Assembly: GCA_022710895.1 (NCBI GenBank)
Contig: JAKLGB010000002.1
Span: forward strand, 20,344 to 62,952
Source of the DNA: Bacillota bacterium
GTDB taxonomy: Bacteria; Bacillota_I; Bacilli_A; Izemoplasmatales; Hujiaoplasmataceae
Direction of reading: 5' to 3'
DNA length: 42,609 nucleotides
In this document: positions 1 through 42,609 of the stretch, piece by piece
How the letters are laid out: every line of letters starts with the position of its first letter
Numbering within the stretch: the stretch's first letter is position 1
Position numbers and translations under genes: made by a program
Notes under the pieces: model-generated
Databases searched by the model: none
The model's input: the letters and a program-made list of their open reading frames with translations, nothing else
Told to the model about the DNA's origin: nothing

Positions 1-1
1 G

Positions 2-583
2 TCCAACGAACGATTGGAATTTCTTGGGGACGCGGTCCTCGATTTGGCCGTGGGTCGATATCTTTATGACCATCTTCCTTATGATGAAGGGTTCCTGACT
101 AAGAAAAGGGCCCAGGATGTATGTGAAAGTTCGTTGCATCAATATGCCCTCAAATGCAATCTTGGCGACTATCTGTTGTTGGGAAAAGGCGAAGAAAAGA
201 ATCAAGGACGGGAAAAACCGGCGGTGTTGGCGGACGCGTTCGAAGCTCTTTTGGGAGCCGTCTTTTTGGACAAAGGATTTGATGAAGTATCCAAAATCCT
301 GAATAAAGTCGTCTTCCCCAACATCAAAGCCACTCTCAATGAAGACGATAATGACTACAAGAGCAAACTGCAAGAATGGATTCAATCCGACAAACGCAGC
401 CTGAATTATGTGATCATCAGCGAATCCGGACCCGCTCATAACAAAGAATTCGTCGCCCGGGTCTATATGGACGAGACGATCATGATGGGGGAGGGCGTCG
501 GAAAAACCAAAAAAGAAGCCGAACAGAACGCCGCGAAAGTCGCGCTTGAAAAGCGCGCCTCGCTTCCAGACGCCGTCGAATGA
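2..583 (+). CDS. rnc: Ribonuclease III, 5' end cut off by the window
   Basis: Double-strand-specific endoribonuclease that processes rRNA precursors and structured mRNAs. The reading frame is open from the first bases of the window, so the start codon and N-terminal part of the catalytic domain lie upstream. The visible part opens with the RNase III signature (NERLEFLGDAVLD), whose Glu and Asp residues bind the catalytic Mg2+. A second acidic cluster (ADAFEALLGAVFLD) follows. The C-terminal 70 residues form a double-stranded RNA binding domain, starting at DYKSKLQEWIQ and ending with the GxGxxKKEAEQNAA helix. A TTG at position 14 could look like a start but falls inside the signature, so it is not one. 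dnaD follows 19 bases later and is probably co-transcribed. Family assignment is certain; only the N-terminus is missing. Confidence 0.97.
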   Translation, partial: SNERLEFLGDAVLDLAVGRYLYDHLPYDEGFLTKKRAQDVCESSLHQYALKCNLGDYLLLGKGEEKNQGREKPAVLADAFEALLGAVFLDKGFDEVSKILNKVVFPNIKATLNEDDNDYKSKLQEWIQSDKRSLNYVIISESGPAHNKEFVARVYMDETIMMGEGVGKTKKEAEQNAAKVALEKRASLPDAVE

Positions 584-602
584 CACCGGAAAGGAGATAC
601 CC

Positions 603-1268
603 ATGGATTATCGTCTTGCCAAGAAGTGGATTGATGAAGGAATCATCGATTTCAAAGAACTGATTCTGCAAAACTATAAAGATATCGGCCTCAATGAAAC
701 CGAGGCATTCATCCTGATCGAACTGCACAAACAGTCCAAGGCCGGGGTCAAATATTTGAATCCAAAAAAGCTGATCAAAAACGTGGCATTGCCGATGGAA
801 GAACTCCTTGGGGTGCTCGATCGCCTCTTGCAAAACGGGTTCCTTTCGATGGAAATCGTCAAGACCGAAGCGGGAAAGGAAGCCGAAGTATTCTCCCTCG
901 GACAGACCGTCGAAAAAATCATCAAACATTCGAACCGAGTCTTGGATGAATTGACCCTCGAATCCCCTAAAACCTATGCCACCAGCGAAGAGGAATTGGT
1001 CGACTTGATCGAGAAGCAATTCCAAAAGCAATTGACCCCGTTGGAAATCGAAATCATTCGCAAATGGGTCGGGGAAGATCGCTATTCGATCTTTGACATC
1101 AAGAAAGCGCTCCTCGACGCCATCAAGGCAAACAAGTCCTCCCTAAGTTATGTCGACGGCATTCTCTTGAAACGCGCCCATGCGGTCCAAAAAGGAAAAG
1201 AGACGCAGTATGCCGCCCAAGAACCCGAAGCCTTGAAAGCCTTTTTCGATTCTTGGATCAAAAAATGA
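603..1268 (+). CDS. dnaD: DnaD-family replication initiation / primosome protein
   Basis: Predicted 221-residue DnaD-like protein, which in Bacillota helps remodel the origin and load the replicative helicase with DnaB and DnaI. The start is the ATG at 603, preceded by AAGGAGA at 590-596; in-frame codons further upstream lie inside rnc. The N-terminal ~110 residues look like the winged-helix DDBH1 domain. Residues ~135-200 carry the DDBH2 domain, with TPLEIEIIRKW and then SLSYVDGIL, matching the family YxxxI motif; the Trp that often follows in that motif is absent. The stop overlaps the start of nth (ATGA). The dnaD-nth pair is a well-known Bacillota arrangement, which supports the call. Confidence 0.88.
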   Translation: MDYRLAKKWIDEGIIDFKELILQNYKDIGLNETEAFILIELHKQSKAGVKYLNPKKLIKNVALPMEELLGVLDRLLQNGFLSMEIVKTEAGKEAEVFSLGQTVEKIIKHSNRVLDELTLESPKTYATSEEELVDLIEKQFQKQLTPLEIEIIRKWVGEDRYSIFDIKKALLDAIKANKSSLSYVDGILLKRAHAVQKGKETQYAAQEPEALKAFFDSWIKK

Positions 1269-1894
1269 AGCCGGGAGAAGCGCTTGCCATTTATGCGGAA
1301 ATCGCCCGGATGTTTCCCCAAGCCCGCTGTGAACTGCTTTATACGAATGAACTGGAATTACTCGTGGCGATCATTCTTTCGGCCCAAACGACCGACGAAG
1401 CCGTGAACCGAGCCACACCCGCCCTGTTTTCCCGTTTTCGAACGGTCGAGGATTATGCCGGTTCGGAACCGGAGGAGATCGGCGAGTTTATCCGCCACTT
1501 GGGACTCTATCAGAACAAAGCCCGCTTTCTTCGTGATGCCTGCCGGATGATCCTCGATCGATTTGACGGAATCATCCCGGCGAATCAGGCTGATTTGGAA
1601 AGTCTTCCGGGGGTGGGAAGGAAAACCGCCAACGTATTCTTGTCCGAATGGCACCGAGTCCCGCGAATTGCGGTCGATACTCATGTATCCCGTGTGAGTT
1701 TCCGACTCGGGTTTTGCGAAAAAAACGATTCCCCCGAGATGATTGAGAAACGATTGATGGCCCTGTTTCCGGAAAATCTTTGGATCGAGCTCCATCACCG
1801 TTTCATTTTTTTCGGACGCTATTTTTGTACTTCCCGTTCCCCTGCATGCGAACGATGTCCGTTTCTATCTTTTTGTCAAGATCCCCATCGGTAA
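1265..1894 (+). CDS. nth: Endonuclease III (DNA glycosylase / AP lyase)
   Basis: Base-excision repair enzyme that removes oxidised pyrimidines and cuts the abasic site. The 209-residue length is typical. The helix-hairpin-helix motif LPGVGRKTAN carries the catalytic Lys, and the following VDTHVSRV carries the catalytic Asp. The C-terminus has four Cys in the C-X6-C-X2-C-X5-C spacing that binds the [4Fe-4S] cluster (CTSRSPAC, ERC, PFLSFC). The ATG at 1265 overlaps the dnaD stop by four bases, which indicates translational coupling. A terminator lies directly after the stop, so rnc-dnaD-nth may end here as one unit. Confidence 0.97.
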   Translation: MKPGEALAIYAEIARMFPQARCELLYTNELELLVAIILSAQTTDEAVNRATPALFSRFRTVEDYAGSEPEEIGEFIRHLGLYQNKARFLRDACRMILDRFDGIIPANQADLESLPGVGRKTANVFLSEWHRVPRIAVDTHVSRVSFRLGFCEKNDSPEMIEKRLMALFPENLWIELHHRFIFFGRYFCTSRSPACERCPFLSFCQDPHR

Positions 1895-1923
1895 AGCCTT
1901 CTTTTTGAAGGCTTTTTATTTTC
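1893..1923 (+). terminator. Intrinsic terminator after nth
   Basis: AAAGCCTTC and GAAGGCTTT form a perfect 9-bp stem with a five-T loop, followed by a T-rich tail. It starts inside the nth stop codon. Confidence 0.9.
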
Positions 1924-1991
1924 TTGGCAGCGGTTTGGAATATTACGAATTTTTTCAAAAAATTCTGACATCAAAAATAAGCACCTTCGCA

Positions 1992-1997
1992 TATAAT
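1992..1997 (+). promoter_or_regulatory. Candidate -10 box for the Rgg-like regulator
   Basis: TATAAT lies 90 bases before the start of the regulator. The best -35-like match, CTGACA at 1965-1970, is 21 bases away, longer than the usual 16-18, so the promoter may depend on an activator. Only the -10 match is convincing. Confidence 0.4.
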
Positions 1998-2086
1998 ATT
2001 CTATGGTCGCCCCAAAAGCACCTTCCTTTTTTTATGGGCAATATTGTGATTGGGACGACACGAAAAATTCAGGAGACAGAGGAACC

Positions 2087-3331
2087 ATGAACAGCAGACT
2101 TCAGGCCGAAGTTCGGCGCAGACAAAACTTAACCGTTCAATTTTACCACAGTGCAATCGGAAACAAGTTGAAAAAACGACGAACGGAACTGCGGATGACC
2201 CAGCAGACGTTAGCCAAAGGCATTATCTCCAACACATTTGTATCCAAATTGGAAAACAATGTCATTCATGCCAACAAGGAATGCCTGATGATGTTGATGG
2301 AGCGATTGGATTTGCCTCTCGATACCGTCAATCTTCCCGAAAATCTGTTGAACATGCTCCATCGATCGGTGGACTGTTACTATTGGATGGATCGGCAGGG
2401 ATATCGGGACGTAATCGATCAAACCAGATCGGATGATTTTTCGGTTCTCGTCCAAATCATCCGGCTCGGGTACGCGTGCCTGATTCGCAACACCGAAGAA
2501 GCCATTCCGCTTTTCAACGACCTTTGTCGGTATTTTCCATCGATGGACGATCAAGCGTTCAGTGTATTTATGGTATATGGCGCCGAAGCCCATTTGCTTA
2601 CGGGAGATTATCCGATGGTTCGCGAGTGTCTGAATTCGGCGGAACAAATCGTGGGAACCGATCGGCGGTTGGTGGCGATGATCCACCATCATTATTGTCT
2701 GTTATATGGGTTCACGGAGGAATGGGGTTCGGCATTCAGAGAAGGTGCCGAAGCGCGGAGAAACTTCGAAGAAACCGGGAACCTTCGTCGGCTGATGAAG
2801 ATGAACGTCGACCGTTTCCAATTTCGTTTGGCGGACCAAACCGATTGGACGATTCCCTATTCACCGGATCAACTTTCTCTTTTGGACGCTTACGATGTCG
2901 ACCGCTACCATTTTTTGCGGGCGGTTCTGGAATCCGAACACGAAGACCTGTTTGATAAAATCGAATATAACAGCCAATGGTACCCGGTTTGCCTGTTCTT
3001 AAGGTGCTGGAAGGCGCAGTCGGAGGGAAACCAAGGTCGTTTTACGGAACTGATGACCCAATGGGAACGTTTGGAGTCATCCGCGGAGTGGTTGATCGAC
3101 TACCGTCATCTGCTGGAGTTGTCCGCCAAAGGCGATTTGACGGGATTGAAAGATTATCTCGTCGATGTCGTCCTTCCCCTTGCTATTCAAAAGAACAACC
3201 TTTTCCTGATGAAACGGGTCACCGATGAAATTTTCCGGATCCTCACGAAGAAAAAGCGATATAAAGACGCCTGCATTTATGCCGAAAAATTGGTCAAGGA
3301 AACAGAACGGATCAAAAGAAAATGGAACTGA
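2087..3331 (+). CDS. Rgg/PlcR-like transcriptional regulator (HTH plus helical repeats)
   Basis: Predicted 414-residue cytoplasmic regulator. Residues ~22-75 are an XRE-type helix-turn-helix (IGNKLKKRRTELRMTQQTLA, then ISNTFVSKLENN). The remaining ~330 residues are all-helical with aromatic-rich repeats, as in the tetratricopeptide-like ligand-binding domain of Rgg/PlcR/MutR regulators, many of which sense short peptides. The ATG at 2087 is chosen because AGGAG lies 11 bases upstream; the frame is open further upstream without another good ribosome site. No small peptide pheromone gene is evident next to it. It converges with mrp. The target is unknown; the HTH assignment is firm, the Rgg assignment moderate. 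Confidence 0.75.
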   Translation: MNSRLQAEVRRRQNLTVQFYHSAIGNKLKKRRTELRMTQQTLAKGIISNTFVSKLENNVIHANKECLMMLMERLDLPLDTVNLPENLLNMLHRSVDCYYWMDRQGYRDVIDQTRSDDFSVLVQIIRLGYACLIRNTEEAIPLFNDLCRYFPSMDDQAFSVFMVYGAEAHLLTGDYPMVRECLNSAEQIVGTDRRLVAMIHHHYCLLYGFTEEWGSAFREGAEARRNFEETGNLRRLMKMNVDRFQFRLADQTDWTIPYSPDQLSLLDAYDVDRYHFLRAVLESEHEDLFDKIEYNSQWYPVCLFLRCWKAQSEGNQGRFTELMTQWERLESSAEWLIDYRHLLELSAKGDLTGLKDYLVDVVLPLAIQKNNLFLMKRVTDEIFRILTKKKRYKDACIYAEKLVKETERIKRKWN

Positions 3332-3347
3332 GGATTTCCTCGGTTCC
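3312..3347 (-). terminator. Terminator for mrp (minus strand), overlapping the regulator stop
   Basis: GGAACTGAGG (3324-3333) pairs with CCTCGGTTCC (3338-3347) around a four-base loop, with one G-U pair. On the minus strand it is followed by ATTTTCTTTT, fitting a terminator for mrp. The stop codon of the convergent regulator lies inside the stem, and the plus strand has no U-tail. Confidence 0.65.
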
Positions 3348-3355
3348 ATGCGATT

Positions 3356-4357
3356 TCAAGCATTCATGAGTTTGATCAACTTCCTGGCCAGAAACAAATA
3401 GACGATGCCGATCGGCTCCGACGGGGCAAAAAGCGAATGATGGCCCGAAACGGGTTGACCGAGAGGAATCGAACCCAATAAGTCCTTTTCCAAAGCCTTG
3501 GCGACGGTCTCGCCTCCGCCTTTGCCGAAGACATCGTGACGGACACCGTCCACTTCGAAAAAGGCCATGTTTTCGATGACTCCCAAGACGTCTTGTTTCA
3601 ATTCTTTTGCGGCAAAACCCGCTTTGATGGCGATGGAAGCCGCACTAATGTGCGGGGTCGTGACGATGACCATCTTGGCATCGGGAACCAGGTTTTTCAC
3701 GTCCATCATCACGTCTCCGGTCCCCGGAGGAAGGTCGATCAACAAATAATCCAGATCTTTACTCCAAAGGGTGTTTTTAAAAAAGACGTTGAGGATTTTC
3801 CCGAGCATCGGCCCTCTCCACATCAGGACTTTGTTATCACCCATCAAAAAAGCGGCGGAAACCAATTCGATTCCGTTCTTGACGATCGGATACAAATTGC
3901 CGTCTTCCGTGCCCTGCAGTTCCTGATCCTCCACGTCAAAGATTTTCGGGATGTTGGAACCATAGACGTCGGCGTCGATGATGCCGACTTTTTTCCCGAT
4001 TTCCTTCAACGCCATGGCAAGGTTGGCGGTCACGGTCGATTTCCCGACGCCGCCTTTGCCGGAGGCGATCCCCAAAATTTTCAACTGCTTTCCCAATCCC
4101 GGAATCCGCATTTGTTCGTATTCGATGACCACCCCGGCAAAACCCAAATCCATTTTGATGATTTTTGCGATCAGTCGCGTCATGACAGCGGTATATTCCG
4201 GGGATTTGACACCAATTTCCAGCAAGAGCACCACCGCGTTTTTTTCGCTGTCGATGCCGAGATGCTTGATGGCATTCGTGTCTTTCAGGGTGGTTCCCCG
4301 ACTCGGATCGACCACCGTCTCGATGCGAGAGCGGATTTCTTCGAGCGTATAAGCCAT
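3356..4357 (-). CDS. mrp: Mrp/NBP35-family P-loop ATPase, Fe-S cluster carrier type
   Basis: Predicted 333-residue cytosolic protein. The N-terminal ~80 residues match the MIP18 (DUF59) domain often fused to Mrp. A deviant Walker A motif GKGGVGKS lies at residues 100-107 and DLPPGTGD at 208-215, both typical of Mrp/ApbC ATPases that transfer Fe-S clusters. The CxxC pair that usually follows the conserved ENMxxF motif is absent: here ENMAFFEVDGVRHDVFGKGG contains no Cys. Metal chemistry may therefore differ, or the protein may act as a regulator, as proposed for SalA of Bacillus. The start has AAGGAA just upstream, and a good minus-strand promoter lies at 4392-4421. It is divergent from the LmbE-type gene. 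Confidence 0.9.
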   Translation of the reverse strand: MAYTLEEIRSRIETVVDPSRGTTLKDTNAIKHLGIDSEKNAVVLLLEIGVKSPEYTAVMTRLIAKIIKMDLGFAGVVIEYEQMRIPGLGKQLKILGIASGKGGVGKSTVTANLAMALKEIGKKVGIIDADVYGSNIPKIFDVEDQELQGTEDGNLYPIVKNGIELVSAAFLMGDNKVLMWRGPMLGKILNVFFKNTLWSKDLDYLLIDLPPGTGDVMMDVKNLVPDAKMVIVTTPHISAASIAIKAGFAAKELKQDVLGVIENMAFFEVDGVRHDVFGKGGGETVAKALEKDLLGSIPLGQPVSGHHSLFAPSEPIGIVYLFLARKLIKLMNA

Positions 4358-4391
4358 GAATATTCCTTCTTTCCGGTGTTAATTCATTCCT

Positions 4392-4421
4392 ATTATACCC
4401 GTTCGAGGGGTATTTGTCCAA
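4392..4421 (-). promoter_or_regulatory. Promoter for mrp
   Basis: On the minus strand, TTGGAC (4416-4421) and TATAAT (4392-4397) are separated by 18 bases, about 35 bases before the mrp start codon. Confidence 0.75.
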
Positions 4422-4469
4422 AAAAATGTTCGGATTTTGGCATCGATTCTGCCGGCACGCGGAAAGTTT

Positions 4470-4478
4470 TGGTATAAT
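4470..4478 (+). promoter_or_regulatory. Extended -10 promoter for the LmbE-type gene
   Basis: TGGTATAAT is a perfect TGn-TATAAT extended -10. No clear -35 is present, as is common for this class. It lies 30 bases before the start codon. Confidence 0.65.
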
Positions 4479-4508
4479 GGAAGCACAAGATTAGTTGGGG
4501 GCGATGAC

Positions 4509-5297
4509 ATGTACCGATGGATATTGAAAAAGGCAGTTCCGTTGCCTGATGTCCGGAAGATGAAAACCGCCGTTTTCGTCGGCCCCCATCCCGACGATAT
4601 CGAAATTGGAGCGGGAGGGACTGTCCACCGGATGGTTCTTCAAGGCGCCGTGGTCACCTTCGTTCTATGCACCGACGGCCGCAGCGGAACCAAGGATCCG
4701 GTTTCGGAAGGAGAACAGATCGCTAAAATCCGTCGCTCCGAAAGTCTTGCGGGCGCCGCCCGATTGGGAGTCAAAGATGTCCGATTTTTGGATTTTCCCG
4801 ATGGGGGAGATTATTCGGAAAGAGACTTGTCGCGGAAACTGGCGGAAGTTCTCGCCGATATCCGCCCTGAAATCGTTTTTTGTCCCGACCCGATGTTGCG
4901 GTCGGAAATCCATCCCGACCATCTTCGTACGGGAAACGCGGTGAGAACCGCGGTCTTTTGGAATGGCTTTGCATCCATTTTGCGTCAAAACGGAATCCCC
5001 TTCGATCCCCAAAAGGTATCTCAAACGCCCTCTCCGGCTTTGGCCTATTTTTACACCGATCATTGCAACCGGAAAATCGCCCTTTCCGGTGCGAATGTCA
5101 AGGCGAAAACGGAAGCCATCCTTTGTCACAAGAGCCAGTTTTCCGGCCTCGGTGCCCCGGAAGTTCAGGGGATGTTCCGTTATCTCAAATTGCGACAAAC
5201 CGCAATGGGTTGGTCGGTTCTGCGGCTTCAGGCGGAAGGTTTTTTCATGATGGCTCCCCTGCATCAACATGCGTTTCCGGAGGTCTTGAATTTTTAG
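4509..5297 (+). CDS. LmbE/PIG-L family zinc deacetylase
   Basis: Predicted 262-residue enzyme that removes an N-acetyl group, usually from a GlcNAc-type sugar, with one zinc ion. The family signature GPHPDDIEIGAGG (residues 25-37) supplies the first His and the Asp of the metal site. A later IHPDHLRTGNAVR carries the downstream His. This is the layout of bacillithiol BshB and related deacetylases, but no bshA or bshC is nearby, so the substrate stays open. ATG 4509 is preceded by a G-rich stretch; ATG 4504 is in another frame. The gene stands alone under an extended -10 promoter, divergent from mrp. Confidence 0.85.
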   Translation: MYRWILKKAVPLPDVRKMKTAVFVGPHPDDIEIGAGGTVHRMVLQGAVVTFVLCTDGRSGTKDPVSEGEQIAKIRRSESLAGAARLGVKDVRFLDFPDGGDYSERDLSRKLAEVLADIRPEIVFCPDPMLRSEIHPDHLRTGNAVRTAVFWNGFASILRQNGIPFDPQKVSQTPSPALAYFYTDHCNRKIALSGANVKAKTEAILCHKSQFSGLGAPEVQGMFRYLKLRQTAMGWSVLRLQAEGFFMMAPLHQHAFPEVLNF

Positions 5298-5328
5298 TCA
5301 TGGATAACCTCGCGTCAAGAAGAATTGC

Positions 5329-5357
5329 TTGACATAACCGGAAAAAACCGATATAAT
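5329..5357 (+). promoter_or_regulatory. Consensus promoter for yceD-rpmF
   Basis: Perfect TTGACA (5329-5334) and TATAAT (5352-5357) with a 17-base spacer, 26 bases upstream of the yceD start. Confidence 0.92.
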
Positions 5358-5383
5358 AATTTCGCTGTGTCGAGGTGGTTTTG

Positions 5384-5860
5384 ATGAAATGGGCTACCAA
5401 AGAGTTGCGGAAACTCGTTCATATCGACAACCGATTTCAATACTCCGTCGACTTGACGGATTATCTGCAAGAGGACATGGCTGACTTGATCGGGATTTCT
5501 CCCGTGACGGTCGAAGGCAATTTCCATTATTTGGAGGAAGAAGACCGTTATCTGTTTCAGGTGACCGTGGAGTGTACCCTCACCATGGCTTGCGCCATCA
5601 CCCTGGAACCGGTCGATGTCCCGCTCCGTTTCGCGACGGATTTGGAGTTTGGACACGAAATTTCGGATGACAATACCTTGCCGATCATCGGAGATACCAT
5701 TGACCTTGACCCGGCGATCTTTGCCAGCATCTTGATCGAGAAACCGATGCGCGCGCTTTCTCCGAATGCATACGATCATTATGAGGAAACGATCGTTGGA
5801 CTCGATGAAGATGAAAAAATGGAAAACAATCCGTTCGCACAATGGAAGAAAAAACCGTGA
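5384..5860 (+). CDS. yceD: DUF177 / YceD-family protein, ribosome-biogenesis associated
   Basis: Predicted 158-residue cytosolic protein of the YceD (DUF177) family, linked to 23S rRNA accumulation and almost always encoded just before rpmF. The conserved core CTLTMACAITLEPVDVPL (residues ~65-82) is visible, followed by the acidic ID...DPAIFASILIEKPMRALSP region typical of the family. ATG 5384 is chosen because GAGGTGG sits just upstream; the in-frame GTG at 5375 overlaps that ribosome site. rpmF begins 16 bases after the stop behind a near-perfect Shine-Dalgarno, so the two share the consensus promoter. The molecular activity of the family remains poorly defined. Confidence 0.88.
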   Translation: MKWATKELRKLVHIDNRFQYSVDLTDYLQEDMADLIGISPVTVEGNFHYLEEEDRYLFQVTVECTLTMACAITLEPVDVPLRFATDLEFGHEISDDNTLPIIGDTIDLDPAIFASILIEKPMRALSPNAYDHYEETIVGLDEDEKMENNPFAQWKKKP

Positions 5861-5876
5861 CAGGAGGTGAAACAAC

Positions 5877-6080
5877 ATGGCAATTCCTTTCAGAAGAACA
5901 AGCAAGGCCAAGAGAGATTCCCGCAGAGCCCATACCAAATTGAGCGCTCCGACGATGGTCGTTTGCCCGAACTGCGGTGAACTGACGCTGTCCCACATGG
6001 TCTGCAAGAAGTGCGGTTTTTACAAAGGCAAACTGGTTCTCGCCCCGAAGCCCGAAAAAACCGACAAAGAGAAGAAGTAA
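5877..6080 (+). CDS. rpmF: 50S ribosomal protein L32
   Basis: 67-residue ribosomal protein of the large subunit. The N-terminus [19 protein letters not shown] is the L32 signature, and two CxxC pairs (CPNC and CKKC) form a zinc ribbon, so this is the zinc-binding paralogue type. AGGAGGTGA at 5863-5870 is an almost full anti-SD complement, in keeping with high expression. A terminator follows within 30 bases. Confidence 0.98.
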
Positions 6081-6106
6081 ACGACTTTCATCGAAAGAAC
6101 AAAGAA

Positions 6107-6134
6107 GCGCTGACTAGGTCGGCGTTTTTCTTTT
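6107..6134 (+). terminator. Terminator after rpmF
   Basis: CGCTGAC (6108-6114) pairs with GTCGGCG (6118-6124) with one G-U pair and a three-base loop, followed by TTTTTCTTTT. Confidence 0.8.
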
Positions 6135-6265
6135 CTCGGATTCCCTTCTGTCGTAGGGAAACGAAGGTTCTTTCTTGTTTTTTCCATGCTTCTGTGTTAG
6201 CATTGGAGAAGGTGCTTTTGAACGAAAAGATCCGGTTCGGATCCAGAAAGAAGTCGTTGAAGACC

Positions 6266-7192
6266 ATGTCGGAACATATCACCGTGCTTCTCCGTGAAGC
6301 CGTCGAACACTTGAATATTCGTCCCGATGGCGTCTATGTCGATGCTACTGTCGGAGGCGGCGGACACAGCGAAGCGATTCTTCGTCGTTTGACCACGGGT
6401 CGGTTGATCGGTTTCGATCAGGACGACTACGCATTGATGGTTGCGGGTCAACGATTGGCCGGATTGGGGAATTTTTCCCCCGTGAAGGCCAATTTTTCCC
6501 GTTTGCGGGAATGTTTATCGGAAATGGGAATTCGCCGAATCGACGGGATCGTTTATGATCTGGGAGTATCCTCCTTTCAGTTCGACATGCCTGAACGGGG
6601 TTTTTCCTATCAATCGGATGCCCTCTTGGATATGCGAATGGATCCCTCAGGTCCGATTACGGCTTATGATCTGGTCAACGGGGCGGACTCCGCACATCTG
6701 TTGGAAATATTGTACCGTTATGGGGAAGAAGCGAATGCAAAACAGATTGTCAAAGGCATCCTGAAAGCACGCGCGACGGCTCCCATTCGTACAACCTTTG
6801 ATCTTGTCAATGTCATCAAATGCAGTCTTCCTGATAAAATTCTGTCCAAAAAAGGCCATCCCGCCAAGCAAACCTTCCAGGCTTTGCGGATTGCGGTCAA
6901 CGATGAACTCCGTGTGTTCGAAAACTCCCTTCTACAAGCCATCGAGCTTCTCAACCCCGGGGGACGGGTGGTTGTAATCACGTTTCATTCCTTGGAAGAT
7001 CGGATCTGCAAAACGATTTTCCGGGAAAAATCCACGGTCGAAATTCCGAAGGGACTGGCAATCATTCCCACGGAAAAACCCGTTCTTTCCCTCGTCAACA
7101 AACATGTGATTCTCCCCTCCGAAACCGAACAAAAAGCCAACAATCGGGCCCATAGCGCGAAGATGCGCGTGGCCGAAAAAAATCCGTTCTGA
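6266..7192 (+). CDS. rsmH: 16S rRNA m4C1402 methyltransferase
   Basis: 308-residue SAM-dependent methyltransferase RsmH (MraW), which methylates N4 of C1402 in the decoding centre. The start of the fold reads HITVLLREAVEHLNI then VYVDATVGGGGHSEAIL, the SAM-binding loop; the C-terminal ITFHSLEDRI is also diagnostic. ATG 6266 gives the usual N-terminus but has a poor ribosome site. A TTG at 6218 in the same frame has GGAGAAGG six bases upstream and would add 16 residues, so it may be the true start. The gene is normally within the mraZ-rsmH-ftsL division cluster. Here it stands between rpmF and tRNA genes with no division genes visible. Confidence 0.95.
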   Translation: MSEHITVLLREAVEHLNIRPDGVYVDATVGGGGHSEAILRRLTTGRLIGFDQDDYALMVAGQRLAGLGNFSPVKANFSRLRECLSEMGIRRIDGIVYDLGVSSFQFDMPERGFSYQSDALLDMRMDPSGPITAYDLVNGADSAHLLEILYRYGEEANAKQIVKGILKARATAPIRTTFDLVNVIKCSLPDKILSKKGHPAKQTFQALRIAVNDELRVFENSLLQAIELLNPGGRVVVITFHSLEDRICKTIFREKSTVEIPKGLAIIPTEKPVLSLVNKHVILPSETEQKANNRAHSAKMRVAEKNPF

Positions 7193-7204
7193 ACGTTATT
7201 TTAG

Positions 7205-7233
7205 TTGACAGTGCAGGGGCCATATGATAGAAT
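7205..7233 (+). promoter_or_regulatory. Promoter of the tRNA cluster, flanked by an inverted repeat
   Basis: TTGACA (7205-7210) and TAGAAT (7228-7233) with a 17-base spacer. ACAGTGCA (7208-7215) and TGCACTGT (7239-7246) are perfect inverted copies bracketing the -10 box. tRNA-Gly begins 18 bases after the -10. Confidence 0.85.
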
Positions 7234-7250
7234 ATTTTTGCACTGTAAAC

Positions 7251-7324
7251 GCAGGTGTAGTTCAATGGCAGAACATCAGCCTTCCAAGCTGATCATGAGG
7301 GTTCGATTCCCTTCACCTGCTCCA
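7251..7324 (+). tRNA. tRNA-Gly (anticodon TCC)
   Basis: Complete cloverleaf: acceptor GCAGGTG pairs with CACCTGC, the anticodon loop CTTCCAA gives TCC, the T arm is GGGTTCGATTCCC, and CCA is encoded. It is the first of three tRNAs behind the promoter at 7205. Confidence 0.97.
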
Positions 7325-7335
7325 AAAGACCATCG

Positions 7336-7360
7336 ACCCTATGCGATGACATAGGGTTTT
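7336..7360 (+). terminator. Hairpin between tRNA-Gly and tRNA-Ser
   Basis: ACCCTATG pairs with CATAGGGT (8 bp, six-base loop) followed by TTTTC. It could be a partial terminator or a processing hairpin, since two more tRNAs follow without a clear promoter of their own. Confidence 0.6.
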
Positions 7361-7404
7361 CATTTGTCGGAGACGGCGTTCCAACCGGATCCGATTCATC
7401 CCAC

Positions 7405-7493
7405 GGAAGAGTATCGAAGTGGCTGTAACGAGCTTGACTCGAAATCAAGTTGCCTGCAAGGGCACGTGGGTTCGAATCCCACCTCTTCCGCCA
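7405..7493 (+). tRNA. tRNA-Ser (anticodon CGA)
   Basis: Class II tRNA: acceptor GGAAGAG pairs with CTCTTCC, stem CTTGA/TCAAG encloses loop CTCGAAA with anticodon CGA, then a long variable arm, T arm TGGGTTCGAATCCCA, and encoded CCA. It reads UCG codons. Confidence 0.95.
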
Positions 7494-7541
7494 TCTGGTC
7501 CATCAGTCATCTGATTTCAGATAGATCAACATACCAACTAT

Positions 7542-7618
7542 CGAGATGTAGCGCAGTTTGGTAGCGCGCTTGGTTCGGGACCAAGAGGTCGTGGGTTCGA
7601 ATCCCGTCATCTCGACCA
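7542..7618 (+). tRNA. tRNA-Pro (anticodon CGG)
   Basis: Acceptor CGAGATG pairs with CATCTCG, stem CTTGG/CCAAG encloses TTCGGGA with anticodon CGG, and CCA is encoded. It reads CCG codons and is followed by a strong terminator. Confidence 0.96.
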
Positions 7619-7631
7619 GTTTCTCAAATTA

Positions 7632-7664
7632 GGGCGCTTTTCGAATGAAAAGTGCCTTTTTTTT
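7632..7664 (+). terminator. Terminator of the tRNA cluster
   Basis: GGCGCTTTTC pairs with GAAAAGTGCC (10 bp with one G-U), GAAT loop, then eight T. Confidence 0.92.
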
Positions 7665-7710
7665 GCGTTGATGGTTTGTATGTCGGTGCCGTTTTCGGAA
7701 ATTGGGTATT

Positions 7711-7756
7711 CGTCAAATGTTAACACTCTGTGCAAGCGGGGTGTTAACATTTGACG
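7711..7756. repeat. Perfect 16-bp inverted repeat
   Basis: CGTCAAATGTTAACAC (7711-7726) and GTGTTAACATTTGACG (7741-7756) are exact reverse complements separated by 14 bases. Each arm also contains the 8-bp palindrome TGTTAACA. No T-run follows, so it is not an intrinsic terminator. It could be an operator pair, a recombination site, or the relic of a small mobile element. Confidence 0.9.
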
Positions 7757-8012
7757 TATACAATTATGAGGGCAATTCCACGCATCATTAAGTTCCGTTT
7801 GGATACGGGTTTTATGATCGACCTTAATTTTTCGGAGTATATTTGGTACTTTTGGTAAAAATGAATGGATCTAGATCCAAACAAAGGGCATGAAGATACG
7901 GAAGACCCAAGATCACTGATTACAAACCACTTAAGCCAACCAAAAAAATGATCCGAATTGTTATATTCAAACAACAGTTTAGTTATTCAACCGATATTCA
8001 ACGGATAAGTTA

Positions 8013-8040
8013 TTGTCTTCCCCAATATTTCATTTATAAT
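8013..8040 (+). promoter_or_regulatory. Promoter for the XRE regulator
   Basis: TTGTCT (8013-8018) and TATAAT (8035-8040) with a 16-base spacer, 38 bases before the start codon. Confidence 0.65.
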
Positions 8041-8078
8041 TAAGTCGTAGCTTGGAAAAACAAAAAGGAGATATCAAA

Positions 8079-9164
8079 ATGAACATTTATTTAGCGGAAA
8101 AGCTTAAAAACCTTAGATTTGAGAAGAGTGTTTCTCAGGAAAAATTGGCGCAATACTTGAACGTATCATTTCAAGCAGTCAGCAAGTGGGAAACAGGAAA
8201 TACATTCCCAGACATCTCTTTACTTCCCGATATCGCAAGGTTTTTCGGTATAACGGTGGACGATTTGCTCTGCGTGGAGAAGCTTGACGAGAAAAAGTTG
8301 TTTCAGGAATATAGTGCCAAAACCTCCGACTTGCACCGTTGCGGGAAATACGAGGAAGTTCTTGCGTTGTGGCAGGAAGCATTTAAGCGAATGCCGAACA
8401 GCATTGACGTGAAGGAAATGCTGATGTCGAGTTATTTTGATACTGACCGAAAAAAATATTTCAATGAATTCGTTGAACTTGCCACCGAAATTTACAACAG
8501 CGCGGCAGAAGGCCAGGCTGCTCCGATGTATTACAAGGGTCAGGCGATTGCTCAACTCGCGAGAACCTATTCCGAGCGTTGCGATGATGAACTTGCGCAG
8601 AAATGGGCTTCAAGATCGGTTTCTATTTTCAATTCTAAAGAAATCATCAATTCGCTTATCGATAAAGGCGAACGATTAGTTGGGGATGTGGCATTCTGCA
8701 TGTATTGGTTTTTGGAAGAAATGTACTATATGGCCACCCGCGTTGGAAACGATAACGAAATAAAGTTGGGTTACACATACAAACAGGACTGTTTGATAAC
8801 CGTGGCAAACATTTTTGAAACAGTATACCGAAATGATGACATGGGATTCGAGGAGTTCCAGCACTTACTCAGTCTCCATACGGGGATAGCGGAATTTGAA
8901 GTAAGCCATAATAACAACGAAACGGTCATTCGTGATCATCTTGAGAGAGCGATGGAATGTTGTATGAAGTCCATCGCCGTCAAAGCCCATAAACTAACAC
9001 ATCCGATGCTATATGGCTGGTGGGGGGTATTGGATACTCCGAGCGACAAAGAAATCAATCTGAGACTAATGAGAAAAACATTGGAAAAAGGGGCATACGA
9101 CGAATACCGCGATTCAGAATGGTTTATTGCCCTTGAAAACAAACTGTCCAAATGTTTATTGTGA
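8079..9164 (+). CDS. XRE-family transcriptional regulator with helical C-terminal domain
   Basis: 361-residue predicted DNA-binding protein. Residues ~5-62 are a clear XRE helix-turn-helix (VSQEKLAQYLNVSFQAVSKW, then the family motif TGNTFPDISLLPDIARFFGI and VDDLL). The rest is helical and hydrophilic with TPR-like spacing and no membrane segment; its ligand is unknown. ATG 8079 has AAAGGAG nine bases upstream. Codons are richer in A and T than in neighbouring genes, and the gene lies directly after a tRNA array, a common entry point for foreign DNA, so recent acquisition is likely. It has its own promoter and terminator and no evident partner. Confidence 0.85.
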   Translation: MNIYLAEKLKNLRFEKSVSQEKLAQYLNVSFQAVSKWETGNTFPDISLLPDIARFFGITVDDLLCVEKLDEKKLFQEYSAKTSDLHRCGKYEEVLALWQEAFKRMPNSIDVKEMLMSSYFDTDRKKYFNEFVELATEIYNSAAEGQAAPMYYKGQAIAQLARTYSERCDDELAQKWASRSVSIFNSKEIINSLIDKGERLVGDVAFCMYWFLEEMYYMATRVGNDNEIKLGYTYKQDCLITVANIFETVYRNDDMGFEEFQHLLSLHTGIAEFEVSHNNNETVIRDHLERAMECCMKSIAVKAHKLTHPMLYGWWGVLDTPSDKEINLRLMRKTLEKGAYDEYRDSEWFIALENKLSKCLL

Positions 9165-9168
9165 AAGG

Positions 9169-9211
9169 AAGCGTCGTCAGAAGTCGAAATTGCCTATGAC
9201 GACGCTTTTTT
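9169..9211 (+). terminator. Terminator after the XRE regulator
   Basis: AGCGTCGTCA (9170-9179) pairs perfectly with TGACGACGCT (9197-9206); a T-run follows. Confidence 0.85.
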
Positions 9212-9435
9212 GAATGTGGATAGGTATGGAAATGAATTAGTGGGTCAGTGTCCCATATGTATAGGTAGAAAAAAGTTCAATCCTACTATCTGTCATTCCG
9301 AACAACTCGGAGGTGGCCCGGGAATAATATGTGCCACTCCCATTGAAAGAGTAACTTACAACTCTGAAATAGCGCACCATGCAATTTTTCCGCGAAAACA
9401 TGATAAACTTTCGAATTACAAGACAGTAATCAAAT
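9212..9435. other. Intergenic stretch without a supported gene
   Basis: About 225 bases between two terminators. Open frames exist on both strands (75 codons plus, 92 codons minus), but neither has a Shine-Dalgarno or a domain I recognise. Two T-tailed hairpins flank it, so a short transcript or a decayed gene is possible. Confidence 0.5.
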
Positions 9436-9467
9436 AAAGGCATTTTCCTCGGAGAAGTGCCTTTTTG
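9436..9467 (+). terminator. Second terminator downstream of the XRE regulator
   Basis: AAAGGCA (9436-9442) pairs with TGCCTTT (9458-9464), extended by imperfect pairs, and the right arm runs into five T. Confidence 0.7.
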
Positions 9468-9495
9468 TTGTCTCAAAGTCCGATTTTGATAAAAT
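9468..9495 (+). promoter_or_regulatory. Promoter of the candidate small RNA / leader
   Basis: TTGTCT (9468-9473) and TAAAAT (9490-9495) with a 16-base spacer. Predicted start near 9502, followed by the structured element and a terminator. Confidence 0.6.
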
Positions 9496-9501
9496 ATGAC
9501 G

Positions 9502-9593
9502 GAAAAAAATGCCATTCTCCATCACAACCCGCTCAAGCCAAAATCGGCGGGGAATCTCCCCAGCGGTTCTGACGAGGCCGGCCTCTTTTTTTT
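9502..9593 (+). ncRNA. Candidate structured small RNA or riboswitch-like leader
   Basis: About 92 bases from the predicted start to the end of a T8 tail. CCGCT (9529-9533) pairs with AGCGG (9562-9566) and encloses two hairpins, GCC/GGC (9537-9539 with 9546-9548) and GGGGA/TCCCC (9549-9553 with 9557-9561), giving a compact three-way junction with almost no unpaired joints. The palindrome GAGGCCGGCCTC (9574-9585) then runs into eight T. The lipoprotein start codon is 75 bases further on, so the element could be a free small RNA or an attenuating leader. It matches no RNA family I recognise. No open frame of note lies inside. Confidence 0.45.
9574..9593 (+). terminator. Terminator of the candidate small RNA
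   Basis: GAGG-CCGG-CCTC hairpin followed by eight T. The stem is only 4 bp with a 4-base loop, but it is GC-rich and the tail is strong. Confidence 0.65.
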
Positions 9594-9667
9594 AAGCATC
9601 TCACCCAGTATATTTGATTGATGGGTCTATAATGAAATTGTAAGACAAAGATAAAGAGGTGAAAACC

Positions 9668-10105
9668 ATGAAATCGAAAATTCTTTCCATTATGACCCTA
9701 ATTATTCTGTCGTTCGCCCTCGCTGCTTGCGATGGGCAAACGAGCACTACGTCCCCCATTTCCTCCACTACTCCCGCGGTCACCGCGACTTCAACCACCA
9801 CATCCACTTCCACAACCACCACATCCACTTCCACAACCACCACATCCACTTCCACAACTCAATCCGTAACGCTCCGTTCCTTCACGCTTGCCGAACTGGC
9901 GGTGTTTGATGGCCATTCAGGAACGACGGCTTATATCGCCGTGAACGGGATCGTTTATGACGTGACCGATGTCGCAGAATGGACCAACGGATGGCACAAA
10001 GGAATGCATCTAGCCGGAACCGACGCGACCGCCGCGTTTGCCGACAGCTCGCATTCATCCGCTTTTTTGGGCCAACTTGAAATCGTCGGGACCTTGCTTG
10101 ACTGA
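9668..10105 (+). CDS. Lipoprotein with cytochrome-b5-like heme/steroid-binding domain
   Basis: 145-residue predicted surface lipoprotein. Residues 1-20 form a signal peptide ending in a lipobox (LAAC), so Cys 20 should be lipidated. A ~45-residue Thr/Ser linker follows, including a heptad (TTSTSTT) encoded by three exact 21-bp DNA repeats. The C-terminal ~80 residues match the small cytochrome-b5-like family: LAVFDGHSGTTAYIAVNGIV, YDVTDVAEW, then HKGMHLAGTDATAAF and a late His in DSSHSSAFL. The His residues could be heme ligands. AGAGGTG precedes ATG 9668. A -10-like TATAAT at 9628 may give it its own promoter; otherwise it depends on read-through from 9468. The domain call is good; the ligand is unknown. 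Confidence 0.8.
   Translation: MKSKILSIMTLIILSFALAACDGQTSTTSPISSTTPAVTATSTTTSTSTTTTSTSTTTTSTSTTQSVTLRSFTLAELAVFDGHSGTTAYIAVNGIVYDVTDVAEWTNGWHKGMHLAGTDATAAFADSSHSSAFLGQLEIVGTLLD
9793..9855 (+). repeat. Three tandem 21-bp repeats inside the lipoprotein linker
   Basis: AACCACCACATCCACTTCCAC occurs three times in exact tandem (9793-9813, 9814-9834, 9835-9855). The unit is 7 codons long, so copy-number change would alter linker length without a frameshift. Confidence 0.95.
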
Positions 10106-10170
10106 ATGGTTATAGGCTAACCGGGTTCGAAACCGGTTTGACTAAAAGCCGGAAGCGATCAAGAAGACAA

Positions 10171-10195
10171 AATCCGCCTGCGGGCGGGTTTTTTT
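10171..10195 (+). terminator. Terminator after the lipoprotein
   Basis: ATCCGCC (10172-10178) pairs with GGCGGGT (10183-10189) with one G-U pair and a four-base loop, running into seven T. Confidence 0.85.
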
Positions 10196-10271
10196 GTTAT
10201 ATTAAACACATGAATTTTCATCGGGGAAAAAGCGGTATTTTGGTAAAAAGCAGACGAGCGCGAACCTGTTT

Positions 10272-10280
10272 TGGTAAAAT
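10272..10280 (+). promoter_or_regulatory. Extended -10 promoter for the YwaF-like gene
   Basis: TGGTAAAAT (TGn plus TAAAAT), 40 bases before the start. A second TTTTGGTAAAAA lies about 34 bases upstream. No clear -35. Confidence 0.5.
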
Positions 10281-10319
10281 GGAATCGATCCGGATAATCT
10301 TCATCGGAGGTTCACCGTC

Positions 10320-11132
10320 ATGATATGGACCGCCAGCGACCTTTTCTGGTCCGAAACCAATTTACGAACTTTGCTGCCTGCCACCTTTTTGATGGCGGCT
10401 TTTGCCTTGCTCCTGCGCCGTTTGATTGGAACTCGGGAACGGCCCCTCAAGAACCTTCCCTTCCAAATCCTAACGGTTTTTCTCATTGTTATCGAAATAA
10501 TCAAACAAGTTCGGGAGATTCGGGGAGGGGCGTATTCCACTTGGTCTTTACCGCTGCATTTCTCCAGCATTTATCTCTATCTTTTCCCATTGACTCATTT
10601 TTCAAAGGGAAGGTTTCGAGAGGCCATGGCGGGTGCGACCGTCGTGGCGGCGGGAATGACCACGATCGGTACCCTGCTGTTTCCGATGACCGTTTTCGGA
10701 AATTCGGCAGAAAGCTACTTCCTTAGTTTTGACGCTTTTCATACCATCACGTTCCATTATGTGATTATTTTATATTTTTTCCTCTTCATCGCCTTGGAAG
10801 TCAATAAGCCCGATTGGAAACGGGATGTGCGGACCGTGTTTTGGATGGTCACCCTTTTTTCGGTGGTGGCCGGAACCGCAGCCAATCTTCTGGAAACCAA
10901 CTTCACCAGTTTCTATACCTGTGCCTTTCCTCCGGTGGAAGCGATGCGAATGTCTTTGCATAGCAGGTTCGGGGAGACCGCGGGTCAAACGATTTATGGC
11001 TTGTTTATGTATGTGTGCATCCTTGCAGATTCGACCCTGGCTTTATTATTGTATCGCTCCCTCGATCGCCTGATTCGCTTTTTCCCGATCGGAATACAGG
11101 AAACGATGCGGACCTCCACTCAAGACTCCTAG
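10320..11132 (+). CDS. YwaF/TMEM164-like integral membrane protein
   Basis: 270-residue protein with about seven predicted membrane helices (first near residues 17-35, last near 238-256). The conserved stretch STWSLPLHFSSIYLYLFPL resembles the LPLHxCxL motif of the YwaF family, related to eukaryotic TMEM164, for which acyltransferase activity has been proposed. The pattern of His residues in membrane segments (LPLHF, FHTITFHYVI) fits that superfamily. GGAGG lies nine bases before ATG 10320. It is a single-gene unit between two terminators. Biochemical role in bacteria is unknown; family placement is by motif memory only. Confidence 0.65.
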   Translation: MIWTASDLFWSETNLRTLLPATFLMAAFALLLRRLIGTRERPLKNLPFQILTVFLIVIEIIKQVREIRGGAYSTWSLPLHFSSIYLYLFPLTHFSKGRFREAMAGATVVAAGMTTIGTLLFPMTVFGNSAESYFLSFDAFHTITFHYVIILYFFLFIALEVNKPDWKRDVRTVFWMVTLFSVVAGTAANLLETNFTSFYTCAFPPVEAMRMSLHSRFGETAGQTIYGLFMYVCILADSTLALLLYRSLDRLIRFFPIGIQETMRTSTQDS

Positions 11133-11147
11133 ACAAGGAGTCTTTTT
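11122..11147 (+). terminator. Terminator overlapping the stop of the YwaF-like gene
   Basis: AAGACTCCT (11122-11130) pairs with AGGAGTCTT (11136-11144), five-base loop, followed by T. The TAG stop lies at the stem-loop border. Confidence 0.9.
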
Positions 11148-11222
11148 CATCTTTGATGAACCTGATGAAACGCTCAAAAAAACAGGGTCACAAAACAAAA
11201 TCCCGGAACCCAAACCAAAGGG

Positions 11223-11251
11223 TTGACATTCAGGGGATATTATAGAATAAT
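11223..11251 (+). promoter_or_regulatory. Promoter of potABCD
   Basis: TTGACA (11223-11228) and AATAAT (11246-11251) with a 17-base spacer. Predicted start near 11258, which coincides with the base of the leader hairpin. Confidence 0.75.
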
Positions 11252-11256
11252 ATAAG

Positions 11257-11322
11257 TGCGTTTGCTTGATGGGAAAAAGGACGAAACAGGCTTTGTCCGT
11301 TGGCTTTTTCCGGGCAAGCGCA
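11257..11322 (+). promoter_or_regulatory. Long hairpin at the 5' end of the pot mRNA
   Basis: Nested pairing: TGC/GCA (11257-11259 with 11320-11322), GCTTG/CAAGC (11264-11268 with 11315-11319), GGAAAAAG/CTTTTTCC (11272-11279 with 11304-11311), GAC/GTC (11280-11282 with 11295-11297). It begins at the predicted transcript end and leaves the potA ribosome site free. It could stabilise the mRNA or sense a ligand; no T-run follows the stem. Confidence 0.55.
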
Positions 11323-11373
11323 TTTGTTTTACATGCGGGCACGGTGATGTTCGTGCCTTTCGGAGGTGCCGCA

Positions 11374-12417
11374 ATGAGCAAAAAAATGATTGTCCTGAAC
11401 CATATCTACAAAAGTTACGGCGACCTCAAAGTCCTCGATGATTTCAATCTTTACATCAACGAAAACGAATTCATCACCCTCTTGGGTCCTTCCGGATGCG
11501 GAAAGACCACCTGTTTGCGTCTGATCGGCGGGTTTGAGGCTCCCGACTCTGGGACCATCGAATTTGATGGGAAAATCATCAATGGTCTAGAACCCAACCA
11601 GCGCGAGATCAACACCTGTTTCCAAAAATACGCTCTCTTCCCTCACTTGGATGTTTTTGGCAACATCGCTTTTGGGCTTCGATTAAAAAAGATTCCCAAA
11701 GAGGAAATCACCCAAAGGGTCGAGGAAGTGCTTCGACTGGTGAAGATGGAAGGATTGGGGTCTCGGACCGTGTCCACCCTTTCGGGCGGACAACAGCAGC
11801 GCGTGGCCATCGCCAGGGCGATCGTCAATCGCCCCAAAGTCCTGCTCCTCGATGAACCCCTCGGGGCCCTAGATCTTAAGCTACGGCAGGAAATGCAGTA
11901 CGAATTGAAGGAGATGCAAAAGGAACTCGGCATCACTTTCGTTTATGTCACCCACGATCAGGAAGAAGCATTGACGATGTCGGATACGATCGTGATCATG
12001 AATGAAGGAAAAATCCTGCAAATCGGTACTCCCGAAGACATCTATAACGAACCCAAAAATCGTTTCGTGGCCAATTTCATCGGCGAGTCGAATCTTTTTG
12101 AGGGAATCATGCACGAAGATTACCTTGTGGAATTTTGCGGTCGATCCTTTGAGTGTGTCGACAAAGGTTTCCGAAAGGACGAACCGGTCGATGTCGTTAT
12201 CCGTCCCGAAGACTTTGACTTCGTTCCCCCATCGAAAGGAAAAATCGTCGGCATCGTCGATTCTCTGCTCTTTAAAGGGGTTCATTATGAAATCAATGTG
12301 ATCGTCGATGGCCGTGAGTATACGATTCACACCACTAAATTCCGTGACATCGGGGTCAAGGTCGGACTGTCGGTCGATCCCGACAACATCCATGTCATGA
12401 AACGGAGCGGGGCATGA
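11374..12417 (+). CDS. potA: Spermidine/putrescine ABC transporter ATP-binding protein
   Basis: 347-residue ATPase that powers polyamine import from the inner face of the membrane. Walker [10 protein letters not shown] is at residues 38-46, the ABC signature LSGGQQQR at 136-143, Walker B LLLDEP at 157-162, the switch His in VTHD at 194, and a TOBE-type domain occupies the last ~100 residues ([10 protein letters not shown]). ATG 11374 is chosen for CGGAGGTG just upstream; longer in-frame starts upstream lie in the leader hairpin. The stop overlaps potB (ATGA). The substrate is inferred from potD and gene order. Confidence 0.93.
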
Positions 12418-13250
12418 ACCGGCTCCGTCGATATTCCTTGCCCTATCTCGTGTGGATGGGGATTTTCATCCTGATTCCCACGGTGGTGTTGTTGATATTG
12501 GCATTCTCGGATCTTTCCCTTTACCGACCCGGGACTTTTCGACTTTCCTTGGCCAATTTCGCGATTTTTTCCTTGCCGACGACTCAACGTGCGATATGGA
12601 ATTCTTTTCGTTTTGCCGGCATCGCCGCCGCGATTTGCTTTATTATCGGATATCCTGTCGCTTTTTATCTTTCAAAACTCGGAATTCGGGTTCGCAAAAT
12701 CCTGATTTCGCTTCTCATTGTTCCCCTGTGGTCGAACATGCTTCTGCGAATCAATGCCTGGGAAAAAATCTTTACCGCCAACTCGATCGTTACCGATGTC
12801 TTCGGCCTCTCGATCAGTTTGGTCGGAACCGATGCCGCCATCGTTTTGGGTATGGTCGCCATGTATCTTCCGTTCATGGTGTTTCCGATCTTTTCCGTTC
12901 TCGAAAAAATGGATCCCAAACTGGTTGAAGCGGCCCGAGACCTTGGGGCGAACGATGTTCAAACTTTTTTTCGGGTGGTTTTCCCGCTTTCCGGAGGCGG
13001 GGTGATCTCCGGATTCGTGATGACCTTTTTGCCCGCCCTGACCACCTTTGTACTTCCGGCGTACCTCGGGTTGGGAAAATATACCCTCATCGGCACCCTG
13101 ATTGAGTCCAAGTTCATCAAAGAGGCCGCCGACAGCCGCGCTTTGAGCATCAACCAAGGCAGTTTGATCTCACTGTTTCTCATGATTCTGTCGATCACCG
13201 CCTTCCTATTGGTGATCCGGGTCGACAAGGAAGGAGAGACCTTGATATGA
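12414..13250 (+). CDS. potB: Spermidine/putrescine ABC transporter permease PotB
   Basis: 278-residue membrane subunit with six predicted helices. The EAA loop that docks on the ATPase is visible as [20 protein letters not shown]. The start overlaps potA and the stop overlaps potC, four bases each, so the operon is translationally coupled. The N-terminal [20 protein letters not shown] is the typical first helix of PotB-type permeases. Confidence 0.92.
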
Positions 13251-14068
13251 GGAAAGTCCTTCGCGATCGCCTGTACAAAGGCATCGGTTTGACATTTTTG
13301 GCAGCCACTCTGTTGATCCTGTATGCCCCGATCCTTGTCATCCTCGTACTTTCGGTGAACGATTCTCGGCGTGGATACGCCTGGGAGGGGTTCACTTTGA
13401 AGTGGTATTCCGCTCTCTTCACGGGATCGGCTTTGACCGAACCCATCCTGAACACTTTGGCCGTAGCTTTCACCGCCACTGCCGTCGCGACGGTTCTCGG
13501 AACTATCTTTGCCATTGGAATCAACGCGTTGGAAAAGAAACGACGGGTAAAAATGGTCCTGCTCAACAATATTCCGGTGGTGAACCCCGACATCGTTACC
13601 GCGATTTCGCTGATGATCGTCTTTTCCCTGTTGTCCTTAACTTTCGGGTTTGGGACCGTTCTGCTCGCTCACATCTTTTTTTCGATGCCTTACGTCATCT
13701 TGTCGATTCTTCCCGCCCTCCGGAAACTCGATGCCAATCTCTATGAAGCGGGATTGGATTTGGGGTGCAGTCGTGGACAAGCCGTAACCAAGGTCATCCT
13801 TCCCAACATCGCGACCGGCATTTTTTCCGGAGCGATGATGGCTTTCACGATGTCGATCGACGATTTTGTCATCACCTATTTCACTTCGGGCGCGAATTAC
13901 ATGAATGTGTCGACTTGGCTTTATTCCAAACTACGGCTTCCCCAAGCTTTTACCCCGGCCGCCTACGCTTACAATATCATCATTTTTGCAGTGACGATTG
14001 CGGTGATCGTCTCGTCCAATCTCGTCAATGTCCGAAAGGAGCGTCTAAAAAATGAAAAAATCGGTTAG
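13247..14068 (+). CDS. potC: Spermidine/putrescine ABC transporter permease PotC
   Basis: 273-residue partner permease with six predicted helices. The EAA-like loop reads EAGLDLGCSRGQAVTKVILP, followed by the PotC-typical AFTMSIDDFVITYFTSG. The C-terminus overlaps potD by 17 bases in another frame. PotB and PotC form the heterodimeric channel through which PotD delivers substrate. Confidence 0.93.
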   Translation: MRKVLRDRLYKGIGLTFLAATLLILYAPILVILVLSVNDSRRGYAWEGFTLKWYSALFTGSALTEPILNTLAVAFTATAVATVLGTIFAIGINALEKKRRVKMVLLNNIPVVNPDIVTAISLMIVFSLLSLTFGFGTVLLAHIFFSMPYVILSILPALRKLDANLYEAGLDLGCSRGQAVTKVILPNIATGIFSGAMMAFTMSIDDFVITYFTSGANYMNVSTWLYSKLRLPQAFTPAAYAYNIIIFAVTIAVIVSSNLVNVRKERLKNEKIG

Positions 14069-15119
14069 TTGCCTCGTTCTTTTGCTCTCTATTCTGGTTC
14101 TGGTGGGCTGCAATGCTCGTCCCACGCTTCACATCGTCAATTGGGGCGACTATATGGATCCCGATCTCATTGCCCAATTCGAAGCGGAATACCATTGCAA
14201 GGTCAACGAAAAAATCGCCACTTCCAATGAAGCCATCGCTTCCGTTTTGGAAGCTTCCGCTTCCCCCTATGACTTGGCGGTACCTTCTGAATATATGGTC
14301 CAGAAACTGATCGATCTCGGTTTGGTCTCTCCGATCGATTTCTCTCGGTTGGAACATTGGGAGAACGTCACGGTTTTTCCCGAACTCGAAGCGTTGTATA
14401 CGCCGATGGGAATCGGCGATTACGTCGTTCCTTACGCTTGGGGAACGATCGGAATCCTTTACAACACCCAAAACCACCCGGAGATCGGTACGCTCATCGC
14501 CGAAGAAGGCTGGGGTGCGCTCTTCGATCATACCCAACAATATAATGTCGGAATGTACGATTCGTCTCGCGATGCCGTCGCGGCTGCTCTCCTTTATTTG
14601 GGCTATTCGGTCAACTCCGAGGATGTCGGACAACTGGCTCTCGCCGAACAGGCGTTGATTTCCGGACGGTTTTCGTGGGGAGAAGACCTCCTTCGGACCA
14701 GTGTCATTTCCGGAAACCTCGATATGGCGCTGGTTTACTCGGGTGATTTTTTGTCGGAGTACTATTTGGCCGAAGCCGACGGCATCACCATCGGTTTCGA
14801 TTATGGAGTCCCGGAAGCAGGAACCAATGTTTGGATGGATGCGTTCGTCCTGTGCTCCTCTTCGAAAAACGCCGATTTAGCCTATAAGTTCATCGACTTT
14901 TTCCTACAAGCCGATCATGCCCTTCCTAACTATGATTACATTGGGTACGCACCGTGTTATACGGAATATTTTCAAACGATGGTAACAGATTACGGATATG
15001 ATCTTCCGGTTTTCGATCCCTATCCGCAAGCAGCGGTCCGTCAGATGTATGTTTACGGATCGGATACCCGCAGCCAACGGGTCACCCAAATCCTCGCCAA
15101 CGCCAAAGACGAAGACTGA
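14052..15119 (+). CDS. potD: Spermidine/putrescine-binding lipoprotein PotD
   Basis: 355-residue extracellular solute-binding protein. Signal peptide ends in a lipobox (LVGC, Cys 20), so it is tethered to the outer face of the membrane. The mature start TLHIVNWGDYMDPDLIAQFE is diagnostic of PotD/PotF proteins, as are YDLAVPSEYMVQKLI and YAWGTIGILYNT. AAAGGAG precedes the ATG inside the end of potC. The ligand could be spermidine, putrescine or another polyamine; the sequence alone does not tell which. A terminator follows 41 bases after the stop. Confidence 0.93.
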   Translation: MKKSVSCLVLLLSILVLVGCNARPTLHIVNWGDYMDPDLIAQFEAEYHCKVNEKIATSNEAIASVLEASASPYDLAVPSEYMVQKLIDLGLVSPIDFSRLEHWENVTVFPELEALYTPMGIGDYVVPYAWGTIGILYNTQNHPEIGTLIAEEGWGALFDHTQQYNVGMYDSSRDAVAAALLYLGYSVNSEDVGQLALAEQALISGRFSWGEDLLRTSVISGNLDMALVYSGDFLSEYYLAEADGITIGFDYGVPEAGTNVWMDAFVLCSSSKNADLAYKFIDFFLQADHALPNYDYIGYAPCYTEYFQTMVTDYGYDLPVFDPYPQAAVRQMYVYGSDTRSQRVTQILANAKDED

Positions 15120-15160
15120 GTCTTTCGATGACCGAAGACTCCGCGGTTATAATTTCAAAA

Positions 15161-15189
15161 AAGGTTCTTCATTTGAAGAATCTTTTTTC
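15161..15189 (+). terminator. Terminator of the pot operon
   Basis: AGGTTCTTC (15162-15170) pairs with GAAGAATCT (15175-15183), four-base loop, followed by six T. Confidence 0.88.
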
Positions 15190-15262
15190 TTCTCCGAATC
15201 GTTCCACTCTTCGATTCGAACGCTTTTTTTCGGGCGCGTAGGCCGTTAACCCCGAAGTGGAA

Positions 15263-15290
15263 TTGACAGATTTTTCCGATGTGGTATGAT
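15263..15290 (+). promoter_or_regulatory. Promoter of the MFS_2 / acyltransferase operon
   Basis: TTGACA (15263-15268) and TATGAT (15285-15290) with a 16-base spacer plus a TGG extended -10. The predicted start near 15297 rules against translation from the ATG at 15302. Confidence 0.85.
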
Positions 15291-15328
15291 AGAAGGGATT
15301 CATGCCGTTCAGAAACGAGGACTTCCAT

Positions 15329-16735
15329 ATGGCTCAACATAGCTTACGCAGGAAACTGGCTTTCGCTTCCGCCGATTTCTTTGGCGGCGGGTCTTTCAAC
15401 ATCGTCAATTTTCTTTATCCGGAATTTTTGGCATTGACCGTCGGAGTCAGTCCTTTTTGGATCAGTTTCATTTTTTTGGTGGCTCGTGTTTGGGATGCCG
15501 TCACCGACCCGATTATGGGCTACATTTCCGATCACACCCATTCCAAACTGGGAAAACGCCGGATCTACTTGCTCATATCCGCCCCTCTGGTAGTAGTGGG
15601 AATGTACCTTCTGTTTTTTCCGTTCAATTTCCCCAACGAGTGGACGAACGTCATTGCCGTCCTGATGTCGTATTTGGTGTTCACAACAATTCAAACCAGT
15701 ATCATGATTCCGTATTACTCCTTGTCCAGCGAAATTTCCAGCAATTTCCAGGAGCGGGCTTCCTATAATTCCTATCGCTTGGGTTTTAGCATTTTTGCTT
15801 CCATCCTTTGCGTCGCGGTCCCCGGAATCATGGTCGAGCAGTTCGCCGACGCCCGGATCGGTTATCAAGTGATGAGCCTCACCTTCGGGGTGTTGTTTGG
15901 ACTGAGCGTTTTGATGACCGGGCTGTTCGCCAAAGAAGAAATCACCACCCCGACCGTCTCGACGCAGCTTTCCATCAAAGAAATGGCCAAGCCGTTGAAA
16001 CTTCGGCCGTTCCGTCAGTATCTGGGGATGTTTTTGGTTTTGCAATTGTCGATGGCGGTGATGAGCGGTCTGTTCTTTTTCTACGTCGACTTCTATGTGA
16101 CCAAAGATGCCACCGCGGCCGGTCAAGAATTGATGGTGGCCGACATCGCTGCAGCACTGATGTTCGTCACTCAAATTTTCGCCCTCCCGGTTTACTTGAA
16201 AATGATCCAAAACAAAGGGAAAACCTTCGCTTACCGGTTCGGGGCGATCATCTGGATTGCCTCGGCCTTGTTGCTGCTGGTCATCCCGCCCAACATCAAC
16301 CCGGTCTTCATTTATGGGTTGGCGGTGGTCATGGGATTCGGAATCAGCGGTCCCGGACTCGTTCCCCACACGATGTACGGAGATGTCGTCGATGCCGGGC
16401 AACTGTTGTTCAAAGACCGGCTGGACGGACAGATGAGCGGATTCACCAATTTCATCAACAAAATGGCTCAAGCCCTAGGGTTGGCCGCCGTGATGTTCAT
16501 CATCGGTTTGGCCGGTTTTCAGTCCCAGGATTTGACCCAACCGGACATTCTCAGTCAGCCCGACAGCGCGATGCTGGCGATTCGCATCATCATGGCGGTG
16601 GTCCCCTTGATTTTTATGGGAATCGGGATCTTCATTTCCCGTCATTATCGGATCGACAGTCGGAAACAAGCCGAAATTGCCGAAGCGATCCGCAATCCCG
16701 CCTCCCGTTCCGAAGAAATCATCGCCGGATTGTAA
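15329..16735 (+). CDS. MFS_2 (MelB / glycoside-pentoside-hexuronide type) cation symporter
   Basis: 468-residue carrier with about 12 membrane helices. The signature between helices 2 and 3 reads RVWDAVTDPIMGYISDHTHS with LGKRR following, as in MelB and in the animal lysolipid carrier MFSD2A, both of the MFS_2/GPH group. The Asp in DPIMG corresponds to the cation-site Asp. ATG 15329 (GAGG nine bases upstream) is chosen over ATG 15302, which would sit only about 5 bases from the predicted transcript start. The next gene, a phospholipid-type acyltransferase, starts 3 bases after the stop. That context suggests a lipid rather than a sugar substrate, but this is inference; sugar remains the default for the family. 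Confidence 0.85.
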   Translation: MAQHSLRRKLAFASADFFGGGSFNIVNFLYPEFLALTVGVSPFWISFIFLVARVWDAVTDPIMGYISDHTHSKLGKRRIYLLISAPLVVVGMYLLFFPFNFPNEWTNVIAVLMSYLVFTTIQTSIMIPYYSLSSEISSNFQERASYNSYRLGFSIFASILCVAVPGIMVEQFADARIGYQVMSLTFGVLFGLSVLMTGLFAKEEITTPTVSTQLSIKEMAKPLKLRPFRQYLGMFLVLQLSMAVMSGLFFFYVDFYVTKDATAAGQELMVADIAAALMFVTQIFALPVYLKMIQNKGKTFAYRFGAIIWIASALLLLVIPPNINPVFIYGLAVVMGFGISGPGLVPHTMYGDVVDAGQLLFKDRLDGQMSGFTNFINKMAQALGLAAVMFIIGLAGFQSQDLTQPDILSQPDSAMLAIRIIMAVVPLIFMGIGIFISRHYRIDSRKQAEIAEAIRNPASRSEEIIAGL

Positions 16736-16738
16736 ATC

Positions 16739-17890
16739 ATGAAACGGACCAATTGGTTTCTCAACGTCACGTTGGGTTTCTTGGTGAAAATATTCGCATT
16801 TCTAAAAGGTCAAAGGATCCATCGATTCGCCCGTGTTCACGGTCCGGCCATCGTTTTGTCGAATCATACTTCCTTTTTTGATTTCATCTATACCGCAGCC
16901 GCCTTGTATCCGCACCGGATTAGTTACATGGCCGCCGGGAAAATGTTTTACGACCCCGTCCTGGGTTTCTTTTTGCGGCTGGTCCGCGCTTTTCCCAAAT
17001 GCCTTTTCCAAGCCGATCCTGTTTCGACCTTGAACGTTTTTCGCATCCTCCGTCAGAACGGCATCGTTTCGATTTTCCCCGAAGGACAGATATCTCCGAT
17101 CGGGGTGACCCAGCCGATCCCCTTCGCGATTGCCAAATTGATCAAAAAAGCCAAAGTGAACGTCTATTTGGTCAAACATCGTGGAGCTTATCTGGTCAAC
17201 CCACCGTGGACGAAACGGTCTTTTCGCGGAAGAGTCGAAACCGCTGTCGAACAGATCCTGTCCTCGGAGACGCTTTCGGAGATGAACGAAAGAGCGGTCT
17301 ACGAAACGATCGTCGAAAAAATGGAATTCAATGTTTTCGAATATCGTGAGCAGCATCCCGGAGCGTACCGATGGAAAGATCTGTCGAATCTGGAAAGCGT
17401 GCTCTATCGCTGCCCGCGCTGCGGAAACGAATCGATGACCGCGGAGAGACCCCGGCTCTGTTGCCCGCAATGCGGAAATCGGCTGGAACCCGACGCCCTC
17501 GGAAAACTCGGAGGGCAACGGATCGACGAGATGTACCGACAACAGGAGCGGGTGATGCGAGAGAAAATCGAAGCCGATCCCGAATTCCGCCTCACTTCCC
17601 CCGTTCGTTTGGAAAGTTTTCGCGGCGATCGTCTCGTGGAAGTCGGCACCGGAACCCTGAGCTTGTCAAGGTCGGGGTATCTTTATGAAGGCATCGTAGA
17701 CAATGAACCGACCATGTTGCATTTTGATCCCCGCAACGTACCCACGTTGCCCAGCGATTTGGGGAGAAACATCCAAATCTATGAAGGTTACCTCATTTAT
17801 CAATTCGTGATGGAAGAAGTCACGCTACCCACCCGGTTCGTCATCGCCGGAGAAATCATCCATCGGATGTTGGCGGAACCCCGAGGATAA
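16739..17890 (+). CDS. PlsC-like acyltransferase with C-terminal zinc ribbon
   Basis: 383-residue predicted membrane-associated enzyme. Residues ~1-200 are an LPLAT domain: NHTSFFD (His 43, Asp 48) is the catalytic HX4D motif, and FPEG at 113-116 binds the glycerol phosphate. Residues 225-245 form a zinc ribbon (C225-x2-C228 and C242-x2-C245), followed by a charged helix and a ~120-residue beta-rich tail that I do not recognise. A PlsC domain with this tail is unusual. It is tightly coupled to the MFS_2 carrier (3-base gap) and precedes an MFS carrier (42-base gap). The likely reaction is acylation of a lysophospholipid or similar acceptor; the acceptor is not known. Confidence 0.82.
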   Translation: MKRTNWFLNVTLGFLVKIFAFLKGQRIHRFARVHGPAIVLSNHTSFFDFIYTAAALYPHRISYMAAGKMFYDPVLGFFLRLVRAFPKCLFQADPVSTLNVFRILRQNGIVSIFPEGQISPIGVTQPIPFAIAKLIKKAKVNVYLVKHRGAYLVNPPWTKRSFRGRVETAVEQILSSETLSEMNERAVYETIVEKMEFNVFEYREQHPGAYRWKDLSNLESVLYRCPRCGNESMTAERPRLCCPQCGNRLEPDALGKLGGQRIDEMYRQQERVMREKIEADPEFRLTSPVRLESFRGDRLVEVGTGTLSLSRSGYLYEGIVDNEPTMLHFDPRNVPTLPSDLGRNIQIYEGYLIYQFVMEEVTLPTRFVIAGEIIHRMLAEPRG

Positions 17891-17932
17891 ACGCGAATCG
17901 AAGCCCCACACCGCCTGTTTCGGAGGAACGCC

Positions 17933-19135
17933 ATGATTCTTTTGCTTGTCATCATTTACCTTGCCTTTATTTCCTTAGGACTTCCCGACGCCTTGTTCGG
18001 CGTTTCCTGGCCCGTCGTTCATCAGGAGTTCGGCCTCGATGTCGGCTTCGCTTCGGTGGTGACCGTGATTGTGGCGGTCGGAACCGTATGGACCAGTTTT
18101 TTCGCTGGCAAGGTGATCCGTCGGTACGGAACCGGAAAAGTGACCGCGGTGTCGGTCGGTTTGACCGCCGTGGCTTTGCTCGGCATCTCGTTTTCCACTT
18201 CCATCGCGATGACGATTGCTTTTTCGATTCCTTTAGGAATCGGAGCCGGAGCGGTCGACGCCGGTCTCAACGATTATGTCGCCCGACATTACAAACCGCA
18301 GTTCATGAGCTGGCTTCACAGTTTTTGGGGTGTGGGCGTGACGATCGGACCCTTGGTGATGTCCGCCTTTTTGGCGTCCGCGTCCGGGTGGAGGGGCGGA
18401 TACCGGACCATCGGAATCGTCCAATCCTTCCTGTGCCTGATTTTGATTGCCTCTCTTCCTCTTTGGCGGAAAGTTGCCCGACTTCGGGCCCAAAAAGAGA
18501 CGGAAAAACCTTCATCGGGTTCCGTCGGCGATGGAAAACATGAAGAAAAGAAAATCACTCCCATTCGGATTCCCGGTGTGACTTTGGCGATGATCGGCAT
18601 CGCCCTGTACTGCGCGGTGGAAAACACGCTCGGGACCTGGGGAGCCAGTTATCTGGTGGTGACCCGCGCCATCGATCCCGCCGTGGCCGCCCAATGGATC
18701 TCCTTCTATTACGGAGGCATCATGGTCGGACGCATCGCTTCCGGTTTTGCGGCGATGCGTCTGTCTGATAAAACCATGATCCGCATCGGAATGGCCGTGG
18801 TGACCGTCGGAATTCTATTTCTCGCACTGCCTTTCGGAACCACGACGACCTTTGCCGGATTGATGCTGATCGGGCTGGGAGCCGCCCCGGTGTTCCCCAG
18901 TTTCATCCATGCGACCGCCGACCGCTTCGGGGAAACCTACGCTCCGGACATCGTCGGATATCAGATGGCCGGCGCTTATTTTGGGGTCCTTGTCCTTCAA
19001 CCGCTCGCGGGTCAGGTGTTTGCCCGCATCGAATTCGGTCTCCTGCCGTGGGTTCTGTTGGTTTTTGCCCTCTCCCAGACCGTGTCGACGGAAGCCTTGA
19101 ACCGAAAACTGCTTCGCATTCGCGGCGTTCGATAA
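17933..19135 (+). CDS. Major facilitator superfamily transporter
   Basis: 400-residue carrier with about 12 predicted helices and a central cytoplasmic loop rich in charged residues (residues ~185-210). The first helix ends SLGLPDALFGVSWPV, and GLNDYVARHY plus MSWLHSFWGVGVTIGP between helices 4 and 5 resemble the fucose-permease-like (FHS) group. GGAGG lies just before the ATG. It is the last gene of the MFS_2 / acyltransferase unit; a terminator follows 20 bases after the stop. Substrate unknown. Confidence 0.82.
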   Translation: MILLLVIIYLAFISLGLPDALFGVSWPVVHQEFGLDVGFASVVTVIVAVGTVWTSFFAGKVIRRYGTGKVTAVSVGLTAVALLGISFSTSIAMTIAFSIPLGIGAGAVDAGLNDYVARHYKPQFMSWLHSFWGVGVTIGPLVMSAFLASASGWRGGYRTIGIVQSFLCLILIASLPLWRKVARLRAQKETEKPSSGSVGDGKHEEKKITPIRIPGVTLAMIGIALYCAVENTLGTWGASYLVVTRAIDPAVAAQWISFYYGGIMVGRIASGFAAMRLSDKTMIRIGMAVVTVGILFLALPFGTTTTFAGLMLIGLGAAPVFPSFIHATADRFGETYAPDIVGYQMAGAYFGVLVLQPLAGQVFARIEFGLLPWVLLVFALSQTVSTEALNRKLLRIRGVR

Positions 19136-19154
19136 TACAGCGAAGTCTTCTACC

Positions 19155-19182
19155 CAACCCTTGAACGACAAGGGTTTTTTAT
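19155..19182 (+). terminator. Terminator of the MFS_2 operon
   Basis: AACCCTTG (19156-19163) pairs with CAAGGGTT (19169-19176) around a five-base loop, running into six T. Confidence 0.88.
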
Positions 19183-19188
19183 TTGGTG

Positions 19189-19216
19189 AAAAAAGGCTTC
19201 GCCCGAAAGCGAAGCC
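19189..19216 (-). terminator. Terminator of the TspO-related gene (minus strand)
   Basis: On the minus strand GGCTTCGC pairs with GCGAAGCC, six-base loop, followed by six T (A-run at 19189-19194 on the plus strand). Confidence 0.9.
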
Positions 19217-19235
19217 GTAACGATGGAAAGAAGCC

Positions 19236-20048
19236 CTAAAGCGATTCTTTGGTTTTTTTTGCGGCGATCCAGCGAGAAACAATCGGTTTTCCGACGATGA
19301 ATCCCGTTACGAGAAGCAGCAGGATCATTCCGAAAAGAGCGGTGTTGTAGACAGCTGGATATCCTCGGTCGAATTGAAGAGGATCGACATGTTTGAGATA
19401 GATTCCCAAATAGGCCCAAACGAAGACTACACCATACCCGAGATTCTTTTGAATCAGGAGAGTCGCCACCCCGATGGCGATCCCGACGAGGAGGATGATC
19501 ATCGTTTGAATCGTGGCGCCTACCGTGTTGTCAGGGACTCCCAAGCTCACCAAGTAGGTGGTAATGTTGGCGATGGTCGCCACGGTGATCCAGCCAAAAT
19601 AGATGCCAAAGGTGACTTTCGTCAACGGATCGGTCTTGGCCAAACCGAAGGAAAGAAGGATCAGGCATCCCAAAATCAGAAGCATCAACAGAACCGAAAC
19701 GAGGATCGCCCGGTAATGCCACGCCAGGATCCACAGCGCGTTGAAAAGCGAAGACAAGGCCAAAAGCCCGTTCACTCGAATCCATATGGGGGAAGGCCTT
19801 TCCCCTTCTTTGATCCGAAGGCTTTGGATTTGCCGGAGGACATAGACGCCCAACAAGAGGTAGATGACTCCCCAAACGGTAAAAGTCAATCCCGTCGGAG
19901 CGAAGAGATTGAAATAGGAATCCGACAACGCCCCGGTGGTGATTCCGTTGATGGGAATGATATTGGCGAGTGCGTTGACAATGATCATGACCAAATAAAG
20001 ACCGAAAGAGACCCAAATCCAAAAACGCCGGTTTTCCTGACGGAACAT
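19236..20048 (-). CDS. TspO/MBR-related membrane protein
   Basis: 270-residue protein with 7-8 predicted helices. The stretch FAPTGLTFTVWGVIYLLLG matches the PPxWxFxxxWxxLY-type core of tryptophan-rich sensory proteins as found in the longer Bacillota members, and a second FGIYFGWITVATIANIT segment agrees. GTAGGAGG precedes the start. It has its own promoter (20080-20108) and terminator. TspO proteins bind tetrapyrroles and steroids in other organisms; whether this longer variant does is unknown. Confidence 0.72.
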   Translation of the reverse strand: MFRQENRRFWIWVSFGLYLVMIIVNALANIIPINGITTGALSDSYFNLFAPTGLTFTVWGVIYLLLGVYVLRQIQSLRIKEGERPSPIWIRVNGLLALSSLFNALWILAWHYRAILVSVLLMLLILGCLILLSFGLAKTDPLTKVTFGIYFGWITVATIANITTYLVSLGVPDNTVGATIQTMIILLVGIAIGVATLLIQKNLGYGVVFVWAYLGIYLKHVDPLQFDRGYPAVYNTALFGMILLLLVTGFIVGKPIVSRWIAAKKTKESL

Positions 20049-20079
20049 AAAACATCCTCCTACCGAACTCTATACTTTC

Positions 20080-20108
20080 ATTATAGGGGAAATCGCGACT
20101 CTTGCCAA
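20080..20108 (-). promoter_or_regulatory. Promoter of the TspO-related gene
   Basis: On the minus strand TTGGCA (20103-20108) and TATAAT (20080-20085) are 17 bases apart, about 30 bases before the start codon. Confidence 0.85.
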
Positions 20109-20142
20109 GGGGTCCAACGGGGAATTTGGCCCCGTCGATTGG

Positions 20143-20178
20143 TAAAAAAAGAACCGAAATCGGAGTTCGATTTCGGTT
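20143..20178 (-). terminator. Terminator of the pnt operon
   Basis: AACCGAAATC (20152-20161) and GATTTCGGTT (20169-20178) form a perfect 10-bp stem. On the minus strand it is followed by C and seven T. Confidence 0.92.
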
Positions 20179-20184
20179 TATTTC

Positions 20185-21609
20185 TTAGTGGTCGGTTTGA
20201 ATGTCCGAAAGGAAGGTTTGCAGGGTTTCCTTGGCGTTGCCAAGGAACAAGTGAACCCCGTTTTTCTTTTCGTAAAGAGGATTGTTAACGCCGGCATATC
20301 CGGGTTTCAGGTCGTAGTTGAAAATGAAGATGTTTTCACACTGGTCGACATTAAGGATCGGCATTCCGTAAATCGGCGTTCCTTCCGCTGCGCGGGCGGC
20401 AGGGTTTAAGACATCGTTGGCCCCGACGACGATGGTCAGATCCGCCGAACGGAACTGATCATTGAGATCATCCATTTCGAATAACTCGTCGTAGTCGACA
20501 TTGGCTTCCGCCAAAAGGACATTCATATGTCCCGGCATTCGACCGGCCACGGGATGAATGGCATACCGGACCCGGGCGCCTTTTTTCTTCAAACAATCGG
20601 CCACTTGTTTCAAAAGATGCTGGGCCTGAGCGACGGCCATGCCGTAACCGGGAACGATGATGATCTCTTTGGCCCCGTTGACGATGTCGCGGAAATCTTT
20701 TTGGGGAAGGACGGGTTCATCGGTCGCGATCGGTGTTTTCGTTTCGGCGGGTTTTTCGGAAGAAACAGCTTTTTGTGTCGTTTTTCCCAACAGAATATCC
20801 CACAGGCTGCGGTTCATCGCCCGACACATGATCTGGGTCAAGAGTAAGCCGGAGGCCCCGACGATCCCTCCGATGGCCACGAGCAGGACGTCGCCGATGG
20901 CCAACCCGGAGATGGCTCCGGCGACCCCGGACAGGCTGTTCAGAAGCGAAATGGCGATCGGCATGTCCGCCCCGCCGATACGGATCGTGAACAACAGCCC
21001 GAACAGGAAACTGAGAAGAATGAGGAGTGTCAAAGTCAACGGGAGAGTGAGCAGACGGAAGATTGCGAAGACGACGACGATGACCGTCAAGGCGAGAGCG
21101 AGGTTGAGAAGCATCCGATGGCCCTGAAGAACGATCGGTTTCTGATTGATCACCCGGTGCAGTTTGCCCGCGGCGATCATACTTCCGATAAAAGTCCATC
21201 CGCCGATGAAAACGGCGATCATGGCCGTGATCTGACTGAAAACCGTCAGGTCGCTTCCGACTCCCACCATCGCGAAACCTCCGACAATCATGGAAGCCAA
21301 GCCGCCCAGGCCGTTGAGCAGGGCGATCATTTGGGGCATTTGGATCATCTGGACTTTCACAGCCAGCCAAGCCCCGATTCCCGTGCCGATGAACAAACAC
21401 AGGTAAATCGTCCATATCGGCAGGAGGTCGTAACGAACCATACTGAGGAGGACTCCGAGGAGGACGGCAAATCCGCTCAAGGCGTTACCGGTTTTAGCGG
21501 TTTCGACTTTGCTCATCAGGAAGATTCCGAACAACACGATGAGGGCGAGTCCCGCCGAGAGGATGTAATAGGCGTTTGCGGAGATGGTCAACGCAAGAAA
21601 GTCATTCAT
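20185..21609 (-). CDS. pntB: NAD(P) transhydrogenase subunit beta
   Basis: 474-residue membrane subunit of the proton-translocating transhydrogenase, which uses the proton gradient to reduce NADP+ with NADH. About eight membrane helices (domain II) occupy residues 1-260. The C-terminal ~180 residues are the NADP(H)-binding domain III, with VPGYGMAVAQAQH, HPVAGRMPGHMNVLLAEA and VGANDVLNPAA all as in the family. AAGGAGG lies inside the end of the preceding subunit gene, which overlaps by eight bases. Full length for the family. Confidence 0.96.
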   Translation of the reverse strand: MNDFLALTISANAYYILSAGLALIVLFGIFLMSKVETAKTGNALSGFAVLLGVLLSMVRYDLLPIWTIYLCLFIGTGIGAWLAVKVQMIQMPQMIALLNGLGGLASMIVGGFAMVGVGSDLTVFSQITAMIAVFIGGWTFIGSMIAAGKLHRVINQKPIVLQGHRMLLNLALALTVIVVVFAIFRLLTLPLTLTLLILLSFLFGLLFTIRIGGADMPIAISLLNSLSGVAGAISGLAIGDVLLVAIGGIVGASGLLLTQIMCRAMNRSLWDILLGKTTQKAVSSEKPAETKTPIATDEPVLPQKDFRDIVNGAKEIIIVPGYGMAVAQAQHLLKQVADCLKKKGARVRYAIHPVAGRMPGHMNVLLAEANVDYDELFEMDDLNDQFRSADLTIVVGANDVLNPAARAAEGTPIYGMPILNVDQCENIFIFNYDLKPGYAGVNNPLYEKKNGVHLFLGNAKETLQTFLSDIQTDH

Positions 21610-21907
21610 GGCGATCCTCCTTCTTGCGGAACATCATTAACATGCGATGGGTGACGCCGAAACCGCCGATGACATTGACCGTGGCGACGATCACGGCCAC
21701 CGCGGCGAAAAGGGCGGAGAGAATGGCTTGATTCCGAAAAGTGACGGCCAAAGCCACCAGCGCACCGATCAACGTGATGCCTGACAAAGCGTTCATTCCG
21801 GACATCAGAGGCGTGTGCAATAACGAAGGGACGTTGCGGATCAACAAGTAACCCGCCACGGTGGAAACCGCAAATACGATCAATAAGATACCATGCAACC
21901 AAGTCAT
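21602..21907 (-). CDS. pntAB: NAD(P) transhydrogenase subunit alpha, membrane part
   Basis: 101-residue membrane subunit with three predicted helices, equivalent to the C-terminal part of E. coli PntA. RNVPSLLHTPLMSGMNALSG is the family signature. It lies between the soluble alpha part (9-base gap) and pntB (8-base overlap). Alpha is thus split into two polypeptides, as in Rhodospirillum. Confidence 0.94.
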   Translation of the reverse strand: MTWLHGILLIVFAVSTVAGYLLIRNVPSLLHTPLMSGMNALSGITLIGALVALAVTFRNQAILSALFAAVAVIVATVNVIGGFGVTHRMLMMFRKKEDRHE

Positions 21908-21916
21908 AATTCGAGC

Positions 21917-23083
21917 CTATGCCTGTTGGGCCATGGCTTCGAGTGTTCCCTGGTGAACCAGTTTCCCGTCATGGCAAACAAGGATGGATTGAGTGATTTC
22001 GTCCTGAAGATCCAGTTGGATGGCGTCGTTCTTGACCAAGTATTTGAGCAGATTGTAGATGTTGTTGGAGAACATCCAGGTCGAACTGGTAGGCAACATT
22101 CCCGGGATGTTCTTGCATCCTTCGATGATTACGTTATATTTTACTGCTCGTTCTCCCGGAACGGTGAGGGCACAGTTCCCGCCTTGGTCGATGGAAATAT
22201 CGACGATGCAAGAACCCGGTTTCATGGCTTTCACCATCTCCTCATCGATCAGGATGGGAGCTCTTTTCCCCAGCAAAAGAGCGGAAAGGAAGATGATATC
22301 TGCCTGTTTGACCATATCGAGAATTTTTTCACGTTCGACTTTCAACCAAGAATCCGGAAGTTTGTTGGCGTGTTTGCCATCTTCACTGACGGCGATCTCC
22401 TTGGGAATTCCCAAATCGATCGTTTTGGCTCCCAAAGACTGGGCTTGTTCGTTGGCTTCGGGCCGGATATCGGCGGAATAGACGACCGCACCGAGGCTCT
22501 TCGCGGTGGCGATGGCGCGAAGGCCGGCCACGCCCGTTCCCAATACAAAGACGGTGGCGGGGCGAATCATCCCGACCGCCGAACCGATCATCGGCAGGAA
22601 TTTGGCGATGCAGTCCGCGGCCATGATGACGCCTTTGTAACCGGCACAAGTACTCATCGAGGACAGTGCGTCCATGGATTGAGCCCGGCTGATCCGGGGA
22701 ATCCCATCCAAGGTGAGACCGGTGATGCCCATTTCGGTCAAATGTTTGACCATTTTGTGATTGACCGGAGAAGCCGGGTGAATGAAAGTAATCAGGGTTT
22801 GACCCCGATGCATCATATCCACTTCGTGGATGTGGTAGGTTTCATTGAATTGAGGTTCTTTGACTTTGAGAATGACTTGTGCTTTTTCATAGATGGTGCG
22901 GGGATCCGCAACCATTTCCGCTCCGGCTTGGATGTATTGGTCGTCATGATAGAACGAGCCCTCGCCGGCATTCTTTTCCACCAACACCCGATGGCCATCG
23001 CTCAACATTTTTTTGACGGTTTCAGGGGTGGCGGAAACGCGATTTTCACCATGCATGATTTCTTTTGGGATGCCAATGATCAT
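21917..23083 (-). CDS. pntAA: NAD(P) transhydrogenase subunit alpha, NAD-binding part
   Basis: 388-residue cytosolic domain I, related to alanine dehydrogenase. Starts with IGIPKEIMHGENRVSATPET, the family signature; the dinucleotide-binding loop VLGTGVAGLRAIATAKSLGA lies near residue 170. The ATG at 23083 has GGAGG 11 bases upstream. The frame is open further upstream, but those Met codons lack ribosome sites and the extra residues are not family-like. It is the first gene of the pnt operon, behind a promoter overlapped by a near-consensus cre box. Confidence 0.95.
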   Translation of the reverse strand: MIIGIPKEIMHGENRVSATPETVKKMLSDGHRVLVEKNAGEGSFYHDDQYIQAGAEMVADPRTIYEKAQVILKVKEPQFNETYHIHEVDMMHRGQTLITFIHPASPVNHKMVKHLTEMGITGLTLDGIPRISRAQSMDALSSMSTCAGYKGVIMAADCIAKFLPMIGSAVGMIRPATVFVLGTGVAGLRAIATAKSLGAVVYSADIRPEANEQAQSLGAKTIDLGIPKEIAVSEDGKHANKLPDSWLKVEREKILDMVKQADIIFLSALLLGKRAPILIDEEMVKAMKPGSCIVDISIDQGGNCALTVPGERAVKYNVIIEGCKNIPGMLPTSSTWMFSNNIYNLLKYLVKNDAIQLDLQDEITQSILVCHDGKLVHQGTLEAMAQQA

Positions 23084-23165
23084 TTTTGTCTTATCCTCCA
23101 TATGGTTGTCCATTTGTTGGGCCGGATGCAATTCGGCAAAAAAAAACAAGGACTTGCCTCCTAAA

Positions 23166-23194
23166 AATATACCACAGTTGTCCCGAAAATACAA
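23166..23194 (-). promoter_or_regulatory. Promoter of the pnt operon
   Basis: On the minus strand TTGTAT (23189-23194) and TATATT (23166-23171) are 17 bases apart, with a TGG extended -10. The leader to pntAA is about 75 bases. Confidence 0.8.
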
Positions 23195-23203
23195 GCGCTT
23201 TCA
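23190..23203 (-). promoter_or_regulatory. Predicted CcpA cre site over the pnt -35
   Basis: TGAAAGCGCTTGTA on the minus strand matches the Bacillus cre consensus TGWAARCGYTWNCW at all positions but one (T for C at position 13). It overlaps the -35 box, a position that would give catabolite repression by blocking RNA polymerase. Confidence 0.65.
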
Positions 23204-23235
23204 AATCGGAAGCACCCTTTTTCGACCGGTTTCCC

Positions 23236-23252
23236 GATGGTCAAAGACCATC
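23236..23252. repeat. Perfect 7-3-7 inverted repeat upstream of pnt
   Basis: GATGGTC-AAA-GACCATC. The same heptamer returns twice in the terminator hairpin at 23285-23320. Confidence 0.85.
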
Positions 23253-23277
23253 CCTCAAAAAAATCGGGTTTTTTAGA

Positions 23278-23320
23278 ACGGAAAGACCATCGCGTTTCCC
23301 GAAGGAGAATCACGATGGTC
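23278..23320 (-). terminator. Terminator after the HAD/acyltransferase operon
   Basis: On the minus strand GACCATCG pairs with CGATGGTC, continuing with TCC/GGA pairs to a TTCG tetraloop. The tail starts with TTT, and a second A6/T7 hairpin lies just beyond. Confidence 0.7.
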
Positions 23321-23351
23321 GGAAGGAATCCAATAAGACAACCGGGAAATT

Positions 23352-24059
23352 TCAGTTGATGGAGGGATGGAAATCCCGGAGGTCATTCAAAATCAGACGG
23401 AATCGTTCCGCCAGGATGCGGCGATCGGAAACGTCCCCGAATTCGCCGAGTCGGCGAGGTTCGCCAACCACGATTCGCCGAGACTTTCGATCGAAAAACA
23501 GAGGAACGATCGGAAGATCGCACCCGTTCCGTTTCCGGTATTCTTGGGCCAAATAGACAAATCCTGAGTGGAATGTTTCGACCGTTTCATGGTAACCTCC
23601 GGAACTATCCTCGGGAAAAATGAGCAGCGAATTGCCGTTTCGCAGATGTTCCATGCTTTCGGCGATGGTGTGGCGAACCCTCGCATCGGGATAAGAGGGG
23701 ATCAATCTCACCCCATCGTAAAGGATTTTGGAGACCAATGCGAACAAGGTGGACAACAGAAACGCGCGAGCCTTTGAGTACCTGAGCTTTTGGCGATAGA
23801 AGACATGATAGAGGTAATTCCAACGGTCACGATATCTCCCATTCATCTGGTGGGCGCCCCAAGGAACGAGAATTTTGGGAAAGTAGATGTTCAGGGTTAA
23901 CGGTCCTCCCGCCCCGTCGTGATTGGCGATGTAAAGGGCCGGATCCGGCAGAGGGCCCGAATATCCTCGAATTTCATGCTTTTTCTTGAATAGGCGTAGA
24001 AGGCTTTTTACCATGCGTATAAACCCGTTGTGTCGGGTCATATGGGCGATTTTTCTCAT
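23352..24059 (-). CDS. Divergent PlsC-like acyltransferase
   Basis: 235-residue protein resembling lysophospholipid acyltransferases. The block I region reads NHDGAGGPLTL, so His is kept but the catalytic Asp five residues later is replaced by Gly-Pro; the Asp directly after His might compensate. Block III reads FPEDSSGG instead of FPEG. Residues ~85-140 carry basic and aromatic residues suited to membrane contact. The ATG overlaps the stop of the HAD gene (ATGA), so the two are translationally coupled. It could be an active enzyme with altered geometry or a non-catalytic lipid binder. Confidence 0.7.
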   Translation of the reverse strand: MRKIAHMTRHNGFIRMVKSLLRLFKKKHEIRGYSGPLPDPALYIANHDGAGGPLTLNIYFPKILVPWGAHQMNGRYRDRWNYLYHVFYRQKLRYSKARAFLLSTLFALVSKILYDGVRLIPSYPDARVRHTIAESMEHLRNGNSLLIFPEDSSGGYHETVETFHSGFVYLAQEYRKRNGCDLPIVPLFFDRKSRRIVVGEPRRLGEFGDVSDRRILAERFRLILNDLRDFHPSIN

Positions 24060-24793
24060 TTTATGACGTGCCTTTTTTCCGCTCCGACGGGAGGGAGCGA
24101 ATCGAGGTAACGTGCCAACTCGATGAAGGTTCCGTATCGGAGAGATTCCCATGGACGGTGGTGGTCGTTGATGATGCAGTCTGTGACTAAATAGAAAGGA
24201 ATACCCAAAGATTCCGCTGCACCGTCTTCCCAGACATCATTGCCGACCATCATGCAATTTTCCGGTCGACTTCCGCACTTTCTCAGCACTTCTAAATAGT
24301 ATTCCTGCGAAGGTTTCGCCGCCGTCGAGTTCTCCATTGTGGTGATGAGTTCAAAATCACTCGGACTCAGCCCCGCCCAACGGATGCGCTTTTCCGTTGC
24401 GATTCGGGGAAAAAGGGGATTGGTTGCCAGAACCGTCCGATACCCCTTGCGGTGAAGGGCGCCGATGATGGTGGCAGCCAAAGGCTGGACTTGCGAAGAA
24501 ATCCGGACTTGATCGAAATCTTCTTCGTAATACCGATAGAACTCGTCCATCCACGCTTCCGCCTGCGGAAGGACGGACATAAATGCTTTCCAGAAGACTT
24601 TTTCGTTGGTTTCCGGTCCGATGTTTTCCCGGACGCGGTCGATTCCCGCACCGATCGCCCGGATCAAATCGTCCGGATGTAGTCCTTTGGGGGCAAAACG
24701 GCGGATTAATCCGCCGAAATAAACTCGCAGGAAAGTGGGTTCGTCCAGAGGCAACAGGGTGCCGTCTAAGTCAAAGAGAATGGTGTCAAGCAT
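24056..24793 (-). CDS. HAD-superfamily hydrolase, probable phosphatase
   Basis: 245-residue cytosolic protein. Motif I FDLDGTLLP (nucleophile Asp at residue 8), motif II ATNPLF (Thr in place of the more usual Ser/Thr), Lys in AAKPSQEYY, and motif IV MVGNDVWEDG are all in place. A helical cap of ~90 residues lies between motifs I and II. AAAGGAG precedes ATG 24793. It sits between a class-3 aldehyde dehydrogenase (46-base gap) and an acyltransferase (overlap), so a lipid-related phosphate ester is a reasonable guess for the substrate. Confidence 0.85.
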   Translation of the reverse strand: MLDTILFDLDGTLLPLDEPTFLRVYFGGLIRRFAPKGLHPDDLIRAIGAGIDRVRENIGPETNEKVFWKAFMSVLPQAEAWMDEFYRYYEEDFDQVRISSQVQPLAATIIGALHRKGYRTVLATNPLFPRIATEKRIRWAGLSPSDFELITTMENSTAAKPSQEYYLEVLRKCGSRPENCMMVGNDVWEDGAAESLGIPFYLVTDCIINDHHRPWESLRYGTFIELARYLDSLPPVGAEKRHVIK

Positions 24794-24839
24794 GGCAGGC
24801 TCCTTTGAATTTCAGGATATGAGGCGAACCGAAGGTCGG

Positions 24840-26204
24840 TCAATGGATGATCTTTTTGATGATTCTCCGCTTGGCTTCGGAATACGGATGATAACGGAAG
24901 GGAAGATCGATCCAAGTGGAACGATCGACAACTCCCTTGGGGTTGGAGAAGGTAAGGAAACTCTGTTTTCCGTGATAACGACCCATTCCGCTATGTCCGA
25001 CGCCACCGAATCCCAGTTCGGAAGAAGCGAAATGCATCATCGTATCGTTGACCGTCGCGCCACCGAAGGGGACCTCCCGCAAAAGCCGTTCGCGGAGAAC
25101 CGGGTTTTTGGTGAATAAGTAGAAGGCCAAAGGCTTTTCCTGACTGCGGATGACCGCCAGGGCTTCTTCCAAGTCATCATAAGTCAGAATCGGCAGGATC
25201 GGTCCGAAGATTTCTTCCTGCATGAGCGGCGAATCGGGTTTCACATCGATCACCAACGTCGGGGCGATTTTGGCATCCAGCGAATTTCCGCCCAGGACAC
25301 ATTGTTCTCCCGTTAACAAGCCTTTCAGACGTTCCACGTGCTTCGGGGCGATGATATGCGGAAAATCGGGATTCTTGAGCGGTTCATTTCCGAAGAATCC
25401 CTCGATGGCGGCACGATAAGCCTCAACGAAGGAATCGCGGTCCTCCCGCGAAATCAGGAGATAGTCCGGAGCGACGCAACTTTGACCGGCATTGATCATC
25501 TTTCCGAAAGCGATGCGTTTGGCGGCGAGACGGAGGTCAACGCCCCGATCGATCAGACAGGGGCTTTTTCCACCCAATTCGAGACAGACCGGAGTCAAGT
25601 GCGGGGCGGCCTTTTCCAATACCACCTTACCGACGTTCGTGCTTCCGGTAAAAAAAATGTAATCGAAACGTTGGTCCAGCAAAGCCGCATTTTCTTCACG
25701 TCCTCCCAAGACGGTCGTCACATGGGCGGGATCGAGGCATTCCCCCACCAGATCCGCGATCAATCGGGAGGTGGCCGGGGCATAGGAAGCCGGTTTGATG
25801 ATGGCGGTGTTGCCGGCGGCGATCGCCCCGATCAGGGGATTGATCGCCAACTGGAAAGGATAGTTCCACGGGGACATGATGAGGGTTACCCCGAATGGTT
25901 CGGGAAGGATCCGGCTGCGGGCGGAGAACAGAATCAACGGCGTTTTGACGCGGCGAGGCTTGGCCCAAAGCCGGAGTTTTTTTATAAAGAGAGACACTTC
26001 CGCCAAAACGATGGCGGTTTCCGTCAGATAGCTTTCGAACGGTGCTTTTCCCAAATCGCCTCGGAGGGCGACGGCGATGTCCGCTTCCCGGACCCGAATC
26101 ACGCTTTGGAGTTTTTTCAAAGCATGGATCCGAAAGTTGATATCGCGGGTAACGCCGGTCTGGAAGAAGCGACGCTGAGTTTCGACGATCTTGGCAATGT
26201 CCAT
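24840..26204 (-). CDS. Class-3 (fatty) aldehyde dehydrogenase
   Basis: 454-residue NAD(P)+-dependent enzyme that oxidises aldehydes to acids. Catalytic Cys 243 lies in NAGQSCVAPDYLL, the general-base Glu 209 in LELGGKSP, and the oxyanion Asn 114 in SPWNYP. The short N-terminus and the C-terminal RYHGKQSFLTFSNPKGV are typical of ALDH3-type fatty or aromatic aldehyde dehydrogenases (YwdH/AlkH group). ATG 26204 is chosen for GAGGTG seven bases upstream; a GTG nine bases earlier overlaps that site. It is the first gene of a minus-strand unit with the HAD and acyltransferase genes. Confidence 0.92.
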   Translation of the reverse strand: MDIAKIVETQRRFFQTGVTRDINFRIHALKKLQSVIRVREADIAVALRGDLGKAPFESYLTETAIVLAEVSLFIKKLRLWAKPRRVKTPLILFSARSRILPEPFGVTLIMSPWNYPFQLAINPLIGAIAAGNTAIIKPASYAPATSRLIADLVGECLDPAHVTTVLGGREENAALLDQRFDYIFFTGSTNVGKVVLEKAAPHLTPVCLELGGKSPCLIDRGVDLRLAAKRIAFGKMINAGQSCVAPDYLLISREDRDSFVEAYRAAIEGFFGNEPLKNPDFPHIIAPKHVERLKGLLTGEQCVLGGNSLDAKIAPTLVIDVKPDSPLMQEEIFGPILPILTYDDLEEALAVIRSQEKPLAFYLFTKNPVLRERLLREVPFGGATVNDTMMHFASSELGFGGVGHSGMGRYHGKQSFLTFSNPKGVVDRSTWIDLPFRYHPYSEAKRRIIKKIIH

Positions 26205-26241
26205 CGTATACACCTCAAGAAAAGGGATTTTTATACCCGTA

Positions 26242-26250
26242 ATTATATCA
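26242..26250 (-). promoter_or_regulatory. Extended -10 promoter of the aldehyde dehydrogenase operon
   Basis: TGATATAAT on the minus strand; no good -35. It lies about 40 bases before the start codon. Confidence 0.6.
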
Positions 26251-26338
26251 TATCCCGATCAGAAAGACCGTTCCAAAGGAAGGGAAATGAATTATCTTCA
26301 AAAAATGAAAAAAAAGACCTTTCCTATTTTCAGACCGG

Positions 26339-26347
26339 TGCTATAAT
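26339..26347 (+). promoter_or_regulatory. Extended -10 promoter of DUF2207-lemA
   Basis: TGCTATAAT, TGn plus a perfect -10, about 77 bases before the start codon. The -35 is weak. Confidence 0.6.
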
Positions 26348-26391
26348 TTATTTGATTGGTTTCATCGTCCCAACAGAGAATGTCAAGACCC

Positions 26392-26423
26392 GGAAGGAGT
26401 CTCGATCTTTCGAGAAACATCCC
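26392..26423 (+). promoter_or_regulatory. Shine-Dalgarno separated from the start codon by a hairpin
   Basis: GGAAGGAG (26392-26399) is followed at once by the hairpin TCTCGA-TCTT-TCGAGA (26400-26415), then AACATCCC and ATG 26424. The linear gap is 24 bases, but folding reduces it to 8, the ideal spacing. No other start codon exists in this frame between them. Confidence 0.65.
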
Positions 26424-28397
26424 ATGAAAAATCCTCGCGTAGTCATCGGTGCCGTCTTTTTCATCTTATATGCCTTTTTTTATCTGGGCGGGTCTTTGGA
26501 GTCCTGCGGAACCGACTTGGTGAGTTCTTCGGTAACGATTGATCGCTTCGATGCGGATATCGTCATCGATTCCAACGGAGATATGACCGTGGTGGAAACT
26601 TGGGACATCAATTATCTTTCCGATATGAATGTTCGGTTCCGGGATATCGAATATAAGAAATACGGCGATGATTACCCACTCTATGCGAGTTCGGCGAACC
26701 GCGCTTCTTTCGATGAAACCGCGGTATCGGTAAAAGTGTTCAAAGACTCCGTGGATCGGACCGGTCAAGTCCGGGTCGGTTATTCTTGGGAAAATGACCG
26801 CGATGAATTGGGGTATCTGATCACCTGCGATCCCTATAGTACCACCTGCGAATCCATCTTCACGGACGTCTCGGATGCGGGCGGACTTTCGGGGTTGGTT
26901 CGCTTCGAATATACTTACAAAATCATCGGTGCGGTGACGGAGTACTCCGATATATCCGAACTGAATTGGCGCTTGTTCGAATATGTCGAGGGCAAAGTCA
27001 AGAATTCCGAAGTCACGATTCATCTTCCCGCCAATGCCCATCCCGATTCCGACATCCTCGCCTGGGGCCACGGATTATCGCAAGGAACGGTCGAGATGGT
27101 CGGGAACAACCAAATCAATCTGAAAATGAGCAACATCGCCAAAGGCGAGTACATCGAATTCCGCATCTTGGCACCTACTGACTTGTTTCCCGGGGTCGAC
27201 GCCATCAACACCGTGATCCATCCCGATATGAACCGGTCCGCTTTGGTGGAATATGAACAAAGATTGGCGGACCAGACAAATCTGCGGATCACCGTCGCCC
27301 AAATCGTTTTTTACGGTTCGATCGCTGTCTTGATCGTAATGGCGGGAATCACCTATTCCGTCTACCGTCGTCTTGACAAGGAGTATACTCCCGCTTTCCA
27401 AGGAGACTACTACCGCGATCTGCCTTCCGATGCCACTCCGGCGGAAATGAGTTATCTATTTTATATGAAAAAAATCAATGATGAGGATCTGACCGCGACC
27501 CTGCTGGATCTGATTCGCCGCAAGTTTGTGGCGATCGATTACGAAGGTCAGGATCTGACTTCAAAGAACGCCGATTTCACCCTTCGCCGGATTCCGGACG
27601 CCGACACGAGAGCGTTGAAGGATCACGAGAAATTGGTGCTGACCTGGTTCTTCGACATGATTGGCGGGGGAAACACCGTCACCACCGAGCAGATCGAAAA
27701 GTACGGGAAGAAAGGCTATACCTACGCCGAGAAATTCGAAGAAAAAGCCCGGGAGTTCGTTCGTGTCGCCAAGCACTTGGGTGAACTTCGCGGGGGATTC
27801 GAGAGCAATGCCGATCCCTCGCGCCGGAAGGCTTTCGTTTTTGCGGTGATTCCGGCGGGGATGGCCATCATCGGTTTATTGACTGCCGGGATCCTCGCCA
27901 TCAACAACACCCTTTCGATCATCCTTTCCGCGTTGATCGCGATCACCTATGTGATTTACGTTTCGACGATCCAGCGTCGGACGGTGGCGGGCAACGAGGA
28001 GTATGTCAAATGGAAGGCCTTCAAGAACTTCCTCGAGAATTTTGGCAACATGAAGGATTATCCGATTCCCGGCGTCATCGTCTGGGAACACTATCTGGTT
28101 TATGCAACCTCGCTCAAATGTGCGGATAAAGTCATGGAACAACTGAAAGTTCGTCTCCCGCAGACGGCTCTCGAAGACTCCGAAGGCACCTTCATGACTT
28201 CGGGATATCGACATACCGGTTTCTATTACGGTTTCATGTTCGGACGTTTCCAACGGTCTATTTCCGTGGCCAGATCCAACGTGCGGCAAACTATCGTCGC
28301 CCACAACCAATCCAAAGCCGGCGGCTTCGGACGGGGCGGGGGCTTTGGCGGAGGCAGCTCGTTCGGTGGCGGCGGCGGTGGCGGCAGAAGCCGCTAA
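26424..28397 (+). CDS. DUF2207 membrane protein with Gly-rich tail
   Basis: 657-residue predicted membrane protein. N-terminal helix (residues ~6-25) followed by a ~260-residue extracytoplasmic beta-rich domain (VTIDRFDADIVIDSNGDMTV onward, the DUF2207 opening). A membrane helix lies near residues 292-314, then a cytoplasmic domain and two more helices near residues 475-520. The C-terminus is a Gly/Ser/Phe repeat (GGGFGGGSSFGGGGGGG) ending in basic residues. The frame stays open for over 1 kb upstream, but that part is antisense to the aldehyde dehydrogenase and not real. lemA follows after 36 bases; this pair recurs in many bacteria, and its function is not established. Confidence 0.88.
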   Translation: MKNPRVVIGAVFFILYAFFYLGGSLESCGTDLVSSSVTIDRFDADIVIDSNGDMTVVETWDINYLSDMNVRFRDIEYKKYGDDYPLYASSANRASFDETAVSVKVFKDSVDRTGQVRVGYSWENDRDELGYLITCDPYSTTCESIFTDVSDAGGLSGLVRFEYTYKIIGAVTEYSDISELNWRLFEYVEGKVKNSEVTIHLPANAHPDSDILAWGHGLSQGTVEMVGNNQINLKMSNIAKGEYIEFRILAPTDLFPGVDAINTVIHPDMNRSALVEYEQRLADQTNLRITVAQIVFYGSIAVLIVMAGITYSVYRRLDKEYTPAFQGDYYRDLPSDATPAEMSYLFYMKKINDEDLTATLLDLIRRKFVAIDYEGQDLTSKNADFTLRRIPDADTRALKDHEKLVLTWFFDMIGGGNTVTTEQIEKYGKKGYTYAEKFEEKAREFVRVAKHLGELRGGFESNADPSRRKAFVFAVIPAGMAIIGLLTAGILAINNTLSIILSALIAITYVIYVSTIQRRTVAGNEEYVKWKAFKNFLENFGNMKDYPIPGVIVWEHYLVYATSLKCADKVMEQLKVRLPQTALEDSEGTFMTSGYRHTGFYYGFMFGRFQRSISVARSNVRQTIVAHNQSKAGGFGRGGGFGGGSSFGGGGGGGRSR

Positions 28398-28433
28398 TAG
28401 AGAAAAACAGAAAGAAGAGAGGAGAATCAACGT

Positions 28434-29021
28434 ATGTTTTTAGCAAGTTTGGGTGGAACCATCGGCATCATCGTGGCGATCCTCGCGGTCGTTATCATCG
28501 TCTTCTTCGTCATCAGTGTTTACAATCAACTCGTCGTCATGCGGAACAAAGTCCGCAACGGCTGGAGCCAGATCGACGTCCAACTGAAACGGCGCTTTGA
28601 TCTGATTCCCAACCTCGTCGAGACCGTCAAAGGGTATGCGGCGCACGAGGAAGGCATTTTCTCCGAATTCGCCCGGGCACGCGGACTTTATGCCCAGGCG
28701 CAAAAGTCCGGCGATGTCGGCCAGATGGCCGAAGCCGAAAAAGGCCTTTCCGGAACATTGTCGCGGCTTTTGATGGTTCAGGAACAATATCCCGAACTGA
28801 AAGCCAACGATAACTTCAAGGAATTGATGGCCCAGTTGAAAGACACCGAGGACAAGATTTCCTTCAACCGTCAGTTCTACAACGACACAGTCCTGGCCTT
28901 CAACAACAAGATCGAACTTTTCCCTTCGAACATCGTTGCCCGGATGTTCAAATTCGAAGCCGCCAAATTCTTCGAAGTCTCCGAAGAAGCCGAACGGCAA
29001 GGCGTCAAAATCAAATTCTGA
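28434..29021 (+). CDS. lemA: LemA family protein
   Basis: 195-residue protein with one N-terminal membrane helix (residues ~8-28, rich in Ile and Val) and a cytoplasmic or extracytoplasmic helical bundle. The signature VYNQLVVMRNKVRNGWSQID then VQLKRRFDLIPNLVETVKGY is diagnostic. GAGAGGAG precedes the ATG. Together with the DUF2207 protein it probably forms a membrane complex; the role is unknown. A bidirectional terminator follows. Confidence 0.95.
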   Translation: MFLASLGGTIGIIVAILAVVIIVFFVISVYNQLVVMRNKVRNGWSQIDVQLKRRFDLIPNLVETVKGYAAHEEGIFSEFARARGLYAQAQKSGDVGQMAEAEKGLSGTLSRLLMVQEQYPELKANDNFKELMAQLKDTEDKISFNRQFYNDTVLAFNNKIELFPSNIVARMFKFEAAKFFEVSEEAERQGVKIKF

Positions 29022-29037
29022 ACCGATTCTTTCAAAG

Positions 29038-29075
29038 AAATGGCGTCCGAATCTAGGGATTCATACGCCATTTTT
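29038..29075. terminator. Bidirectional terminator between lemA and the GNAT gene
   Basis: AAATGGCGT (29038-29046) pairs with ACGCCATTT (29065-29073), with an inner GAATC/GATTC pair, T-run on the plus side. It directly abuts the GNAT stop codon on the minus strand. Confidence 0.85.
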
Positions 29076-29576
29076 CTATGGTTTTTCGGCCAAATTGCGG
29101 ATGGCTTCGCCTTCCAATCGGAAGATCCGCCACTCGTCAACCGGTAAAGCGCCGATCTTTCGATAGAAGGCGATCGACGGAGCGTTCCATTCCAAACACC
29201 ACCAATCGATCCGGCGACACCCTCTTTGGAGAGCGATGGCGGCCAGTTCCGCCAACATCGCTTTTCCATATCCGCGGTGGCGGAAAGCGGGTTCGATGAA
29301 TAAATCTTCCAAAAACAGATTGGCCGATCCCAAAAAGGTGGAATAAGTCGGATAAAACAGAGCGAAACCGACGGGAAAGCCCCCCTCTTCGCCGATCAAA
29401 ACCTCGGCTTGACGGTCGTCAAAGAGCGTCTTCTCCAAAGTCGGTTCGGTGGCGACGACGCGGTCGGACATCTGCTCGTATTCCGCCAACGAACGGATGA
29501 AGTGCAGAAGAAGAGGCACGTCGCCCCGTTGGGCGAAACGGATGCGGAAATCAGAGAACGATTTGGAATCGGACAT
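29076..29576 (-). CDS. GNAT acetyltransferase, SSAT-like
   Basis: 166-residue acetyl-CoA-dependent N-acetyltransferase. The layout follows spermidine/spermine acetyltransferases: FRIRFAQRGDVPLLLHFIRS, LAEYEQM, TEPTLEKTLF, GFALFYPTYSTF, LFLEDLFIEPAFRHRGYG (the acetyl-CoA pyrophosphate loop) and LEWNAPSIAFYRKIGA. The substrate could be a polyamine, which would fit the nearby pot operon, but thialysine and amino-acid acetylating relatives look alike. AGGAGG precedes the start. It is 30 bases downstream of the EamA gene and probably in the same unit. Confidence 0.85.
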   Translation of the reverse strand: MSDSKSFSDFRIRFAQRGDVPLLLHFIRSLAEYEQMSDRVVATEPTLEKTLFDDRQAEVLIGEEGGFPVGFALFYPTYSTFLGSANLFLEDLFIEPAFRHRGYGKAMLAELAAIALQRGCRRIDWWCLEWNAPSIAFYRKIGALPVDEWRIFRLEGEAIRNLAEKP

Positions 29577-29606
29577 AAAGGCCTCCTGAAGGGAAAGCTT
29601 GGTGAA

Positions 29607-30533
29607 TCAACGAATGTGAGGATCGGGGATGGGTTGAGAACCCGGTTTTTGGGCGAATCGGATGGTACCGTAGACGCCGACGATGATCATCATTCCGCCC
29701 ACAAAATGGAACCAGGCCAACGTTTCTTGCAACAAAGCCGCGCCGGCGACCACCGCGACGATCGTGGAAAGGTTCGAATAGATCGAGGAAACGTGAGCGG
29801 GAAGCCGGCTCAAGGCCAGATTGACCAGAAAATAACCGCCGATTGAGGCGACGATTCCGAGATAGAGGATCGGAACCCAAATTTCCCCATGCGAGAAGAG
29901 GCCGAAATAGTCTTCCATCCGACCTTGGATCGCCAGTCGGGCCACGTATAGGACGTTGAATGAAACGGCCGCCGAAAGCATCATGAAATAGGTGATCTCC
30001 GTCGGCGTCATCGACCGGGAGGCTTTCCGGGAGAAGATGTTGAAGAAGGCGGCGGTCAACACCGCTCCCATCAAAAGGAGAAAACCCCAAATCGAACCGG
30101 TTCCTTCCGCGGGCTTGGCCAGTTGAATCAAGAGGATTCCAACCACGCTCAGAAGGATGAAGAGAACCTGCAAACGGGTCGGTTTTTCCCGCAACAGAAA
30201 GGCGCTCAGCACGGTGACGAAGATGGGGATCAAAGCGATCATCATCCCCGCTTCGCCGCTCGTAGTCCACTGCAGCCCATAGGTTTCAAAGAGGAAATAA
30301 AGAACAGGTTCGCACAAAGCCACGGGAAGCCAGATTTTCCATTGGCCTTTCCAAAAACGGACCTTGATGACTCCTGCCAACCGCAAAATCTCAAAAACGC
30401 CGAATGCGAGCAAAAATCGATAGCTGATCAACCCGATTGGGCTGAGAAAAGCCAATGCCGTTTTGGAAAAGAGAAAGGTGAAGCCGAAGATCAGCGAGAA
30501 GGCCACTCCGGCCAAATGGGCGGTTTTGTTCAT
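29607..30533 (-). CDS. EamA-family (DMT) transporter
   Basis: 308-residue carrier with ten predicted helices in two EamA repeats of five (GVAFSLIFGFTFLFSKTALA begins the first; TAAFFNIFSRKASRS begins the second). Members export amino acids, metabolites or drugs; no substrate can be read from sequence. ATG 30533 follows a weak ribosome site (GTGGAT); longer starts upstream are not family-like. A 6-bp GC-rich hairpin sits 11 bases before it in the leader. Confidence 0.85.
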   Translation of the reverse strand: MNKTAHLAGVAFSLIFGFTFLFSKTALAFLSPIGLISYRFLLAFGVFEILRLAGVIKVRFWKGQWKIWLPVALCEPVLYFLFETYGLQWTTSGEAGMMIALIPIFVTVLSAFLLREKPTRLQVLFILLSVVGILLIQLAKPAEGTGSIWGFLLLMGAVLTAAFFNIFSRKASRSMTPTEITYFMMLSAAVSFNVLYVARLAIQGRMEDYFGLFSHGEIWVPILYLGIVASIGGYFLVNLALSRLPAHVSSIYSNLSTIVAVVAGAALLQETLAWFHFVGGMMIIVGVYGTIRFAQKPGSQPIPDPHIR

Positions 30534-30543
30534 GATATCCACA

Positions 30544-30559
30544 GCGTGCCGAGGCACGC
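30544..30559. repeat. GC-rich hairpin in the EamA leader
   Basis: GCGTGC-CGAG-GCACGC, a 6-bp stem with a 4-base loop placed between the EamA promoter and its start codon. Confidence 0.7.
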
Positions 30560-30595
30560 GGTCTCCCGGTTTTCGATTGACGATCGTTCGCAATC

Positions 30596-30604
30596 ATTAT
30601 ATCA
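30596..30604 (-). promoter_or_regulatory. Extended -10 promoter of EamA-GNAT
   Basis: TGATATAAT on the minus strand, about 63 bases before the EamA start codon. Confidence 0.6.
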
Positions 30605-30693
30605 TCCTTCCGGGGTTTCGCGCCACCGCCATGATCATTTTCCCGGGATTGCCGCCATTCCGGAGGGACTCCTCCCCGAAATGGGTTTTCTTT

Positions 30694-30708
30694 CAAGCAA
30701 ACTGCTTG
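30694..30708. promoter_or_regulatory. Inverted repeat overlapping the ferritin -35
   Basis: CAAGCA-AAC-TGCTTG, a perfect 6-3-6 repeat whose right arm covers the first half of the -35 box. It does not match the Fur or PerR consensus. Confidence 0.5.
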
Positions 30709-30734
30709 GTGAAGTGACAAAAAAATGATATAGT
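30706..30734 (+). promoter_or_regulatory. Promoter of the ferritin gene
   Basis: TTGGTG (30706-30711) and TATAGT (30729-30734) with a 17-base spacer and a TGA extended -10. Confidence 0.75.
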
Positions 30735-30771
30735 GGAATCGAAGAAACACCCATTCAAAGGAGGATTCCCC

Positions 30772-31281
30772 ATGTTACCCAGCAATGTCTCGAAGCTCTT
30801 GAACGAGCAGATTAACAAAGAAATGTTTTCCGCCTACCTGTATTTCGACATGGCCAATTACTACATCTCCAAAGGATACAACGGTTTCGCCAACTGGTTC
30901 AACGTCCAAGCCCGCGAAGAAATGGACCACGCCCTCTTGTTCGTGAAATATCTCCAAAACAACAACTTCGACGTTTCTCTCGCCGCCATCGCCAAACCCG
31001 AAATCCCGTTCAAAGATCTCCGCGAACCGCTCACGGAAGCCTTGAAGCACGAAGAATTCGTGACCGCTTCCATTCATGCGATCTACGCGGAAGCTCTGAA
31101 AACCAACGATTACCGGACGATGGAGTTCCTGCAATGGTTCATCAAGGAACAGGGCGAAGAAGAGAAAAACGCCACCGACTTGATCATTTCATATGATCTT
31201 CACGGAAGCCAAGGCCGGTTTGCCCTGGACGGCAAGCTTCATGCCCGCACGTATTCCGCCCCGTCCCTCGAACTCGACTGA
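30772..31281 (+). CDS. ftnA: Bacterial non-heme ferritin
   Basis: 169-residue iron-storage protein that oxidises Fe2+ and holds ferric oxide in a 24-subunit shell. Ferroxidase-centre residues are in place: Glu 17, Glu 50, His 53 (AREEMDH), Glu 94, Gln 127 and Glu 130, with Tyr 24 nearby. No heme-ligand Met of bacterioferritin type is expected or needed. AAAGGAGG precedes ATG 30772. It is a single-gene unit with its own promoter, a candidate operator over the -35, and two strong hairpins after the stop. Confidence 0.96.
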   Translation: MLPSNVSKLLNEQINKEMFSAYLYFDMANYYISKGYNGFANWFNVQAREEMDHALLFVKYLQNNNFDVSLAAIAKPEIPFKDLREPLTEALKHEEFVTASIHAIYAEALKTNDYRTMEFLQWFIKEQGEEEKNATDLIISYDLHGSQGRFALDGKLHARTYSAPSLELD

Positions 31282-31284
31282 AAC

Positions 31285-31306
31285 AAAAAACCACGCCGAA
31301 GCGTGG
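31285..31306 (-). terminator. Terminator of the GGDEF gene (minus strand)
   Basis: On the minus strand CCACGC-TTCG-GCGTGG, a UUCG tetraloop hairpin followed by six T. Confidence 0.85.
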
Positions 31307-31316
31307 TCGTTTCCTG

Positions 31317-31347
31317 AGATTGCCCGAAAGCCGGGCAATCTTTTTTT
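31317..31347 (+). terminator. Terminator of ferritin
   Basis: GATTGCCCG (31318-31326) pairs with CGGGCAATC (31332-31340), five-base loop, followed by seven T. Confidence 0.95.
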
Positions 31348-32461
31348 ATTCTTTTTTCGCCGATTCCGGGGTTTTTTCCGCGTACATCTTCTGGTCGACC
31401 CGAAGATAGAGATCGTCCAATGTCATCGAAGGGTCGAAACGTTGGTATCCCGAAGAGAAGGCCAAGTCCCTGATTTCCGCCAAGTTGCTTTCCCCGCAAA
31501 GCCGCCGGACTTCGGCGGTTTGTTTGGATAGATCCGGCCAATCTTCCTCGATGACGATCATGAACTCGTCACCCGCCAGCCGGGCGACGAGCCGGCTCGG
31601 GTGAAACGCCCGGGTCAAGATTTTCCCGAATTCCACCAAGATTCGATCGCCGGTCTGATGGCCGAAACGGTCATTGATCGCTTTGAATTTGTCCAAATCG
31701 ATCAAACAGACCCCGAACGGCTTTTTTCCCTCAACGAGATGGCGGACATAGGCTTCGTAACTGAGACGGGTGTACAGATTGGTCAGATAGTCTCGTTCCC
31801 CGGAGGTGGATTCCAAGAAGGCATAAGCGATGAGCACCGTGGCGGAAACCGCCGTCCAGGAAAACAACAGCCTGACTTCCAAAATCTGAACCACCAGGCC
31901 GAGGATCGGAAAGATCGACAAGGCCAGGAAGATTTTGCCGAGATGGCGAGGAGCCTCCTGCCGGTGTCTCACCAAGAAAACGATCATATAGAGATAGATG
32001 GCCCCGATGATGGCGTAACCGAACCAAAAAATCGGTCCTACTGAATAGGCGTTCGTGACCGGATCGACCCGGAAGTACCATGGAACGAACAGATTGACGA
32101 TCAAAACCGCCAACATGATCAAGGCTGGACCCATGTGAAACCGGCGGACGACTAGACGTTTTCGACTGAGAAGCAGTTTGTAATCGAGATAGGAGAGCAT
32201 CAAACCCGCCAATACCGGTCCCATCAGGGACAACAGGAAATTGGTGGAATACTCCAGAAAAAAGGCGCCGGGAAATTGCTTGCCGTCGAAGATCCACGTC
32301 AAAGGTTCCAACACCAAGGCCAACATCCCGAAGACGATGATCCACGTCAAAAGAATTTTGGAAAAATGAGTGACTTCCGAACGCTTCTGGAGGATCATCA
32401 AGACGATTCCCATGACCACAAAAGCCAAAATGTTGATTTGAAATTGAATTAGGTAGTCCAT
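31346..32461 (-). CDS. Membrane-bound GGDEF-domain protein, putative diguanylate cyclase
   Basis: 371-residue protein. Residues 1-215 hold about seven membrane helices forming a sensor region of unknown ligand. Residues ~220-365 are a GGDEF domain: DYLTNLYTRLSYE opens it, CLIDLDKFKAINDRFGHQ is the substrate-binding half, and the active-site loop reads AGDEF in place of GGDEF. Some AGDEF proteins are known to be active, so c-di-GMP synthesis is possible. The RxxD inhibitory site normally five residues before the loop is absent. No EAL or HD-GYP partner is in the window. It is divergent from copA. Confidence 0.85.
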   Translation of the reverse strand: MDYLIQFQINILAFVVMGIVLMILQKRSEVTHFSKILLTWIIVFGMLALVLEPLTWIFDGKQFPGAFFLEYSTNFLLSLMGPVLAGLMLSYLDYKLLLSRKRLVVRRFHMGPALIMLAVLIVNLFVPWYFRVDPVTNAYSVGPIFWFGYAIIGAIYLYMIVFLVRHRQEAPRHLGKIFLALSIFPILGLVVQILEVRLLFSWTAVSATVLIAYAFLESTSGERDYLTNLYTRLSYEAYVRHLVEGKKPFGVCLIDLDKFKAINDRFGHQTGDRILVEFGKILTRAFHPSRLVARLAGDEFMIVIEEDWPDLSKQTAEVRRLCGESNLAEIRDLAFSSGYQRFDPSMTLDDLYLRVDQKMYAEKTPESAKKE

Positions 32462-32591
32462 ACGCGACCCCCATGGAGATCTTGGCCCGCATCGGGTCGA
32501 AGGATCTTTCCGATGTTTCTATTCTACCACGTCTTCGATCCGAATGCCATCGCATCCCAAGAATTGACATGCCTATTTCCGGATCGATCGA

Positions 32592-32620
32592 TTGACAAGC
32601 AGGAACAACGGTAGTAAAAT
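32592..32620 (+). promoter_or_regulatory. Promoter of copA
   Basis: TTGACA (32592-32597) and TAAAAT (32615-32620) with a 17-base spacer. Confidence 0.88.
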
Positions 32621-32634
32621 AGACATCGTAATAC

Positions 32635-32651
32635 CCACCCTGGGAGGGTGG
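32635..32651. promoter_or_regulatory. CsoR-type operator in the copA leader
   Basis: CCACCCT-GGG-AGGGTGG, a perfect 7-3-7 repeat about 10 bases after the predicted transcript start, preceded by TAC as in known CsoR boxes. A near-identical sequence lies before csoR. Confidence 0.75.
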
Positions 32652-32670
32652 CGAAAAGGATGTGACACCC

Positions 32671-35112
32671 ATGGATCCGAAAACTTGGAAAATCGAAGGG
32701 ATGACCTGCGCTTCTTGCGCCCGCGCGATCGAAACCGCGGTCGGAAACCTCGAAGGCGTTCAAAGCGCGGTTGTGAACCTTGCCACCGAACGGCTCACCG
32801 TTCTTACGGATTCCGAAGCTTTCCGCCCCGAAACGGTGATTCGAGCGGTCGAGGAAGCAGGATATCGGGCAGTGGACGAGAAGATTATTCGAAAGAGTTT
32901 TGACCTTCAGGGGATGACTTGTGCGGCGTGCGCCGCCGCCATCGAACGATCGACCCGGCGGCTGGAGGGCATCGTTCGCGCCGATGTGAACTTGGCATCC
33001 GAGACCCTTTCTGTCGAATTCGATGCCAGTCTTTTGCGCAGCGCCGATATCGCTCGAGCGGTCAAGGCGGCGGGTTATCGGGCGACGGAATCGGCGGAAG
33101 ATGCCCATCAAGAAGAAAAAGACCGGCAAATCCGTCGTCTTCGTCGGCGGTTCTTCTTATCGCTCGCCTTTACGTTGCCCTTGCTGTATTTATCGATGGG
33201 AGCGATGCTCGGGGCCCCGATCCCCTCGTTTTTGACCCCCGAACTCCATCCCCTGATTTATGCCGTGATGCAACTCGCCTTGACGCTTCCCGTTCTTGTT
33301 TTCGGCTGGCCGTTTTTTCGGGTCGGCTACCGATTGTTGTTCAAGGGGCATCCCAATATGGACTCCTTGATTGCCATCGGGACTTCCGCGGCGGTCGGAC
33401 ACGGTTTGTTCGCCATTGTTATGATTTTATTGGGGGAACACGGTTTTGCTCATGAACTCTATTTCGAATCGGCCGCCGTCATTTTGACGTTGGTCACTTT
33501 GGGAAAAACGATGGAAGCCGTTTCCAAAGGAAAAACCTCGGAAGCCATTAAAAAATTGGCAAGATTGGCCCCGAAGACCGCAAGGTTGATCCGTAACGGG
33601 ACGGAAACCGAAGTTCCATTGGATGAAGTGGTTCCCGGTGACCGGATCGTGGTCCGGCCGGGAGAAACGATCCCGGTGGACGGCAAGGTCGTTTCCGGAT
33701 GGACGTCCGTGGACGAATCGATGATCACCGGTGAATCGATTCCGGTGGAAAAACAATCCGGCGATCCGGTGATCGGCGCGAGTCTCAATCGAAACGGATC
33801 GATGGTCATCGAAGCGACGAAAGTCGGAAAAGACACCGCGTTGGCCCGCATCATCAAGATGGTGGAAGACGCCCAAGGATCGAAGGCACCGATTTCCCGA
33901 TTGGCAGACATCATTTCCGGGGTATTCGTACCCGTTGTCATCGGTTTGGCCATCCTCTCCGGTTTGGCCTGGGGTTTGTTTACAAAAGACTGGGTATTTG
34001 CCCTGACGATTTTTATTTCGGTGCTCGTCATTGCCTGTCCGTGCGCATTGGGATTAGCTACTCCCACCGCCATCATGGTCGGCACCGGAAAAGGAGCCGA
34101 ATACGGGGTGTTGTTCAAAAACGGCGAAGCTCTCGAAACGGCCCACCGGTTGCGGACGATTGTTTTGGACAAGACGGGAACTCTTACCGCGGGAAAACCG
34201 GTGGTGACGGACGTTTATGCCGAGTTCTCCGAAGAGAATGATCTATTGAAATGGGCCGCCTCCGCCGAAGCTGGTTCGGAGCACCCGTTGGGGGAAGCCA
34301 TTCTCCAAATCGCGGAAGAACGCGGAATCCCGCGGATCTCTTCCGAACGGTTTGTCGCTCTTCCCGGACGGGGTATCGAAGCTGTTGTGGATGGGAAAAC
34401 CGTTCATTTGGGAAACGATCGGCTGATGCGGGATCATGGATGGCTCGACGAACGAGCCACCGAAATTGCGGAACGCTACGCCGCTTTGGGAAAAACCCCG
34501 ATGCATGTTGTCGTTGACGGACGGTGGTACGGGGTGATCGCGGTCGCGGATCCGTTGAAAGAAACCTCTCTCTCCGCCGTCCGCCGCATGCACGCCCTCG
34601 GACTTCATGTTGCCATGATCACCGGAGACAATCGCCGCGTCGCGGAAGCGATCGCTCGGCAAGTCGGAATCGATCAAGTCCTCTCCGAGGTCCTCCCCGA
34701 AGACAAAGCGCAAGAAGTTCGTCGGCTCCAAGAAAATGGGACAACGGTGGCGATGGTCGGGGATGGCATCAACGACGCACCGGCCTTGGCACAGGCGGAC
34801 ATTGGCATCGCCATCGGGTCGGGAACCGATATCGCCATGGAATCCGCCGACATCGTCTTGATGAAAAACGATTTGAACGATGTCGTGACCGCTTTGGAAT
34901 TGAGCCGAAAAACGATTCGAAATGTCAAAGAGAACCTGGTATGGGCGTTTGCGTACAATCTTTTGGGAATCCCGGTGGCCATGGGAATTCTGCATTTATT
35001 CGGAGGCCCGTTGCTGGACCCGATGCTGGCCGGGGCGGCGATGAGTTTCAGCTCCGTCTCCGTCGTTCTGAACGCTTTGAGGCTTCGTCGGTTCAAACCT
35101 TCCTTCCGGTAG
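32671..35112 (+). CDS. copA: Copper-exporting P1B-type ATPase
   Basis: 813-residue membrane pump that exports Cu+ using ATP. Two N-terminal heavy-metal domains carry GMTCASC (Cys 13, 16) and GMTCAAC (Cys 84, 87). Eight membrane helices follow, with the transport motif CPC at 456-458, the phosphorylation motif DKTGT starting at Asp 500, the HP motif SEHPLGE, and the hinge [10 protein letters not shown] near 697. ATG 32671 has AAAAGGA ten bases upstream; a GTG nine bases earlier is too close to that site. csoR lies downstream on the other strand, and both promoters carry the same palindrome, which supports copper-responsive control. Confidence 0.96.
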
Positions 35113-35135
35113 CGTTGTTTGAAAGCATAAACACA

Positions 35136-35169
35136 AAATCCCACGCCCTTCAAACGGCGTGGGATTTTT
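35136..35169. terminator. Bidirectional terminator between copA and csoR
   Basis: AAATCCCACGCC (35136-35147) pairs perfectly with GGCGTGGGATTT (35156-35167), with T on the plus side and T-rich sequence on the minus side. Confidence 0.92.
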
Positions 35170-35181
35170 GGATTGTCGTGA

Positions 35182-35475
35182 TTATTTGACGTAGGTTCCG
35201 AGGATGTCGATGAGTTCCGCGATTTTTTCTTCCCCTTGATTCTCGCGGATGGCTGCAGTGACACAGGAGTTCATGTGATCCTTCAATACCAACAGGTTGG
35301 CGTTGCGCAAGAGGGCGATCACGGCGAGAATCTGTTTGGAGATGTCGACGCAGTAGCGGTTCTCCGCATACATTTTCATAATTCCATCCATTTGGCCCCG
35401 GGCAGTACTGAGGAGTTTGTGGACTTTTTCCTCGTGAAAATGCATCGGGACGGATCCTTGTTGGGATGATTCCAT
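35182..35475 (-). CDS. csoR: CsoR-family copper-sensing repressor
   Basis: 97-residue all-helical repressor. The Cu(I) ligands of CsoR are all present: Cys 42 (NRYCVDI), His 67 and Cys 71 (LKDHMNSCV). ATG 35475 has AAAGGAG eight bases upstream; a further in-frame ATG at 35502 lies inside the predicted operator and is rejected. The gene likely represses itself and copA through the shared palindrome. The promoter is at 35521-35549. Confidence 0.93.
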   Translation of the reverse strand: MESSQQGSVPMHFHEEKVHKLLSTARGQMDGIMKMYAENRYCVDISKQILAVIALLRNANLLVLKDHMNSCVTAAIRENQGEEKIAELIDILGTYVK

Positions 35476-35494
35476 CGGTTTTCTCCTTTCGGGG

Positions 35495-35510
35495 CCCACC
35501 ATGGGAGGGT
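35495..35510. promoter_or_regulatory. CsoR-type operator upstream of csoR
   Basis: CCCACCATGGGAGGGT differs from the copA operator core by one base (A for C). It lies between the csoR -10 and its ribosome site. Confidence 0.65.
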
Positions 35511-35520
35511 CTATGATATC

Positions 35521-35549
35521 ATTATATCACCGTTTCCAAAGAGACTCAA
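35521..35549 (-). promoter_or_regulatory. Promoter of csoR
   Basis: On the minus strand TTGAGT (35544-35549) and TATAAT (35521-35526) are 17 bases apart, with a TGA extended -10. Confidence 0.8.
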
Positions 35550-35603
35550 GATTTTCCTTCTGGCGTTCACGACCTTGACCGATGAAACGGAGAGTCGCGG
35601 GAG

Positions 35604-35632
35604 TGGAAAAAATCGTCGGGATGCGGTATAAT
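35604..35632 (+). promoter_or_regulatory. Promoter of the ECF S component / kinase / cupin unit
   Basis: TGGAAA (35604-35609) and TATAAT (35627-35632) with a 17-base spacer; the -35 is a partial match. Confidence 0.6.
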
Positions 35633-35680
35633 GGTATCAGTCCGCTGTTGCGGCGATTTGATCTGCCAAGGAGCCTTCTC

Positions 35681-36217
35681 ATGACCTCATCCCCCATTCG
35701 CCGTCTCACCCTCTCCGGGTTATTACTCGCGCTTGCGATTGTTTTGCCGTTTTTGACGGGGTCGATTCCCCAGTTGGGGCAAACCTTGTTGCCGATGCAT
35801 CTGCCGGTGTTACTTTGCGGATTCCTCGTCGGCTGGAAAGAGGGGGGAATCGTGGGAGGAGTTGCTCCGTTGTTCCGCAGTTTCTTGATCGGAATGCCCC
35901 CTTTGTTTCCCACCGCATCCGCGATGGCTTTCGAATTGGCGGCGTATGGGATCGCGGCCGGGCTTTTGACCCGTCTTTTTCCCCGAAAATGGCCGTATTT
36001 CTTTCTTTCCTTGATTTTGACGATGATCCTCGGACGCCTGGTTTGGGGTGCGGTTTCATTCGTGTTTTACACTTGGATGGGAAATGCTTTTCCCTTTTCT
36101 GCGTTTATTGCGGGTGCCGTTCTGAACGCGTTACCGGGGATCTTGATGCAATGGGTTCTGATTCCCCCGATTCTCGCGCTTTGGTACCGTAGAGGGGAAC
36201 GGGAGGCTCGCACATGA
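35681..36217 (+). CDS. ECF transporter substrate-binding (S) component
   Basis: 178-residue membrane protein with six predicted helices, the size and layout of an energy-coupling-factor S component that binds a vitamin or nucleoside-like substrate and docks on a shared EcfT/EcfA module. LLPMHLPVLLCGFLVGWKEG in helix 2-3 and GMPPLFPTASAMAFELAAYG are typical of a common Bacillota S-family whose substrate is not settled. AAGGAG precedes ATG 35681. The stop overlaps the start of a uridine-kinase-like gene, so the substrate may be phosphorylated on entry. The EcfAAT genes are not in the window. Confidence 0.8.
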   Translation: MTSSPIRRLTLSGLLLALAIVLPFLTGSIPQLGQTLLPMHLPVLLCGFLVGWKEGGIVGGVAPLFRSFLIGMPPLFPTASAMAFELAAYGIAAGLLTRLFPRKWPYFFLSLILTMILGRLVWGAVSFVFYTWMGNAFPFSAFIAGAVLNALPGILMQWVLIPPILALWYRRGEREART

Positions 36218-37026
36218 ACGTTTTTCCAACGATGGACGATGGCGCGGATTCCGTCTCCGGAGAGGTTAAGCGGTTTCGCGTCGTGAAAACCATCCCGATT
36301 TCCCAAAAGTTTGCCGACCTACAGTTGGAACCCACTCAAGCTTCACAGGGATTGACGGAGAGAACGTTGAATCGGTTATCCGTCGGGATCGGTGATGAGA
36401 ATACCCGGGTGAACATCGAAGGAACGGAACTCCGCCTTCGTGTACCGCGGGAAATCGTTCCTTTCCTTCCGGTTTTTGCTTTTCTCGACGGGTATTTGGC
36501 GCTCCATCCCCGGGCGATTCTAGCCATCGACGGACCGAGCGCCTCGGGAAAAACCACGCTTTCGCGTTGGCTTTCCGCGGTGTACGGATGTGAAACGATC
36601 CACATGGATGATTATTTTCTTCCCCGTGAACGGGCGGTTTCGGAACGACTGGCGGAATCCGGCGGTAACATCGATCAGGAACGTTTCGTCGAGGAGGTTG
36701 TCCTCCCGTTGCGAAAGTTCCTGCCCCTGGTGGTTCGCAAGTTTGATTGCGGGACGCAGACCCTTTCCGAGCCGATCGCTTTGACTCCTACGCGCCTGTT
36801 GGTGGTGGAGGGGGTTTATGCATTGCATCCGAAGTTCCGTTCCCTATATGACCTGACGATTTTTCTCGATGTTTCTCCATCCCAAAAAGCCTTCCGCATC
36901 CTTCGCAGGAACGGCTTGAATCTTAAACGGACGTGGAAACATCTCACCGTATGGATTCCGTTGGAGAATCGGTATTTTCGGACGGAATCACTCAGAGGCA
37001 ACACCGATGTCTATTTGCGGACCTGA
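36214..37026 (+). CDS. Uridine-kinase-like P-loop kinase with extra N-terminal domain
   Basis: 270-residue predicted kinase. Walker A GPSASGKTT begins at residue 107 and IHMDDYFLP follows at ~129, both as in uridine kinase and related small-molecule kinases. RLLVVEGVYALHPKFRSLYD gives the usual strand after the lid. The ~100 residues before the P-loop are not part of the uridine kinase fold and are not recognised. Coupling with the ECF S component (four-base overlap) suggests it phosphorylates what that component imports. Substrate unknown: nucleoside, pantothenate or another vitamin. Confidence 0.8.
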   Translation: MNVFPTMDDGADSVSGEVKRFRVVKTIPISQKFADLQLEPTQASQGLTERTLNRLSVGIGDENTRVNIEGTELRLRVPREIVPFLPVFAFLDGYLALHPRAILAIDGPSASGKTTLSRWLSAVYGCETIHMDDYFLPRERAVSERLAESGGNIDQERFVEEVVLPLRKFLPLVVRKFDCGTQTLSEPIALTPTRLLVVEGVYALHPKFRSLYDLTIFLDVSPSQKAFRILRRNGLNLKRTWKHLTVWIPLENRYFRTESLRGNTDVYLRT

Positions 37027-37064
37027 ATCTCTTTCGGGACGCTAAAAAATAAGGAGGATTCACC

Positions 37065-37409
37065 ATGATCGGAACCACCAGTCATTTGTCGGGAAAACCC
37101 ATTACCAACCCCTTGGCCAAAGATGCCGTCATGAAAGTGCTGGTATCTCCCGAACAGGGATGGCAGGACCATGTGATGCGGGTGATCGAACTCGGACCCG
37201 ACGGATATACTCCGTTTCATTCACACCCCTGGCCGCACATCAACTATGTGATCGAAGGCCAAGGCGAATTGCGACTGGGCGAAACCTTGACCCCGGTGGA
37301 AGCCGGAGCCTACGCCTTCATTCCCGCCGGCACGGAACATCAATTCCGGAATGCGGGAACGGCCAAGTTCAGTTTCATCTGCATCGTTCCCAAAGAAGGA
37401 CACATTTGA
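37065..37409 (+). CDS. Small single-domain cupin
   Basis: 114-residue beta-barrel protein. Cupin motif 1 is PFHSHPWPHINYVIEGQGEL (two His and a Glu for metal binding) and motif 2 is IPAGTEHQFRNAG (third His). AAGGAGG precedes the ATG. It follows the kinase gene by 38 bases and may be co-transcribed. Such cupins serve as isomerases, dioxygenases or metal-binding folds; no specific reaction can be given. Confidence 0.88.
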   Translation: MIGTTSHLSGKPITNPLAKDAVMKVLVSPEQGWQDHVMRVIELGPDGYTPFHSHPWPHINYVIEGQGELRLGETLTPVEAGAYAFIPAGTEHQFRNAGTAKFSFICIVPKEGHI

Positions 37410-37427
37410 GGAGCCCCGCGTCGGAAA

Positions 37428-37471
37428 GAAAAAGTCGGATTCCCTTTCATCTGGGAACCCGACTTATTTTT
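37428..37471. terminator. Bidirectional terminator between the cupin and tkt
   Basis: AAGTCGG-ATTCCC (37432-37444) pairs with GGGAA-C-CCGACTT (37453-37465) with one mismatch; T-rich on both flanks. Confidence 0.8.
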
Positions 37472-39449
37472 ATTTTTTGGTCAGAAGGTTTTTGACGGTT
37501 TCAACGACATGGTCCGCGGTGATGCCGAAATGTTCATAAAGGGCGGCGTAGGGAGCCGACAATCCGAACGTGTCGATGCCGATCGCCTTTCCGTCCAAAC
37601 CGACATATTTATGCCATCCGAGCGTTGAACCGGCTTCCAAGGAAACCCGAGCCCGAACTTCGGCGGGGAGGATCGACTCGCGGTAAGCGGGGTCCTGGAC
37701 ATCGAAGAGTTCCAAACACGGCATCGAAACCACACGGACATCGATCTGATCCTCCCAAAGTTTCTTTTGGGCTTCCAGCAAAATCGCCACTTCCGACCCG
37801 GTTCCCATCAGAATCGCTTGGGGAACGAGATTGCGGCTGTTTTGAAGGATGTATCCGCCGCGCATCGCCGAAAGACCGCTTTCGGCGTATTGCGGGAGGT
37901 TTTGCCGAGAAAGAACCAGACAGGTCGGCCCCGAGGCTTGCAAAGCCGTCAGCCAACCGGCTACGGTTTCTTTTCCGTCCGCGGGTCGGAATACCCGTAG
38001 ATTGGGCATCGCCCGCAAACCGGTGAGGTGTTCCACGGGCTGATGGGTCGGACCGTCTTCACCCACCCCGATGCCATCATGGGTCAGAATATAGGTGACG
38101 GGCAATCCCATGATTGCACTCATGCGGATGCCGTTTTTCATATAGTCGCTGAAAACGAAGAAGGTGGCGGCATACGCCCGGAGTCCGCCGTGAATCTGCA
38201 GACCGTTGGCGATCGCGGACATCGCGTGTTCGCGAACCCCGAAATGCATATTCGATCCGTTCCGTTCAAGAGCGGAATAATAGGGACGTCCTTTCATCAC
38301 CGATTTGTTGGACGGGGCGAGGTCGGCGGAACCGCCGATCAGATTGGGGATTTGCGCGGCCAAGCGGTTGAGGACCACCTCGGAAGTGTTGCGGGTGGCT
38401 TCGGGCTTTTCAAACTTCCAAAGATCGGGAATCCGGGATAAATCGGGAAGCGCCCCATCCATCCATCGCCGATATTCGGCCGCCAGATCGGGAAATGACG
38501 ATTGATAACGCGAGAAGAGGTCGTTCCATTCCCCCTCGGCTTGAACTCCTCGACTGGCGAGATCCGCGTAATGTGAATAGACGGCTTCGGGAATGACGAA
38601 CGCCGGTTCGTTCCATCCGAGGTTTTTCCGGGTCTGTTCGAGATTGGCTTCTCCCAACGGGGCGCCATGGCAAGCTTCTTCGCCCGCCAAGGGCGAACCG
38701 AAGCCGATGGTCGTTTTGCATACGATGAGGTTCGGCCGATCCTGAGTTACTTTGGCTTTGGCCAACACGGCGTCGACGGTACGAAAGTCGTTTCCGTCCG
38801 CATGCCACACGTGCCAACCCAAAGCTTCGAATCGGGCGCCGACGTCTTCCCGGAAAGCAAGGTCGGTGTCGCCTTCGATCGAAATCTCGTTATCGTCATA
38901 CAAAACAATCAATTTTCCCAATGCCAGCGTCCCCGCCAAAGAGGCGGCTTCGTTGGTGATGCCTTCCATCATACAACCGTCTCCCACCAAGCAGTAGGTG
39001 TGATGATCGACGATGGGGAAGCCTTCACGGTTGAACATCGCCCCCAAACGGGTTTCGGCGATCGCCATCCCGACGGCGTTGGCGAATCCTTGGCCCAAAG
39101 GTCCGGTAGTAGTTTCCACCCCGACCGTATGGCCATATTCGGGATGGCCGGGCGTTAAAGAGCCCAGTTGGCGGAATTGTTTCAATTCCTCCATCGGCAG
39201 TCCATAGCCGAACAGATGCAACAGGGAATACAACAACATCGAACCATGACCCGCAGACAAGACGAAGCGATCGCGGTTCTCGAAACGGGGATTCTTCGGA
39301 TTGTGGATCAGATGATGGCCCCATAGGGCATAAGCAAGAGGAGCGGATCCCATCGGTAATCCGGGATGTCCGCTTTTGGCTTTTTGGACCGCATCGGCCG
39401 CAAGGATGCGGATGGCATTGATGGCTTGTTCGTTGAGACCTTGATTCAT
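37470..39449 (-). CDS. tkt: Transketolase
   Basis: 659-residue thiamine-diphosphate enzyme of the pentose phosphate pathway. [17 protein letters not shown] and the ThDP/metal motif [18 protein letters not shown] are diagnostic; the second half has [18 protein letters not shown], the sugar-phosphate part. ATG 39449 gives the usual N-terminus ([19 protein letters not shown]). AAAGG lies about 15 bases upstream, an average site. The promoter region has an inverted repeat over an extended -10. Full length for the family. Confidence 0.97.
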
Positions 39450-39521
39450 AGAGGATCCAGCCTTTCTGTGAACCGGGGTCACGCCCTCGAGTGGGGTGAT
39501 TTCCGGATTTTTTGGAATGCG

Positions 39522-39541
39522 GATTCATTGTATCATGAATC
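39522..39541. promoter_or_regulatory. Inverted repeat covering the tkt -10
   Basis: GATTCAT-TGTATC-ATGAATC, a perfect 7-6-7 repeat. The minus-strand extended -10 TGATACAAT (39527-39535) lies inside it, so a bound protein would block the promoter. Confidence 0.6.
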
Positions 39542-39652
39542 GAGGCAAAAATCCAGTTTTGCCGGGACGAAAAGTTTCCCAGGAGAAACGAAAATTGCGG
39601 TTTCGATTAAGGTTTTTAAAGGAACCCACATTCTTTCTCTGCCAGCTCGATT

Positions 39653-39677
39653 ATCCCACCATAGGTGGGATTTTTTT
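39653..39677 (+). terminator. Orphan terminator upstream of nrdJ
   Basis: ATCCCACC-ATA-GGTGGGAT, a perfect 8-bp stem, followed by seven T. There is no plus-strand gene between it and the previous plus-strand terminator at 37428-37471; it may end a small RNA or attenuate a long leader. Confidence 0.85.
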
Positions 39678-39728
39678 GGCATATATAAGGAAAGAAGCGG
39701 GCGAGACGGAGAGAAAAATTATTTTTTT

Positions 39729-39743
39729 TGAAAGTCGTTTTCA
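39729..39743. repeat. Inverted repeat just upstream of the nrdJ -35
   Basis: TGAAA-GTCGT-TTTCA, a perfect 5-5-5 repeat four bases before the -35 box. It resembles a cre site but has one base too many. Confidence 0.5.
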
Positions 39744-39746
39744 TTC

Positions 39747-39775
39747 TTGCGTCCCTTGGGTATTGTGGTTATAAT
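39747..39775 (+). promoter_or_regulatory. Promoter of nrdJ
   Basis: TTGCGT (39747-39752) and TATAAT (39770-39775) with a 17-base spacer, 44 bases before the start codon. Confidence 0.8.
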
Positions 39776-39819
39776 GTATCTAACCCGAACAAATCCCCCC
39801 GAGAAGAGGCCGCGATTCC

Positions 39820-42333
39820 ATGCATACTTACGAACCGAAACTGATTGAAAGACTCAACGCCGACATCAAGGTTCATTTTCCCCACTTGTTTTTAATCGAC
39901 GACTCCATGAACAAAACCTTTGAGGGCGTTTCGCGATTGGTAATGCTGGATCGCTATGCTCAAAAAGACATCAACCACCAAACCCTTTCCATCGGCGATT
40001 TGGTCTTGTGCGTGGTCGTGGATGACCCCAAATTCCCTTCTCGGGGAATCGGGTATGTCGCCAAAATCAAAGGTGATTTGGTCCACATCCGACTGGAAGA
40101 TGCCTACGCCGCCTTGGCGAAAGACCTTCAGCCCAATGGCGAGGTGATCCGTCCGGTCGGTCAAATCGATAAACCGATGGAGATTTTCTTTGAACAGATC
40201 GCCCATCGAGTCGCCAATAACCTCCTTTTCGGTGAAACCGTCGATCACGCCAAGGATTTTTACCGAGAGATCGCCGAACTTAATCTCGTCCCCGCCGGGC
40301 GGGTTCTTTTCGGAGCGGGTTCGCAGAGCGCGGTGACCTACTTCAATTGTTTTGTCATGCCCTTTGTTCACGACTCCCGCGTGGGTATCAGCGAACACCG
40401 CAAACAGGTCATGGAGATCATGTCCCGCGGCGGGGGAGTCGGAACCAACGGGTCGACCCTGAGACCCAAGAACACTTTGGCCAAAGGCGTCAGCGGAAAA
40501 TCCAGCGGGGCCGTCAGTTGGCTTCAGGATCTCAGCCAATTGACCAATCTGGTCGAACAAGGAGGCTCTCGCCGCGGAGCCCAGATGATCATGATGGCCG
40601 ACTGGCATCCCGACATCATCGAATTCATCGTTTCCAAAATGCAAAACCCCAAAATTCTTCGCTTTCTCATCGAGAACATCGCGGATGAGGATATCGTTCG
40701 CGAAGCCAATGCCAAACTGAAGTTCGTTCCGTATTCCGACGAAGAAATCGAAATGATCGAAACTCTGAAAAATACGGAAGAATCCCAACCGGGTACTTTG
40801 AAAGCTTCCACCCTTCGAAGAGTGTATGACATGCTGGCGACCAAAGGAAAATTCGAAGTCAGAAATCCTGACTTTTTCAACGGAGCGAATATTTCGGTGG
40901 CGATCACCAAAGAATTCATGGAGGCCGTCGAACAGGACGGCACCTATGACTTGCGCTTTCCCGACGTCGATCACTATACCAAAGGCGAAAAAGCCGCATA
41001 TGACGAAAAATGGTCGTCCGTCGGCGATGTCCGCGAATGGGAGAAGATGGGGTATCGTGTCAAGGTACACAAAACGATCCGGGCCCGCGACCTGTGGAAT
41101 CTGATCAACATCTGCGCCACCTATTCGGCCGAACCGGGCATTTTCTTCCTTGACAACGCCAACGATATGACCAACGCCCGCGGGTACGGACAGAAAGTCG
41201 TCTGCACGAACCCCTGCGGAGAACAACCGCTCGCCCCTTATTCGGTGTGCAATCTCGCCGCCATCAATCTGGCGAATATGCATGATGGGATCACGGGCGA
41301 TGTCGATTGGGACAAACTGGAACGGACGGTCCGAACGAGCGTCCGCATGCAGGATAACGTTATTGACCGTACCACGTACTTTCTGGAGGAGAATCGCCGT
41401 CAAGCCCAAGGGGAACGGCGGGTCGGTTTGGGAATCATGGGTCTTCACGACCTCATGATCTTTTGCGGATTGCGGTACGGGTCGAAAGCCGGAAACGCCT
41501 TTGTGGATAAGCTGATGCGGTTCATCGCCATCAACGCCTACTCCGCTTCCATCGATTTGGCGAAGGAGAAAGGGAGTTTTCCCTTCCTCGAACAATATGG
41601 TTCGCGAGCCAAATTCATCGAATCGGGCTATATGAAACAAATGCCGAAATTCATCCGTGACGGGGTCCTGAAATACGGAATTCGCAACTCTCATCTCCTG
41701 ACGATCGCTCCGACCGGGTCCACGGGGACGATGGTGGGCGTATCCACCGGCTTGGAACCGTATTTCGCCTTCAAGTACTTCCGTAGCGGTCGGCTGGGGA
41801 AATTCATGGAAGTGGACGCTCCGATCGTTGAACGGTATCTCCAACTCCATCCCGAATTCCGGGGAAAAGCGCTGCCTGACATTTTCGTCTCGGCGATGGA
41901 TCTTCCGGCCATCGAACACGCGACAGTGCAGTGCATCATCCAGCGATGGGTCGATTCCTCCATTTCCAAAACCGTCAATGCCCCCAAGGGGTACAGCGTC
42001 CAGCAGGTAGAGGATTTGTACATGTTCTTGTACAAGCATGGTGCCAAAGGCGGAACCATCTATGTGGATGGCAGCCGCGACGCCCAAGTTCTGACCTTAA
42101 AAGGGGAGGAAAACGTTCCCGTCCAACTCGATATCATCGACATGGGCATCCATGTCGAAGAGACGAAAACACCGGAAACGGAAAGCCAGCTCCATCTTCG
42201 CACCAAAGCGGGAAGGAACATCGGTGTGGAAATCGGGGACATCTGCCCGATTTGCTTGGAGGGCACGGTCGAAGATATCGGCGGATGCCATACCTGTTCA
42301 AACTGCAATATCCAATTGAAGTGCGGATTATAA
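39820..42333 (+). CDS. nrdJ: Adenosylcobalamin-dependent ribonucleotide reductase (class II)
   Basis: 837-residue enzyme that makes deoxyribonucleotides with a B12-derived radical and needs no oxygen. The thiyl-radical Cys 466 lies in TNPCGEQ with Asn 464 and Glu 468. The redox pair is Cys 177 (YFNC) and Cys 477 (YSVC), which become linked on turnover. The C-terminus has two CxxC pairs (CPIC and CSNC) in the last 35 residues, the swinging thiol tail. GVGTNGSTLRPKN and TIAPTGSTGTM are also class II signatures. GAAGAGG precedes the ATG. No nrdA or nrdD appears in the window, and no cobalamin riboswitch is seen upstream. Confidence 0.96.
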   Translation: MHTYEPKLIERLNADIKVHFPHLFLIDDSMNKTFEGVSRLVMLDRYAQKDINHQTLSIGDLVLCVVVDDPKFPSRGIGYVAKIKGDLVHIRLEDAYAALAKDLQPNGEVIRPVGQIDKPMEIFFEQIAHRVANNLLFGETVDHAKDFYREIAELNLVPAGRVLFGAGSQSAVTYFNCFVMPFVHDSRVGISEHRKQVMEIMSRGGGVGTNGSTLRPKNTLAKGVSGKSSGAVSWLQDLSQLTNLVEQGGSRRGAQMIMMADWHPDIIEFIVSKMQNPKILRFLIENIADEDIVREANAKLKFVPYSDEEIEMIETLKNTEESQPGTLKASTLRRVYDMLATKGKFEVRNPDFFNGANISVAITKEFMEAVEQDGTYDLRFPDVDHYTKGEKAAYDEKWSSVGDVREWEKMGYRVKVHKTIRARDLWNLINICATYSAEPGIFFLDNANDMTNARGYGQKVVCTNPCGEQPLAPYSVCNLAAINLANMHDGITGDVDWDKLERTVRTSVRMQDNVIDRTTYFLEENRRQAQGERRVGLGIMGLHDLMIFCGLRYGSKAGNAFVDKLMRFIAINAYSASIDLAKEKGSFPFLEQYGSRAKFIESGYMKQMPKFIRDGVLKYGIRNSHLLTIAPTGSTGTMVGVSTGLEPYFAFKYFRSGRLGKFMEVDAPIVERYLQLHPEFRGKALPDIFVSAMDLPAIEHATVQCIIQRWVDSSISKTVNAPKGYSVQQVEDLYMFLYKHGAKGGTIYVDGSRDAQVLTLKGEENVPVQLDIIDMGIHVEETKTPETESQLHLRTKAGRNIGVEIGDICPICLEGTVEDIGGCHTCSNCNIQLKCGL

Positions 42334-42337
42334 AAAT

Positions 42338-42385
42338 AACCTCGTTTTCGGTCCTTTCATCGGCCCGGAAACGAGGTTGTTTTAT
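42338..42385. terminator. Bidirectional terminator between nrdJ and the peroxidase
   Basis: AACCTCGTTT (42338-42347) pairs with AAACGAGGTT (42369-42378), with extra inner GC pairs; T-rich on the plus side and T-rich on the minus side. Confidence 0.85.
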
Positions 42386-42609
42386 TCCGTTTGTTTGATC
42401 AGTTCCACAATCGCCGCTTCCATTCGCGAAGGTGGGGTGGTCGGGGGAAACCGTTTCACGACGCGCCCTTGCCGGTCGATGAGGAATTTGGTGAAATTCC
42501 AAGGGATTTGCGAGCGGAACCATCCGCCCTTTTTGGATTTCAGAAAACGGTAAAGCGGTGCCGTCCGTCGCCCGTTGACGTCGATTTTCGCAAATTGCGG
42601 GAAAGTGAT
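42382..42609 (-). CDS. Glutathione peroxidase family protein, N-terminus beyond the window
   Basis: The last 75 residues of a thiol-dependent peroxidase, read on the minus strand from the window edge to a TAA at 42384-42382. FPQFAKIDVNG and PLYRFLKSKKGG match the mid-region of bacterial GPx (BsaA/BtuE) proteins. IPWNFTKFLIDRQG carries the catalytic Trp-Asn pair, and VVKRFPPTTPPSRMEAAIVELI is the usual C-terminus. The catalytic Cys and first half are outside the window. These enzymes reduce peroxides, usually with thioredoxin rather than glutathione. It converges on nrdJ. Confidence 0.92.
   Translation of the reverse strand: MTFPQFAKIDVNGRRTAPLYRFLKSKKGGWFRSQIPWNFTKFLIDRQGRVVKRFPPTTPPSRMEAAIVELIKQTE

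Follow-up and report, generated by a model that had tools for sequence, protein, structure and literature searches.

A conserved MFS_2 carrier and PlsC-type acyltransferase gene pair suggests a system for moving and acylating a lipid-like molecule in small-genome mycoplasma relatives

Within the stretch of DNA analysed here (42,609 nucleotides of contig JAKLGB010000002.1, hereafter the window), three genes follow one another on the same strand, encoding an MFS_2 carrier, a PlsC-type acyltransferase and an MFS_1 carrier (Table 1). Only 3 bases lie between the stop codon of the MFS_2 gene and the start codon of the acyltransferase gene, and 42 bases separate the second gene from the third, while a terminator-like hairpin on the 5' side sets the unit off from the pot-type ABC transporter genes that lie upstream. 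The initial annotation had described three genes in one unit between a strong promoter and a terminator. The gene order and the gaps hold, but the predicted promoter-like and terminator-like sites can only be called plausible, since consensus scans yield several chance matches (7 promoter-like sites were found, with 4.4 expected by chance).

Table 1. Features of the carrier and acyltransferase locus, in coordinates of the window
Feature	Position	Strand	Basis
Terminator-like hairpin with T-run, 5' of the unit	15157-15188	+	fold -14.2 kcal/mol, z -3.75
Promoter-like site TTGACA-N16-TATGAT, TG ahead of second hexamer (extended TG)	15263-15290	+	consensus scan, 11/12
MFS_2 carrier gene, 468 aa	15329-16735	+	ORF call; Pfam MFS_2 PF13347, 1.5e-65
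PlsC-type acyltransferase gene, zinc ribbon and PH-like C-terminal domain, 383 aa	16739-17890	+	ORF call, Pfam, structure
PlsC acyltransferase domain, residues 1-205	16739-17353	+	PF01553; Foldseek top match 5kym PlsC
HX4D motif, residues 43-48	16865-16882	+	sequence
FPEG motif, residues 113-116	17075-17086	+	sequence
Zinc-ribbon cysteines C225-x2-C228 ... C242-x2-C245	17411-17473	+	invariant, 17 orthologues
PH-like beta-sandwich and C-terminal helix, residues 284-379	17588-17875	+	AlphaFold secondary structure; Foldseek
MFS_1 carrier gene, 400 aa	17933-19135	+	ORF call; Pfam MFS_1 PF07690, 2.6e-32
Terminator-like hairpin followed by T-run, 3' of the MFS_1 gene	19156-19176	+	-10.3 kcal/mol, z -2.9

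The first protein scores 221.9 bits against PF13347 (gathering score 27) and falls under the cut-off of the NCBIfam GPH sugar symporter model (TIGR00792; 186.4 vs 231.35 bits). The cation site of Na+-coupled MFS_2 carriers is made up of D55, D59, T121 and K377 in MelB numbering (PMC8329300), and the Na+-site residues of this carrier, D56, D60, T123 and K378, are kept across its clade (14/14 orthologues). In the tree, the paired carriers form a single clade with a support of 100/100, apart from the sugar-context paralogues, and the nearest clades include carriers found in GH88 and GH31 sugar clusters. The galactoside residues of MelB (K18, D19, D124, W128 and R149) are G, G, M, Y and L in the paired clade, and at MelB position 376, where the sugar-context paralogues carry an Arg, the whole clade has Asn or Ser. 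MelB-type sugar-binding residues, which the initial annotation would have taken as evidence against a lipid carrier, are absent from the clade; however, presumed sugar carriers among the paralogues lack them as well, so that the observation does not discriminate, and the argument from their absence to a lipid substrate was dropped. Foldseek searches with the structure model (pLDDT 84.8) gave MFSD2A as the best match (TM 0.83) and MelB at 0.82-0.83, scores so alike that the predicted fold does not settle the substrate.

MFSD2A and MFSD2B are animal Na+-lysolipid symporters of the MFS_2 family, the carrier family that serves lysolipid uptake into the brain in animals, and this kinship had been offered as a pointer to a lipid. 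It is undermined as evidence because a paralogue encoded in a GH88 cluster of the same genome also matches MFSD2A (3e-27) much more strongly than MelB (6e-16); a best PDB match to MFSD2A was therefore rejected as a sign of lipid transport. Nor was a closer kinship to MFSD2A found than sugar carriers have, the identity being ~22% for the paired carrier and the sugar-context paralogues alike. At the lipid-contact residues listed for MFSD2A (PMC10167227 Table 1), the matches showed a marginal rise (0.288 vs 0.219; Fisher p 0.047, uncorrected, one of several looks). An Arg matching R180 and Phe residues matching F59, F298 and F312 are invariant in the carrier clade, and H156, F396, W400 and E309 are not retained.

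The second protein matches the Pfam Acyltransferase family (PF01553, 1.9e-13), and its PlsC catalytic motifs, HX4D and FPEG, are intact as initially described; one orthologue (L064) has FPES. Weak zinc-ribbon matches cover residues 222-251, and the tail proves to consist of this ribbon plus a PH-like domain, for which Foldseek returned PH, EVH1 and Ran-binding domains (TM by target up to 0.73). The ribbon had been thought to give partner or substrate choice. Of 49 homologous acyltransferases, 48 contain it although most of the clades besides this one are not paired with MFS_2, and thus it is not a pairing device. A separate canonical PlsC is encoded in the same genome, making it unlikely that the paired acyltransferase is the housekeeping enzyme.

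The pairing itself is strict. The two genes are adjacent in 37 genomes from five families, with no intact counterexample, which bears out the adjacency that the initial annotation had asked about, and the spacing between them, measured at 23 loci, always falls within -4 to +7 bases. Among the 160 genomes of one order, 24 encode both proteins, 135 neither, and one the carrier only, at a contig end. The adjacency persists at deep divergence (48% identity for the carrier and 30% for the enzyme in genome G132), and in another genome, G202, a decayed acyltransferase remnant lies at the syntenic site without an MFS_2 gene, an apparent co-loss of both. A scan of named organisms returned only two close loci, from an Acholeplasmatales MAG and an uncultured bacterium, and no published description of such a pair was found in the open literature searched. 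Across the 16 neighbourhoods compared, MFS_2 and the acyltransferase are the only families that every one contains. Genes for a glycosidase, a kinase or an isomerase do not recur next to the pair, so that the recurrent sugar-catabolic neighbours that would have counted against a lipid carrier were not found; no phospholipase or lipid-supply gene recurs either. There was also no consistent third partner, a flotillin/SPFH-type gene being found in two genomes, a TMEM164-like gene in one and a larger mixed cluster in five. The first two genes form a conserved module, and they are probably translationally coupled.

These findings suggest that the pair, in small-genome mycoplasma relatives (Acholeplasmatales), represents an uncharacterised system in which a lipid-like molecule is first carried through the membrane and then joined to a fatty acid. 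A more specific reading, to which we give about an even chance, is that a Na+-coupled lysolipid or lyso-glycolipid carrier feeds a dedicated acyltransferase, in the manner of LplT-Aas but with a carrier from an unrelated family. The MFS_2 protein would most likely be a Na+-coupled importer or flippase. It would take up a lysophospholipid or a lyso-glycolipid, either from the outer leaflet or from the cell's surroundings, and deliver it to the cytoplasmic leaflet; there the PlsC-zinc ribbon-PH enzyme would attach another acyl chain and so restore a complete membrane lipid. The lipid substrate and the inward direction are what we infer, as are the acyl donor and a physical carrier-enzyme complex. 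The independent uptake-and-reacylation system first proposed stands as far as a conserved carrier-acyltransferase pair and a carrier unrelated to LplT are concerned, with its lipid substrate still putative. The genome (81% complete) encodes PlsX and four DegV/FakB-type proteins and has only a 25-bit partial match to a ketoacyl-synthase, which fits the use of exogenous lipid. Counted in favour of this reading was a sister acyltransferase clade that is also tied by position to another carrier; counted against it were the sugar-cluster carriers that adjoin the carrier clade in the tree, one of which, when tested, matched MFSD2A equally well, the only marginal lipid-contact likeness with the loss of H156, F396, W400 and E309, and the lack of a recurrent phospholipase or lipid-supply gene nearby.

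The alternative that survives best, and which we regard as unlikely, is that the carrier keeps the ancestral sugar-like range of its relatives and brings in a water-soluble compound (a glycoside, a glycerophosphodiester or a related head-group molecule) that accepts an acyl chain and from which the acyltransferase builds a lipid. The position of the GH88 and GH31 carriers and a fold and Na+ site that are equally MelB-like would agree with this, but PlsC-family enzymes normally require a lipid-anchored or phosphorylated glycerol acceptor, the sugar paralogues' Arg has been exchanged clade-wide, and sugar-processing genes do not recur in the 16 neighbourhoods. Since direction is not told by gene order or coupling, and MFS carriers are able to export, it could also be envisioned that a lipid synthesised or remodelled by the enzyme inside the cell is carried to the outer leaflet by an MFS_2 protein working outward or as a non-directional flippase. 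We consider this improbable, given that the residues for Na+ symport are both intact and conserved and that the same site powers inward transport in MelB and MFSD2A. The genes around the pair vary from genome to genome, implying that the pair may move horizontally, and adjacency could then reflect shared regulation, spreading as a unit or membrane-insertion coupling with no shared pathway; the near-perfect co-occurrence over 160 genomes, the tight spacing and the survival of adjacency in G132 leave little room for such an explanation. Least credible is that all three genes form one lipid operon in which the MFS_1 carrier is needed, for in spite of the common strand, the 42-base gap and the lack of a terminator between genes 2 and 3, the close MFS_1 homologue in G003 (76%) sits inside another contig, those of G004, G005 and G011 are on contigs other than the pair's, and none adjoins any other pair. 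The MFS_1 gene, which has its own GGAGG-type ribosome site, was accordingly dropped from the unit. It probably encodes a carrier with a role of its own, whose co-transcription with the pair in this genome would be coincidental, and the claims that the three genes are one unit and that the third serves a lipid system give way to a conserved two-gene module with a local addition.

If the Na+-coupled lysolipid carrier is real, scavenging by a carrier and a dedicated acyltransferase would exist outside the LplT-Aas lineage, small-genome mycoplasma relatives would gain a defined lipid-uptake route, and MFSD2A could be compared mechanistically with a bacterial MFS_2 lipid carrier. Another clade of this acyltransferase family pairs just as tightly with a GltS-like symporter, and such symporters, whose glutamate role was assigned by weak homology, would then need re-examination. 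It is tempting, if tentative, to view the PlsC-zinc ribbon-PH acyltransferases in this class of bacteria as a modular lipid-uptake platform. On this view, separate clades are each tightly tied to a different unrelated carrier (MFS_2, GltS-like, and VTT/DedA plus DcuC in others), and every carrier would supply its own lysolipid or acyl acceptor to be acylated at the inner leaflet. A further clade has a candidate PQ-loop partner whose match is below the Pfam cut-off (17.5 vs 22 bits) and is a lead only.

Among the known systems, MelB and the other GPH sugar symporters share PF13347, the Na+ site, 20-22% identity and the fold (TM 0.80-0.83 to most MelB structures) with the carrier, which differs from them in its missing K18, D19, D124, W128 and R149, its score below the GPH cut-off and its lack of recurrent sugar-catabolic neighbours. 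MFSD2A and MFSD2B likewise share family, fold (TM 0.83), Na+ site and several Phe and Arg contact residues; MFSD2A lies on a long branch outside the bacterial clade, several of its contact residues are changed in the paired carriers, and its identity to them equals that to sugar-context paralogues. The acyltransferase resembles the 1-acylglycerol-3-phosphate acyltransferase PlsC (5kym) in both catalytic motifs and as top Foldseek match, and departs from it in the extra zinc ribbon and PH-like domain and in coexisting with a canonical PlsC. Its best NCBIfam match (1.3e-8) is to the PlsC part of acyl-[ACP]-phospholipid O-acyltransferase fusions with an N-terminal carrier part (PRK08633, PRK06814), but only over that stretch (33 bits vs a cut-off of 1221), and here carrier and enzyme are separate proteins, the former belonging to MFS_2. 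Compared with LplT-Aas, the lysophospholipid remodelling system of Gram-negative bacteria (PMC11416262), the MFS_2 carrier has no detectable similarity to LplT (BLASTP E 0.13), the enzyme has a zinc ribbon and PH-like domain instead of the acyl-ACP synthetase domain of Aas, and the carrier gene comes first, whereas aas precedes lplT in E. coli. Nevertheless, both are conserved bicistronic pairs of a carrier and a PlsC-domain acyltransferase, and the N-terminal domain of Aas aligns with the acyltransferase described here at 27% over 135 residues.

The pairing of the MFS_2 carrier with the PlsC-type zinc-ribbon acyltransferase is real and strongly conserved, and the conserved unit consists of these two genes. 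In the window's own family (f1), the orthologous genes adjoin in ten genomes, and the adjacency extends to families f12, f16, f18 and f14, in the last of which the genes are still neighbours with the carrier just 48% identical and the enzyme just about 30%. Overall, the pair was adjacent in 37 genomes, which are related to one another and hence not 37 independent events; contig ends left four genomes (G475, G017, G027 and G030) unjudgeable, and no intact counterexample was seen among the genomes examined. The adjacency predicted by the initial annotation was thus borne out in five families. Within one order of 160 genomes, the enzyme set (24 genomes) is nested in the carrier set (25), and the carrier-only genome, G461, is a contig end with the enzyme start still visible directly after the carrier, as are the three split cases in this order, where the enzyme start lies right behind the carrier. 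The distance from the MFS_2 stop to the acyltransferase start was −4 to +7 bases in all 23 loci measured, five of which have ATGA overlaps. The pair is retained across many dissimilar gene contexts, its members being the sole gene families common to the 16 best neighbourhoods. Where synteny would place the pair of G191 and G214, a third genome of their genus (G202) has a decayed acyltransferase and no MFS_2 gene, an apparent co-loss of both genes.

The window lies on contig C56 of a 1.43-Mb, 81%-complete genome, whose closest named relative in a named-organism scan is an Acholeplasmatales MAG. The three co-directional genes first proposed as a lipid-scavenging operon were confirmed, with a promoter-like site 38 bases upstream of the MFS_2 start codon and a terminator-like hairpin 3' of the MFS_1 gene. 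Membership of the MFS_1 gene in the system did not hold up, since its homologues lie away from the pair's contig, in G003 (76%, inside another contig) and in G004, G005 and G011. This gene carries a separate, strong ribosome site, is richer in G+C (0.567 vs 0.51), and is most readily explained as a local addition.

Coordinates of the pair and of related features (window positions unless a locus, L, is named)
Feature	Location	Strand	Remark
MFS_2 gene	15329-16735	+	gene 1
PlsC-type acyltransferase gene	16739-17890	+	gene 2; 3-base gap after MFS_2
MFS_1 gene	17933-19135	+	gene 3; 42-base gap after acyltransferase
TspO/MBR-family membrane protein	19236-20048	-	convergent with the three genes; PF03073, 1.7e-7
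Antisense open frame	15344-16471	-	375 aa; one of several long frames over 15329-17890, taken as codon-bias by-products and not counted as genes
Additional protein	23352-24152	-	borderline PF01553 acyltransferase match, 23.7 bits vs cut-off 23
TMEM164-family protein	10320-11132	+	~4 kb upstream of pair
TMEM164-family protein, genome G265	L121:3011-3745		~170 bases downstream of pair
MFS_2 paralogue, window's genome	L074:5994-11628		clustered with xylose-isomerase-like and GH88 gene; control for substrate claims
Second MFS_2 copy, G185 contig C39	L124:1551-2933		stop-interrupted, no partner gene
Decayed acyltransferase, G202	L128:6215-6778		
Acyltransferase + GltS-like symporter	L075:4560-7071, L025, L023, L026, L028, L029, L031, L165-L173, L183		17 loci
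Acyltransferase with VTT/DedA domain and DcuC-family carrier	L131:1-3388, L132:4541-7911		fused or adjacent
85-87 aa protein after another acyltransferase clade	L176:3392-3649, L177:1629-1886, L184:3292-3555		sub-threshold PQ-loop match in one of three

The PlsC motifs first reported as intact are present in the acyltransferase (HX4D and FPEG), and it also has four zinc-ribbon cysteines, which do not vary across 17 orthologues. Its AlphaFold model (pLDDT 85.6) comprises the PlsC domain, zinc ribbon, a helix, a seven-strand sandwich and a C-terminal helix, the last two matching PH, EVH1 and Ran-binding domains in Foldseek. The ribbon, once proposed to give partner choice, is a family trait that cannot alone explain the partner, since 48 of the 49 homologues in the tree carry it, many without MFS_2. 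The same genome has a separate canonical PlsC (contig C55, 88 bits). A PlsX gene just beyond the window edge and four DegV/FakB-type proteins, together with a sole ketoacyl-synthase match that is partial (25 bits), hint at reliance on outside fatty acids, in a genome of which a fifth may be missing.

Every partner-linked MFS_2 protein falls in one clade (support 100/100). The sister paralogues examined, one in the window's own genome, adjoin GH88 and xylose-isomerase-like genes; a GH31-linked paralogue lies just outside both groups, and MFSD2A sits on a long branch outside the clade and the sugar-context paralogues. All the orthologues keep the Na+-site residues D56, D60, T123 and K378 (site as defined in PMC8329300). 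The MelB sugar residues are missing from the clade and likewise from the sugar-context paralogues, being found only in MelB orthologues (PMC8329300), so that their absence cannot decide the substrate. Kinship to MFSD2A, taken initially as a lipid clue, fails its control: the GH88-cluster paralogue also favours MFSD2A (3e-27, against 6e-16 for MelB), and the window carrier behaves much alike. A comparison at 28 positions linked to lysolipid binding in MFSD2A (PMC10167227, Table 1 and text) gives a slightly higher match rate for the clade than for the paralogues (0.288 vs 0.219; p 0.047, uncorrected); F28, F235, F249, Q122, R53 and R150 agree with MFSD2A, and the equivalents of H156, W400, F396 and E309 are changed. 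The predicted carrier model (pLDDT 84.8) matches MelB as well as it does MFSD2A. A near-invariant signature peculiar to the clade (N26, N373 and N/S376, MelB numbering) suggests that the clade probably switched substrate relative to its sugar-context sisters.

A second, paralogous clade of this zinc-ribbon acyltransferase family lies directly 5' of a GltS-like symporter in 17 genomes of families f1 and f3, with PF03616 just above cut-off where tested, one truncated copy lacking a match, and spacing akin to that of the MFS_2 pair (the matches measured lie roughly −7 to 22 bases apart). The two pairs are not mutual substitutes, since G000, G005 and G011 hold both. Two more acyltransferases accompany a VTT/DedA domain and a DcuC-family carrier; in animals, TMEM41B and VMP1, which contain VTT domains, act as scramblases (PMC9066413). 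This multi-clade pattern strengthens the case that these acyltransferases act with membrane carriers.

The families, the intact active-site and cation-site residues and the strict pairing are established. In the most likely mode of action, the carrier would move a lysolipid or lyso-glycolipid inward, driven by Na+, and the acyltransferase would then acylate it on the cytoplasmic side of the membrane; the two proteins may form a complex of the kind demonstrated for LplT and Aas (PMC11416262). The strongest rival to lipid uptake is that the carrier retains a sugar-like pocket and imports a soluble acyl acceptor. No description of the MFS_2-acyltransferase pair was found in the literature searched. 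It resembles LplT-Aas in its organisation as a carrier and acyltransferase gene pair, but it is not a member of that system: its carrier has no detectable homology to LplT, and its enzyme is without the synthetase domain.
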